NCBI GenBank assembly: GCA_938009755.1
Contig: CALLIL010000080.1
Coordinates: forward strand, 1-59,321
DNA from: an uncultured Marinomonas sp.
GTDB taxonomy: Bacteria; Pseudomonadota; Gammaproteobacteria; Pseudomonadales; Marinomonadaceae
Length of the DNA: 59,321 bases
Direction: 5' to 3'
The notes under the pieces were generated by a model. That model saw only the letters and a list, made by a program, of their open reading frames with translations. It was not told the origin of the DNA and ran no database searches. How positions within the stretch are numbered: the first letter of the stretch is position 1; every line of letters begins with the position of its first letter. This document shows, one piece after another, positions 1-59,321 of the stretch. The position numbers and the translations under genes were made by a program.

Positions 1-148
1 ACATATATAAATGCAAAGGTATTTAGCTCTATAGAATTAAGAATCTATTAGCTTTAACAAAGATTAACAGCCTAACTTACCACCATTTTACAATAGGAAC
101 TTATTAAAAATGTCTCATTCATGTATTCAGTATAGCTTTCACACCCTG

Positions 149-1378
149 CTAAAACCGCGTCGGTGTTAACGTTTCCAGTAACGGGTTCGAGCGCCCTTCG
201 ACTAATTCTGCAAGCAGTTCTGAGGTGGTTGGGCCGAGTGTGAAGCCTTGGTGTCCGTGTCCAAAGTGAAACCACATATTTTTGTGTTTTGGCGCTTGCC
301 CAACAACTGGGAGCATGTCCGGCATACAAGGTCGTGTACCAAACCATTGCGGTTCTTTTACTCGTTCTTCAATGGGTAGCAATTCTGCCAATGCTCGTGA
401 TGCATGATCTAGCTGGCTCGTTTCAATAGGTGCATTGTGTTTCACCAAAGACGCGCCTGTGGTGAGTCTAATTCCGTCTTTCATCGAAGACGCAACAAAG
501 CCATTGCTGGCATCTAAAAACGGTCGATTCAATGACTCAGACGAAACAAAGTGCGCATGGTAGCCACGTTTGTAAATCATAGGGATGTCATAGCCAAGGG
601 CTTTTAAAAACTCTGGAGACCAAGGACCTAGAGCAATAACCACTTGTTCCGCTTGCATCACGCCGCCTTCAGTTTCTATCGACCAGCCATTGTTAAGTTC
701 TTTAAGGCTACTCGCTTTGCCTTGGCTAAATCGCCCTCCTCGCTCAACAAATAGACGACAATACGCTTTGGTCAAATCCCCAGGAGAAGAACACGACCAG
801 CTATCAGTGAAATGCACAACTCCAGTCGGTGTTTGTAATAAAACAGGCTCTTGTTCGCTATATTCCTGTCCGCTAAATATATTGGATGAAACACCGTATT
901 CTTGATGTAAATGGCTGGCTTCTTTGACTCCTGATTCAAAGCCTTTTTCATCTCGATACAATACCGAAAAGCCCTTTTTAGTCGTCAAGTTTGTACTGTT
1001 TGAGGCTTCGATCAAGGCTTGATGATCCGTTGTCGCACGAGCAATAAGCTGGGAATAGGTTTGAGAAATAAGCTTGTGTTTGCGCTTTTGGGAATGATTA
1101 AAATAAGACCATAACACTGGCAACATGGAGGTTAAACCAGACAAACGCCAATGCACATCATTGCTTAATCCCAATGCAAATTGGCTTAATGTTTTGAAGT
1201 CTCTCGGTATTGCATAAGGTTCAACCGCTTCTGCTTGAATCACACCCGCATTACCATAGCTTGTTTCACATCCGGCTTGCTGTTGATCCACCAGCACCAC
1301 GTCATGCCCGCGCGCCTGCAAAGCCAACGCACTCGATACGCCAACCATACCTGCTCCAAGCACCAAAAATGCCGTCAT
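149..1378 (-). CDS. FAD-dependent D-amino acid dehydrogenase-like oxidoreductase (DadA family)
   Basis: 409-aa ORF; N-terminal dinucleotide-binding motif VLGAGMVGVSSALALQARGHDVVLVD, C-terminal G(T)RPCMPDMLPVVGQAP...NMWFHFGHGHQGFTLGP typical of DAO/DadA proteins. Confidence 0.85.
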   Translation of the reverse strand: MTAFLVLGAGMVGVSSALALQARGHDVVLVDQQQAGCETSYGNAGVIQAEAVEPYAIPRDFKTLSQFALGLSNDVHWRLSGLTSMLPVLWSYFNHSQKRKHKLISQTYSQLIARATTDHQALIEASNSTNLTTKKGFSVLYRDEKGFESGVKEASHLHQEYGVSSNIFSGQEYSEQEPVLLQTPTGVVHFTDSWSCSSPGDLTKAYCRLFVERGGRFSQGKASSLKELNNGWSIETEGGVMQAEQVVIALGPWSPEFLKALGYDIPMIYKRGYHAHFVSSESLNRPFLDASNGFVASSMKDGIRLTTGASLVKHNAPIETSQLDHASRALAELLPIEERVKEPQWFGTRPCMPDMLPVVGQAPKHKNMWFHFGHGHQGFTLGPTTSELLAELVEGRSNPLLETLTPTRF

Positions 1379-1473
1379 AACACGCCCTTATTCTTACTAA
1401 CCATCATGGATGATAATCTAGCATTAAGCTATTTTAGAAAGCACTTCTTAGGGTCACAATTAAGCAAACCAAG

Positions 1474-3765
1474 TTAATAGCGAATAACAGAAAATTCCAC
1501 ACGATCACTGGTGCCGGTTTGGTCGGTTAAAGTCAGTTGATAGTGACCTCCGGCAAGGTTCTCTAGCATGATTTTTCGTGTTGAGTCTTTCAATAAAGTA
1601 CCGTTCAAAAACCAATAGAACGGCGCTTCGCCACCTTGGGAATAGACGGTAAAGTCTGCTTTTTGTCCTTCAGGAATTTGAAATGCGTCTTGGTTGTCTA
1701 GCCCTTGGATCTTAACGCTTGATTGGCTCACCAGTGATCCAATGACCTCACAGCGAGGGTCCCAATCAGGTATTTGCGAATCTCGCCTTTTTTCAATCGG
1801 CAGCCAATTATCGAGCGGCGCAGGCCAAACCGTGACGCTTTGTCTGGTCGATGGAATACCACAATCAATATTCACTCGTAGTTTTGTGTCGTTGGCTTGC
1901 CAATATTGAAACTGAGATTGATTCGAATATTGGTCAAATTCCACGGTGCTGTACCATGTTTTTGGGGTTGTGCTGTCGAGAATGTAAGCCTGTTTTTCGT
2001 CTTCACATTCTTCGTTGGTTTGATCCCCTTGTGGCCAACAAATGGCCTCTTGAGTGACGGTTTGAGGTTGTTCTGGATCTGGTCTTTGATCATCAAGTAA
2101 TTGATAAATACGGTTTAATAAAGGCACTGCGGTTACTTGTCCATAATGCCCTGGCATTGGTGTGCCATCTGGCCGTCCAACCCAAACGCCCAGAGTATAA
2201 TGCTGACTCACGCCGATCGCCCATGCATCACGAAAGCCGTAACTGGTGCCCGTTTTCACCGCCAAACCAGGAATACCAGCTGGGTTTTCTAATAGCACTT
2301 TACGAATAATCCAAGCAGCGCCTTCACTTAATATCGGCTTTTCTTGTGTGTTATCCGACTCACTAAAACGCAATTTCTGAGCTTTTCCCGCGTTTCCTAA
2401 ACTGCTATAGCCGTAGATTAAATCCTCTAAGCTCGAACCGACACCGCCCAAAGCAATAGACAAATTTGGCCGTGCACCAGCAGGAAGCTGAAGGTCAATA
2501 TTGGCTTGCTTCAATTGCAAGAATAAATACACAGGCTTTAGTCGTTCTAGCACTTGAACAGCGGGAATATTAAGACTTTTTTGCAAGGCATCCGCCATAG
2601 ATACTGGCCCACTGAAGCCGCCGTTAAAATTATCTGGTTGGTAATCGCTAAAGCGCAATGGCACATCCATAAGCAAGCTTTCACTGTGGATCAAGCCTTC
2701 ATCAAGGGCCATACCATAAATAAAAGGTTTCAGTGTGGAGCCCGGTGAGCGGATGGCAGACACCATGTCGACATACGCAAAACGAGAGGGATCAGCAAAA
2801 TCGGCCGACCCAGCATACACTCGCACTTTGCCTGTTTCATGCTCTACAACCAAGGCAGCAGCAGAAACCTGCTCGCCAATGTTTCGAACATAATTACGGA
2901 TCAGCTCTTCGGTTTTTCGTTGCCATTGGGAATGAATAAAGGTCTTAATTTGTGGACTGTCATTGTGATTAACAAGGCGGCGCGCCAATAAAGGTGCATG
3001 TTGATAATATTGATTGGAAATGATGTAAATGTCTTCTAACAAGGCGTCGTCAAGGCGCTCTTGCGTCCATTTTCCCATTTCCACCAAACGATGCATGACT
3101 TTATCTCGAGCGATTTTTGCACGCTCTGGGTGTCGATTCGGTCGATAGTAACTCGGCGCTTGAGGCAGTACTGCCAGTAACGCTGCCTGCGCATCCGTCA
3201 GTTGTTTTACAGAATGTCCGAAATAGCCAATCGATGCCGTTTGCACACCTTCATAGGTTCCGCCGAATGGCGCATGATTAAGATAGTAAGTCAGAATGTC
3301 GTCTTTGCTGTAATGCCACTCTAGCTGAAAAGCTCGAACGATCTCTTTCCATTTCCCCCAAAGAGTTCGAGGCTCTGGATAGCGAATTCGGGCTACTTGC
3401 ATGGTCAGTGTTGAGCCACCCGAAATAATGTCACCTGTGTACAGCCATTGCCATGCAGCACGCGCCAAGGCAAAAAAGTTCACACCAGGATGTTGGTAAA
3501 AATATTGATCTTCGTAGGTTATAAGGGCTTCGAGATAATTTGGAGAGACATCTTCTAAAGTAACAGGAAAACGCCAAACGCCACTGTCGTCAGCAAAATT
3601 GCGGAGAATAGTAGCGTCTTCAGCCAACACGGTTTGACTAAGAGAACGAGATTCTAAATCGACTGGCTTCAACCAGTCGTATAGAAAAACACAAGACAAA
3701 AAGACCATTCCGGCGGCGATAATACCTGTTAACCACCGGAATCGTCCCTGTAACAAATGTCTCAA
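1474..3765 (-). CDS. pbpC: Penicillin-binding protein 1C (transglycosylase/transpeptidase)
   Basis: 763 aa; N-terminal TM, GT51 motif EDQYFYQHPGVN..GGSTLTMQVAR, transpeptidase SPGSTLKPFIYG and KTGTSYGFRDAW; followed (overlapping) by A2M gene as in other proteobacteria. Confidence 0.93.
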   Translation of the reverse strand: MRHLLQGRFRWLTGIIAAGMVFLSCVFLYDWLKPVDLESRSLSQTVLAEDATILRNFADDSGVWRFPVTLEDVSPNYLEALITYEDQYFYQHPGVNFFALARAAWQWLYTGDIISGGSTLTMQVARIRYPEPRTLWGKWKEIVRAFQLEWHYSKDDILTYYLNHAPFGGTYEGVQTASIGYFGHSVKQLTDAQAALLAVLPQAPSYYRPNRHPERAKIARDKVMHRLVEMGKWTQERLDDALLEDIYIISNQYYQHAPLLARRLVNHNDSPQIKTFIHSQWQRKTEELIRNYVRNIGEQVSAAALVVEHETGKVRVYAGSADFADPSRFAYVDMVSAIRSPGSTLKPFIYGMALDEGLIHSESLLMDVPLRFSDYQPDNFNGGFSGPVSMADALQKSLNIPAVQVLERLKPVYLFLQLKQANIDLQLPAGARPNLSIALGGVGSSLEDLIYGYSSLGNAGKAQKLRFSESDNTQEKPILSEGAAWIIRKVLLENPAGIPGLAVKTGTSYGFRDAWAIGVSQHYTLGVWVGRPDGTPMPGHYGQVTAVPLLNRIYQLLDDQRPDPEQPQTVTQEAICWPQGDQTNEECEDEKQAYILDSTTPKTWYSTVEFDQYSNQSQFQYWQANDTKLRVNIDCGIPSTRQSVTVWPAPLDNWLPIEKRRDSQIPDWDPRCEVIGSLVSQSSVKIQGLDNQDAFQIPEGQKADFTVYSQGGEAPFYWFLNGTLLKDSTRKIMLENLAGGHYQLTLTDQTGTSDRVEFSVIRY

Positions 3766-6700
3766 CGAGGAAGAATCTCTATTTTCCCAGGTGCCGTACC
3801 AATTGAACGATAGTCAGGACGATACATGTCTTCCACGAAAGGCGGCGCCACTTGATATGTTCCCGGTGTCACGGCTCGTACAAGGTAGTACAGCTGAGTC
3901 GGTTTGTAATAATCAACGCTGATGGCTGCCACATAGCGGTCATCGCGATATTCTTGATACAAGACCTTGCGTTCACGGAAGTAACGTCCCAGAGACTCAC
4001 CTTCAACTCTAATGCTGTCTAAATCAATACTCGCATTGCTCAGGTTTTGGTTTTCTAATTCCAAGCCTGCAGGTAAAAGATCAACAACAAGGGCTTCTGG
4101 TACACGCAAATTGTCTACCGAGCTGATGTTCAGACCGACAACCATCAGTTCACCACTGTTTAATGAGCTTGGCGTGATGCGGTTACCTTGAAGATCGTAA
4201 TAACGACGTTCAATGTGAAGGCCTTCGCTGTATGCCGTTGGTGCTGTTTTTGGTGCGCCTTGATACTGTAAGTTCACATACAGTTTTTGATCTTCAGCCT
4301 GTACACCTTTTAAACTCTTCAATGCTTCACCATCAAAAACAGAGTTAAACGCATGGTCTTTTTCGACCACTTGTTCTCCAGAAGGCAGCTGCAATAGCGC
4401 ACTCCACTCACGGCCTGATTTAGAATATTGGCGAGCCACTTTCGCTAAGGCTATACGCTCTTGTGTACTCATCCAACGTTTATTACGCATGCTTTCAACC
4501 ATGTCTTCTACAAGGTTGCCTTCGTCCAAACCTTGCTCTAAAGCAACAGCAAGACTCAGTGCAGCATCACGCATGGTTGAGCCATAATCACGGTAATAAT
4601 GGTAGCCTGAGCGCTTAATATTCAGTGCTTTGGTATTGGCTACTTTGGCACGTTTTACATCGTTATGATTCGATAGTGCCGCCGCCAAATGCATCCAAGC
4701 TAAACCAGACTCTTGCAGTGCAACATCTTTCGTTGGCAACCATCCTCCTAAAGGATTATCGCCTTTCGCGGTTTCTATTGCCTGATCGTAAAGTCGGCGT
4801 AACTGAGACAAATTCCCTTCTCCTGCTTTCGATAAAACAAAAGCAGCGTACGCACGGTAAGCGAAATGGTAATAATCTGAGCTGTCTGTCCAAATATCGG
4901 TCTTGGATTGGTCACGCACATAGAAACTCAGACGATTAATGGCTTCTTTATACATACGACTATCTACTTCGATACCCTGCTTGCGAGCATCAACTAATAA
5001 CTCTGTCGCATAAACCGTACCCCAACGTACTTCCGAACTACTAGAATCCCAGTAACCAAAACCACCGCTACTCAATTGCTTAGATTTCAGACGATTGATG
5101 CCAACGGCAATTTGTTTGCGACGGAAGCTTTCAGTATAAGGTTCGTTGAATCGTGCTTCTATGCTGTCTGCAATGCCTAACTGCGTGACCATCGTTCCAT
5201 CCATTAACAACCATGGGTAAGTCGAACTGGACGTTTGCTCCAAGCAGCCGTAAGGGTAATGTAATAGATATTCAAGATGACTGCGGAAATTGATCGCCGG
5301 ACGGTTCGAAATAGTCAGCTGAGCTTGTACTGTGTTGTCTCGTAAGCTACTGACATCAACGTTTGGCACCCAAGTCTCATCTGGATTCACCACGGCTCTC
5401 ACTTGCTGAGTCGACCAAGGATAAGGACTGCGCACACCAAGACGCCAAGTGCGGCTAATATTAATGTCTGTACCATTACTGGCAATCAGTTGAATCTCAC
5501 CTTGACCTTCGTCGTCCGTGGCCGTGATAGGCACAGTTAGTACGGATTTCTCTTTGTCTTTTAGATCAAATTTTTGTACCACACCATCGCTTGTCAATGA
5601 GCCGTTTACTTTGACACTGACATCAAAAGATTGCTCGGCATCAGAAAGGTTATGAAGGTCAATAGTCACTTGGCTTTCATCGCCCATCGAAAGGAAACGT
5701 GGCATTGATATTTGAGTTACTAATTTATCCGCAACGATCATGTCACTGCTCGTGCTGCCGTAACTCTTGTCTCCGTAGACAACCACCATCCACTCTAACT
5801 TGCCGTTGAACGTTGGCAGCTCGAAACTCACTTCCGCTTGACCGTCTACAAGCTGAACTGGCTCACTAAAGTAAGACAAAATTTGCACATCGGTTTTTGG
5901 TTTTTCGCCACCTCGGCTCAGTTCGTCATCAGAGTCACTAAAAGCATCACCACCAAAGCGTTGACGTAGGGATTCATAGCCTACATTGTTGATGATCTTT
6001 CCATAGATATCGTAATAAGCACCGACAAAACGACGTGGCGCGTAAAAGAACACTTCTGGTTTAGGACGCTTGTAATTGGTGATATTCAATACGCCTTTAT
6101 CGACCAACGCGACCGTGGCATACAAAGGCTGATTCCCCAATTCGGCCAAATTGGTCACATTAATCTGAGCACTGACAACCTTATTAGGCTGCACTTTTTC
6201 TGGCGTGGTAATTTCCACTTTTGCGACCGCGTCTGCTCGCTTAATTGGTAACGAGACAAAACCTAACGCCCGTTTCGGTGCCACTTCCGACACTTGATCT
6301 GCAGGCGTTAACACCATCGCCGTCACATACAAATCATGACGATCCCATTGTTCATCAATATCAATGTTGATCTCATTTGAGCCTTTTTCAATTTTCTGGC
6401 GCATAGAGTATTGAACGCCTTCCGACGACTCAATGTTGATCAAACCTTCTCCATTAGCAGGGCTTAATAAACGCAGCTTTGCTGTTTCGCCCGGAACATA
6501 ACTGTCTCGATCCATCACCATCTGGATCATATCTGGCTTCAAATTCGCAGCGGTTTGGTTGCCCCAACTCCACTTAGTTCTAAAATGCATCACACTTTTC
6601 GCACCAGACTCGGACGTTACCTCTAATGAGTAAGCGCCCCACTCAACAGGAAGATCAATCAAAACCGGTTCACCATGCGTTGTCACATTACTGCTGCCAA

Positions 6701-8666
6701 CAACGTATCGGTTACTGGTGTATTTCCAATACCAACCACGAGATTCATCAAACTCCCAGAAATACTCACGATGATTTCGCAACATGCGAACACTGAATTT
6801 GTCTTCAACAGGGCTGCCTTTTTCGTCCACACTCAACAGTTTGAATTGGATGTTTTGATTATTATCTGGAGAGCCTTTGAACTGAGGTTGAATGCCCACA
6901 AACTTTTCGAAACCAGGCAACTGTATGACATTTTGAGTGCGCGTAATCGGACGCCCACCACTTTCATAGACACTCGCGCTGATACTGTATTTTAGCGGCA
7001 CAGAAGCGGACCAACGATTAGGAACTTTCAATTCCCCTCGGCCTTTTTCATCTAATTTAATGCTAGACAAGGTGCGTGTTCGACCAGAAATCTTTTGGCT
7101 TGAATCACCAAAGTAATACCCTTTTAACTCAGGAAAAGGCGTCGTCACTGGCGACACAGTCACAACACCATCGGCTTTGTTGCCAGAGGCTGGCGCACCG
7201 TACAAATAATCCGCTTGAATCGGCACAGAGAATGTACGTCTAGGGACATAGCGTGTCTTATTACGGTCGCCATCATAAAATGACATCGTCAAGGTTTCAG
7301 GTAAAAACTCTTCCACCTTGAAATGGTAGGTTCTTTTCACTTCATCCGCGTAACTGACTTCTAAACGCCAGCTGCCTGTTGGCGCGTTATCATCAAGGGC
7401 AAAGCTTGTCTGATAAAGATCCGTTGCACCTGATTGCCACACAAAGCTTCTTTTTCTTTCGCCACGAGCATCGTAAAGCTTTGCGTCTAAAGGAATATTG
7501 CGTATTTTTTGACCGTCGTGATCTCGTAGAAGTAAATTAATAAAAACTTCTTCGCCTGGACGATACAGGTCACGCGGCCCATACATGAACATCTGATAAT
7601 CTTGATGCAGCGTTGGCACATTTGGAAGATCAGACAGATCTAATGCACCTTGATCCAATTTCAAGAAACTGACTTGCTTCCCTTTTTGTGCAACCACAAT
7701 TTTAGGCAAGTCGTTCGTCGACAACAGATAGCTGCCATTTTCGCCTACTTTTGCAGTGTCTTCGCGTTCGGAAAATTTATCCGTGCTAGGCCAAAACAAA
7801 CGCAAATCAACATCTGCAATAGGATCACCCGTTGCAATCGAATTGGTGTAGAGCATTAATGAGTTTTTGTATTTACGAGCATGCAGACCGATGTCCGTAA
7901 TGGTAAAAAAGGTTGTATCGTAGTAGTAATCGTATTGACCCGCTTTACGAATGACTGCCACATAAACACCCGCCTCCCCCTTATCCAACATTGGATCTAG
8001 GTTTAGGTTATACGTTGTTCGTTGATTCGTTCTGGCATCGTTTTCATAACGAGCGGAGTGAATAAGGTCTGCAAAACCCTTTAATTCATTAATTTTATAA
8101 TAGGATTTGCGGCCTTGATAATACGCGCTGTCGATAAAATCAAATAAGCGGTCATCTCGTACTCGGAAGACTTCCAGATCCACTTCTTTTTGATTAACAA
8201 CCGTGACCGGAATGCCACCCTGAATATCCCCAACTAGAAAGTTCCCGCTGCTTGCAAAAGACGCGCTAGGAACCAGCTTTCGCGTTGTCACCGTGCGAGT
8301 AAAACTGTGGGTATTATTTTCACTGTCTTTTTCGGACAACTCATAGCCATCCGCCGATATAATCGGTCTTTCAACCTTGATCTTATATTCAGTGCTTGGC
8401 TCGACAAAAGGAAGCACCCATTGACGACCGCCATTTTGTGACAGCCAAATATTGCCATTATCTGGATACGGTGTGACCGATATATATCGACTTAGATCGG
8501 TATCAGGTTCAATAGGATTGGAAAATCGAACAACCAATGCGGGTGCATTATCTTCTGTGGTTTCCCTTACATCAGAGATATAGAAATCGGCGGCTTGAAG
8601 CACACCAGATACCATAAATAAAAAACTGACTAGGACGAAATAAAAAACTGATTGCACTGCACGCAT
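3762..8666 (-). CDS. Bacterial alpha-2-macroglobulin family protein (YfhM-like)
   Basis: 1634 aa, signal peptide, MG-domain features (DLYRPGEEVFINLLLRD), thioester motif YPYGCLEQTSSSTYPWLL (CLEQ codons at about 5235-5246); 4-bp overlap with pbpC. Confidence 0.93.
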   Translation of the reverse strand: MRAVQSVFYFVLVSFLFMVSGVLQAADFYISDVRETTEDNAPALVVRFSNPIEPDTDLSRYISVTPYPDNGNIWLSQNGGRQWVLPFVEPSTEYKIKVERPIISADGYELSEKDSENNTHSFTRTVTTRKLVPSASFASSGNFLVGDIQGGIPVTVVNQKEVDLEVFRVRDDRLFDFIDSAYYQGRKSYYKINELKGFADLIHSARYENDARTNQRTTYNLNLDPMLDKGEAGVYVAVIRKAGQYDYYYDTTFFTITDIGLHARKYKNSLMLYTNSIATGDPIADVDLRLFWPSTDKFSEREDTAKVGENGSYLLSTNDLPKIVVAQKGKQVSFLKLDQGALDLSDLPNVPTLHQDYQMFMYGPRDLYRPGEEVFINLLLRDHDGQKIRNIPLDAKLYDARGERKRSFVWQSGATDLYQTSFALDDNAPTGSWRLEVSYADEVKRTYHFKVEEFLPETLTMSFYDGDRNKTRYVPRRTFSVPIQADYLYGAPASGNKADGVVTVSPVTTPFPELKGYYFGDSSQKISGRTRTLSSIKLDEKGRGELKVPNRWSASVPLKYSISASVYESGGRPITRTQNVIQLPGFEKFVGIQPQFKGSPDNNQNIQFKLLSVDEKGSPVEDKFSVRMLRNHREYFWEFDESRGWYWKYTSNRYVVGSSNVTTHGEPVLIDLPVEWGAYSLEVTSESGAKSVMHFRTKWSWGNQTAANLKPDMIQMVMDRDSYVPGETAKLRLLSPANGEGLINIESSEGVQYSMRQKIEKGSNEINIDIDEQWDRHDLYVTAMVLTPADQVSEVAPKRALGFVSLPIKRADAVAKVEITTPEKVQPNKVVSAQINVTNLAELGNQPLYATVALVDKGVLNITNYKRPKPEVFFYAPRRFVGAYYDIYGKIINNVGYESLRQRFGGDAFSDSDDELSRGGEKPKTDVQILSYFSEPVQLVDGQAEVSFELPTFNGKLEWMVVVYGDKSYGSTSSDMIVADKLVTQISMPRFLSMGDESQVTIDLHNLSDAEQSFDVSVKVNGSLTSDGVVQKFDLKDKEKSVLTVPITATDDEGQGEIQLIASNGTDINISRTWRLGVRSPYPWSTQQVRAVVNPDETWVPNVDVSSLRDNTVQAQLTISNRPAINFRSHLEYLLHYPYGCLEQTSSSTYPWLLMDGTMVTQLGIADSIEARFNEPYTESFRRKQIAVGINRLKSKQLSSGGFGYWDSSSSEVRWGTVYATELLVDARKQGIEVDSRMYKEAINRLSFYVRDQSKTDIWTDSSDYYHFAYRAYAAFVLSKAGEGNLSQLRRLYDQAIETAKGDNPLGGWLPTKDVALQESGLAWMHLAAALSNHNDVKRAKVANTKALNIKRSGYHYYRDYGSTMRDAALSLAVALEQGLDEGNLVEDMVESMRNKRWMSTQERIALAKVARQYSKSGREWSALLQLPSGEQVVEKDHAFNSVFDGEALKSLKGVQAEDQKLYVNLQYQGAPKTAPTAYSEGLHIERRYYDLQGNRITPSSLNSGELMVVGLNISSVDNLRVPEALVVDLLPAGLELENQNLSNASIDLDSIRVEGESLGRYFRERKVLYQEYRDDRYVAAISVDYYKPTQLYYLVRAVTPGTYQVAPPFVEDMYRPDYRSIGTAPGKIEILPR

Positions 8667-8745
8667 AATTGTTCAATTCCATTTATTAACATTAGGACAA
8701 GTTTGAGCGATGATACATTTATTTACAAAGAAATCATAATTCGAA

Positions 8746-8779
8746 AAAAGCCCTAATCACATTCATAATTAGGGCTTTT
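8746..8779. terminator. Rho-independent terminator downstream of the lactate permease gene
   Basis: Perfect 12-bp inverted repeat aaaagccctaat/attagggctttt. Confidence 0.75.
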
Positions 8780-8805
8780 GATGTCAATTATAAGTTATTT
8801 TGCGA

Positions 8806-10398
8806 TCACACCAGCCATAACACCGCGCCAACAACCCCAGCAATCACGCCATAGATAATCATTGGAATCACGGTTTTCTTAATGATGTAACCTTCTTGAT
8901 TAACGATGCCAAGAATTGTAGAAACAGCGATAATGTTGTTAATGCACACCATATTGCCCATGGCAGAACCAACAGATTGTAGAGCCAATACCAAAGTCAC
9001 AGGCAAACCGACTTGATCCGCAATGGAATATTGAATACCGCCAAAAGTAACGTTAGACACAGTTGCAGAGCCTGAGAAGAAACTCCCAATAGCACCAAGA
9101 TAAGACGCAAAATACAACCAGCTGTCACCTGTTACTTTGGCAAATGTATTGGCGATTAAAAAGATAGGAGACTGATCGCCGCCAAGCATCATAAAGTTCA
9201 CCATAATCAAAGCACCAGCCAAGGAAATCAGCGGTAATTTGATGCGGCTGCCAGTGTCGACAAAAGCTTCTTTGACTTTCTCTTTTGACATTTTCAGCAA
9301 TGGAATGGAAATTAAAACCACCAGCAAGAATGGAATCAACGCAGGCACATACAAGGTTTTATAAGACCAACCAACAGAAGTACCGAATATGTTTTGCACA
9401 GACAAAATCAACGCCTGACTGACGCTAAAGTAGGCTTCGCCTAGATCAAACCCAAACCAAACAGTCGCATCATTGAGTAACGCCTTAATACCAAGCTCAC
9501 TAATACGAGTCACAATTAAAATTACGATCAATAATAGTAATGGTAAAAGTGCGACAAAGAGTTTACGGAATTCGACCTTTTCACCTCTTTCCGCTTCGTG
9601 GTCCGCCGCTTTTAAACCTATATTTTTCTTAGCTAAAAGAATGCTCAGCATCAAGCCAATCGCACCGCCGATCAAAGCAGGAAACTCGTAGTTCACTTGT
9701 GCCAACAAGAAATAAGGCAAGGTACAAGACAAAATGCTCAATAAAATGTACACAATATTTTGACGAATTTGGTGCCAGCTTACGACAAAACTCAATGCCA
9801 GAACTGGAATCACTAAGCCCGCAACAAGGTTGATCAAGGCGGTTTGCGTGGCCACATCAAGCAACTGTTCGTGACTGAGGTTCAATGTATCCAAGCCGAA
9901 CCAAATTGGTGTGCCTACCGCACCGAATGACACAGGCACAGAATTCATAATCAAAGCAAGTATCGCGACTTTAAGTGGCTTAAACCCTAAACCCACTAAC
10001 ATTGGTGCGGCAATCGCAGCAGGGGTACCAAAACCTGACGCACCTTCCAACATGAAAGCAAACGCCCAACCAATAATCATCAACTGTGCCACGCCATTGG
10101 TGCTGATAGATTCTAACCAACGACCAATGACACTTTCGGCGCCTGAAAACGCCATCACACGATTCAGTAAAATCGCGCCCGCGACAATGGAGATCGGTGT
10201 CGCAACCGACAACACCCCAGATATCGTGTTGGCAGTAAGCAAGGTAAAGTCGGCTTGGAAATAAAATAATTGAATCAGGCCGACTAACAATGCACTGATC
10301 GGCAAGGCAATATGAGAAGGCACCGCTTTCTTTTTTGTCATTAGCCAGATAAGCAGAAGAATCGGAAAGGCTGAAATTACTGCGTTCATTAATTCCAT
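8806..10398 (-). CDS. lldP: L-lactate permease (LctP family)
   Basis: 530 aa polytopic membrane protein; GASGFGTPAAIAAPMLVGLGFKPLKVA and FFSGSATVSNVTFGGIQ motifs of LctP. Confidence 0.9.
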   Translation of the reverse strand: MELMNAVISAFPILLLIWLMTKKKAVPSHIALPISALLVGLIQLFYFQADFTLLTANTISGVLSVATPISIVAGAILLNRVMAFSGAESVIGRWLESISTNGVAQLMIIGWAFAFMLEGASGFGTPAAIAAPMLVGLGFKPLKVAILALIMNSVPVSFGAVGTPIWFGLDTLNLSHEQLLDVATQTALINLVAGLVIPVLALSFVVSWHQIRQNIVYILLSILSCTLPYFLLAQVNYEFPALIGGAIGLMLSILLAKKNIGLKAADHEAERGEKVEFRKLFVALLPLLLLIVILIVTRISELGIKALLNDATVWFGFDLGEAYFSVSQALILSVQNIFGTSVGWSYKTLYVPALIPFLLVVLISIPLLKMSKEKVKEAFVDTGSRIKLPLISLAGALIMVNFMMLGGDQSPIFLIANTFAKVTGDSWLYFASYLGAIGSFFSGSATVSNVTFGGIQYSIADQVGLPVTLVLALQSVGSAMGNMVCINNIIAVSTILGIVNQEGYIIKKTVIPMIIYGVIAGVVGAVLWLV

Positions 10399-10540
10399 TT
10401 GAATACTCTTTATATTTGTATGATTTATTCGTTTCCCAAAGTATAAACAGAATTAATCACAATAGTGCACTCCTAGAGTAATAATTAATATTTATATGAC
10501 AGAGCTCAATAAATGGTCTTTTCACGCTCGACATCACAAA

Positions 10541-12352
10541 TTATAAAGAATGAATGTCTAACACACCGTCTTCAAAAGACCAATTCGGATCGTCATAGTT
10601 TTCACCTAACCAAGTGGAGGTTAAGGTTTGATACTCAGGTTGTTGGCGATAGTTTTGGATGAAATCATTGACCGCTTGCAATAACGCTCGGTTACTTTCT
10701 TTAAACTCGACAGCCACTGAATAAAACCATAAATCCTCACAAAGACTGCCGGGTAATATCTCTATTTGACCTTGCCATGGGCTACCTTCGCCATAACAAG
10801 CCCAATGATAAATAGGCAAATCCACCGCAAATGCGTCGACGATATTTTTGGTTAAACAATCGTGTATTTGAGTCTGATCGTTATAAGCTAACAGATTCGC
10901 AAGTTGCACCTTGCCACCCGGTTTGTCTCGGTTGCTTTCCCAACGCATCCCCAAATCTTCTAAGATTTGCAGCGCCGCAGGATCATTAATACAACCTAAA
11001 ACTTTGCCATCTAAATCTTGAATACTGTGAATCTGTTCATCGCCCTGACGTTTGGCCAAGACATAAGGAAGAAACACATAAGGATCGGAAAACATAACGT
11101 AGTCATTTGGCATCGGCGGCATAGCACTCAATACAATATCCGCCTCCACATCACCTTGGTTTGCGCCGGTTTCTAAAAGCTGTAAACAACGGTCCCAAGG
11201 GTGTTCAACAAACTGGCATTTCACTCCTAAGCTATCGGCAAATGCTCTCGCCATATCCGCATCAAACCCACGTAATGGTTCGTTTGGTTTCACTCGATAT
11301 GACACGCCCACAAACGAAGGTTCGATCGCAATGCGAATTTCCCCTCGCTGCTTGATCTCTTCCAAACGATCAAAATCCACATTAAGGTGAAGTCGCTCTT
11401 GATCCGCTACCGCAACCAAAGGATCTTGCTCAGAAGATGGCGCATTAAGGCTCATGTCTATGCTATCTAATAATTGATGGCTCCATTCACTCTTGCCGCC
11501 AATTTGTTCACAAGCACTGTGGCTGAGACCAACGGTTGCTTCCACTACATTATTATTGCTATCAATTTCGTTCAGCGAGCCTTCTATGTCTGCTAATAAG
11601 CGCTGGATACTGTCTAGTGATTGCTGAACCTGATTTGAAAGCGAGCTAATTTGCTGGTCCGTGCCCGTTAGAATGACCTCAAGCTGCTCTCCAACCTGTG
11701 TGAGATCCATCTGCACGTAAGCTTGTTGCGTGCTTTCCTGTGTTCGCATTGCCAAATCTCGAATTTCTCCCGCGACGACAGCAAAGCCACGTCCGTATTC
11801 TCCGGCTTGAGCCGCCTCAATCGCCGCGTTAATAGACAATAACTGTACCGTTTTACCGATATCTTCAATCGATTTAACCACCGAAATGGCATCTTTGGAT
11901 CGCTCATTAATCACTTTTTGCAGATCCATCAACTGCTCTGTAAATAACTGACTGGTTTCTCCTAAGCTCTGCTCTATTTCAGTACGTAATTGCGTTGCAT
12001 TGTCCCCACTATGTTGCAAAGATACCTGTGTTTTACCAACAAAGCTGTTTTGTTCTGTTGCTCTAGCTTGTACTTCACCCAATGAACTTTGCAATAACTC
12101 TTGCGCCTGTAAACTGTGTCTCTGCAAAGCCTTCAAGCGCTCAATTAGGGCCGTTAAAGTTGCACTATCAGATAACTTTGGCTCCTCATGCGCAATGCCT
12201 CTTATTAAAGCCAAACGAAGAGGTTCAGGTATGTCGTTTGCTCCCAGTGTCAGAGCTTGCTCAATGTCGCCTTCACATAACACATCCTTCCAGTGTGGGC
12301 TTCTGTCTACACGTTGATATTGAGCTTCTTTCCAACTCGACAAAAAGGCCAT
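10541..12352 (-). CDS. Soluble methyl-accepting-type chemoreceptor fused to a C-terminal SBP_bac_3-like solute-binding domain
   Basis: 603 aa; MCP hairpin-tip region [44 protein letters not shown] then LEEIKQRGEIRIAIEPSFVGVSYRV..LRGFDADMARAFADSLGVKCQFV..W; no hydrophobic TM stretch or signal peptide visible. Confidence 0.85.
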   Translation of the reverse strand: MAFLSSWKEAQYQRVDRSPHWKDVLCEGDIEQALTLGANDIPEPLRLALIRGIAHEEPKLSDSATLTALIERLKALQRHSLQAQELLQSSLGEVQARATEQNSFVGKTQVSLQHSGDNATQLRTEIEQSLGETSQLFTEQLMDLQKVINERSKDAISVVKSIEDIGKTVQLLSINAAIEAAQAGEYGRGFAVVAGEIRDLAMRTQESTQQAYVQMDLTQVGEQLEVILTGTDQQISSLSNQVQQSLDSIQRLLADIEGSLNEIDSNNNVVEATVGLSHSACEQIGGKSEWSHQLLDSIDMSLNAPSSEQDPLVAVADQERLHLNVDFDRLEEIKQRGEIRIAIEPSFVGVSYRVKPNEPLRGFDADMARAFADSLGVKCQFVEHPWDRCLQLLETGANQGDVEADIVLSAMPPMPNDYVMFSDPYVFLPYVLAKRQGDEQIHSIQDLDGKVLGCINDPAALQILEDLGMRWESNRDKPGGKVQLANLLAYNDQTQIHDCLTKNIVDAFAVDLPIYHWACYGEGSPWQGQIEILPGSLCEDLWFYSVAVEFKESNRALLQAVNDFIQNYRQQPEYQTLTSTWLGENYDDPNWSFEDGVLDIHSL

Positions 12353-12530
12353 ATTCCCTCCTAAAGTTTTACTGATAGTAAAAATTAATACGCTATAGGA
12401 AATTTATAAGCAAAAAACAGACCTAAAACTCACAAAATCTCACAAAAGTTCACAAAAAAAGAGGCGACCTAATCACAGGCCACCTCTTGAAGTACTTTAT
12501 TTCATTTTCAATACTATAGAGGAAAGGTAA

Positions 12531-13463
12531 TTAACCTAACTCTAGATCATCAAAATCGCTGGCAGAATGACGCTCTAACAACTGAGCCTCATCGCCCCAA
12601 GCTCGGTTCACCACACGACCTCGTTTCACCGCTGGACGCGCCTCAATTGCCTTCGCCCAACGCATTACATTGGTGTAACTTGCCACGTCTAGGAACTCAG
12701 CCGCTTCGTACAAGTTGCCCAATACAAGATTGCCGTACCAAGGCCAAATGGCGATGTCCGCAATGGAGTATTCTTCACCGGCAAAATACGTGTTTTCCGC
12801 CAAATGCTTATCCAAAACGTCTAATTCACGTTTTACTTCCATCGCGAAGCGATCAATCGGGTATTGCATTTTGAAAGGCGCATAATGGTAAAAATGACCA
12901 AATCCGCCACCTAAATAAGGCGCGGAACCCATTTGCCAAAACAACCAGTTACGACACTCTGTTTTTGCTTTGAAATCTTTTGGGATGAAAGCATCAAACT
13001 TTTCAGCCAAATACTGCAAGATAGAACCCGACTCGAACACGCGAGTTGGCGGTGTTGTGCTGTTATCCATCAAAGCAGGGATTTTTGAGTTTGGGTTAAT
13101 CTCCACAAAACCAGAAGAGAACTGATCGCCTTCGCCAATATTAATCAAATACGCATCGTATTCGGCGTCGGTTTTGCCCAGCGCCAATAATTCTTCTAGA
13201 AGAATCGTCACTTTTTGGCCGTTTGGCGTCGCCAAAGAGTGAAGCTGCAAAGCGTGCTCGCCAGCGGGCAATACTTTCTCATGGGTGGCACCAGAAATAG
13301 GACGATTCGTGCTGGCAAATTTGCCTCCGTTTTCAGATTCCCATTTCCAGACTTTTGGCGGTACGTATTCTTGGCCGTTGTTTGTATCAGAGCTCATTAT
13401 TTTCTCCATGATGTAAATTGAGTTATAAGAAATCACATTTATTGTAAGAAAGTTAAGACGCAA
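12531..13463 (-). CDS. yghU: Glutathione S-transferase family / disulfide-bond oxidoreductase (YghU-like)
   Basis: SDTNNGQEYVPPKVWKWESENGGKFASTNRPISGATHEK...LHSLATPNGQKVTILLEELLALG typical of YghU; native start is probably the internal Met before SSDTNNG (ORF start extended). Confidence 0.85.
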   Translation of the reverse strand: MRLNFLTINVISYNSIYIMEKIMSSDTNNGQEYVPPKVWKWESENGGKFASTNRPISGATHEKVLPAGEHALQLHSLATPNGQKVTILLEELLALGKTDAEYDAYLINIGEGDQFSSGFVEINPNSKIPALMDNSTTPPTRVFESGSILQYLAEKFDAFIPKDFKAKTECRNWLFWQMGSAPYLGGGFGHFYHYAPFKMQYPIDRFAMEVKRELDVLDKHLAENTYFAGEEYSIADIAIWPWYGNLVLGNLYEAAEFLDVASYTNVMRWAKAIEARPAVKRGRVVNRAWGDEAQLLERHSASDFDDLELG

Positions 13464-13590
13464 AACGTCTAAGATTACAAGAGAGTCATTGTCTTATATG
13501 GAACCATTTATACTGTTAACCACTCAAAGATAGATGGCTTTGTATAAAAGATAAATGCATCGGCAAACAAATACGCAAAAGGTTCACAAT

Positions 13591-14217
13591 ATGGTTTTAA
13601 ACAGCAAGTTAAAGCACACGTTAGGATTAGCGATCATAGGCGGCAGTGCCTTATTAGCAGGCACAGCACAAGCCGCACCTCAAACCTTAATTGTCGCTGG
13701 CGGCTGCTTTTGGTGTGTGGAGTCAGATTTTGAAGCGGTGAACGGTGTGACTGAAGCCATATCTGGCTACACAGGTGGACGCACCAAAAACCCGACTTAT
13801 CAACAAGTCGCAGGAAAAGGCACAGGGCATTTTGAAGCGGTCGAAATCACCTTTGATGACGAGGTTGTTTCCCTCGCCACGTTAGCCGACTATTTCTGGA
13901 AAACCATCGACCCAACAGACGATCGTGGGCAATTCTGTGACAAAGGCGAACCTTATAAAACAGCCCTCTTTTATCAAAACGAAGAACAAAAAGCTGTGTT
14001 CGAAGCCTCTCTCGCCAAGGTAAACGCCACCAAGCCCTTTAAAGCAGAGATTGTCACGCAAATACTGCCCGCCTCTACCTTTTATGTGGCAGAGGAATAC
14101 CACCAAAGCTATTACACAAAGAACCCGGTGCGCTATGGCTTCTATCGTTCAAGCTGCCGACGTGACAGCAAAATTGAAAGTTTATGGGGCAGTGTTGCCA
14201 GTAAAGCCCAGCATTAA
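13591..14217 (+). CDS. msrA: Peptide methionine sulfoxide reductase MsrA, with predicted signal peptide
   Basis: GGCFWCVESDFEAVNGVTEAISGYTGG motif; Met at 13591 gives MVLNSKLKHTLGLAIIGGSALLAGTAQA, a signal-peptide-like leader (track ORF starts at 13555). Confidence 0.92.
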   Translation: MVLNSKLKHTLGLAIIGGSALLAGTAQAAPQTLIVAGGCFWCVESDFEAVNGVTEAISGYTGGRTKNPTYQQVAGKGTGHFEAVEITFDDEVVSLATLADYFWKTIDPTDDRGQFCDKGEPYKTALFYQNEEQKAVFEASLAKVNATKPFKAEIVTQILPASTFYVAEEYHQSYYTKNPVRYGFYRSSCRRDSKIESLWGSVASKAQH

Positions 14218-14246
14218 GCGTTCCTAAAAACTAACAACCGCCCTGC

Positions 14247-14275
14247 AAAGCCTACGAAACAAAGTAGGCTTTTTT
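14247..14275 (+). terminator. Rho-independent terminator after msrA
   Basis: aaagcctac / gtaggctttttt stem followed by T-run. Confidence 0.7.
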
Positions 14276-14439
14276 CTCTTCGCAAATCATCAATAAAGTG
14301 ACACGAGCCTTAGTTAAGCGAATAGAAAATGAAGCTAATCTGCAAACCTCTTCCAAAACCTAGCCAAGCGACATTCCATTCTCCAAAGTAATGACTCACT
14401 TATTCAATACTCACAAAGTAACGAAAAGGAGAAAAGACA

Positions 14440-15012
14440 ATGAAAACATCCACCTTAGGCATTATTGGCAGCTTGGCTTTGGCCACAACATTAAGCACGG
14501 CCGCATTCGCTGAATCATCACAAGCAAACACTTCCGGCTTATACATTGGTGGTAACTACGGTTATTTGAAAGTAGACAGTGATGACGACTTTGATGACAA
14601 CAAGGATGTGACACAAGCCATCATTGGCTATCGCTTTAATCCGTTTTTAGCCATTGAAGGCAGCCGCATCGACTTTGGTCGCTATGGCGGTCGTCTGGCC
14701 AATGCAGACACCAAAGGTTATACCGCCGCGTTAAAAGGCACATTACCGATCACTCAAACCCTTGAGCTCTTTGTAAAAGGAGGACAACTTTGGCACGAGA
14801 CAGATTATAGCGTGGCTGGTTTTTCAGGAAGTTCAGACGATAAAAGCGCATTTGCAGGTGCAGGCGTAAACTTTAAAGTCACTGAAAACTTGCTCGTCAA
14901 CGCCCAATACACTTGGTACGACGTAGATTTAAACGCAGACAATGTGTCTTCTGATTCTGAATTTGAGACAGATTTCAACCAAGCCAGTGTCGGTGCAGAA
15001 TATCGTTTCTAA
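14440..15012 (+). CDS. Outer-membrane beta-barrel protein (OmpA/OmpW-like porin fold)
   Basis: 190 aa, signal peptide ending AFAES, alternating beta pattern GLYIGGNYGYLKV, terminal aromatic QASVGAEYRF. Confidence 0.8.
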   Translation: MKTSTLGIIGSLALATTLSTAAFAESSQANTSGLYIGGNYGYLKVDSDDDFDDNKDVTQAIIGYRFNPFLAIEGSRIDFGRYGGRLANADTKGYTAALKGTLPITQTLELFVKGGQLWHETDYSVAGFSGSSDDKSAFAGAGVNFKVTENLLVNAQYTWYDVDLNADNVSSDSEFETDFNQASVGAEYRF

Positions 15013-15171
15013 GTGAAGAACGCTTTCGTAGAAACTTTCTGCGACGAAAGAAAGGCGCCCAATTAAACGGCGCTTTTCTTTGTTTCATTTGCACAAATGT
15101 ATCAAGGTTTCCCTTTGACCAAAGGCTATGTACGCTCTAATATTTTGTTTCATTTCTTCTGGAAACCCACA

Positions 15172-15909
15172 ATGAACTCGATTCTTCAAGCCCAGCAAAA
15201 CCATAAATCCATTCGCCAATACCAAGACAAAGCGATAGATCCTTCGTTACTTATTGAACTCATTAAATCCGCTCAGGGCGCTGCGTCTTCTAGTTTTATT
15301 CAAGCTTACTCTTTGGTACAAGTGACCAACCCCGAGAACCGAGCAAAGATCGCAGCATTGGCTGGCGGGCAGAAATGGGTTGAATCTGCGGCAGAGTTTC
15401 TGGTGATTTGCGCGGATTTAACACGCGTTGAGCAATGCAGTTTAAAACAAGGCTTGGGGAAACTAGAAGGCAACACAGAACACTTTATTGCGGCAACAAC
15501 AGATGCCACCTTCATGGCTCAAAACCTGATGCTGGGCGCAGAATCGGTTGGCCTTGGCGCGGTATTTATTGGCGGCATTCGTAACGACCCTGCTCAAGTC
15601 GCTGAACTTTTGGATTTACCAGATCAAGTGTATCCAATATTTGGTTTATGCCTTGGTTACCCTGACACGAAGCCAGATTTGAAACCACGTTTGCCTGTGG
15701 ATGTGATTTTACACAAAGACCGTTATGACACTTCTCGCTGTGTTGAAGACGTGAAAGCTTACGATGCGCAAATGCAGGCTTATTATCAGAGCCGTGGCGA
15801 TAATCAAAAAAGCAGCAACTGGTCAGAACAAACCGCGAACGCAGTACAGAAAAAGAAACGCGAACATATGCTAAACTTCCTTCAAAGTCGCGGTTTCTTA
15901 AATCGATAA
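15172..15909 (+). CDS. Oxygen-insensitive NADPH nitroreductase, NfsA/FRP-like
   Basis: HKSIRQYQDKAIDPSLL...GAASSSFIQAYSLVQV; GLGAVFIGGIRNDP; likely start MNSILQAQQN at 15172 (track ORF begins 15097). Confidence 0.85.
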   Translation: MNSILQAQQNHKSIRQYQDKAIDPSLLIELIKSAQGAASSSFIQAYSLVQVTNPENRAKIAALAGGQKWVESAAEFLVICADLTRVEQCSLKQGLGKLEGNTEHFIAATTDATFMAQNLMLGAESVGLGAVFIGGIRNDPAQVAELLDLPDQVYPIFGLCLGYPDTKPDLKPRLPVDVILHKDRYDTSRCVEDVKAYDAQMQAYYQSRGDNQKSSNWSEQTANAVQKKKREHMLNFLQSRGFLNR

Positions 15910-16050
15910 AAATTTATCCCACTTTTTATTAAAGTGTCTGATGCCGACACAATGCTGGATTACCTAAAGTCTCGTTAAGAGCAAATCCTGAGCTAGAAAG
16001 CACTCATTAAAAAAGCAAGCCACTGATCCGGCTTGCTTTTTCATGTGCAC

Positions 16051-16989
16051 TTAATCATCCAAGACACGTTTGTCTAGCAGGCCTTTTTCCACCAAGGCCA
16101 TGAGCAAAGCTCTCGTTTTCTCTCTAAACAAGTCTCGTAAAAGTCGAACAATTGGCGTGATAGATTGTCGGCTGGGGCATACAAGCCAAAGCTCTCCTTG
16201 AGGAATATCATATTCAGACAGCAGTGGCACTATGCGTCCATCGAGCAGATCATGTGCAACATCTAAACAAGACTTTATTGCGACGCCCTTTCCTGCCACA
16301 CACCAACGCCGAACTAAATCGCCATCATTCGCTGCATAGCTTGCTTTGGGTTTTACCTTGTACGATTGCTCACCTTCTGAGAGCAACCAAGTGTCGTTCA
16401 ATATACCTTGGAGTTGATAAAATAAACCTTTGTGATTGGCCAATTCTTTTGGGTGTGAGGGCGCGCCATATTGCTGGATGTATTCTGGACTAGCGCCAAT
16501 TATTCTTGGCACATTACAGATTTTGAAGCCATATAAATTCGAGTCGGAAGGCGGCCCATAACGCAGCGCCATGTCTAATGCATCACGATAAAAATCAATA
16601 TTACTGTCGCTGATGTGTGCTCTTAACGTGACGTCTGGATGCTGTTCCATGAATTCGTTAACCCAAGGAATCGCCAGATTTCGGCCTAAATCGGATGACA
16701 CCGCAATACGAATTTCGCCACTGATAATATCCAAATCATTTCGCATGGTTTGCTTGGCTTGATCCAACATAGACAAAGCGGCTTCACATTGTGGCAAATA
16801 CCGCTCGCCAGCACTGGAAAGGCGAAGGTGACGCGTTGTTCTGACAAACAACTCAACGCCCAATGCAGACTCAACGCGCTTTACTGCCGCACTGGCTGTC
16901 GCCATTTGCATATCAAGATGCCTTGCGGCCGCCGTAATACTACGAAACTCTGCCACTTTTAACACGACTTGAAGATCTTCGAGCTGCAT
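16051..16989 (-). CDS. LysR-family transcriptional regulator
   Basis: N-terminal wHTH MQLEDLQVVLKVAEFRSITAAARHLDMQMATASAAVKRVESALGVELFVRTTRHLRLS. Confidence 0.92.
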   Translation of the reverse strand: MQLEDLQVVLKVAEFRSITAAARHLDMQMATASAAVKRVESALGVELFVRTTRHLRLSSAGERYLPQCEAALSMLDQAKQTMRNDLDIISGEIRIAVSSDLGRNLAIPWVNEFMEQHPDVTLRAHISDSNIDFYRDALDMALRYGPPSDSNLYGFKICNVPRIIGASPEYIQQYGAPSHPKELANHKGLFYQLQGILNDTWLLSEGEQSYKVKPKASYAANDGDLVRRWCVAGKGVAIKSCLDVAHDLLDGRIVPLLSEYDIPQGELWLVCPSRQSITPIVRLLRDLFREKTRALLMALVEKGLLDKRVLDD

Positions 16990-17143
16990 CCTTTAAACCC
17001 CATAGAAAATAATGTTCTTATTATCAATTATTTTTTGAGAATAATTCAATGAAAGCTGTGTTTTTTGTTAGATAAAGAGTCGTTAAGATGGCGTCATTCT
17101 CTTATGTAAGAGCCCACTTTGACCTTTTTTAGATGGAATCAAT

Positions 17144-17800
17144 ATGACACACCCAATGATTACTGAATTAGAAAAACGCTATACCGTGAAACATTACGAC
17201 GCTTCTAAACGCATTTCGAATGACGATCTAGACGTCATTTATGACGCGTTGCGCTTATCCCCTTCTTCGATTAACTCTCAGCCTTGGAAGTTTGTCGTTA
17301 TAGAAAGTGACGAAGCGAAGCAGCGTTTCCACGATACCTTTGCCAACAAGTTTCAGTTCAACCAGAAACACGCAAAAGCGGCGTCACACATTATACTGTT
17401 CGCCCATAAAACCCATTATAGCCGCGACGATTACGCTAAAGTGATCGACACCGATATTCAGATTGGCCGCACGCCAGAAGAAAACCGAGAAGCGTCTTTT
17501 GGTGCTTTTGCTTTTGTCGATATGAACACAGACGAGACAGGCAATAACGCAGCTTGGACCAAAGCTCAAACTTATATCGCCTTGGGCAATACAATGAATG
17601 CTCTAGCGCGCTTAGGCATTGGTTCAACGCCAATGGAAGGTGTCGATGCAGAATTGATCGGTGAATTATTCTCTCAAGAATTAGAAGGTTATCAGTGTGA
17701 TGTGGCGCTCGCCATGGGATACGCAGATGAAGAGCAAGACTACAATCTGCCTTTAGCGAAGTCTCGTCTTTCAAAAGATACCGTCATCTCAGTGCTGTAA
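17144..17800 (+). CDS. NfsB-like nitroreductase family protein
   Basis: 218 aa; RYTVKHYDASKRISNDDLDVIYDALRLSPSSINSQPWKFVVIES, GIGSTPMEGVDAELIGELF. Confidence 0.88.
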   Translation: MTHPMITELEKRYTVKHYDASKRISNDDLDVIYDALRLSPSSINSQPWKFVVIESDEAKQRFHDTFANKFQFNQKHAKAASHIILFAHKTHYSRDDYAKVIDTDIQIGRTPEENREASFGAFAFVDMNTDETGNNAAWTKAQTYIALGNTMNALARLGIGSTPMEGVDAELIGELFSQELEGYQCDVALAMGYADEEQDYNLPLAKSRLSKDTVISVL

Positions 17801-17835
17801 ATGTCCTTGCTATAAAATATCAGTACAATAAAACC

Positions 17836-17866
17836 GTGCGCCCTTGTCATCACCACAAGGGCGCAC
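17836..17866. terminator. Bidirectional terminator between convergent genes
   Basis: Perfect 12-bp stem gtgcgcccttgt/acaagggcgcac between CDS ends 17800(+) and 17872(-). Confidence 0.6.
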
Positions 17867-17871
17867 TGCTT

Positions 17872-18531
17872 TTATATTGGCATCATCCAAAGCGCGGCAA
17901 GCCAAGCAAGCCCAATGGTTAATGAAAAAATAACGCCCCAACGTGGTGTTTTAACGTCTGAGACTCGGTGATTATCATGATTTTTGCGGCCATGTATCAT
18001 GGCATCAATAAGCCGTTCTTTAAGGCACAATTCGTGATAAAGCACAGCCAAAACATGTATTCCCACCAACCCGAGTAACCAATCTGGCAGCTGCCGGTGA
18101 ATGTCTCTCAATAAAGACAGCGCGTCTTCAGAGGCCAAATAGTAAAAAGGGCCAAACCAAAATATATCGTCACTGTTAAACAAACCCGTTGCCCACTGAA
18201 TACTTAATGCCAACAACAAAGCAATCACCATAAGCGCTCCGAATGGGTTATGTCCCAAGTAGCGTTTAGGTCGACCAGATATAAAATGTTTTACATAGTG
18301 AAGCGTGCTTTTTGGCCCTCGAACAAACTGACGAAACAAGGCATAACGAGAGCCATAAATACCATACATAACTCGTGTGATAACCACAGCAGATAAGCCA
18401 TAACCCATATAAAAATGGTATTCCATATAATCTGCATCCGACTTTCCCGTCAGAATTAACCCAATAAAAAGCAACACCATTAGCCAATGGCAAACTCTAA
18501 TCGGCCAATCCCATACAAGGGTTGATTTCAT
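17872..18531 (-). CDS. Cytochrome b561-type diheme membrane protein
   Basis: STLVWDWPIRVCHWLMVLLFIGLILTGKSDA...GHNPFGALMVIALLLALSIQWATGLF; about four TM segments with His ligands. Confidence 0.88.
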   Translation of the reverse strand: MKSTLVWDWPIRVCHWLMVLLFIGLILTGKSDADYMEYHFYMGYGLSAVVITRVMYGIYGSRYALFRQFVRGPKSTLHYVKHFISGRPKRYLGHNPFGALMVIALLLALSIQWATGLFNSDDIFWFGPFYYLASEDALSLLRDIHRQLPDWLLGLVGIHVLAVLYHELCLKERLIDAMIHGRKNHDNHRVSDVKTPRWGVIFSLTIGLAWLAALWMMPI

Positions 18532-18696
18532 ATTCTTGCTCCTAAAAAAGACACTACTTGCACTTTTTTTTGATACTTTATTGACTTTTTATAATACAAA
18601 TTTTAAATCGATATAAGAAAATGATTTATGCAAAAGAAAAATCACAACTATACTGGCTAACGGTGTAACCCGTTACTGAACAAAGGAAGAAACAAC

Positions 18697-19728
18697 ATGG
18701 TCGTTACATTATTCCTAATCCTCATTACAGGCATCTTTTTATGGTGTTATTTACACCTATTTACAGGTCGCTTTTTCAGTCGACAAAGCGCTGTTATTGA
18801 CGTACCTATTGATGCGATTTCCGAAACACTCGGCGATCTAACGAACTGGCAGCCTTGGTTGCCTTGGCTCATTTATGAAAAAGATCACCAATTAAGCTAT
18901 GAATATCTAAACTCAGGCGTTATGTCTGTTTTGCCTTCTTGCCTTGTATGGAAAGGTGATTTGATCAAAACAGGTTATGTCACATTGGAGCCTGCTCGAT
19001 CTAGCGCCCACTATTTTCACACTTTACTAGAAGCGCCTGCTTTTTACCCGAACGACGTGCATTTCAATATTGATCTAACGAAACAAAAAGAGCGCACCTT
19101 GGTCACTATTCAAATGTCTGGACGCTTACCTTTCTTTCAGCGCTGGAAACAGAAAAACTTCGACATTCGCTCTTCTAAAGACGCCGAGTTAGCGTTATTA
19201 AAAATGTTGCCTCTCTTAGAAGCTCTTAACCCTGCTTCAGACCATGAACATCGAGAGCCAAGGTTCGAATGGTTACCGCAAACACACCTCGATAAATTAG
19301 ACGCTGTAACACGACCTTTCACTGTCAGTAATCAGCCGATGTCGCAAAAAATGCAACAAGGGTTTTATGACCTCATCACCGAACTCGGCCCAGAAAACCC
19401 GCCCGCAGGTCCCAGCTTCGCCTTGTACTCGAAAGTCGATTTAGAACACCACTATTTTTCTGGCCGTTTGGGAATTCCCATTCAAAACATGACGCCTTGT
19501 GCTGTGTGCCCAGAAAGAATCAATTTACCCGGCTATTATCTACAATTACGTTACACAGGTTCCTACCAGCATTTATCACTTGCTTGGCATGTTCTTTATA
19601 GTTTTATGCGCTTGCATCACGTAAAGCCTCACCCTCGTCATTATGGTGTTGAAGTGTTTGAAATTGGGCCTTCCCAAACAGAAAATACAAAAGACTTTGT
19701 TACGCTCGTCTGCTTACCTGTGAAATAA
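18697..19728 (+). CDS. Membrane-anchored protein with SRPBCC-like domain and C-terminal GyrI-like effector-binding domain
   Basis: N-terminal TM (VVTLFLILITGIFLWCYLHLF), SRPBCC-like IDVPIDAISETLGDLTNWQPWLPWLIYEK, C-terminal GYYLQLRYTGSYQHLSLAWHVLYSFMRLH...EVFEIGPSQ like GyrI-type domains. Confidence 0.6.
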   Translation: MVVTLFLILITGIFLWCYLHLFTGRFFSRQSAVIDVPIDAISETLGDLTNWQPWLPWLIYEKDHQLSYEYLNSGVMSVLPSCLVWKGDLIKTGYVTLEPARSSAHYFHTLLEAPAFYPNDVHFNIDLTKQKERTLVTIQMSGRLPFFQRWKQKNFDIRSSKDAELALLKMLPLLEALNPASDHEHREPRFEWLPQTHLDKLDAVTRPFTVSNQPMSQKMQQGFYDLITELGPENPPAGPSFALYSKVDLEHHYFSGRLGIPIQNMTPCAVCPERINLPGYYLQLRYTGSYQHLSLAWHVLYSFMRLHHVKPHPRHYGVEVFEIGPSQTENTKDFVTLVCLPVK

Positions 19729-19772
19729 TCTCGATCTGGATACACCATTCACACAGAACAGGCGCCATCTCA

Positions 19773-21065
19773 ATGACAACAAGACTTTACCAAGAGCATT
19801 TGAGCACGCTTATACAGCGTTACGAAGAAGCCATGTCGTATTTCGCTTTGGACGCCATTGTGCTGGCATCTGGAGAAAAGGAATATTACTTCCAAGATGA
19901 TCATACCTTTCCCTTTCACGCATACTCTGGCGCTCAACAGTGGCTGCCTTTTACCTTAAACGCAGAAACCTACATTGTCTTACAAACAAGTCAAAAGCCG
20001 ACGCTCGTTTGGCCTCTTCGTGACGATTTTTGGCATGCGCCTAACCCGGTGCCAAGCGGCGATTGGCAGCAAAGCTGGCAAATCATTGAAGCGAGAAAAA
20101 CAGACACATGGTTTGATTCTCTACCTAAAAAAACAGCTTGGCTTGGGCCAAAGCCGATGGCATTCAGCGTCCCTTGCGATGGTTTAAAAGCCTATGTCGA
20201 TTACTCTAAAGCGATCAAAACGCCTTATGAAATAGAAGCCACACGACGCGCCAGTGTCCGTGCTGTACAAGGACACCTTGCGGCAAAAGAGGCTTTCCTC
20301 TCTGGCGCAAGTGAACTCGACATTCATTTCGCTTTCTTACAAGCCAGCCAGCAAACAGCGAACCAAGAGCCTTATCCAGGCATTGTTGGCTTAAACGAAC
20401 ATGCTGCGGTTTTGCATTATGAGCACAAATCCATCGAATCCTTACCGACATCACGCACATTGTTAATCGATGCTGGGGCAAATGAACAAGGTTATGCCAG
20501 TGACATTACTCGTACATTTACTCGCTACGACGATGATTTCAGTGCGCTCGTAAACGACTTAGATGGAATGGAACAAAAACTGTGTCAGCAAGCGTTGTCT
20601 GGTGTTGCATTTAAAGACCTTCACCACACGACAATCAAGGGCATCGCGCAATTATTATTGGATCATAAAATCTGCGCGTTAAGCGTCGAGGAACAACTCG
20701 AAAAACGCATACCTCAGGTTTTCTTTCCTCACGGTTTAGGACATTTATTAGGGTTACAAGTTCACGATGTTGGCGGACACCAAATAGACAAAAACGGTAC
20801 ATTAAGCAAGCCAGATGATTCCGCACCATTTTTAAGGCTCACGCGAACACTTGAAGAGAATATGATCATCACCATTGAACCCGGTTTGTATTTTATTCCG
20901 ATGTTAATCGAAAAAATGACAGCAGAGATTCCATGTCATGGTTGCGACCTAAATAAAATACAACACTTCATGCCTTATGGCGGTATTCGTGTTGAAGACA
21001 ACCTTGTTGTCAAAAACACTCACACCGACAACTTAACAAGAGAGGCTTTCAAAAAACAAAGTTAG
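19773..21065 (+). CDS. pepQ: M24-family metallopeptidase, Xaa-Pro dipeptidase (PepQ-like)
   Basis: LLIDAGANEQGYASDITRTFT; FFPHGLGHLLGLQVHDVGG; ITIEPGLYFIP metal-ligand motifs. Confidence 0.87.
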   Translation: MTTRLYQEHLSTLIQRYEEAMSYFALDAIVLASGEKEYYFQDDHTFPFHAYSGAQQWLPFTLNAETYIVLQTSQKPTLVWPLRDDFWHAPNPVPSGDWQQSWQIIEARKTDTWFDSLPKKTAWLGPKPMAFSVPCDGLKAYVDYSKAIKTPYEIEATRRASVRAVQGHLAAKEAFLSGASELDIHFAFLQASQQTANQEPYPGIVGLNEHAAVLHYEHKSIESLPTSRTLLIDAGANEQGYASDITRTFTRYDDDFSALVNDLDGMEQKLCQQALSGVAFKDLHHTTIKGIAQLLLDHKICALSVEEQLEKRIPQVFFPHGLGHLLGLQVHDVGGHQIDKNGTLSKPDDSAPFLRLTRTLEENMIITIEPGLYFIPMLIEKMTAEIPCHGCDLNKIQHFMPYGGIRVEDNLVVKNTHTDNLTREAFKKQS

Positions 21066-21092
21066 CCACTCGCCCTTGAAAATCACGCCTAT

Positions 21093-21133
21093 TAATTTAC
21101 AGAGAAGCAATAAAAATAACTCTCTGTAAATTA
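21093..21133. repeat. AT-rich 13-bp inverted repeat, possible terminator of the pepQ-like gene
   Basis: taatttacagaga (21093-21105) / tctctgtaaatta (21121-21133), perfect. Confidence 0.6.
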
Positions 21134-21301
21134 CCTGACCAAAAAGTCTAATTTCATGCCAACTTTTTCTTAAAAGCACGCCTCAATTAAAGTGCTTTTC
21201 GAAATAAAAAACTAACCAATTGATTCTATTGATAAATATAAAAAACTTAGACGTTATATAGTTTCTTATCAGAAAAATGGTACCACCTTAAAAACAACAC
21301 A

Positions 21302-21355
21302 AAAAGCACCAAAATAAAACACAAAAAGATTAAAAGCACCAAAATAAAACACAAA
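21302..21355 (+). repeat. 24-bp exact direct repeat, 30-bp period
   Basis: aaaagcaccaaaataaaacacaaa at 21302-21325 and 21332-21355. Confidence 0.9.
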
Positions 21356-21567
21356 CACAGCCTCAACACTACATTAGAATAAACTTATATCAGTCAATAT
21401 TAACTGCCTTTTAAAGCAGATCTAGAAGATAAATACTGTCTTTTCTCGAATCACAGAAGATCAAACCAAAGTATTTGTATGATAAATAAGTGGCAAATAT
21501 ATTGCTCAATTAGACATCACTAAAGTGCCTGCAACGAAGTAGCACTGAATGCAATGGAGCAGTAAGT

Positions 21568-23712
21568 ATGAGTTTGAAAAGTAGTTTGATGTCACTTTCA
21601 CCACAAGAACGCCGATGGTTACCTTGGCTTGGAAGCAATGGTCGATTCGCCCTTTTCTGGTCATGTTTTTTAAACAAAAGCACCTATCAACATGTTGAGA
21701 AAACCTTTGAAGGGATAGCAAATACAAGAGTAAAATTATTGACCAACTGGGTCGATAACCAATGGTCTCAACTTAGCGTTTTATCAGACGCAGTAACGAC
21801 CTCATTCCCCGCCGTTAAATTGGAATCACTAGAAGAGCGCTTCCATATCGTCGCAGATGTTTCTGAGTATTTTGTCATTGATACAGAAGGAAGAGTCCTG
21901 AATTCCACTAGAAAAGAGCGTATTGGTAAAGTAGACCTACAGCCTAAAGCCGTTCAGCAAGGCTTAAACGACCTTTTTCTTCACGGCCCTTATGTTGACG
22001 AAAATACACGCCTTATTGGTGCCAGCAGTTCAAAGTTCCATGACGCGGTGACGCTCATGTTTTATTTACCAATAAAACAAAACGGCGTAAGTGTTGGTGC
22101 CGTCTGTGCTCGCGTACCAAACGACGTTTTGGGCGACCTAATTCAACGAGAAGCAGGGCATATTTATAAAGAGTCTGGTGACAACTATTTGTTTATGGTC
22201 GAGTCTTCATTCGATAAAAGCATTCTTCCAGGCACCGCACTTTCCCGTTCACGCTTTGAAGACAATACCTTTAGCCATGGGGAAAACCTTAAGGGTGGCG
22301 TTTCTACAAATTGGGGAACGGTAAAGGTTCAACAGCATACGGAATTTGAAATTAGATTTACCGATCCTGCCACAAAAGAGCTACACCCTGGCGTAAGAGA
22401 AACCATTAGAAAAGGCAACAATCTATTTGTGACCTATCCTGGCTACTCAGACTACCGACACATTCCTGTCATCGGCAAAGGCATCACTTTTCAGCTCAAA
22501 GGCAGCCCTGACAAATGGGGGATGATGTGTGAAGGCGACCTCGAAGAAGTTTATCGTCGTCGATCTATCAACTTGAAGTTAACAAAAAGTTATTTATTGG
22601 CGTCCAGTATTCCATTACTGCTTAGTGCGACACTGCAAGCGTACAGTCATTTATCCGCGACTATAATTAGCATTAGCGCTTTTGCCGCATTAGGCATTGC
22701 AGGTGTTTTATTCAATCAGTTAAGCACGAAAAAAATCAGCCGTAGCATGAACCAAATGACAGATGTTATTCAAACCATTGCCGAGGGCGAAGGCAACTTA
22801 AGGCAGCGCCTTGATGACAAAATGGCGAACGATGAAACCGGCGACATGGGGCGTTGGATGAACAGCTTCATCGACAACCTAGACAACACAATCGGTGAAG
22901 TCATTTCTGCCAGTAACAATGTGAAGCACTCAAACGACTTCATGGCGAGTACGAATGAAGAAGCAAAACAAGTTTCCCATTACCTTGAAACGTCTGTTGA
23001 AAACATGCTCAACGCGTTCCAGCTGCAAGTGAACGAAGTACAAAGCGCTTCACAAACGGCAGACTCGTTAAAACAATCAATGGATCAGGTTTCAAAAGAA
23101 ACTTTGATTCGCTTAGAAGAAGCCAAAACAGGTACCCAAGAAATTCGAGACGTCGTACGAACCACTGCGGAATCTGTAAAGTCTCTTGATAAGAAAACAA
23201 ACGAAATTGCAGGCATCATTACGACCATTTCAGACATCACAGACCAAACCAATTTATTGGCACTCAACGCAGCGATTGAAGCCGCGAGAGCGGGTGATCA
23301 TGGCAGAGGATTTTCCGTTGTTGCAGATGAAGTCCGAAGCTTGGCGGCAAAAACATCATTGGCCGCTGAAGAAATACAAAGCATGCTCGAAGGCATTCAA
23401 AAAGAAACTCGTAATGCCGTGAGTTTCATGGAGAAAGGCGCAGAGAACGTTGATAAAAACCTACAAGCTAATCAGCAAACAAATTCTGGAGACAGCAAGC
23501 TGTACGCTTTAGTAGAACAAATGTTCGAAGCCATATTACGTCTCAATGAAAGCAACAAAGCCAACACAAATACGGCGCAAGAAATGGGTGCGGCAACCGA
23601 ACAAATGAGACGTTCTGTTGCGGCATTGCAAACTCGCTCTTCCCGCGTTGGACTGTCTGCACTCAAGCTAAATACACTGGTTGGTCAATTCCAAGTCACC
23701 AACAAATCTTAG
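21568..23712 (+). CDS. Methyl-accepting chemotaxis protein, N-terminal cache-like sensor then TM pair, HAMP and MCP signalling domain
   Basis: Signalling tip [47 protein letters not shown]; hydrophobic pair [18 protein letters not shown] / [19 protein letters not shown] about residues 335-390. Confidence 0.9.
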
Positions 23713-23741
23713 CGCCGCACGACCAAGCTTGAACGCCATCA

Positions 23742-23790
23742 AAAAAGCCAGAATTCGTACTTCATTTTAAAATACGAATTCTGGCTTTTT
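23742..23790. terminator. Bidirectional terminator between MCP gene and aroQ
   Basis: Perfect 18-bp stem aaaaagccagaattcgta/tacgaattctggcttttt with T-run. Confidence 0.85.
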
Positions 23791-23807
23791 CTTTTTACCA
23801 TGACACT

Positions 23808-24260
23808 CTATTTCTGCTGTTTATGGACCAGACCTTGAATGCCTAATACGTAACCATAAACGCCCATTCCGACCACAATGCCAATGGCGGCCGAAGAAAT
23901 ATACGAATGATGACGGAAGGTTTCACGAGTATGAACGTTCGAAATATGCACCTCAACCACAGGAACATTTGCGCCTTTGATGGCATCCTGCAGAGCAATT
24001 GAAGTATGTGTATAGGCCGCAGGATTAAAAACAACGCCTAGCATTTCGCCTGTTTTTACACGTCGTCCAGCGTCATGAATAAGCTCGATTAACTCGCCTT
24101 CATGATTGGACTGATGAAACTCTATATCGTGCCCTAATTGCTTAGCGGCGTCGCGACACAGTATTTCCACATCCGCCAATGTTTCATGACCATAGGTTTC
24201 AGGCTCTCGGGTTCCCAATAAGTTTAAGTTGGGACCGTTTAATACCATGATACTAGACAT
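23808..24260 (-). CDS. aroQ: 3-dehydroquinate dehydratase, type II
   Basis: MVLNGPNLNLLGTREPETYG; FHQSNHEGELIELIHDA; VFNPAAYTHTSIALQDAI; VEVHISNVHTRETFRHHSYIS. Confidence 0.97.
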   Translation of the reverse strand: MSSIMVLNGPNLNLLGTREPETYGHETLADVEILCRDAAKQLGHDIEFHQSNHEGELIELIHDAGRRVKTGEMLGVVFNPAAYTHTSIALQDAIKGANVPVVEVHISNVHTRETFRHHSYISSAAIGIVVGMGVYGYVLGIQGLVHKQQK

Positions 24261-24395
24261 AATGTTTCCCTAGGAATCGATGTAAATAGGTAATAAATCC
24301 TACCACTAAACCTTCATCAAGTGGTAAATGTGCAGATATAAAAAAGCGCTCTAGTTGAGCGCTTTTAAAAACAAAACTCGATTACTTTCTGCTGA

Positions 24396-24875
24396 TTAAA
24401 GCTGAGATAAAACGTATTCCGCAGAGCTTACTTTATATTCTCCCGGCTCATCCAACCAAAGTTGCTGAACAATACCGTTAGACACCAACATGGCATAACG
24501 AAGGCTGCGGATGCCCATTTTCGCGGCAGAAATATCTAACTCCAAACCCATTGCACAAGTTAGCTCAGCCAAACCGTCTGAAGCCATGGTAAGGTTTTCA
24601 GCGTTGTTGGCTTCGCCCCAAGCATTCATGACAAATACGTCGTTGACGGAAAGACATACAATATCATCTATGCCTTTTTCCTTTAGTGCATCAAAATGTA
24701 CAACAAAACCCGGTAAATGGCTTGCACTACAAGTCGGAGTAAACGCCCCAGGAACGGCAAACATTAATACGCTTTTCCCAGTAAAAAATTCCGTCACATC
24801 CACTGTTTCGGGCCCTTCCTCACCCATGATTTGAAAGGAACCGCTTGGCAACATATCACCGATTTGAATTGACAT
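24396..24875 (-). CDS. Peroxiredoxin (Prx5/hybrid-Prx-like redoxin)
   Basis: GKSVLMFAVPGAFTPTCSASHLPGFVVHFDALKEKGIDDIVCLSVNDVFVMNAWG. Confidence 0.93.
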   Translation of the reverse strand: MSIQIGDMLPSGSFQIMGEEGPETVDVTEFFTGKSVLMFAVPGAFTPTCSASHLPGFVVHFDALKEKGIDDIVCLSVNDVFVMNAWGEANNAENLTMASDGLAELTCAMGLELDISAAKMGIRSLRYAMLVSNGIVQQLWLDEPGEYKVSSAEYVLSQL

Positions 24876-24935
24876 TTATTCTCTCTCCAACATTAAGTTG
24901 CGCCTATAATAACGCAACCTCTCTCTAGAACACTA

Positions 24936-26912
24936 TTAAAGGATTTTAAATTGGCTCAAGAGTTGTTTTTGACGAGAAGCTAGCTGTGACAAACCTTCAC
25001 TGCTCTGAGCACTTTCATCCGACCCTTTCGCGGCTTCTTCAGAGGTTTCTGAGATCTCTACGATATTTTGTCGAATTTCTTGCGCGACAGCAGATTGCTC
25101 TTCAGCCGCGGTTGCAATCTGTGTACTCAAATCACGAATTTCCGCCATACTTAGTTGTAACTCACTTAACGATGATCCTACCGTTCTGGCTTCTTCCACA
25201 CTGTCGCCAGCGCTCGCACAACTTTCATTCATACTAACCACTGTTTTCGTGACACCTTGTTGCAATTTCACGATGACATTTTGGATTTCTTCTGTTGAAC
25301 TGTGCGTTCGTGTTGCAAGAGTACGAACTTCATCTGCAACCACAGCAAATCCTCGACCTTGCTCGCCTGCACGCGCTGCTTCAATCGCCGCATTGAGTGC
25401 CAACAAGTTGGTTTGTTCAGCAATTTCCTGAATTACATCCAAAATACTATCAATATTTTTCGAATGCTCATCTAGTTGATTTACCACCACCGCAGATTCT
25501 TCAATCTGCGTTAGAAGGCGTTCAATCTTCTGGATATTCGCGTCCATTTGAGCACGGTTTTCACCCGCTCTTTGATCGACTGATTGAATTTGATGCAAAA
25601 TAATTTCTGAACTCTGTGCCACCTGCTCAACCGTTGACGCCATTTCCGTCATTGAAGAAGCCACTTCGGTTGTACGTGCATTTTGCGCGCTCATTAAGCG
25701 TTTAGAGTTGTTCGCTAAACTCACATTGTTTGTTGCAGATTCTGAGACTTTTGTCGCAGACTGATCGATATCTTTCATGACGTCTTGAAGTTTAGATACC
25801 AATTGATTAACCCAACGAGACAATTCACCAAATTCATCCTTCGTTTTAACCATACTGCGTTGGGTAAAATCACCATCAGAAATTTTGCCCAATACATTCA
25901 TTACTTCTTTTAATGGAATACGAATACTTCGACTAACCCATAACGCCACTAACACAGCGATAGCGACAGATACGATCAGAACAAGACTGATAATAAAAGT
26001 CGATAATGACGCGGCTTCCGTTGCTTCATTTTTCGCACTTTCACTCATTTTAGAAGTCTCAGAAAGCAGTATTTCAACTTGGGCATTGATGATTTTCATG
26101 CTATCCGATAAATCTTTAGCCAACGCTTCAGATTCTTGCGCTAAGCGGACATTTTCATATCGCTTTGCAATGACACCTTCATCAGACAAAATAGCTTGAT
26201 CTAATTCCTCCACAAGCCCGTCTATATTTCCATCATTGACATAAGATTGTTTACTATGCAATCCCACTAAAGTTGCCTTCATGGTGTCTCGTAGCAATTG
26301 CATGTCATCTAGGTCTTGCAAATCAAAATAATCAATAACGGAAAGCTGAAGACTCTGAACACGGCTTTGCATATAAGAAGCGGAGAACTTAATCTCAAAG
26401 GTTTCACCGTCTTCTTCTAATAAGGCGAGATCTTCAGACGTAAAAATAACCGTGTCCTTCAGATCCATTTTCTGCCTTGCAATCTCTGATTGCATGTCCA
26501 ACATTTTTTTGTGGTTAAAGAAAGCCATATCCGTATAACGGAAAAATTCGTTGGCTTCGGTACCAATATGTTTTAGAGCAGAATTCATTTCATCATAGCT
26601 CTCAAGATACCCTTCTAGCGCATTAGATACGTCAAGAAAACCTTCTTTGTAACCTTGAAAACTTTTAGACAAGCCTTCCAATGATTCTGGCGACTTGCTT
26701 AGTAAATATTGTAAAACGGCTGAGTTTGCTAAGCTCAAATTTTCTTTAAGCTCATTACTTGTAGAGGCCACATCTGCTACATTACCTGTCACAATGTTGA
26801 GCCTATCTTCTATTTTACTGATTCCCCAAAAACCCGACGCAGCAATCGTCAATAGCAGCAGTAACAAGATACTAAAGCCGCATAAGATTCTCTGAATAAC
26901 AGACAATGACAT
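24936..26912 (-). CDS. Methyl-accepting chemotaxis protein (two-TM, periplasmic helical sensor, HAMP)
   Basis: N-terminal TM, TM2 [76 protein letters not shown]. Confidence 0.94.
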
Positions 26913-27164
26913 AACTTGACCTCTAAATTTCTATTTGAATTTGATTTGTTAAGAGTGATCATAGCCATTTAAAATGAAGTTTTATTATTGTTTGACCATT
27001 TAAACAGGAATTAAATAATACGTTTTTTACAGAAAATTACACGCATTAAATAACAACTCACTCTATTTCACCTCGCAATATACTGGTCTTATGTAACATA
27101 GATTTATTTCAATTCATCATTCTGGTAAATTGGCCCTCTGTTTTATAAGTCTGATATATAATTT

Positions 27165-28589
27165 ATGGATTGCCCCCTTTACGAAAAAGTTGCCAACAAC
27201 ATTGAACGCCAAGTTCATGAAGGTATTTTTCTACCAGGTGCAAAAATCCCATCCGTACGTAAATCCAGTAAACAGATGGAAGTCAGCGTGGCCACTGTGC
27301 TACAAGCTTATAGCTTGTTAGAAGACAGAGGCGTCATAAAAGCGCGCCCGCAAAAAGGGTATTTTGTCCAAGAGACACAAGCCCTACCAAAGTCTGAAAG
27401 TTTTTCACAAGAAATACACTCTGATAATAAAGAAACATTACAGGCATTAAGAGCACGCCTATTGCGCTCTTCTGAAAGCGAAGACATTACACAATTTGGT
27501 TCAGCCGTGCCAAAAAGCCTTTTTCTACCTATTCGACAATTACAACGCTCCGTGGGCCGTTTAATGCGATTAGAACCAGAAATATGTACGGCATATGAAT
27601 TTACACCAGGGAACCTCAATCTACGTCGCCAAATTGCCATTCGTATGCTAGACGGCGGCTGCCAGCTTCAACCTGACGATATAACCATCACATTGGGCTG
27701 CCAAAATGCTCTTATGCTAGCACTACAATCCATAACAAAGCCTGGCGATACCATTGCAGTTGAAAGCCCTGTCTATCAAGGTATTTTGCAAGTTATTGAA
27801 ACTCTAAACTTAACACTCATCGAAATACCTTGTGACATTCGCAACGGCATTAGCTTAAACCTCTTAGCAGAAGCGGCTATAAGACATGACATTAGAGCTT
27901 GTGTGGTAACACCGAGCAATCAAAACCCAACAGGAGCCACTTTAAGTAACCAAGCCAAAAAAACGCTGCTCACTCTAGCTGAAAAGCATGATTTTTTATT
28001 AATTGAAGATGATGTGTATGGAGAACTGAGTTACTCTGATAGGCGAGAGCGACCTTTAAAAGCAGACGATAATAGTGGTCATGTAATTTATTGCAGTTCC
28101 TTTTCAAAGAGTATTGCGCCTGGGTTTCGTATTGGTTGGGTTATAGGAGGAAAACATCAGTCTAAAATTGAAGAATTGGCTTACACTCAATCTCTGGCTA
28201 TCCCAACCTTAACGCAAACGGCAATCGCCAATTTTTTAGAAAATGGTGCTTACGACCGTCACTTACGAAAAACCCAACAGGCATACCAAGAAAACTTAGA
28301 ACGCTGCTTGCGTGCTATTGCTAAATACTTCCCCTCCGAAACGCAAACATCTTTCCCTACAGGCGGTTTCTTTCTTTGGGTCATATTACCCGAAAACGTA
28401 GATGCCACCATTCTGCATGCAGCGGCCTTAAACCATAACATTGGACTACTACCTGGACTTGTTTTCGGCATTTCAACAAACTACTCACATCACATTCGAC
28501 TTAATTACGCACTAAACTGGGACAGTGAAATCGACGCTGCACTAAATATACTAGGCGAGCTGTGCCAACATCAGCTAAATGAAGGTTAA
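27165..28589 (+). CDS. MocR-type GntR regulator fused to class I aminotransferase domain
   Basis: N-terminal GntR HTH CPLYEKVANNIERQVHEGIFLPGAKIPSVRKSSKQMEVSVATVLQAYSLLEDRGVIKARPQKGYFV; AT domain ACVVTPSNQNPTGATLS, YCSSFSKSIAPGFRIGW. Confidence 0.93.
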   Translation: MDCPLYEKVANNIERQVHEGIFLPGAKIPSVRKSSKQMEVSVATVLQAYSLLEDRGVIKARPQKGYFVQETQALPKSESFSQEIHSDNKETLQALRARLLRSSESEDITQFGSAVPKSLFLPIRQLQRSVGRLMRLEPEICTAYEFTPGNLNLRRQIAIRMLDGGCQLQPDDITITLGCQNALMLALQSITKPGDTIAVESPVYQGILQVIETLNLTLIEIPCDIRNGISLNLLAEAAIRHDIRACVVTPSNQNPTGATLSNQAKKTLLTLAEKHDFLLIEDDVYGELSYSDRRERPLKADDNSGHVIYCSSFSKSIAPGFRIGWVIGGKHQSKIEELAYTQSLAIPTLTQTAIANFLENGAYDRHLRKTQQAYQENLERCLRAIAKYFPSETQTSFPTGGFFLWVILPENVDATILHAAALNHNIGLLPGLVFGISTNYSHHIRLNYALNWDSEIDAALNILGELCQHQLNEG

Positions 28590-28787
28590 ATAGCGGCACA
28601 ATAAATGCATTTTAATACTTATATTAAACACCTATTTTTATATAAGTAGAAATTATGAAAATGCGTTATCTCATCTTAAAATTCGTCTGTACAGCCCGAG
28701 TAAAAAGCGTACAATTCGCATTCTTTTTTAGACAGTCTGCCTTCTGGGCCGATAATTCAATTCGTTAAATAATAGCTGGTTGTTGCG

Positions 28788-29198
28788 ATGGAATTTGTTG
28801 CACATCCGAGAGACCTTCCCTTAGACATCACTCTAATTGAAGATCAGCCTTTTCCTCAGATAAACGAAGAAAGAGCTGGGTTTGTCGGTATTACTTACCT
28901 TACCTCACATCCGTTTGATAATGGACGCTGTGTAAGAGTGACATTAGAAGAAATAGACCCGAACTTTTGTGCTTCTGGACGTATTGTCGAGTGCACACGA
29001 GAACCAGATGGTTACCTGATTTCAATTGAATTCCCGTCATCAGAAGAGTGTTATTGTGTTCGCATGATAGAACAACTATCACAAATCGAGCATTATCGAC
29101 GCCAAGCTAAAATGAATGGCCGAAGACTAAACTACAATGAAGCGGCTGCAGAATGGATTCAAAAATTTGCTGCCAACTTCCCTTCATTTATCATGTAA
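28788..29198 (+). CDS. Small PilZ-like domain protein (candidate c-di-GMP binding)
   Basis: 136 aa; terminal region QLSQIEHYRRQAKMNGRRLNYNEAAAEWIQKFAANFP is typical of a conserved gammaproteobacterial PilZ-like family. Confidence 0.5.
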   Translation: MEFVAHPRDLPLDITLIEDQPFPQINEERAGFVGITYLTSHPFDNGRCVRVTLEEIDPNFCASGRIVECTREPDGYLISIEFPSSEECYCVRMIEQLSQIEHYRRQAKMNGRRLNYNEAAAEWIQKFAANFPSFIM

Positions 29199-29239
29199 AC
29201 TCCCCCCTCTTTAAACTTTATCGAATACATTAAGACACC

Positions 29240-29755
29240 ATGACAACAACACTTTCACAACATGATATTGATATTATTACTTCTCAGCTTGGACGCGAAC
29301 CAAGTGGCATAAACGCCATTGCACATTACTCTCCTAATGGCACGCCACAAGTCTTAGAAATGGAAACCTGGGTTTTTAATCAACCTTTCCCAACTCTGTA
29401 TTGGCTATCCAGCAAAGCCATCGATAAAGCACTGGCTAAAATAGAGAGCCAAGGCGTGGTAAAAGAATTAGAACAACGAATTAAAGAAGATGAATCTTTA
29501 AGGGAAGCGCACTACGCATCTCACCGAGATTACATTGCAAAACGTTGGGAAGTCATGAGTGATGAACACAAAACCATCATTGAAGAAAAAGGGTTTAAGC
29601 CTTTATTTGATAAATTGGGGATTGGCGGCATTGCAAATTGGGACCAGGTTCGCTGTCTTCACATGCAATACGCTCATCATCTCGCAGGTGACAATGCCAT
29701 TGGCCGTATCTTAGACGAAGAATACGGGATTAAAGCGGTTGCAGATGCAGAGTAA
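29240..29755 (+). CDS. DUF501 family protein
   Basis: IITSQLGREPSGINAIAHYSPNGTPQVLEMETWVFNQPFPTLYWLSS; VRCLHMQYAHHLAGDNAIG. Confidence 0.8.
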   Translation: MTTTLSQHDIDIITSQLGREPSGINAIAHYSPNGTPQVLEMETWVFNQPFPTLYWLSSKAIDKALAKIESQGVVKELEQRIKEDESLREAHYASHRDYIAKRWEVMSDEHKTIIEEKGFKPLFDKLGIGGIANWDQVRCLHMQYAHHLAGDNAIGRILDEEYGIKAVADAE

Positions 29756-29764
29756 GGAGGATAT

Positions 29765-29802
29765 AAAAAGAGGTGACCGCCATTAATCGATCACCTCTTT
29801 TT
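29765..29802. terminator. Bidirectional terminator
   Basis: aaaaagaggtga/tcacctcttttt perfect 12-bp stem between convergent CDSs. Confidence 0.75.
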
Positions 29803-29824
29803 AAAAATGTTTTACTCGATAAAA

Positions 29825-30115
29825 TTAAGCGAGGCTTTTCAGCTTCGCCTTCAAATCATCTGATGTGGTTACCTTTGGTAATACTGCTCGAATTTTATTG
29901 AAAGCCGCTTGTGCAACCGCAGGACGCTGAGCATAAGTGGTCAACGCTCCGCCTGTCCAACCTGCGAGCTTAACCATTTCATTTTTGAATGCATTTCCAT
30001 TTACACCATGACCACCTAACGCCATTAAAGCATCTTCAATCTCTAAATAACTTGGACGCTCGCCACCAAACTTCATAAAATCATCTTGTTGCACTTCTGC
30101 GAAATTCTTTGACAT
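29825..30115 (-). CDS. Conserved-looking hypothetical protein
   Basis: 96-aa ORF with terminator in 3' flank; no family recognised. Confidence 0.6.
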   Translation of the reverse strand: MSKNFAEVQQDDFMKFGGERPSYLEIEDALMALGGHGVNGNAFKNEMVKLAGWTGGALTTYAQRPAVAQAAFNKIRAVLPKVTTSDDLKAKLKSLA

Positions 30116-30282
30116 TGTTCTAACCTTAATTTTATAAATAACTGCTTCCTAATAAAGTTAGCCAGAATCTCAGAAACACACAAGTACTTGGGTGTAGAAA
30201 AACGTAAAAAAAATGCAACGAGTTTCTGTTAATCTAAACCGTCATACACAGTATTATTTCAATTCCTATAATGAGGTACTCC

Positions 30283-31770
30283 ATGAATAAATCCCATTTT
30301 GACCTATTTGTTGTCGGCGGTGGCATCAATGGAACAGGTATTATCGCAGATGCCGCTGGCCGTGGACTCAGCACAGGGCTTTGTGAAATGGGTGATTTGG
30401 CGAATGCGACATCGTCATCAAGCAGCAAGCTCATTCATGGCGGGTTACGTTATTTGGAACACTATGAGTTTCGCCTTGTAAAAGAAGCATTAACGGAACG
30501 TGAAGTGCTCCTCAATATTGCACCACATATTGTCACGCCAATGCGTTTTCAGATGCCTCACAGACCACATTTACGCCCAGCTTGGCTGATTCGCATAGGA
30601 CTATTTCTCTATGATCACCTTGGAAAGCGTGAAACGTTAAAAGGATCGTCCTCTGTAAAGTACGCTGAGAACAGTCCGTTAAAGCCCGATATAAAAAAAG
30701 GCTTTGAGTATTCAGATTGCTGGGTAGATGACGCACGTTTGGTGGTGACAAACGCCTTAAGTGCACAACAAAATGGCGCAACGATTTTTGCTCGTACAAA
30801 ATGCCTCTCGGCGAAGCGAATAAACGGTTTATGGCACCTTCATTTAGAAAATCAACGAACTCAAGAAACCCACCAAATTACAGCCAAAGCCTTAGTGAAT
30901 GCGGCAGGTCCTTGGGTGTCTTCTTTTATTGAAACAGGGTTACAGCAAAAAGCACCTTACGGTATTCGTATGATTCAAGGCAGCCACATTGTGGTACCTA
31001 GAATCGGGCAACATACCAATGCTTTTATTATGCAAAACACAGACAATCGAATTGTGTTTGCCATTCCCTATCGTGAGAAATACACACTGCTAGGAACAAC
31101 CGATGTAGAGTACAAAGGTGACCCAAATCAAGTCTCTATTTCTTCCGAAGAAGCAGAATACATATTGAATGTGGCCAATGCGCATTTTAAAAATACGCTG
31201 ACACAAGATGACATCGTGTGGTCATACTCAGGTGTTCGTCCATTACTAGAAGACGAGTCTTCCGACCCTTCCGCTGTCACACGAGACTATACACTTCACC
31301 TAGACGACCAAGACAACGAAGCGCCTTTATTAAGCATCTTTGGCGGGAAAATCACCACGTATCGTAAGTTGGCGTTGTCAGCGATGAAAAAATTAGCGCC
31401 GTATTTTGATGAATTAAAAGAAGAATGGACTCATAAAAAGGCACTTCCTGGCGGTGATTTAAATATGTCATTGGACGATTTTGTACAATCGCTTCAGCAA
31501 ACATACCCTTTCATCGATCACGCTCTCGCTCATCGCTTTGCAAACAGCTATGGCACACGCACGCATATTTTTATGGAAAAAATACAATCCACTTTGGCGC
31601 TTGGACAACATTTCGGCCACCATTTATACCAAGTAGAAGTAGACTATTTAGTATCGCAAGAATGGGCATGTTCCGCCGACGATATTTTATGGCGACGCAG
31701 CAAATTAGGGTTAGAGTTCAGTTCTGATCAAGTCGCGGCTTTAGAGCGTTATTTAGAAGGTATTGCCTAA
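30283..31770 (+). CDS. glpD: Aerobic glycerol-3-phosphate dehydrogenase
   Basis: FDLFVVGGGINGTGIIADAAGRGLSTGLCEMGDLANATSSSSSKLIHGGLRYLEHYEFRLVKEAL; likely start MNKSHFD (about 30283; track ORF 30271). Confidence 0.96.
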   Translation: MNKSHFDLFVVGGGINGTGIIADAAGRGLSTGLCEMGDLANATSSSSSKLIHGGLRYLEHYEFRLVKEALTEREVLLNIAPHIVTPMRFQMPHRPHLRPAWLIRIGLFLYDHLGKRETLKGSSSVKYAENSPLKPDIKKGFEYSDCWVDDARLVVTNALSAQQNGATIFARTKCLSAKRINGLWHLHLENQRTQETHQITAKALVNAAGPWVSSFIETGLQQKAPYGIRMIQGSHIVVPRIGQHTNAFIMQNTDNRIVFAIPYREKYTLLGTTDVEYKGDPNQVSISSEEAEYILNVANAHFKNTLTQDDIVWSYSGVRPLLEDESSDPSAVTRDYTLHLDDQDNEAPLLSIFGGKITTYRKLALSAMKKLAPYFDELKEEWTHKKALPGGDLNMSLDDFVQSLQQTYPFIDHALAHRFANSYGTRTHIFMEKIQSTLALGQHFGHHLYQVEVDYLVSQEWACSADDILWRRSKLGLEFSSDQVAALERYLEGIA

Positions 31771-31939
31771 GGGAAATAAAGAAAAAACGCCCTAATAGAT
31801 CAACCACAAAAAGCCTACATAACTCATTGCTTAACTAGGCTTTTTTATTTCTAAAACACTAATAAATTCACAAGCAACATGCTTTAATAGAAGTATCTAA
31901 TTTCCACTCAAACCTTTATACAATAGGAATGACCGCCAC

Positions 31940-32710
31940 ATGGATTACGTGTTTTTTGATCTTCCGCTTTGGATTTATATCGCACTCTTTTTTGCGGCCT
32001 TTTTAGCGGGTGCGATTGACGCCATTGCTGGCGGAGGCGGACTCATTACTGTGCCTGTATTATTAGCCGCGGGCTTATCTCCGGCACAAGCGCTGGCAAC
32101 TAATAAGCTGCAAGGCTGTGCTGGCACTTTGTCGGCGTCTTATCACTTTGTAAAAACAGGACAAGTAAAACTCTCAAACATGTGGCTACCAATCCTAATG
32201 ACAGCGATTGGCGCGGTTTCCGGCACACTATTGGTGGCGTATTTAGACAGTAGTCTATTGCTCAAAGCCGTACCGATTATTCTGATTGGCGTGGCTATTT
32301 TCTTTTTCTTTTTACCAAAACTTCAACCTTACGTCGCCAGCAAAGTCTCCTTAACCCAAGTACAGTTTGCGCTCATCATCGGATTAAGCATTGGCTTCTA
32401 TGATGGCTTAATTGGACCTGGAACAGGCGCTTTCTTCTCAACGGCATACCTTTGTTTTATGGGACTTTCTGTTGTTTCTGCAACCGCCCACACAAAGATC
32501 TTAAACGCCACCAGCAATGTGTGTTCTTTGGTCATCTTTGCCTTTAGTGGTCATTTAGTTTGGGCGTTGGGAATCGTGATGGGAATAGGACAATGGTTTG
32601 GTGCGCAAATAGGCTCTCGCCTTGTGATCACCAAAGGCGCAACCATTATTCGCCCTATGGTGATCATCATGTGCTTGGCTATTTCCATCAAATTGCTGTT
32701 CGATAATTAA
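31940..32710 (+). CDS. TSUP (TauE/SafE, YfcA-like) family membrane transporter
   Basis: GAIDAIAGGGGLITVPVLLAAGLSPAQALATNKLQG; GFYDGLIGPGTGAFF. Confidence 0.92.
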   Translation: MDYVFFDLPLWIYIALFFAAFLAGAIDAIAGGGGLITVPVLLAAGLSPAQALATNKLQGCAGTLSASYHFVKTGQVKLSNMWLPILMTAIGAVSGTLLVAYLDSSLLLKAVPIILIGVAIFFFFLPKLQPYVASKVSLTQVQFALIIGLSIGFYDGLIGPGTGAFFSTAYLCFMGLSVVSATAHTKILNATSNVCSLVIFAFSGHLVWALGIVMGIGQWFGAQIGSRLVITKGATIIRPMVIIMCLAISIKLLFDN

Positions 32711-32733
32711 CGCCAAACGAGAAGGCAAGTGCG

Positions 32734-34107
32734 TTAAGCCGCTTGCCCTTTTACTAATGCGACTTTACTCACAGAAGATTGCACGAGTTTTTCCATTAAT
32801 CGAACAACCTGACAACTATAGCCATATTCATTGTCGTACCAGACATACAATGTGATTTGATTGCCTCGCACCTTGGTTGATAAACCATCTAAAATACCGG
32901 CTTGCTGAGAACCTATAAAATCTGAACTCACAGCATCAGGTTCTTCGCTGTAGCCAATCTGCCCTGTTAATTCAGGCCCTTGTGAGGCCGCTTTTATCCG
33001 TTGATTTACCTCATTAACAGAAGTCTCTTGCTTCAAGTTCAGACTTAAAACAGCAATAGACACGTTAATCACAGGAACACGAATCGCACTGCCGCTCAAC
33101 TTACCTTCCAGCGATGGAATGGCTTTCGCAACGGCGTTTGCTGCTCCGGTTTCTGTCATCACCATATTCATTCCCGCCGCACGGCCACGACGATCGCCTT
33201 TATGTATATTATCAATCAAATGTTGGTCATTAGTATAAGCGTGCACAGTTTCCACATGACCTGATTCAATGCCAAACGTCTTTTCAAGCACAGACAAAAT
33301 AGGCGTAATAGCATTCGTTGTACAAGACGCTGCCGACACGATTTTATCTTTGTCGGTAATATCATCGTCATTAATGCCTGTCACAACATTTTTCATACCT
33401 TTTCCTGGCGCGGTGAGAACAACACGCTCAATTCCAGGGCGACTTAAATGCACACTTAACCCTTCTCGATCACGCCAACGTCCCGTGTTATCAACCAATA
33501 ACGCACCTTTTATACCATACGCTTGATAGTCCACTTCCGCAGGGTCTGAGGCATAAATCACTTTGACAGGTGAACCATTGATCACCAAGGATTGGCTTTC
33601 CTCATCCACTTTAACCAAACCGTCGTAAACGCCATGAACGGAATCGTATTTCAACAAACTGGCACGCTTTGATAAATCGTCATCACACGCTTTACGAACC
33701 ACAATCGCAGCGACTTTCATTCCTGGTGTTGTGTAGCCAAGTGTACACATGCGACGAACCAGCAAACGGCCAATACGACCAAAACCATACAAGACAACAG
33801 GCGTTTCATGGTCGGCTCTTTCGTTCACTGATAGCATCGATGACACATCAGATTCAACAATTAAAGACTCTAATTCAATACAGGTTTGTACCGTATCGCT
33901 ATCGAGTATTTGCTTTAGCAAGGTATAGACTTGAGAGAGATCTAGTTCTGGATGTTGATCAAATGCCGCCATTAACCCAGTCACAGAGTCTGCAACAAGC
34001 GCTTTTCCAGCCAACTCAATTTTGACCGATTTCTCACGCCCTAATTGCCCCAAAAGAGGAATCATAGATTCTGCTTGTGCAAGCGTTTGTAGCCAAGTAT
34101 TTGTCAT
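32734..34107 (-). CDS. Glyceraldehyde-3-phosphate dehydrogenase, N-terminally extended form
   Basis: VLYGFGRIGRLLVRRM; VSAASCTTNAITPILSVLEKTFGIESGHVETVHAYTNDQ; YDNEYGYSCQVVRLMEKL; about 120-aa N-terminal extension; likely start MTNTWLQTLAQ. Confidence 0.92.
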   Translation of the reverse strand: MTNTWLQTLAQAESMIPLLGQLGREKSVKIELAGKALVADSVTGLMAAFDQHPELDLSQVYTLLKQILDSDTVQTCIELESLIVESDVSSMLSVNERADHETPVVLYGFGRIGRLLVRRMCTLGYTTPGMKVAAIVVRKACDDDLSKRASLLKYDSVHGVYDGLVKVDEESQSLVINGSPVKVIYASDPAEVDYQAYGIKGALLVDNTGRWRDREGLSVHLSRPGIERVVLTAPGKGMKNVVTGINDDDITDKDKIVSAASCTTNAITPILSVLEKTFGIESGHVETVHAYTNDQHLIDNIHKGDRRGRAAGMNMVMTETGAANAVAKAIPSLEGKLSGSAIRVPVINVSIAVLSLNLKQETSVNEVNQRIKAASQGPELTGQIGYSEEPDAVSSDFIGSQQAGILDGLSTKVRGNQITLYVWYDNEYGYSCQVVRLMEKLVQSSVSKVALVKGQAA

Positions 34108-34370
34108 TTTCTTACCCTCAAAGTCTGCGCTGAACACCATAAGATGAAGGCAGCTTAACGCTGGGAAAAAGCAAAAACAAATTGAAAAAAGACTACGAAA
34201 AAGCCTAAAAAGTAGACTCTTAACATGTTTTTTTAGAGGAATAACGTAATAAAAAGAGAGGGTAAGGAACTTTACTACATAACCATGATATCGGCCTGAG
34301 AAACAGAGCAGATATCATGATGATTACGTAATTTGACAACGAGAAATGACTAAAACTTTCATAAATTATT

Positions 34371-34700
34371 TTATAAATGACGCTTTCTTTCGGCCAAAAC
34401 ACCCAAAAGACAGAAACACGCAAATACCAATATAGGACGATAAACCAAATCTACTCTTGTTAACCCCCAATAAACGATAGGCTGACTCCAAAGTGTTAAG
34501 AGCCCATAACCAAAGGTACACATCACAATAAAGGCTGTGACTCGTAGAATGAATGTCCAAGACGACACCAGCTTTTTCAAAAAGCCGTTGACCACATCGC
34601 CATACACCACTAGACAAGTAGCCACCAAAGCCAGTGCGATATCATGCAAATGAGGTTGAATGAAATGTGCCAAACGCAGGTTAAAATCAATAATAAACAT
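34371..34700 (-). CDS. DUF3392-like small membrane protein
   Basis: 109 aa; FIQPHLHDIALALVATCLVVYGDVVNGFLKKLVSSWTFILRVTAFIVMCTFGYGLLTLW. Confidence 0.7.
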   Translation of the reverse strand: MFIIDFNLRLAHFIQPHLHDIALALVATCLVVYGDVVNGFLKKLVSSWTFILRVTAFIVMCTFGYGLLTLWSQPIVYWGLTRVDLVYRPILVFACFCLLGVLAERKRHL

Positions 34701-34742
34701 AAGTAATTGTACAACTCATCACAAATTTGGGGTTAAAGAAGG

Positions 34743-35303
34743 CTATTGGTTTTTCCGAGATAACGCTTCTACATCAATTTTACCAGAAAAAGACGTCACA
34801 CTAGGACGTTGATCCACATACATAATAGACACATCATAGGTCGTGTTGCGAAACTCAATGGTAGTGGCATCATCAAACAGCCATTTTGCCCGACCGATGC
34901 CTCCAGATAAGGCACCTTCAATCGGTACACCGTATTTTTTCTCTAGCAGATTTCCCAAATCGCGACGTTTTTTATTATCGTCTATCACACCGGACAATAA
35001 GGCTTGCCGAACATAGCCTGAGTTATTAATAAATATATCGGCGTTTGTAACGCCCAAAATCCCTTCTTCACCCAAGCTGTAACTCACCATATCATCACGA
35101 TACGACGGATAGCGACTTAGCCCCATACCATTCAATTGTTTTTCTAGTGTTCGCAAACTTAAATTATTGAAAGGCAGACCAAACAACTCTGCTCTATCAG
35201 CAAGCGTTGCCTTGGTTTCTGTGGCGGCAATAGCAGACGTCATTCCAACGAAAAAAAGCACACACACACTCATGATCAAAGACAAAGTGTTCTTTCTAGA
35301 CAT
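34743..35303 (-). CDS. Hypothetical secreted/periplasmic protein
   Basis: 186 aa with signal peptide NTLSLIMSVCVLFFVGMTSAIAA; no family recognised. Confidence 0.65.
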   Translation of the reverse strand: MSRKNTLSLIMSVCVLFFVGMTSAIAATETKATLADRAELFGLPFNNLSLRTLEKQLNGMGLSRYPSYRDDMVSYSLGEEGILGVTNADIFINNSGYVRQALLSGVIDDNKKRRDLGNLLEKKYGVPIEGALSGGIGRAKWLFDDATTIEFRNTTYDVSIMYVDQRPSVTSFSGKIDVEALSRKNQ

Positions 35304-35432
35304 TAATACTTTCCTTCTGAGATATCATCGTCCAGTTTAGAGGGCACAAAGGGCCAAACCTGATATATAATACAACACTATATGCTCTTGCAACTCAAGG
35401 AGCACTGACACTTTATTTTATTGAGGTAACAC

Positions 35433-36044
35433 ATGGCACTTGTAATTGGCATCACTGGCGTATCGGGTAGTGGAAAAAGCCGACTTTGTTCTCTATTAGC
35501 AGAAGGTCAAGACGACAGCATTACCGTTCTTTGCCAAGACAATTTTTATAATGGCTGCGGCAGTATAGACCCTGATGTTTACAATTTTGATGACCTCAGC
35601 TCATTGGATATCGAAAGCTTAACGCTCGCCATCCATAACTGTAAAAACAGACAGCAACCAAATGAAATCCCTGTTTATGATCACTCTCAACACAAGCGCG
35701 TTGGTTACCGCAATTTAGAGCCAACTCACGTGGTGCTCGTTGAAGGTCATATGATGTTTCAAGATCCAGGCATTCGCGATGCGGTCGACTTTTTATTGTT
35801 TGTTGATACCGACATGGACATTGCCATTGTCCGTCGTTTGAAACGCGACATAGCGGAGCGCGGACGCAATGTGAACGAAGTTACCAGCCGATACATGCGC
35901 CATGTTCGTCAAGCGTCTTTAAAGACCATTGAAATTCGTTCTAAAGCGGACTTTATCATTCCGAACAACAAAAGCTTCACCAACGCCGCCAACTTACTGC
36001 GCAGCCACATTGATTTCCTACTAAAAGAAAAAGGCGCCAAATAG
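35433..36044 (+). CDS. Uridine kinase-like P-loop kinase
   Basis: Walker A GITGVSGSGKSRLCSLLAEG; VLCQDNFYNG, VLVEGHMMF. Confidence 0.75.
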   Translation: MALVIGITGVSGSGKSRLCSLLAEGQDDSITVLCQDNFYNGCGSIDPDVYNFDDLSSLDIESLTLAIHNCKNRQQPNEIPVYDHSQHKRVGYRNLEPTHVVLVEGHMMFQDPGIRDAVDFLLFVDTDMDIAIVRRLKRDIAERGRNVNEVTSRYMRHVRQASLKTIEIRSKADFIIPNNKSFTNAANLLRSHIDFLLKEKGAK

Positions 36045-36052
36045 GCGCCTTT
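36030..36052 (+). terminator. Short hairpin terminator overlapping the end of the uridine-kinase-like gene
   Basis: aaaggcgcc aaata ggcgccttt; stem overlaps the stop codon region. Confidence 0.5.
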
Positions 36053-36084
36053 ATTGATTCTGTTAACCTGTGCGTTAGCAGAAT

Positions 36085-37215
36085 TTATTTCTTAATATCA
36101 TCAAAGAAGCGTTTCACACCATCAAACCAACTTGTTTGCTTAGGCGAATGATTCGTACCTTCACCCATGCTTTCAGCCAGCTCTGTGAACAATTCTTTTT
36201 GACGAGCGGTAAGATTCACTGGGGTTTCAATAACCACCTTACAGATCAAATCACCTACTGGGCCGCCACGTACAGGTTTCACACCTTTACCACGCAAACG
36301 GAACAACTTGTCAGTTTGACACTCTGGCGTCACTTTTAAGCGAACTCGGCCATCTAGCGTAGGCACATCAATATCGCCACCTAATGCCGCGGTTGAAAAG
36401 CTAATAGGAACTTCACAATATAAATTCGCGCCATCACGCTCAAAAATGCTGTGTGGTTTCACAGACACTTGAACAAACAAGTCTCCTGAAGGACCACCTT
36501 GAGCGCCCGCTTCGCCTTCTCCTGACAATCGGATACGATCGCCCGTATCAACGCCCGCCGGAATTTTAACACTGAGTGTTTTGTATTCTTGAGTGCGACC
36601 TTGTCCATGACATTCAGGACATGGATCAGAAATAACCTGACCTTGACCATGACATTCAGGACACGCTTGTTGAACGGAGAAGAAACCTTGAGACATGCGG
36701 ACTTGGCCAGCGCCACCACAGGTTCCACAAGTTTTCGGCTTAGAGCCTTTCTTCGCGCCTGAGCCATCACAAGGCTTACAGTTCACTAATGTTGGGATAC
36801 GAATTTTTTCGTCACAACCCCAAACCGCTTGCTCAAGATCCAATTCCAATGTGTAACGTAAATCGGAACCACGACGCGTTCGGCTTTGACCGCCACCACC
36901 GCCGCCGCCAAAGATATCGCCGAATACATCGCCAAAAATATCACTAAAGCCGCCAGCACCACCGCCGCCGTAACCGCCGCCACCTTGACCATTTACACCT
37001 TCATGACCAAATCGATCATAGGCAGAGCGCTTTTCCTCTGAAGATAAAATTTCATAGGCTTCAGCCAACTCTTTGAATTTTTCAAGGGCTTCTGGGTTAT
37101 CAGGGTTTTTATCTGGATGATACTTATTCGCTAAAGAACGATAAGCTTTTTTGATGTCTTTCTTATCCGCGTCTTTGGCAACACCAAGAACGTCGTAATA
37201 GTCTCTTTTACTCAT
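36085..37215 (-). CDS. dnaJ: Chaperone DnaJ
   Basis: [36 protein letters not shown]; four CxxCxGxG zinc repeats. Confidence 0.98.
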
Positions 37216-37406
37216 TGCAGGAATTCCTGAATTTAAAAGCCTGAATTAAAAAGCCTGAATTGAACAGTCCGAGTTTATAAACTCAAAACTTATAAAATCT
37301 CATTGAACATACTTACTTAGAAGCGTTGTAAACAGCAAAGCACGGTGTTAAACCGTGCTTCCTGTAAACAGCCCCAATAAAGGGGCTACGAAATAAGGTT
37401 TAACGC

Positions 37407-39329
37407 TTATTTTTTGTCGTCTTTCACTTCTTCGAATTCAGCATCTACAGCATCATCATTTGATTGAGCACCTGCTTCTTCAGCGGCGCCTGCTGCTTGT
37501 TCGCCAGCTTCCGCTTCAGCGTACATTTTCTGAGCCAAAGAGCCAGACGCTTGAGTCAACGCATTGGTTTTCTCTTCGATTTGCTCTTTGTCATTGGACG
37601 TTAGCGCTTCTTCAAGTTCAGTGATCGCTGTTTCAATCGCTGTTTTCTCTTCTTCTGTGGCTTTATCGCCAGCATCAGTCAAGGTTTTACGAGTCGCGTG
37701 AATCATGCCGTCAGCCGTGTTGCGAACTTGTACAAGCTCTTCGAACTTACGATCTTCTTCCGCATTCGCTTCAGCGTCTTGAACCATTTTTTCAACTTCT
37801 TCATCGCTCAAACCAGAAGACGCTTTGATCACGATAGACTGTTCTTTGCCTGTTGCTTTGTCTTTCGCTGATACACTCAAGATACCGTTGGCATCGATAT
37901 CGAAGCTTACTTCGATTTGAGGCACACCACGTGGAGCCGGTGGGATATCAGCCAAGTCAAAACGACCTAGAGATTTGTTCTGAGCCGCTTGCTTACGCTC
38001 ACCCTGTACAGCGTGAATCGTTACCGCATTCTGGTTGTCTTCTGCTGTCGAGAACGTTTGCGATTTCTTAGTCGGAATCGTTGTGTTTTTCTCGATCAAG
38101 GCCGTCATTACACCACCCATTGTTTCGATACCTAGAGACAATGGTGTTACATCAAGAAGAAGAACGTCTTTTACGTCACCAGCTAATACCGCACCTTGAA
38201 TAGAAGCACCAATAGCAACCGCTTCATCAGGGTTTACGTCTTTTCGTGGCTCTTTACCGAAGAATTCAGTTACTTTCGCTTGTACCAATGGCATACGTGT
38301 TTGACCACCAACCAAGATAACTTCGTCGATTTCAGACGCAGAAAGCTCTGCATCCTTAAGCGCTTTACGGCAAGGCTCAAGTGAGTTCAATACTAGATCT
38401 TCAACCAAAGACTCCAACTTAGAACGAGTCAATTTCACGTTCAAGTGTTTAGGGCCAGTCGCGTCCGCTGTGATGTAAGGCAAGTTCACTTCTGTTTGTG
38501 ACGCAGAAGACAACTCAACTTTCGCTTTCTCACCCGCTTCTTTCAAACGTTGTAGAGCCAACGGATCGTTATGCAAATCGATACCAGACTGTTTCTTAAA
38601 TTCGTCTGCTAGGAATTCGATAACGCGCATGTCGAAATCTTCACCACCTAGGAAAGTATCACCATTTGTAGACAATACTTCGAACTGCTTCTCGCCATCT
38701 ACGTCTGCAATTTCGATGATAGAGATATCAAATGTACCACCACCAAGGTCATAAACCGCGATAGTAGAGTCACCAGAACTCTTATCAAGACCGTATGCAA
38801 GAGCCGCAGCAGTTGGCTCGTTGATAATACGTTTCACTTCTAGACCAGCGATTTTACCTGCATCTTTCGTTGCTTGACGCTGAGAATCGTTAAAGTAAGC
38901 AGGCACCGTGATAACCGCTTCTGTTACTTTTTCACCTAAGTAGTCTTCTGCTGTTTTCTTCATTTTCTTAAGAACTTCAGCGGATACTTGTGGTGGCGCT
39001 TTCTTATCGCCTTTGATTTCTACCCAAGCGTCGCCATTGTCAGCAGAAACGATTTTGTACGGCACCATTGAGATGTCTTTTTGTACAACATCGTCTTTAA
39101 ATTTACGGCCGATCAAACGCTTAACCGCAAACAAAGTGTTCGTTGGGTTTGTAACTGCTTGACGTTTTGCAGATTGACCAACCAATACTTCGCCGTCTTC
39201 CGCAAAGGCAACAATCGAAGGCGTAGTACGATCGCCTTCCGCATTTTCAATTACACGCGCTTTTTCGCCATCTAGTACAGCAACACAAGAGTTCGTTGTA
39301 CCTAAGTCAATACCAATGATTTTACCCAT
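37407..39329 (-). CDS. dnaK: Chaperone DnaK (Hsp70)
   Basis: [42 protein letters not shown]; the track ORF extends upstream to 39404. Confidence 0.98.
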
Positions 39330-39372
39330 GGTTTGTATCTCCAATATTTTGTTTGTTACGTTGATAATTCTG

Positions 39373-39401
39373 TATTTGGGTGCGCTTCTGAGTATTTCAA
39401 G
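39373..39401 (-). promoter_or_regulatory. Candidate sigma32-like promoter upstream of dnaK
   Basis: Reverse strand CTTGAAA-14 nt-CCCAAATA; -35 perfect, -10 degenerate. Confidence 0.4.
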
Positions 39402-39430
39402 CACTGGGTGTCAAAAAAATGACAACCTAT

Positions 39431-40009
39431 TTATGCTGCGCTTGAAACAACAACCATTGCTGGGCGTAAAAGACGTCCATGAAGCGTATAACCTTTCTGT
39501 ACAACATCCATAACCGTATTCGGTTCTAACTCTGGGTTAGGCACCATTGTCATGGCTTGGTGTAATTCTGGGCTGAAAGGTTCGCCATGTGGATCAACGA
39601 CTTTCACTTCGAAACGCGCCAATGTTTCAATCAAATCTTTCAGTGTTAATTCAACACCTTCACGAAGAGGGTCTGCTTCACCTGTTGCCGTTTCTGACGC
39701 TAGAGCACGCTCTAAGTTGTCCGCAACATTAATAATGGATTTAGCAAATTTTTCAACGCCGAACTTGTGTGCTTTTTCAACGTCTTGCTCTGCACGACGA
39801 CGCACATTCTGCGAGTCTGCTTGAGCGCGAAGTGCTGCTTCTTTATATTGCGCAACTTCTTCTAATGCTTTTGCTAATTCATCGTTTTCAGCCGCTTCTT
39901 CTAAAACCTCTGCTTCAGGCTCTAAAATCTCTTCAACTGTGTCGTTCTGTGTTTCGCTTTTCAAATCTTGCTCCGCTTCTAGGTTAGGATTTTTTTGCTG
40001 TTCACTCAT
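39431..40009 (-). CDS. grpE: Nucleotide exchange factor GrpE
   Basis: [88 protein letters not shown]. Confidence 0.97.
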
Positions 40010-40053
40010 GGTGTACTCCAAATAACAGAAATAATTGATTCTCTGTGCTGGTT

Positions 40054-40081
40054 ATATGGGGACAGCTTTTTGCCTTTCAAC
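40054..40081 (-). promoter_or_regulatory. Sigma32 (RpoH) heat-shock promoter upstream of grpE
   Basis: Reverse strand gTTGAAA-ggcaaaaagctgt(13)-CCCCATAT, near consensus CTTGAAA-N13-15-CCCCATnT. Confidence 0.8.
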
Positions 40082-40179
40082 ACTAAAACCATATTAATTT
40101 TATGGAATAAACAACGAAGCTGGAATCACTAGAGAAGCAGTTAAAATATCAGGAGAGAAATTACTTATCGAAGAAGTAT

Positions 40180-41919
40180 TTAGCGCCCGGGGCATTCATC
40201 AAAAATCTTTTTTGGACACGCTAAGCAAGTATCGTAAGAAATACTTTTCACCATATCGGAAATGGCGATACTAGTAGAACTTTTAAGCACCCCATTCTCA
40301 AATAATGCAAGCAAGTTTTCATCCTCAAATTCATCCAATGTATTCCCCTTAAGAGAGCTGATAAACACACTTCCACCATCATCTTGAATACGTTCAATTT
40401 CTTCACGTATGGCGTATTGTCCCGATGAATCTACAAAATTGACTCCCTTACAAATAATAATGAAGCGCTCAACACCTGAATAACTGATTTCCCGAATAGA
40501 TTGCTGGAAATACTCTGCGGCCCCAAAAAACAATGACCCATCAAGGCGAACCATTTTGATTTCAGGGCATTCTGACAAATGGTAACGGGCTACATTTTTT
40601 ACTTGCCTGATACCTTGATCATTTTTATAAGGTGCAACAACGGTCATTTTTGGTCTGGCAGTTTTTGCTAGATAAAAGATAAAAGAAGCAAAAATCCCAA
40701 CATAAATGGCACTTTCTAATTGCAAAAACAATGTACTCAAGAACGTTAAAACAAATGGGATAGAATCGGCTTTCGGCGCTTTTAATTGCTTAATGAAGCC
40801 TGACAAATCAAATAAATTCCACGCAATCACTAAGATACTACCAGCCATAACGGGTACTGGAATATATCGTGTGATATCAGAAAAAAACAGTAAGACACTC
40901 AACACAATCAAAGCTGAAAAAAGTATAGCGAAGGGGGTTTTGGCGCCGGCGTCATAATTTCCACCAGATCGAGTAAAAGAGCCAGAACTAGGGTAGCACT
41001 GAAAAAAAGCACCAAACAAATTTGATAAACCCTGCCCATAAAACTCTTGATTACCATTAATCATTTGCTTTGATCGCATTGCAATCGAACGAGCAATAGC
41101 AACCGCCTCAATAAGCCCCAAAATGGCAATAGACAACGCACCAGAGCCCAATACAAATAAAGAATTGAGATCAAAATCTGGCACAACAAAAGAAGGAAAG
41201 CCATTAGGCAGAGCCTTAGTCATTTCAATTTCATATTGAATAGGGTCAAATAAAAACACACATACACAAGCACCGATTAACATACTTCCGAGCAAATATG
41301 GCACTCGCTTCAAGCAACACTTAATCAAGAGAGCGCTTATAATGGTAATAAGGCCAATAACAAGTGACAGTATGTTAATCGATTCCCAATACTTGATCAC
41401 AAACTGAAGATAGCCAATAAAGCTAGAAGCCCCCTCTTTTGGCAGCCCCAACATATTTCCTAATTGACTGACCGCTATTAATAAAGCCGCTCCAGCTGTA
41501 AACCCTTGCACCACTGCGTGGGAAATAAAATTAACAAGAAAGCCAAAGCGCAAGAAAGCAAATGCCAATTGAAAGACACCAACAAAAAACGTCAGTATAA
41601 ACATCAGGGACAAGTAAGATAATTGAGACTGCCCTATGGCATTTTCAATCACAATTGCAGACACAATAGAAAGCGCCGCCGTCGGTCCTGAAACCATATA
41701 CATGGAAGAACCAAAAAAAGAAGCAATAACAGCGGAGACAATCGCCGCATACAAACCAAACTCTGCTGGTAAACCTGCAATCATTGCATAAGCAATCCCT
41801 TGAGGAATAACCAAGAAGGCACCTGTTATCCCTGCAATAAAGTCGGATTTTATAGTGTTTTTATTTAATTTTTGACGCCATGTGAGAAATGGAATCTTGG
41901 TTATTTTCATTCTGGTCAC
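40180..41919 (-). CDS. SulP family anion transporter with STAS domain
   Basis: GITGAFLVIPQGIAYAMIAGLPAEFGLYAAIVSAVIASFFGSS; STAS MVRLDGSLFFGAAEYFQQ...FVDSSGQYAI; Cys-rich C-terminus CLACPKKIFDECPGR. Confidence 0.92.
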   Translation of the reverse strand: MTRMKITKIPFLTWRQKLNKNTIKSDFIAGITGAFLVIPQGIAYAMIAGLPAEFGLYAAIVSAVIASFFGSSMYMVSGPTAALSIVSAIVIENAIGQSQLSYLSLMFILTFFVGVFQLAFAFLRFGFLVNFISHAVVQGFTAGAALLIAVSQLGNMLGLPKEGASSFIGYLQFVIKYWESINILSLVIGLITIISALLIKCCLKRVPYLLGSMLIGACVCVFLFDPIQYEIEMTKALPNGFPSFVVPDFDLNSLFVLGSGALSIAILGLIEAVAIARSIAMRSKQMINGNQEFYGQGLSNLFGAFFQCYPSSGSFTRSGGNYDAGAKTPFAILFSALIVLSVLLFFSDITRYIPVPVMAGSILVIAWNLFDLSGFIKQLKAPKADSIPFVLTFLSTLFLQLESAIYVGIFASFIFYLAKTARPKMTVVAPYKNDQGIRQVKNVARYHLSECPEIKMVRLDGSLFFGAAEYFQQSIREISYSGVERFIIICKGVNFVDSSGQYAIREEIERIQDDGGSVFISSLKGNTLDEFEDENLLALFENGVLKSSTSIAISDMVKSISYDTCLACPKKIFDECPGR

Positions 41920-41984
41920 TTTTTAGTGTAAAAAAATAGGCAACATAAATGTTGCCTAAAAAAGTCCTGGGACAGACTTAAAAC

Positions 41985-44570
41985 TTACGGTTTACGTCGT
42001 CGCTGCATAGCAACCACTACAACTAAAAGTAATAAACTTGGTATATAAACAAACAATTTAGATGGTTGAGAATTCGACACCTCTAACCCTTCGATTACTT
42101 GAAAGGCTTCAAACCCAGCTTCATAGGCATCACTTCCAATATCAACACTATCTACTTCGATCACATCGCTACTTATATAAAGATTTAAACCAGCTTGCTG
42201 CATAATCACTTCAAGGTTTCCAGACTCACGAGCAATCAGCATGTGTATTGATCTTTCCAGCTCGCCTGAATAATTTTGTTCAGACACATGAACTCTTAAT
42301 GGCATCCCTTCAGTAACCGCACCACCTTCTTGTAAATAATCAGACATCGCCATATAACGATAAGGCTCTACAACTTTATTAATCCAAAAATCAGGTCGGA
42401 AAATACTAAACGCAATCAACAAAAGTAATACGGTTTCCCACTTCTTACTTTTAACAATAAAGTAACCTTGGGTTGCTGCCGTAAAGATCAACATAGCTAA
42501 CGTTGCGATAACAAAAATGAAGACACCTTGGATAAAGGTCACATCAATCAACAACAGGTCAGAATTGAAAATAAATAAGAAAGGTAAAATGGCGGTACGT
42601 AACGCATACTTGAAGGCGATGATACCTGTTGGAATCGGCTTCCCTCCAGACACGGCCGCCGCGGCAAAAGACGCTAAACCGACTGGGGGCGTGACATCCG
42701 CCATCAAGCCAAAATAGAAAACAAATAAATGAACAGCGATCAGAGGGACAACTAACCCATTCGCCGCGCCCACTTCAACAATCACTGTTGCCATCAATGA
42801 AGAGACCACAATGTAGTTTGCGGTCGTCGGTAAGCCCATACCTAGGATCATGCACAATATAGCTACCAAAATAAGCATTAAGGTAATATTGCCAAAAGAT
42901 AACACTTCTACTACATCGGCTAAAACGGCCCCTACACTGGTTTGCGATACGACACCAACAATCACACCAGCGGTTGCTGTGGCAATTGATATACTCGCCA
43001 TATTTCGAGCACCAGACACCATTCCGTCGAACAAATCCTTAACACCTTGGAAAAGTGACGCTCTTGCTTCTCCTCTAAATACACCATCAAGATAAGGTTT
43101 TGTCAGTATTATAAAGATTGTTAACAATGCTGCCCAAAATGCACTTAGCCCAGGACTCAGGCGCTCAACCATTAAACACCACACCAAAACCAAAACAGGT
43201 AATAAATAGTACATACCTGAAGCAAATATTTCACCCGGAGACGGTAGAGCTTCTAAGTTCTGCTCTGCAGCATCATTAAGTTTTGGAGATTTCGACGCAT
43301 ATAGAAGCAATAACACATAACTCAAAAGGACAAGTGCCGTAATCACATAACCAGACGCATCACCTGCCACTAATTTGATCCATCCCAACCCATAATAAAC
43401 GATAGCACTGAGGAAGCTGAAACTTAAAAAGCCAAAAATGATTGAGGCCAAACTTCGAACAAAGTTAGCGCGCGACACAGAGCGCGGCAAACCTTGCATA
43501 TTTGCCTTTAAAGCTTCGAGATGAACAATGTAAACCAAGCCAATATAAGAAATAAGAGCAGGTAAAAAAGCGTGTTTAATAACATCTAAATAGCTAATAC
43601 CTACATATTCCACCATCAAGAACGCCGCGGCCCCCATAACAGGAGGCATAATCTGACCATTAACAGACGATGCAACTTCCACTGCCCCTGCTTTCTCAGA
43701 TGAAAAACCAACCTTTTTCATCATAGGAATAGTAAAAGTTCCTGTAGTGACCACATTGGCAATAGACGAGCCCGATATCAAGCCTGTAAGCCCAGATGCA
43801 ACGACAGCAGCCTTCGCTGGACCACCTTTAAAATGCCCTAAGCAAGAAAAAGCGAGTTGTATAAAGTAGTTTCCGGCTCCCGCTTTATCGAGTAAAGAAC
43901 CAAACAAAACAAATAAGAAAACAAAATCTGTTGAGACGCCAAGCGCAATACCGAAAACGCCTTCCGTCGTAATCCATTGATGATTAACAACCTCATAAAG
44001 GTTAAACCCTTTATGAGCGATCATTTCTGGCATGTAATTACCAAAAAAATTATAAAGTAAAAAAACAATCGCTATTAGTGGAAGGGTAATACCAAGACTT
44101 CTACGTGCCGCCTCGAACAATAAAGGTATGCCAATACAAGCAACTATAACGTCTTGTAAAATAGGAGCACCCACTCGAACGGCAATATTCTGGTACTCAA
44201 TCAGGTAGTAAGACGCACATAGACTTGCAATAAGAGCAATGCACCAATCAATAATAGGTATTTTTGTAACAGCAGAACGACTGCTAAAAGGGAAACTCAA
44301 AAAAACGAGAAAAATAGCAAACATCAAGTGAATGGACCTTGCCTGATTACTATTCCAACGCAGTAAATCAGAGTCCATTAGATAAGGAAAAGGTGAGGCA
44401 ATCCATAATTGAAAGCAAGCCCATACAAACGCGACACTAAGAAGAACTTTTAACTGTAAGCCTGATGGTTTACGCCCCCCCATATCTGTAGACGAAACTA
44501 ACTCTTCCAGATCTCTTGTGTCACTATTCTTTATTGCCTTGCTCATAACAATACTCTCATTCAATATCAT
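41985..44570 (-). CDS. TRAP transporter fused small/large permease (TAXI type) with C-terminal DUF3394-like region
   Basis: 861 aa; GLISGSSIANVVTTGTFTIPMMKKVGFSSEKAGAVEVASSVNGQIMPPVMGAAAFLMVEYVGI; GMGLPTTANYIVVSSL; likely start MSKAIKNSD, a few codons downstream of the ORF start. Confidence 0.93.
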   Translation of the reverse strand: MILNESIVMSKAIKNSDTRDLEELVSSTDMGGRKPSGLQLKVLLSVAFVWACFQLWIASPFPYLMDSDLLRWNSNQARSIHLMFAIFLVFLSFPFSSRSAVTKIPIIDWCIALIASLCASYYLIEYQNIAVRVGAPILQDVIVACIGIPLLFEAARRSLGITLPLIAIVFLLYNFFGNYMPEMIAHKGFNLYEVVNHQWITTEGVFGIALGVSTDFVFLFVLFGSLLDKAGAGNYFIQLAFSCLGHFKGGPAKAAVVASGLTGLISGSSIANVVTTGTFTIPMMKKVGFSSEKAGAVEVASSVNGQIMPPVMGAAAFLMVEYVGISYLDVIKHAFLPALISYIGLVYIVHLEALKANMQGLPRSVSRANFVRSLASIIFGFLSFSFLSAIVYYGLGWIKLVAGDASGYVITALVLLSYVLLLLYASKSPKLNDAAEQNLEALPSPGEIFASGMYYLLPVLVLVWCLMVERLSPGLSAFWAALLTIFIILTKPYLDGVFRGEARASLFQGVKDLFDGMVSGARNMASISIATATAGVIVGVVSQTSVGAVLADVVEVLSFGNITLMLILVAILCMILGMGLPTTANYIVVSSLMATVIVEVGAANGLVVPLIAVHLFVFYFGLMADVTPPVGLASFAAAAVSGGKPIPTGIIAFKYALRTAILPFLFIFNSDLLLIDVTFIQGVFIFVIATLAMLIFTAATQGYFIVKSKKWETVLLLLIAFSIFRPDFWINKVVEPYRYMAMSDYLQEGGAVTEGMPLRVHVSEQNYSGELERSIHMLIARESGNLEVIMQQAGLNLYISSDVIEVDSVDIGSDAYEAGFEAFQVIEGLEVSNSQPSKLFVYIPSLLLLVVVVAMQRRRKP

Positions 44571-44625
44571 TTAACGCTGCCGAGCAATTATGCTCGGCAA
44601 GACCAAACACCAATAAAATGATGTT

Positions 44626-45612
44626 CTATTTTATCCAACCTCGCTCTTTATAATATTTCACTGCACCATCATGAAGTGGCGCGGTCAGACCAGCTTTAAT
44701 CATTTCTTGAGGGTTTAAATTAGCAAAAGCTGGATGCAAGCGTTTGAATCGGTCAAAGTTTTCAAATACTCCTTTCACCAAGTTATAAACCACTTTTTCA
44801 GACGTCGCAGTAGAAGAAACCAAAGTCGCTTTCAAACCATAAGTATTCACATCATTTGGCGTACCTTCATACATGCCACCAGGAATAGAAGCCTTGCTGT
44901 AATAAGAGAATTTTTCTAATAAATGATCAACAGCACCGCCAGTTACATCGATAATTCGAGTATCACAAGTACTTGTTGCTTCTTTTACATTAGCAACTGG
45001 ATGGCCAGCAACCATTACAAAAGCATCTACTTTATTGTCACACAAAGCTTGAGATTGCTCTGACGACTTAAGTTCACCAGCTAATTTGAAATCAGAAACC
45101 TTCATGCCACTTTCTTCCATAAGCGTTAGCATAGTTGCGCGTTGACCAGATCCTGGATTACCAATATTCACTCGCTTACCTTTCAAATCATCAAAAGATT
45201 TAATGTTCGCATCCGCACGAGTAACTAAGGTAAAAATATCAGAGTGCAAAGAGAAAACGGCTCTTAGATTTTCATAAGCACCAGCGTCTTTAAAGTTCGA
45301 CGTACCATTATAAGAGTGGTATTGCCAATCTGACTGGACAGTTCCAAAATCTAGACCGCCTGAACGAATAGAGTTTAAGTTAGCAATCGAACCGCCTGTT
45401 GAAGGTGCAGAACAACGTAAATTATGCTCTTTAGAACTGCCATTCACCATGCGACAAATAGATTGTCCAACCACATAGTAAACACCTGTTTGCCCAGCAG
45501 TACCGATAGAAAAATGCTCGATATTTGCAGCAATAGCGGGTGTAGAACTAAGACCGCCAAACAGCACAGCCCCGACAGCAGTACTTAGTAATTTGTTTTT
45601 CAATGTATTCAT
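44626..45612 (-). CDS. TAXI family TRAP transporter solute-binding protein
   Basis: Signal peptide then IGTAGQTGVYYVVGQSICRMVN...STGGSIANLNSIRSGGLDFGTVQSD. Confidence 0.95.
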   Translation of the reverse strand: MNTLKNKLLSTAVGAVLFGGLSSTPAIAANIEHFSIGTAGQTGVYYVVGQSICRMVNGSSKEHNLRCSAPSTGGSIANLNSIRSGGLDFGTVQSDWQYHSYNGTSNFKDAGAYENLRAVFSLHSDIFTLVTRADANIKSFDDLKGKRVNIGNPGSGQRATMLTLMEESGMKVSDFKLAGELKSSEQSQALCDNKVDAFVMVAGHPVANVKEATSTCDTRIIDVTGGAVDHLLEKFSYYSKASIPGGMYEGTPNDVNTYGLKATLVSSTATSEKVVYNLVKGVFENFDRFKRLHPAFANLNPQEMIKAGLTAPLHDGAVKYYKERGWIK

Positions 45613-45751
45613 AGGATGATTACCTCGTTTCTTTTGTGATTTTTATTGAGCACATGCTCATTAAGGTTGCTGCAATGCAACTTCTTGTATGCATCGCTTT
45701 TCTAAAAATCAAATTGCGATGGCTTTATTTTTCAGGCAAAACTTGTATTTT

Positions 45752-46567
45752 TTATGACAACTCAACACTTCGCTTGGCGGCGTGTTGACAACACTCTTCT
45801 ACACGATTTTTTAGAATAGAATCTCTCATAAGAGCTTCCAAGCCTGCTTGTGTTGTGCCATTTGGGCTTGTCACATTTTTTCGTAATGTCTCCACATCAT
45901 CATCGCTTTGTTCAATCAAATGAGCTGACCCAATAACGGTTTTTAAAGCGAGCTCCTGTGCTAAGTTCTCTTCTAAGCCAAGTGCCTTGGCAGATTCAAC
46001 AAAGCATTGAGCGAAATAGAATAAATACGCTGGACCACTTCCACTAACAGCCGTGACTGCATGCATTTGATCTTCATTTGATACCCAAAAAAAATGCCCT
46101 AACGTGGCAAATAAACTCTCAATTAATGATGAAAACTCGGCTTGCTGATCTGAATACCCAACCATGACACCTTTGCTGATCATCGCTGGTGTATTTGGCA
46201 TGACACGCACAACATGTTTTGCATTAGGTAGCATTTGCTTCAATGTGTTTACCATCACACCAGCGGCTACTGAAATCAAACAAGTAGACGCAGATATGAG
46301 GCGGTTAAAGTCGGCCACGTGTTGCACTATAATTTGAGGCTTTAACGCCAGTAAAAACACATCAAACAATGTATTTTCAGGGACATTCTCAACACTTGAA
46401 AAAGTATGCAGACCTTTCTCCTTAAAGGTCTCTAATATCTGAATATTTTGATCAATCAAATAAATAGAACTTGGAAGCACTCCTTGCTTCAACCAACCTT
46501 CAACAATGGCAGAGCCCATACGGCCGCCGCCAACAACAAGGATTTTTCCAATTTCTTGATTACTCAC
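45752..46567 (-). CDS. proC: Pyrroline-5-carboxylate reductase family protein, predicted GTG start
   Basis: IGKILVVGGGRMGSAIVEGWLKQG...AVTAVSGSGPAYLFYF...TSPNGTTQAGLEAL; homology begins at VSNQEIGKIL (GTG at 46565-46567), so the track ORF to 46741 is over-extended. Confidence 0.9.
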   Translation of the reverse strand: MSNQEIGKILVVGGGRMGSAIVEGWLKQGVLPSSIYLIDQNIQILETFKEKGLHTFSSVENVPENTLFDVFLLALKPQIIVQHVADFNRLISASTCLISVAAGVMVNTLKQMLPNAKHVVRVMPNTPAMISKGVMVGYSDQQAEFSSLIESLFATLGHFFWVSNEDQMHAVTAVSGSGPAYLFYFAQCFVESAKALGLEENLAQELALKTVIGSAHLIEQSDDDVETLRKNVTSPNGTTQAGLEALMRDSILKNRVEECCQHAAKRSVELS

Positions 46568-46583
46568 GCAAAACTCCAGCCTA

Positions 46584-47498
46584 TTAAGATTCAGCAACAA
46601 GTGCTTTATACAATTCTCGAATACGCTTAACCATTGGGCCTGGCTTACCATCCCCAACAGTACGTCCATCAATCGTAACAACGGGTGTTTGCCCACCAAA
46701 AGTACCTGTAACAAAAGCCTCTTCCGCGCCATAAACCTCAAACAGAGAGAAGTCTTTTTCGACGAGAGGAATGCCGTTTTTGAGGCAAAGATCTATTACT
46801 TTTTGACGGGTGATACCGTTCATGCAGTATTTACTGGTTGAAGTCCAAACTTCGCCTTTGCGAACAATAAAGAAGTTTGTTGAGTTACAAGTCGCCACAA
46901 AACCGTGAGGATCAAGCATTAAAGCCTCATCCGCGCCTGCTTTTTGAGCATGAGTTAACGCTGTGATGCAATTCAATTTACTGTGAGAATTGAGTTTTGG
47001 ATCCTGGCTATTTGGCATGCCACGTACAACATGAACAGTAAACAATGTCATCCCATTTTCAAGAACAGTCGCGCTTGGTTTACTGTGTTCCGCAATAATC
47101 ACTACTGTCGACCCATAAACACTTAATTTTGGATCTTGGAACGGATGCTTTTTACGCCCTCTCGTCACCATCAAGCGTAAATGCGCATCATGAGTCATAT
47201 TATTTTCAGAGAGCGTGTTATATAGCGCTTGGGTTAATTCGTCGCGAGTAAGGCCTATCTCAAAATCGAGCACCTTAGCGGAGTCATATAAACGATCAAG
47301 GTGATCATTTAAAAATGCTATTTTTCCGTTATAAACACGAAGCCCTTCCCAAATCCCATCTCCCAGCATAAAGCCGCTATCGTAAACAGACACAACAGCT
47401 TCATGCTTCGGCAACAATGCACCATTTACGTAAACTTTGATGCTTTCATTTCTACTGTCTTCATCAGCTGAATGTGCACTAAAAGAATGGGACGACAT
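46584..47498 (-). CDS. Class IV aminotransferase (D-amino acid aminotransferase / BCAT-like)
   Basis: VYVNGALLPKHEAVVSVYDSGFMLGDGIWEGLRVYNGKIAFLNDHLDRLYDSAK; SKLNCITALTHAQKAGADEALMLDPHGFVATCNSTNFFIV; EAFVTGTFGGQTPVVTIDGRTVG. Confidence 0.9.
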   Translation of the reverse strand: MSSHSFSAHSADEDSRNESIKVYVNGALLPKHEAVVSVYDSGFMLGDGIWEGLRVYNGKIAFLNDHLDRLYDSAKVLDFEIGLTRDELTQALYNTLSENNMTHDAHLRLMVTRGRKKHPFQDPKLSVYGSTVVIIAEHSKPSATVLENGMTLFTVHVVRGMPNSQDPKLNSHSKLNCITALTHAQKAGADEALMLDPHGFVATCNSTNFFIVRKGEVWTSTSKYCMNGITRQKVIDLCLKNGIPLVEKDFSLFEVYGAEEAFVTGTFGGQTPVVTIDGRTVGDGKPGPMVKRIRELYKALVAES

Positions 47499-47571
47499 AT
47501 TTCACTCCAAGAATAGAAAAGTCAGGTGGTTAAAAAAATAAAGTGTATGTAGGTTAAGATGCATTATGAAA

Positions 47572-47605
47572 ATTGTCAACGGTATGATTGTTGACAATCA
47601 TACCG
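47572..47605. promoter_or_regulatory. Overlapping palindromes, candidate GntR operator in the divergent intergenic region
   Basis: cggtatgattgt-tg-acaatcataccg (perfect 12-bp arms, 47580-47605) overlapping attgtcaac-N9-gttgacaat (47572-47598). Confidence 0.65.
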
Positions 47606-47693
47606 CTTTATTCAAACCTTTATGCAAGAAGGTAATTTTGATATCTTTCTCTGCGCCGCAGAGTTCTGCATAACGAAGTAACATCAGGAAATT

Positions 47694-48380
47694 ATGTCTC
47701 TACTAAATTTAAAGCCAATCAACAAAGATCGAACACTCAGAGCCAATGTTGTTGAGCAACTTAGGGAAGCGATTATTAGTGGGGAGCTCGCTCCCGGGAC
47801 AAAATTAGTTGAGTCTCAGCTATCCGCATTACTAGGCGTTAGTCGAGGCCCATTACGAGAAGCGATAAGACAACTGGTGGACCAAGGACTGATTGAAAGC
47901 ATTCCTTATACTGGAACTTATGTTGCTAATATCACGGTCAAAGCAATACAGGAGCTTTACTCTTTTCGCACGGAATTAGAGCAATTCGCCTTTAAGCTTG
48001 TCTGGGAGAATCGCGGAGAAGACTTTAGAAAAGAACTCAATAGCCAGTTAGAAAAACTAACTGCGGCGATTAAAAGCAATAATAAAGAAGCGGCTATATT
48101 TGAAGAGCTTGAATTGCATAACGTCGTTTACAAACACTGTGGTCACGAGCTTTTACAAGATTCTTGGCATCGATTACGCGGTCGATTACATTTATATTTC
48201 ACTCTTCACCAACAAGCACACAATCGCACAGGGCCATATATAGATGCCCATGATAAATATGTCACACTTGCATTGGGTGACGATTTAGACGCCATGCTAA
48301 ATCACGTAACTGAACATATGCAGCAAGGCTATAACAAAGTAGAGAACCTAGTATCTGACATTCGATCCCACCTCCCTTAG
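47694..48380 (+). CDS. GntR-family (FadR/FCD subfamily) transcriptional regulator
   Basis: LRANVVEQLREAIISGELAPGTKLVESQLSALLGVSRGPLREAIRQLVDQGLIESIPYTGTYVANI. Confidence 0.94.
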   Translation: MSLLNLKPINKDRTLRANVVEQLREAIISGELAPGTKLVESQLSALLGVSRGPLREAIRQLVDQGLIESIPYTGTYVANITVKAIQELYSFRTELEQFAFKLVWENRGEDFRKELNSQLEKLTAAIKSNNKEAAIFEELELHNVVYKHCGHELLQDSWHRLRGRLHLYFTLHQQAHNRTGPYIDAHDKYVTLALGDDLDAMLNHVTEHMQQGYNKVENLVSDIRSHLP

Positions 48381-48445
48381 AAATTTTCAAATATAACTGT
48401 TAACTAAAGAAACGCTAAACCCTCAATGTCTATGCACCTTATAGT

Positions 48446-48457
48446 AGACAATTGTCT
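48446..48457. promoter_or_regulatory. Palindrome upstream of second TAXI operon
   Basis: agacaattgtct, perfect 12-bp palindrome sharing GACAAT/ATTGTC half-sites with the 47572-47605 element. Confidence 0.35.
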
Positions 48458-48648
48458 TGATTAGAAAGCCCCAAAAGCACCTCAACCGTAGTGCGCTTTT
48501 TGTATTCTTGACGACTTATTTAGTATTGGCATGAACTTTGTATTGTAATTTCTCTAACGTCATTAAGTATACTGAGTTACAATGCGCGAAAAATGTCATT
48601 ATTTTTTTATAAAAGCGTCAATCATATAAAAATTAGGAGTTATTCATA

Positions 48649-49626
48649 ATGTTGAAATCAACTACTTTTGCTACGGCAATTTTAGCCGCCTCTATTGGAT
48701 TAACCGCGTCTCTACCTGCTCAAGCAGCGGATCAAAAATTCATTACAATTGGTACTGGCGGTGTAACAGGTGTGTATTACCCTACTGGTGGCGCAATCTG
48801 TCGTCTTGTAAACAAAGGTCGTAAAGACCACGGCGTTCGTTGTTCTGTAGAATCTACTGGCGGTTCGGTATACAACACTCGCACTATTCGTGGCGGCGAG
48901 TTGGATTTCGGTGTTGTTCAATCTGACGTACAGTCTGCTGCAATAGAAGGCGTTCGTGCATTTGAAAATGACGAGCCATACGGCGACCTACGCTCTGTTT
49001 TCTCTGTTCACTCAGAGCCAATGCACGTTATGGTCCGCGCTGATGCTGGCATCAATTCTGTAGCGGATATGAAAGGTAAGCGTGTCAATATAGGTAACCC
49101 AGGTTCTGGTACCAGCGTATTAGCGGCCGTGTTAATGGACGCAGCTGGCATTACACCTTCTGACCTTTCATTAGCCGCTGAGTTAAAATCTTCAGAACAA
49201 GCCGCAGCATTGTGCGATGGTAAAATTGACGCAGCAATCTGGGCGGCAGGCTTACCAAACGGTTCAACAATGGAAGCAACGTCTACTTGTGATGTGAAAA
49301 TCTTAGATTTAACTACATCAGGTACAGCGAAAGTATTAAGCGAGAATTCTGCTTACGCAGCCGCAACGATTCCTGCAGGCTTGTACCCAGGCAACGACAC
49401 TGACGTGGCATCTTGGGGACCAAAAGCAACATTCGTAACAGACGCAAGCGTTTCTGACGAAGTGGTTTATGTTCTGGTTAAATCCATCTTTGATAACTTC
49501 TCTGATTTCAAAAAATTGCACCCAGCATTTAAAACCTTGAAAGAAGAAAACATGATTAAAGACGGTCTAACAGCGCCTCTTCATCCTGGTGCTGTTAAAT
49601 ACTATAAAGAACGCAACTGGCTATAA
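48649..49626 (+). CDS. TAXI family TRAP transporter solute-binding protein (paralogue of 44626-45612)
   Basis: Signal peptide; ITIGTGGVTGVYYPTGGAICRLVNKGRKDHGVRCSVESTGGSVYNTRTIRGGELDFGVVQSD. Confidence 0.96.
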   Translation: MLKSTTFATAILAASIGLTASLPAQAADQKFITIGTGGVTGVYYPTGGAICRLVNKGRKDHGVRCSVESTGGSVYNTRTIRGGELDFGVVQSDVQSAAIEGVRAFENDEPYGDLRSVFSVHSEPMHVMVRADAGINSVADMKGKRVNIGNPGSGTSVLAAVLMDAAGITPSDLSLAAELKSSEQAAALCDGKIDAAIWAAGLPNGSTMEATSTCDVKILDLTTSGTAKVLSENSAYAAATIPAGLYPGNDTDVASWGPKATFVTDASVSDEVVYVLVKSIFDNFSDFKKLHPAFKTLKEENMIKDGLTAPLHPGAVKYYKERNWL

Positions 49627-49718
49627 CACGATTTCATCGATAAGTTATCGCTAATAAATGCCTGTCAGCAACTCTGCTGCCGGGCATTTATTTTTTTATT
49701 TTGCCCTTGGAAAAACTC

Positions 49719-52301
49719 ATGTCTGAAAACAAACTAGACAACACACAATTAAACGACATAATCGGCGATGCCGATGTCGGTGGTCGCAACCCACAAGACC
49801 CTTTTGGCAAAGCCGTGCTCTGGTATTTACCGCTTGTATGGGCGCTGTTTCAACTATGGATCGCATCACCACTCCCTTATATGATTGGTGTTGGTGTATT
49901 AAATGACACACAAACACGCTCAATCCATCTTGGTTTTGCTGTCCTTTTGGCTTTTCTTGCTTTTCCCGCCTTTAAATCGAGTCCTCGTCATTATATTCGT
50001 AAAGCCACTTGGTTAATCGCCATCGTTGCCGCCGTTGCAGCCTCCTATTTATGGTGGGATTACAGAGGCATTGCAAACCGTACTGGCGCACCCAATATGA
50101 CAGACATTATTATCGCTGGTGCAGGCATTGTTTTGTTATTGGAAGCCGCACGACGTTCATTGGGCTTCCCGTTAATGGGCGTTGCGCTCTTTTTCCTCGC
50201 CTATGTCTTCTTTGGCTCTTGGGGCGGCTTGCCTGACATTGTCCAATGGAAAGGCGCTTCTTTTGAAAAAGCCATGAGCCACATGTGGCTTACTAGTGAA
50301 GGCGTATTCGGGGTTGCATTAGGCGTTTCATCTGGCTTTGTTTTCTTATTTGTTTTGTTTGGCTCTCTACTAAACCAAGCAGGTGCCGGAAACTACTTTT
50401 TACAACTTGCTTTTGCCGCTCTCGGCCATTTACGTGGAGGCCCAGCAAAAGCTGCCGTTATTGCGTCTGCTGCAACAGGTCTGGTGTCAGGGTCGTCTAT
50501 TGCAAACGTGGTTACAACAGGCACATTTACCATTCCATTAATGAAGAAAGTCGGTTTCCCTGCAACAAAAGCAGGGGCAATTGAAGTGTCTTCTTCTATC
50601 AATGGCGTATTGACTCCGCCTGTTATGGGTGCCGTTGCTTTCTTGATGACCGAGTATGTTGGAATTTCATACGTTGAAGTAGTGAAAACAGCCATTATTC
50701 CAGCCGCAATTTCCTATGTTGCTTTAGTGTACATAGTGCACCTTGAAGCACTTAAAATGGGCATGAAAGCGACCTCTACAACGCATCCTGTAAAAATCAT
50801 TCTCTCCGCAATATTGATTATCGCCTTGTCGATTATTGTCTTTGGTGGCGCTCTGTATTTAGCAGGTTTGGCCGTTGGCGCTTTGGGAGCTGCTGTTGGA
50901 GGCGCCTCACTCTGGATCATTTTGGCAGTAATGCTAGCAGGGTACGTCGCGGCCGTGAAATACGCCGCAAAAGCACCAGATTTGGACATGAGCTTAGACG
51001 CTATCCAGAATTTACCACCAACCAAAGAAATCTTCAAAACAGGCATTCACTATTTGATGCCAATCATGCTGCTGATGTACCTGTTAATGGTTGAACGTAA
51101 ATCACCTGGCTTGTCCGCTTTTTGGTCAACCATGTTTATGCTGTTTATCTTGCTGACTCAAAACCCTTTAAAAGCCTACTTCCGAGGGGAAAAAGACATC
51201 ATGGGACATGTCAAAGCAGGCTTAGCAGACATTGCGGAAGGCATGATTGCTGGCTCTCGGAACATGATTGGTCTTGCTGCGGCCATGGGCGTAGCAGGCA
51301 TTATCGTAGGAGCCGTCACACTAACAGGTATTGGCCAAGTCATGGCAGAATTCGTTGAATTCTTGTCTGGTGGCAACCTATTAGCCATGCTGTTCTTCGT
51401 TGCGTTAATTTCCATCATTCTTGGAATGGGTTTACCGACAACAGCAAACTACATTGTCGTTTCTTCTTTGATGGCCGGTGTAGTTGTTGAATTAGGCGCT
51501 CAAGGTGGCTTGATTGTGCCTTTAGTAGCCGTTCACATGTTTGTCTTCTACTTCGGCATCATGGCTGATGTTACGCCACCTGTTGGCCTAGCCAGCTTTG
51601 CTGCGGCTGCGATTTCTAAAGGCGATCCGCTTAAAACAGGCTTTCAAGCCTTCTTTTATTCGATCCGCACCGCACTCTTGCCCTTCCTATTCATCTTCAA
51701 TACCGATTTACTATTGATTGATGTAGGTCCAGTACAAGCGGTGTTTGTTTTTATCTTTGCACTCATTGCTATGTTGCTTTTCGCTGCTGGCACGATGAAC
51801 TTTTTTGTCATCAAGTCCAAACTCTGGGAAAGCGCCACTCTGCTTCTTGCCGCTTTTATCTTGTTCCAGCCGGGCTATTTCTTAAATAAGTTCGCACCTG
51901 AATTTGAAACGCGCTCAGGCAGTGCCATTATTGAAATGGCGGAACAAGCAAAAGCAAACACCTCACTCCGTGTTCGTTTAAAAGGTGAGGATTTATATGG
52001 CGACGTTATTGACGCACGTTACCTTCTCCCGATGGGTTCAATAGGTAAAGACGGTGAAACAAGGCTATTAGACTCTGCTGGTATTGAATTACGAAATGAA
52101 GAAGGCACCTACTTTGTCGACAACATCAGTTTTGGTGGAGCGGCAGAACAATTAGGCATCGACTTTGATTGGGAAGTGGTTGAACTTGAAGTGGCGACAG
52201 ATCGCCCACCAAAAGAGCTATTTTTCATTCCTGCGCTCTTAATGGTTCTTGCCGTCATTGCCTTACAAGTTCGTCGTAGACGCAAACTTGAAGCCGCTTA
52301 G
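49719..52301 (+). CDS. TRAP transporter fused permease (TAXI type) with C-terminal DUF3394-like region
   Basis: GLVSGSSIANVVTTGTFTIPLMKKVGFPATKAGAIEVSSSINGVLTPPVMGAVAFLMTEYVGI; paralogue of 41985-44570; likely start MSENKLDN at 49719. Confidence 0.95.
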   Translation: MSENKLDNTQLNDIIGDADVGGRNPQDPFGKAVLWYLPLVWALFQLWIASPLPYMIGVGVLNDTQTRSIHLGFAVLLAFLAFPAFKSSPRHYIRKATWLIAIVAAVAASYLWWDYRGIANRTGAPNMTDIIIAGAGIVLLLEAARRSLGFPLMGVALFFLAYVFFGSWGGLPDIVQWKGASFEKAMSHMWLTSEGVFGVALGVSSGFVFLFVLFGSLLNQAGAGNYFLQLAFAALGHLRGGPAKAAVIASAATGLVSGSSIANVVTTGTFTIPLMKKVGFPATKAGAIEVSSSINGVLTPPVMGAVAFLMTEYVGISYVEVVKTAIIPAAISYVALVYIVHLEALKMGMKATSTTHPVKIILSAILIIALSIIVFGGALYLAGLAVGALGAAVGGASLWIILAVMLAGYVAAVKYAAKAPDLDMSLDAIQNLPPTKEIFKTGIHYLMPIMLLMYLLMVERKSPGLSAFWSTMFMLFILLTQNPLKAYFRGEKDIMGHVKAGLADIAEGMIAGSRNMIGLAAAMGVAGIIVGAVTLTGIGQVMAEFVEFLSGGNLLAMLFFVALISIILGMGLPTTANYIVVSSLMAGVVVELGAQGGLIVPLVAVHMFVFYFGIMADVTPPVGLASFAAAAISKGDPLKTGFQAFFYSIRTALLPFLFIFNTDLLLIDVGPVQAVFVFIFALIAMLLFAAGTMNFFVIKSKLWESATLLLAAFILFQPGYFLNKFAPEFETRSGSAIIEMAEQAKANTSLRVRLKGEDLYGDVIDARYLLPMGSIGKDGETRLLDSAGIELRNEEGTYFVDNISFGGAAEQLGIDFDWEVVELEVATDRPPKELFFIPALLMVLAVIALQVRRRRKLEAA

Positions 52302-52312
52302 AAGGAGTTTTT

Positions 52313-52744
52313 ATGACACAACATGTTCTTTGCTCTATCGATTTAACACATTCAGAAGAGTCAGCGGCTGTATTATTAGAAGCGGATAAGCAAGCCACTT
52401 TAAATAATGCAAAGCTAACCGTCATCACTGTCATCCCCGATTACGGTTCTTCATGGGTCGGTTCTTTCTTTAAAGAAGGCACCTTACGCAAAGCAGTAGA
52501 GCTGGCTAATACAGCGCTCAACTCTTTGGTTAACGACACACTTCCTAATAGAAATAATGTGGAAACCGTTATTAAAGTGGGTGTCGTGTATGAAAAGGTA
52601 TTAAAGAGTATCAAAACCCTTGAGGCAGACCTTGTTGTCTTAGGCGCACATAAACCAAGCGTTTTAGACAATCTAATGGGGCCGAACGCAGCGCGCATTG
52701 TACGCACATCGCCTGTATCCACCCTAGTAGTAAGACTAAATTAG
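52313..52744 (+). CDS. Universal stress protein family (UspA-like), linked to the TRAP transporter
   Basis: VLCSIDLTHSEESAAVLLEADKQATLNNAKLTVITVIP...LVVLGAHKPSVLDNLMGPNAARIVRTSPVSTLVVR; starts 11 nt after the permease stop. Confidence 0.92.
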   Translation: MTQHVLCSIDLTHSEESAAVLLEADKQATLNNAKLTVITVIPDYGSSWVGSFFKEGTLRKAVELANTALNSLVNDTLPNRNNVETVIKVGVVYEKVLKSIKTLEADLVVLGAHKPSVLDNLMGPNAARIVRTSPVSTLVVRLN

Positions 52745-52761
52745 TCTAATAACACTGCCAC

Positions 52762-52800
52762 AAAAAAGAGGCCAGCTTTTCAAAAGTTGGCCTCTTTTTT
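52762..52800 (+). terminator. Rho-independent terminator after the UspA-like gene
   Basis: aaaaaagaggccagctttt/aaaagttggcctctttttt stem (one G-U) with T-run. Confidence 0.85.
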
Positions 52801-52932
52801 TATCTTCTCATTCTCTACAAGCGATAAGTTAAAATTAAATCGGTTTGTAGACTTGTCAAAAAACAACCAAGTACTGTATAAATAACCATATAAAATACAT
52901 ACCCTATTTTGATCTCTTTTTCGGAGCTATTT

Positions 52933-54603
52933 ATGCTGACAAGCATTGCTATATCCAATTTCGCCATTGTTGAATCTCTCGAGCTTGAATTCAAAAAAGG
53001 CATGACTGTGATTTCTGGGGAAACCGGTGCAGGTAAATCCATCATGGTGGATGCCTTGTCGATTTGTTTAGGTAACCGAACCGATGCCGCTGTCGTAAGA
53101 CATGGTGAAAAAAAAGCAGACATCAGTGCCAGCTTCGATATTCAGCAATACCCGCATGTTCATGAATGGTTAGAAGAAAGAGATTTAGAACACGACAACA
53201 ACTGCATTTTACGCCGTGTCATTAGCAAAGAAGGCCGTTCCAAAGCCTATATTAATGGCCGCCCTTGCACCTTGAGTGATTTAAAAGAAGTCGGCAGTCA
53301 TCTTGTTGATATTCACGGTCAACACGAGCATCAGTCACTTTTAAAGAAAAGCGCGCAGCGCCAACTGCTTGATGAATATGGCCAATTAACAGACTTAACG
53401 AAACAAGTCAGTCAGCAGTTTCATGAGTGGCGTCATTTAAAAGAAGAATTATCGGCTTTGCAAAACCGCTCTGCTGAACAAGACGCAAAAATTCAATTGC
53501 TTTCCTACCAAGCGCAAGAGCTAGAACGCTTGGATTTAAAAGAAGGCGAGCTGCAAGCACTAGAACAAGAGCAGACGTTTTTATCCAACATTGCCGACTC
53601 TCAATTCAAAGCGTATGAAGCCAGTAACATTCTGGCCGACAGCGACGAAGGCAATGTGTGCTCTTTACTGAATCAAGCATTAAACAGTGCAGGGCAAATT
53701 CGACCAGCAACCAAAGAGCTGGAAAGCGCCCTCGAAATGATGAACGCAGCGTTGATCCAAGCACAAGAAGCCGCTGACAGTTTGCATCACTACCAAGATA
53801 CCTTGGAACAAAACCCTGAACGCCTCAGTGAAGTAGAGCAACGCCTATCTGATATTTACGACACAGCTCGCAAACATAAGCTTTTGCCGGAAGCACTCAT
53901 CATGCTTCGTAACAGTGTTGAAGACGAACTGGCTGGATTACAAGGTGGCGAAGACAGCTTAGAAGCACTGAAAGAAAAAGAAGAACAGGCGTACGAAACG
54001 TTAACAGCCTTGGCGACCACTCTGACAGAAAAGCGAACAATCACTAAAGATGAATTAGCGCAAAAAGTTGAAGAACAAATTCACGGCTTAGGTATGCCTC
54101 ACGCCCGCTTCTTTATCCAAAGTCAGCCATTAAACCAAGTTACAGTAAATGGCTTCGAAGACATTGAATACATGATTGCATCTAACCCAGGCCAACCTGC
54201 ACAGCCATTGCGTAAAGTGGCATCAGGCGGTGAGTTATCGCGAATTAGTTTGGGCATTCAAGTGGTTACAGCACATACTTCTATTATCCCAACCTTAGTA
54301 TTCGATGAAGTAGATGTGGGGATCAGTGGCGGCATCGCCGAGGTTGTTGGACGCATGTTGCGCTCTGTAGGCCAGCGTGGCCAAGTATTTTGTGTCACAC
54401 ATTTGGCTCAGGTCGCCACTCAAGGAAACCAACATTTACGAGTCAGTAAAAAAGTGGAAGACGAAGCGACCTCTTCTGAAGTTGCAGTATTAAAAGATCA
54501 AGATCGTACTCAGGAAATCGCACGTTTATTAGGCGGCTTGGAGCTAACAGAACAAACGCTTGCTCACGCACGAGAAATGTTAGGTAATGTTCAGCTTCAA
54601 TAA
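52933..54603 (+). CDS. recN: DNA repair protein RecN
   Basis: MLTSIAISNFAIVESLELEFKKGMTVISGETGAGKSIMVDALSICLG; TLVFDEVDVGISGGIAEVVG; track ORF starts 52909. Confidence 0.97.
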   Translation: MLTSIAISNFAIVESLELEFKKGMTVISGETGAGKSIMVDALSICLGNRTDAAVVRHGEKKADISASFDIQQYPHVHEWLEERDLEHDNNCILRRVISKEGRSKAYINGRPCTLSDLKEVGSHLVDIHGQHEHQSLLKKSAQRQLLDEYGQLTDLTKQVSQQFHEWRHLKEELSALQNRSAEQDAKIQLLSYQAQELERLDLKEGELQALEQEQTFLSNIADSQFKAYEASNILADSDEGNVCSLLNQALNSAGQIRPATKELESALEMMNAALIQAQEAADSLHHYQDTLEQNPERLSEVEQRLSDIYDTARKHKLLPEALIMLRNSVEDELAGLQGGEDSLEALKEKEEQAYETLTALATTLTEKRTITKDELAQKVEEQIHGLGMPHARFFIQSQPLNQVTVNGFEDIEYMIASNPGQPAQPLRKVASGGELSRISLGIQVVTAHTSIIPTLVFDEVDVGISGGIAEVVGRMLRSVGQRGQVFCVTHLAQVATQGNQHLRVSKKVEDEATSSEVAVLKDQDRTQEIARLLGGLELTEQTLAHAREMLGNVQLQ

Positions 54604-54633
54604 GACACTGTCTCGCCCTAAAATACAGCTCAT

Positions 54634-54671
54634 AAAAAAGGGATTAAGCTCTGCAGCTTAATCCCTTTTTT
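54634..54671. terminator. Bidirectional terminator between recN and fur
   Basis: Perfect 17-bp stem aaaaaagggattaagct/agcttaatccctttttt. Confidence 0.85.
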
Positions 54672-54686
54672 AACGCCCTAATCGGC

Positions 54687-55097
54687 TTATTTTTTCTTTG
54701 GTCGAACGTATAAAATCAAACTGTGGTCTTCAATGTCAAAACCGTGCTCTTCAGCGATTTCATGCTGGCGCTTTTCGATAATCGGATCAACAAACTCAAT
54801 TACTTGGTTTGTTTCCAAGCAAATCATGTGATCATGATGATCCCCTTTCGCCAATTCAAATACCGCCGTTCCCGCTTCAAAATGATGACGCTGAACCAAA
54901 CCGGCTGTTTCAAACTGGGTCAATACACGGTAAACCGTTGCCAACCCTACGTCTTCACCTTGATCAAGTAATGTACGATACACATCATCAGCACTCATGT
55001 GACGTTCACCAACATTCTCAAGGATTTGTAGTATTTTCACTCGTGGCAACGTAACCTTGAGTCCGGCTTTCTTTAGCTCTTGATTTTCACTAGTCAT
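54687..55097 (-). CDS. fur: Ferric uptake regulator Fur
   Basis: ELKKAGLKVTLPRVKILQILENVGERHMSADDVYRTLLDQGEDVGLATVYRVLTQFETAGLV..HDHMIC. Confidence 0.97.
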   Translation of the reverse strand: MTSENQELKKAGLKVTLPRVKILQILENVGERHMSADDVYRTLLDQGEDVGLATVYRVLTQFETAGLVQRHHFEAGTAVFELAKGDHHDHMICLETNQVIEFVDPIIEKRQHEIAEEHGFDIEDHSLILYVRPKKK

Positions 55098-55167
55098 GAG
55101 TCATTCTCTATTCGATTTTATTGGTAATTACTTTTATCATTAGCACACCAGAGTAAGGATAATACAA

Positions 55168-55488
55168 ATGAAAAAATCACTTTTTATACTATGCGCCGCA
55201 TTTTCACTCAGCGCTTGCAGCATCTTTTTTCCAGAACCATATAAAGTTGCAGTGACACAGGGCAATCTTGTGACACAAGAACAGCTCTCTCAATTACAAG
55301 TTGGCATGTCTGAATCTCAAGTAACCTATCTATTGGGAACCCCAATGGTACAAGACAATTTTAAACCAGACGAGTGGCACTACCTCTATACAGTTTTGCA
55401 TGCGGCTGCAGATACTCAACAAAGTGAAGTCGACAACCTCACATTAATATTCAACAACGGCACACTTGCCGAAATTAAAAACCATTAA
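55168..55488 (+). CDS. bamE: Outer membrane assembly lipoprotein BamE (SmpA/OmlA)
   Basis: Lipobox LSAC; PYKVAVTQGNLVTQEQLSQLQVGMSESQVTYLLGTPMVQDNFKPDEWHYLY. Confidence 0.95.
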   Translation: MKKSLFILCAAFSLSACSIFFPEPYKVAVTQGNLVTQEQLSQLQVGMSESQVTYLLGTPMVQDNFKPDEWHYLYTVLHAAADTQQSEVDNLTLIFNNGTLAEIKNH

Positions 55489-55775
55489 TCCTTTGTTTTC
55501 GCAGCACGGTTGGCTCTTGCTTGTTTAGGGTCAACCTTCAGTTCACGATACAACTCCACTCGCTCACCTTCTTTTAGCACTTGATCGTCTGCATTACGAA
55601 CGGCTTTACCAAAGATGCCGACCTTTATGGTTTCCACATCAATACTTGGGAAAAATGTCGTAATATTTGAACGACGAACAGCGTCTCGAACAGTGCAACC
55701 TTCTTCCACTTCTAACGATACAATTTTTTGTTTTTCCGGCTCTGCATAAGCCACTTCCACTCTCATACTTGTCAC
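55485..55775 (-). CDS. rnfH: RnfH/RatB family ubiquitin-like protein
   Basis: RVEVAYAEPEKQKIVSLEVEEGCTVRDAVRRSNI...VGIFGKAVRNADDQVLKEGERVELYRELKVDPKQARANRAAK. Confidence 0.93.
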   Translation of the reverse strand: MTSMRVEVAYAEPEKQKIVSLEVEEGCTVRDAVRRSNITTFFPSIDVETIKVGIFGKAVRNADDQVLKEGERVELYRELKVDPKQARANRAAKTKD

Positions 55776-55785
55776 CGTCTATATT

Positions 55786-56217
55786 CTATTTACCGTAGAC
55801 TACTTTTGCTCGTTGGCTAAAGGAATCCACCATAGTATTCGCAATTTGTGTGAACACACCACCAAAGGCAAATTTCAATACGCCACTCAGCTCAAAGTCG
55901 ATACTTAACATGACTTTACAGCTTGTAGGTGACAGTTCTGTAAATGTCCACACGCCATGTAAGCGTTTAAAAGGCCCTTTGACTAAAGCCATTTCAATTC
56001 GGCTACTAGCCTCTAATGTATTTTTTGTCGTAAATGATTGTGTCATTGGGCCTTTACCCACGACCAAAGACCCTACAATTTCAGTGGCCGTTTGAGAAAC
56101 GAGTCGAGAATCCAAACACCCAGGCAAAAACTCGGAATAACCATCAACATCATTAACCAACGCAAACATTTGCTCACAACTGTAATTGACGTGAGCAAAG
56201 CGCTCTATATGACTCAA
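55786..56217 (-). CDS. ratA: RatA/Coq10-type SRPBCC protein
   Basis: VNYSCEQMFALVNDVDGYSEFLPGCLDSRLVSQTATEIVGSLVVGKGPMTQSFTTKN; F..VFTQIANTMVDSFSQRAKVVYG. Confidence 0.94.
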   Translation of the reverse strand: MSHIERFAHVNYSCEQMFALVNDVDGYSEFLPGCLDSRLVSQTATEIVGSLVVGKGPMTQSFTTKNTLEASSRIEMALVKGPFKRLHGVWTFTELSPTSCKVMLSIDFELSGVLKFAFGGVFTQIANTMVDSFSQRAKVVYGK

Positions 56218-56218
56218 A

Positions 56219-57598
56219 CTAAACTCCTATCCAACCAACAAAGGTAATAACCAACATTGCCGGAATACTGATATATTTCAAAACTTTGTACCAAAGATCA
56301 AAATGACTTTTACGCTTTGTAATCATTTCGTTTTGCAACATCGAATGCGGTATAAACCAAGCCACCAAAACAGACAATAAAATGGCACCTATTGGCAATA
56401 AAATCAAAGAGGTTATGGAATCCAATAGCTCAAAAAAGTTCAACCCAAACACCACACCTGTGTCCCATTGATTAAACGACAATAAAACAGCAACACCAAC
56501 AAACCAAGCCAAAATTCCCATTAAACAAGCCGCTTTAAAGCGCGCGATGTAGAACTTTTCATGAAGCCAAGCCACAAACAATTCCAACATAGAAATCGCC
56601 GATGTTAGGGCTGCGACTACTAACAATAAAAAGAACACACTAGCAAAGAATTGGCCGCCTATTAAATTTCCAAAAATGATCGGCAAAGACACAAAGGTCA
56701 AACTCGGTCCGGCTTCCACATCAATCTGAAAAGCAAACACCAAAGGAAAAATAACCAAACCCGCTAGCAAAGCCACCAGCAAATCGACACCAACTACAAT
56801 AGAACAAGCACGGGCAATAGACATGCGTTTATTAATGTACGCACCATAAGCAAACATAGCGCCCATACCAACACTCAAACTAAACAACGCCATACCAACG
56901 GCCGCTAAAATGACATCAAAAGTAATGTCCTGCCAAGCCCACTGAAACATAAACTGCAACGTCGCTGGCATATCACCTACACTAACAGAGTAAAGCGCCA
57001 TCAAACCCAAGCTGATCACAAGCGTAGGTAACAACACTTTCACTACCGCAGACAAACCACGGGTTACAGATTGTCCCACCGTTACTATTACCAACACCAT
57101 AAAAACAGAATGCCAGAGAAGCATTTCCGCTGGTGTTGCCAGTAAAGATGTAAACATATCAGACGCACGGCTAGAAGAAATGCCCATAAAATCGCCAGAA
57201 ATCGCACGCTCCAAATACGCCAGCGACCAACCCGCAATCACACTGTAAAACGCCAAGACCAAAAAACCAGAAAGACCAGCAAGCCAAGGTACAATCACCC
57301 AAGCCGAATGAACAATATGCCGTTCACTCAAATCGTTTACTGTGTCTATTGGGTTAGAACGAACGGTTCTTCCCAGTGCCACTTCCGCCATTAATACAGG
57401 CAATCCAACCAACAACAAACACAGGCAATAGACCAATAAAAAAGCACCGCCACCGTTCTGTCCTAGCACATAAGGAAATTTCCAAATATTCCCTAGACCA
57501 ACTGCCGAGCCACTGGCAGCAAAAATGAAGATCCAAGGGCTAGACCAGATACCTTGTAAACAACGACTTTCAGGCATAAAAATAAACTCTAAATTCAC
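56219..57598 (-). CDS. Sodium-dependent transporter, NSS/SNF family
   Basis: SPWIFIFAASGSAVGLGNIWKFPYVLGQNGGGAFLLVYCLCLLLVGLPVLMAEVALGR. Confidence 0.95.
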   Translation of the reverse strand: MNLEFIFMPESRCLQGIWSSPWIFIFAASGSAVGLGNIWKFPYVLGQNGGGAFLLVYCLCLLLVGLPVLMAEVALGRTVRSNPIDTVNDLSERHIVHSAWVIVPWLAGLSGFLVLAFYSVIAGWSLAYLERAISGDFMGISSSRASDMFTSLLATPAEMLLWHSVFMVLVIVTVGQSVTRGLSAVVKVLLPTLVISLGLMALYSVSVGDMPATLQFMFQWAWQDITFDVILAAVGMALFSLSVGMGAMFAYGAYINKRMSIARACSIVVGVDLLVALLAGLVIFPLVFAFQIDVEAGPSLTFVSLPIIFGNLIGGQFFASVFFLLLVVAALTSAISMLELFVAWLHEKFYIARFKAACLMGILAWFVGVAVLLSFNQWDTGVVFGLNFFELLDSITSLILLPIGAILLSVLVAWFIPHSMLQNEMITKRKSHFDLWYKVLKYISIPAMLVITFVGWIGV

Positions 57599-57759
57599 AA
57601 CATATGTTTAAGGATAGGCAATAAATTAACATGTAGCGAGACCACGCGTTAGCGCCTAACCAGACAAATTCGTCCACTGCCGTGAATTTTCTTACATTCA
57701 AGCGCATACCTCAAGAAAAGCATAGGAAATTAACGCTATCAACCGTATAATTTGCCACT

Positions 57760-58239
57760 ATGAGTAAAGCAAAGAAAAAATCCAACACATCAGGCACCAT
57801 CGCGCTCAACAAACGAGCCAAATTTGACTATTTCGTAGATCAGAAATTTGAAGCAGGATTAGTCTTATCCGGCTGGGAAGTAAAAAGTCTGCGCGAAGGT
57901 AAAGCCCAACTAGTAGACTCCTTCGTGATTATCCACCAAAACGAAGCGTGGCTTGTTGGCGCGCGTATCACACCTTTGTTAAGTGCTTCCACGCACGTTG
58001 TATGCGAACCATTACGTCAACGCAAGCTTTTACTGAATCGCAAAGAACTTGATAAAATCATTCAAGTTACAGAGCAAAAAGGTAAAACCTGTGCGGCCAT
58101 GGCCTTGTATTGGAAAGGCAACAAGATCAAATGTGAAGTGGCGCTTGTAACGGGTAAAAAAGACCATGACAAACGTGATTCTCAACGAGACCGTGATTGG
58201 TCACGAGACAAAGAACGATTAATGAAACACAGTGTTTAA
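57760..58239 (+). CDS. smpB: SsrA-binding protein SmpB
   Basis: [60 protein letters not shown]. Confidence 0.98.
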
Positions 58240-58293
58240 AACGGTGAATGTCTAGCGAAACCACTTGGTTTCCGTTAGAATGGCCGCAACTTC

Positions 58294-58655
58294 GGGGATG
58301 ACTTGGTTTCGACGCCGGTTACAAAACCTGAGGTGCATGTCGAGAGTGATGCGTGATCTCGTAAATCCCCCGCATCAATTATATAGTCGCAAACGACGAA
58401 AACTACGCTTTAGCAGCCTAAACCCCTGCTAGTGTGCTGCCCTCAGGTTGCTTGTAGCCAGAGATTCCGCAGTATCATAAATTACGAGATGCTAACCGAT
58501 GCCCCGCCTAGGGATAAGGTTCTAAGATTAAGTAGGCTCGCCATTAACACCCTGTCCTTCGGGCGGTTCGTGGTCAAAAAATAGAAGTGACTAAACATGT
58601 AGAGCCGATGGCAGAGGACTGGCGGACGGGGGTTCGAATCCCCCCATCTCCACCA
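58294..58655 (+). ncRNA. ssrA: tmRNA; tag ORF 58389-58421 encodes ANDENYALAA*
   Basis: Acceptor stem GGGGATG / CATCTCC-A-CCA, T-arm GGTTCGAATCC, tag gcaaacgacgaaaactacgctttagcagcctaa; directly after smpB. Confidence 0.97.
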
Positions 58656-58659
58656 ATTC

Positions 58660-58687
58660 AAAAAAACCACCTTAGGGTGGTTTTTTT
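58660..58687 (+). terminator. tmRNA terminator
   Basis: aaaaaaccacc ttag ggtggtttttt followed by T. Confidence 0.9.
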
Positions 58688-58763
58688 ATGTCTAATCCCC
58701 GCAAATAAAGCCTTACAACACTTTCCAATCCACTCAAATTGATTTTTAATTATTTCAATAATT

Positions 58764-58798
58764 TTGCGCTATTTGCGGTTTGGCCGCAAATAGCGCAA
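58764..58798. repeat. Strong hairpin / inverted repeat next to integrase remnant
   Basis: ttgcgctatttgcgg-tttgg-ccgcaaatagcgcaa, perfect 15-bp arms. Confidence 0.85.
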
Positions 58799-58870
58799 GT
58801 TTTTAGAACTTAATGGATTTAGCTTTATCGCATCTAAAAAGTAATTCGGTTCCAGATGCGTATATCGTAT
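58769..58870 (-). pseudogene. C-terminal tail remnant of a tyrosine recombinase (integrase)
   Basis: Reverse-strand IRYTHLEPNYFLDAIKLNPLSSKNLRYLRPNRK*, resembling the ..MRYAHLAP.Y..DAI.LNPLS tail of phage/island integrases. Confidence 0.6.
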
Positions 58871-58892
58871 AAAAAAACAACTCAAGCAGAAC

Positions 58893-58961
58893 TTGACCTT
58901 ACAAAAGGTACTCGGCCATAGTGATATAAAAATGACCATGCAATACGCACACCTAGCCCTC
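58893..58961 (+). pseudogene. C-terminal catalytic-core remnant of a tyrosine recombinase (integrase)
   Basis: Forward-strand LTLQKVLGHSDIKMTMQYAHLAL, the LGHS..MT..YAHL box with catalytic Tyr; no upstream domain present. Confidence 0.75.
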
Positions 58962-59025
58962 CGGCTTCCTAGAAGAAACCTCACGGCTAAATCCACTTTC
59001 AAACATAAAATAGACAAGGAACGTT

Positions 59026-59247
59026 ATGAGCCTTTTTAAATATTACGCCCCTGATTCATTTGATTTTATTTGTGTAGAAGAGGGTGTGAGCGTCCGATTC
59101 TCTCAACCTAGCACTCTAAATGATATATTTGAGCTCAATCCTGCTATAGATCTTCTAAATGAAGATCAATTATCTAGAGGATTAAAAACACTTCAAAGAA
59201 ATGAAGATTATAAAAGGGCAAAAAGAAACTGCAGAAAAAGAAGTTGA
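59026..59247 (+). pseudogene. N-terminal fragment of a DUF2971-like protein, apparently truncated or frameshifted
   Basis: MSLFKYYAPDSFDFICVEEGVSVRFSQPSTLNDIFELNPAID resembles DUF2971 N-termini; pattern lost after about residue 60 and ORF stops at 59247. Confidence 0.5.
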
Positions 59248-59321
59248 AATTACAAAACTAGAAAGTCAGAAAAATAGAAATTTATTTATTGGGTCATTGT
59301 TAATTGGAGGTTTAATACTAC

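Follow-up and report, generated by a model that had tools for sequence, protein, structure and literature searches.

A conserved family of soluble chemoreceptors with a C-terminal solute-binding domain, with one member beside a che gene cluster

The window, a stretch of 59,321 nucleotides from an uncultured Marinomonas sp., encodes a fusion of a chemoreceptor signalling hairpin with a C-terminal solute-binding domain; the initial annotation had described it as an apparently soluble chemoreceptor, and this description now extends to a conserved family, in which the gene of one member adjoins a che gene cluster. The fusion protein is probably a real sensor of something inside the cell. We read it, with a probability of roughly 0.6, as a cytoplasmic metabolite receptor that feeds the chemotaxis kinase; we infer that it sits in the cytoplasm, binds a ligand, couples to the kinase and affects behaviour. 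In the proposed mechanism, the SBP_bac_3 clamshell behind the MCP hairpin would stay in the cytoplasm and close on a small intracellular molecule; closure would, through the linker, alter the packing of the coiled-coil hairpin, and this change would turn the CheA/CheW complex at the tip up or down. A more specific version, with a captured Venus-flytrap domain, a remodelled amino-acid anchor and chemotaxis that follows an intracellular metabolite other than an ordinary free amino acid, falls a little short of even odds in our estimate. Points against the main reading are the replacement of the residue equivalent to Tsr Arg388 by Gln, the absent QTN motif, the single relative with a che neighbourhood and the sporadic occurrence in Marinomonas.

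If the reading is true, a binding domain of the uptake type has become an internal gauge in bacteria, connected directly to the chemotaxis kinase, and metabolism-dependent taxis would be linked to a defined, crystallisable ligand-binding domain. The isolated SBP domain is well suited to ligand screening. An SBP_bac_3 annotation by itself does not equal 'periplasmic transport component'.

Gene structure and predicted domain arrangement

The fusion gene (10541..12352, minus strand) is a single frame of 603 codons, with its ATG at 12352 and its stop at 10541; the coordinates of the initial annotation are exact and the strand, absent there, is minus. A ribosome-binding site AGGAGG (12357..12362, minus strand) sits 5-10 nucleotides 5' of the ATG. 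There is no upstream in-frame ATG, GTG or TTG able to add a signal peptide, since an in-frame stop lies 17 codons before the ATG. In the gap that separates the fusion gene from the GST-like gene upstream, a pattern match alone points to a terminator-like hairpin (12459..12488, minus strand).

Both domains are recovered by Pfam above the curated cut-offs, and in the order first proposed, within one continuous open reading frame: MCPsignal at residues 140-268 (E 3.6e-22; 79.5 bits versus a cut-off of 34.6) and SBP_bac_3 at residues 339-584 (E 2.1e-20). The C-terminal domain has no Pfam match to CZB. The strict consensus of CheR/CheB methylation sites is absent from the fusion protein, but several of the genome's membrane MCPs lack it too, and it does not discriminate between them.

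The absence of a signal peptide and of any stretch of transmembrane length, also proposed before, is borne out by hydropathy: the highest Kyte-Doolittle mean of any 19 residues is 1.03, lower than the shuffled-sequence median (1.55), while the maxima of membrane MCPs of the same genome lie mostly at 1.9-3.3. By the same measure, no member of the family that we examined has a transmembrane segment or signal peptide. The solute-binding half is thus probably cytoplasmic, judging from the absence of export and membrane signals.

AlphaFold, run on the whole protein with 35 sequences in the alignment, predicts a small helical N-terminal segment, an antiparallel hairpin, a linker and a two-lobed SBP fold (mean pLDDT 82, pTM 0.65), which agrees with the domain arrangement that the initial annotation had put up for checking. 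On the minus strand, the segments are the poorly conserved N-terminal helical part with no Pfam domain above cut-off (residues 1-60; 12173..12352), the descending arm (residues 61-182; 11807..12172), the tip or kinase-contact region (residues 160-205; 11738..11875), the ascending arm (residues 188-303, with helices 188-215 and 218-303; 11444..11791), a linker that is variable in the alignment (residues 304-328; 11369..11443) and the SBP_bac_3 domain without signal peptide, assigned by both Pfam and AlphaFold (residues 329-583; 10604..11368). Folded alone, the SBP domain is predicted with confidence, at a pLDDT of 94 and a pTM of 0.89. The model has TM scores of 0.80-0.83 to closed, liganded amino-acid SBPs (5t0w, 8eyz, 1wdn) versus 0.54-0.69 to open or apo SBPs (4kr5, 8vi8, 3zsf, 4prs): the domain, as predicted, is nearer to the closed, ligand-bound state than to the open one.

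Distribution and conservation of the family

For the family search in GTDB genomes, the alignment was built from the SBP half alone; this succeeded, whereas a scan of GTDB contigs with the single fusion protein as query gave no confirmed match. We found 46 fusion loci in Alpha-, Beta- and Gammaproteobacteria, two of them degenerate. Hosts are Pseudomonas, Stutzerimonas, Pokkaliibacter, Marinobacterium, Thalassolituus, Methylophaga, Methyloversatilis, Magnetospirillum, Pararhodospirillum, Thalassospira, Hyphomicrobium, Granulosicoccus and Marinomonas. All loci except two copies from Granulosicoccus metagenome-assembled genomes (MAGs) are a single frame of about 600 codons in which the MCP part precedes the SBP domain. 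A survey of the architecture across genomes, suggested earlier as a check, finds it recurring in three proteobacterial classes. The two Granulosicoccus copies (L067:5100-6909 and L070:5200-6900) have in-frame stops, the second also a frameshift, and are likely pseudogenes. Thalassospira genomes carry two tandem MCP-SBP copies (L047:4789-8904; L053:5104-8904; also L050, L052, L054, L056, L060, L063 and L066), possibly paralogues with different ligands or roles.

Evenly drawn samples searched with a broader alignment had the family in 7 of 399 Pseudomonadota genomes, about 2%, and in 8 of 295 genomes of the order, the window's own genome included; a narrower search of an even sample of 369 gammaproteobacterial genomes returned the window's own copy only. 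There was no match in the plasmid collection. All matches in the sampled genomes have E values of 1e-118 or lower and all are fused, with nothing from there to 1e-20; this SBP subfamily was thus seen only in fusion with an MCP, and the fusion proteins form, by their sequences, a discrete family.

Within Marinomonas the gene is sporadic (7 of 50 genomes), and the receptor is therefore dispensable. Two Marinomonas lineages can be distinguished, one grouping with Pokkaliibacter and Pseudomonas and the other with Thalassospira, and one genome has both; the pattern suggests horizontal transfer or repeated loss.

Across 35 aligned members, mean column identity is highest at the tip (0.65) and in the SBP half (0.59), lower in the arms (0.28-0.29) and lowest at the N-terminus (0.19), and 14 of the 16 invariant residues of the MCP half fall in the tip. 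Conservation is thus concentrated where contacts with the kinase complex and with the ligand would be expected.

Binding pocket, hairpin tip and chemotaxis genes

Amino-acid-binding SBP_bac_3 proteins such as GlnBP and HisJ anchor the carboxylate of their ligand by an arginine in a G-x-T-x-x-x-x-R loop. Profile alignments to PDB sequences place an A-x-P-P motif of the fusion protein (Pro412-Pro413; 11114..11119, minus strand) where this loop (G-x-T...ER) should be, and the arginine (the column of GlnBP R75/HisJ R77) is found in none of the 35 aligned family members. The ligand should therefore not be read as 'amino acid', which had been suggested for the domain together with organic acids; what the pocket holds is probably something other than a free alpha-amino acid bound in the standard manner. 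Glu344, Phe347, Trp386 and Asp511, which align to the pocket, are invariant or nearly so across the three classes; Asp511 aligns with the aspartate that binds the alpha-amino group in GlnBP and HisJ. The family has an insert of its own around residues 470-486 (RWxxN..KPGG). A pocket that is acidic and aromatic and has no such arginine would suit an amine, a polyamine or a betaine-like compound, but this is speculation.

Loss of the ligand-anchoring arginine in 35 of 35 members could also mean that the SBP half no longer binds any small molecule and has become a module for protein interaction or localisation, the receptor then reporting on a partner such as a transporter, an enzyme or a polar factor. 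The family has no conserved transporter or enzyme neighbour, and polar localisation of TlpD depends on its C-terminal part (PMC13001251); both would suit such a module. If binding had been lost, however, the four pocket residues would be expected to relax, and they have not; the predicted clamshell is closed, as in ligand-bound SBPs. We consider a non-binding module unlikely.

Metabolite sensing by the receptor would reach behaviour through the hairpin tip, which includes QLLSINAAIEAAQ. The tip reads GKTVQLLSINAAIEAAQAGE, exactly the sequence that the initial annotation had called non-canonical, and it is the sole such tip among the 20 MCPs of the genome; the other 19 have tips of the common type (one with QINLLALNA, one with QTKLLALNA). 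The fusion protein also has the weakest MCPsignal score of the 20. In Tsr, the QTN motif, Asn381, Glu385, Arg388, Gly390 and Glu402 make the trimer and CheA/CheW contacts. Gln182 of the fusion protein (codon 11807..11809, minus strand) aligns with Arg388, a column in which the 35 family members have Arg (19), His (14) or Gln (2), and the QTN motif is absent. The equivalents of Asn381, Ala382, Glu385, Gly390, Gly395, Phe396, Val399 and Glu402 are invariant across the family.

Two further MCPs are encoded in the window itself (21568-23712, plus strand; 24936-26912, minus strand); they are of the membrane type, with dCache-like and 4HB-like sensor regions, HAMP and canonical tips. A second MCP without a transmembrane-like segment, of 361 amino acids and with a near-canonical tip, is encoded on contig C9 of the same genome (L082:950-2035). 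Its last 130 or so residues, behind the MCP domain, have no Pfam match, and the protein may be a further soluble receptor of the C-terminal-sensor type; a CZB identity of this part, guessed by eye, was not confirmed by Pfam.

One family member is encoded within reach of a kinase gene. In genome G840, 216 bp separate the MCP-SBP gene from the che cluster downstream of it, which is on the same strand and reads cheA-cheW-membrane mcp-cheR-cheD-cheB-response regulator (L099:515-10691); this is the only che-linked copy seen. The tip of this member (...NAKIEGAHAGESGKGF...) also has no Arg388. All other family copies are orphan genes with unrelated neighbours, occasionally another MCP or a GGDEF-EAL gene, and apart from the G840 cluster no neighbour is conserved across genera among the family loci; no ABC transporter is found among the identified neighbours. 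CheA is encoded in all 25 host genomes tested, about half of which have a single match. In the 78% of the window's genome that is assembled we found one CheA, one CheW and one CheV, the roles being assigned by how long each frame with the CheW-like domain is; with one CheA, the receptor would have to share its kinase with the other 19. Coupling to this common kinase is suggested by the single CheA together with the gene order in G840.

The initial annotation had suggested that coupling to CheA/CheW may differ or be lost. The first part probably stands, as Arg388 is replaced by Gln; the second does not fit with a tip better conserved than any other part of the MCP half, and loss is unlikely because the che-adjacent G840 member has no Arg388 either. 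The kinase contact, as far as it can be read from the alignment, is probably altered rather than lost. The MCP half could nevertheless be decoupled from CheA altogether and act as a scaffold or regulator outside chemotaxis or as a dominant-negative filler of the array: the non-canonical tip with its low MCPsignal score, the orphan state of most family copies and the GGDEF-EAL genes that adjoin the fusion gene in two lineages all point in this direction. We regard decoupling as quite improbable in view of the same tip conservation, the invariant equivalents of Asn381, Glu385, Gly390, Gly395, Phe396 and Glu402, and the G840 member.

The GGDEF-EAL genes in question are located beside the receptor gene in Marinomonas colpomeniae (L036:6892-8856) and near it in a Marinobacterium-type genome (L104:8734-9255). 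An L-lactate permease gene does adjoin the fusion gene downstream, as first noted (8806..10398, minus strand; Pfam E 6.6e-133), but we attach no meaning to it and give it as context only, not as part of the system: the permease is common to M. colpomeniae only, where a GGDEF-EAL gene on the other strand intervenes. Lactate as a ligand was considered on the basis of this neighbour and rejected, as the permease is not conserved and other hosts have other neighbours.

Elsewhere in the window, a gene for a bacterial alpha-2-macroglobulin (1474-8666, minus strand) overlaps the adjoining gene for a PBP1C-like transglycosylase/transpeptidase, a familiar gene pairing. The window also has two large DctM-DUF3394 fusions, membrane components of TRAP transporters (41985-44570, minus strand; 49701-52301, plus strand).

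The best PDB sequence matches of the SBP half are reconstructed ancestors of cyclohexadienyl dehydratase, an enzyme that evolved from the same SBP lineage, and the SBP half might for this reason be an enzyme itself; this is very improbable, as it is the ancestral amino-acid-binding form that is matched, the similarity to known dehydratases is weaker and nothing suggests a reason for fusing an enzyme to a receptor. An artefact (assembly chimera, frameshift or pseudogene) is conceivable in a draft genome of 122 contigs and 78% completeness, given the stops or frameshift in the two Granulosicoccus copies, but is already refuted for this copy by its orthologue and by dozens of intact relatives. 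The M. colpomeniae protein is 75% identical to the fusion protein from end to end, and the flanking genes are kept on the upstream side. Between the two genes pS is saturated (0.78) and pN is low (0.14 overall; hairpin 0.13, SBP half 0.105), which indicates strong purifying selection on both halves. The assembly join or frameshift between the halves that the initial annotation had allowed for is thereby ruled out.

Comparison with known systems

Cytosolic chemoreceptors make up 23.3% of chemoreceptors in one survey, which counts at least 17 types of C-terminal ligand-binding domain behind the signalling domain and calls this subfamily poorly characterised (PMC7390727). According to a survey of SBPs, their Pfam domains also act as sensors in signalling proteins, cytosolic as well as membrane-bound (PMC9602780). 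Both the topology and the use of an SBP as sensor are thus already known in kind, while the specific combination of MCP and SBP_bac_3 was not described in the literature that we searched, which is thin on subscription journals; prior mention is possible. Vibrio cholerae MotW was considered as a related system and rejected as unrelated.

The closest precedent in structure is TlpD of Helicobacter pylori, a soluble chemoreceptor with a C-terminal sensor, in which the coiled coil is straddled by the CZB domains, and changes there that are linked to the ligand reach the kinase interface (PMC12871147). TlpD and other CZB receptors are (PMC12871147, PMC13001251, PMC7390727) like the fusion protein in having no transmembrane segment, a hairpin followed by the sensor and cytoplasmic sensing. 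They differ in the sensor, which is a zinc-binding four-helix domain in CZB receptors and a two-lobed SBP_bac_3 domain here, in the N-terminus, which here is a poorly conserved helical region of 60 residues and not a PAS domain, and in the tip.

In the amino-acid SBPs TTC0807, AncCDT-1 and GlnBP (PF00497) the fold is alike (TM 0.80-0.83) at about 20% identity; unlike these, the SBP half of the fusion protein has no signal peptide, is fused to an MCP and has no carboxylate-binding arginine. It also differs from typical SBP_bac_3 proteins in having neither an export signal nor an identified partner ABC transporter nearby.

Cytoplasmic arrays with a double baseplate are recognised by their sandwich form in electron cryotomography. 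Receptors without a membrane anchor form hexagonal, CheA/CheW-based arrays in the cytoplasm of Rhodobacter sphaeroides (TlpT/TlpC) and Vibrio cholerae (PMC3964821). The fusion protein likewise has no predicted anchor; a separate che system of the cytoplasmic-cluster type was not seen in the window's genome, which has only the one CheA. Membrane receptors that either contact SBPs in the periplasm (Tar and Tsr) or have SBP-type periplasmic domains of their own (the BvgS family) are alike in that the same sensor superfamily controls a signalling protein. There, however, the SBP works in the periplasm and its signal has to pass through the membrane, whereas in the fusion protein both halves are predicted to be cytoplasmic and the order of sensor and signalling domain is reversed.
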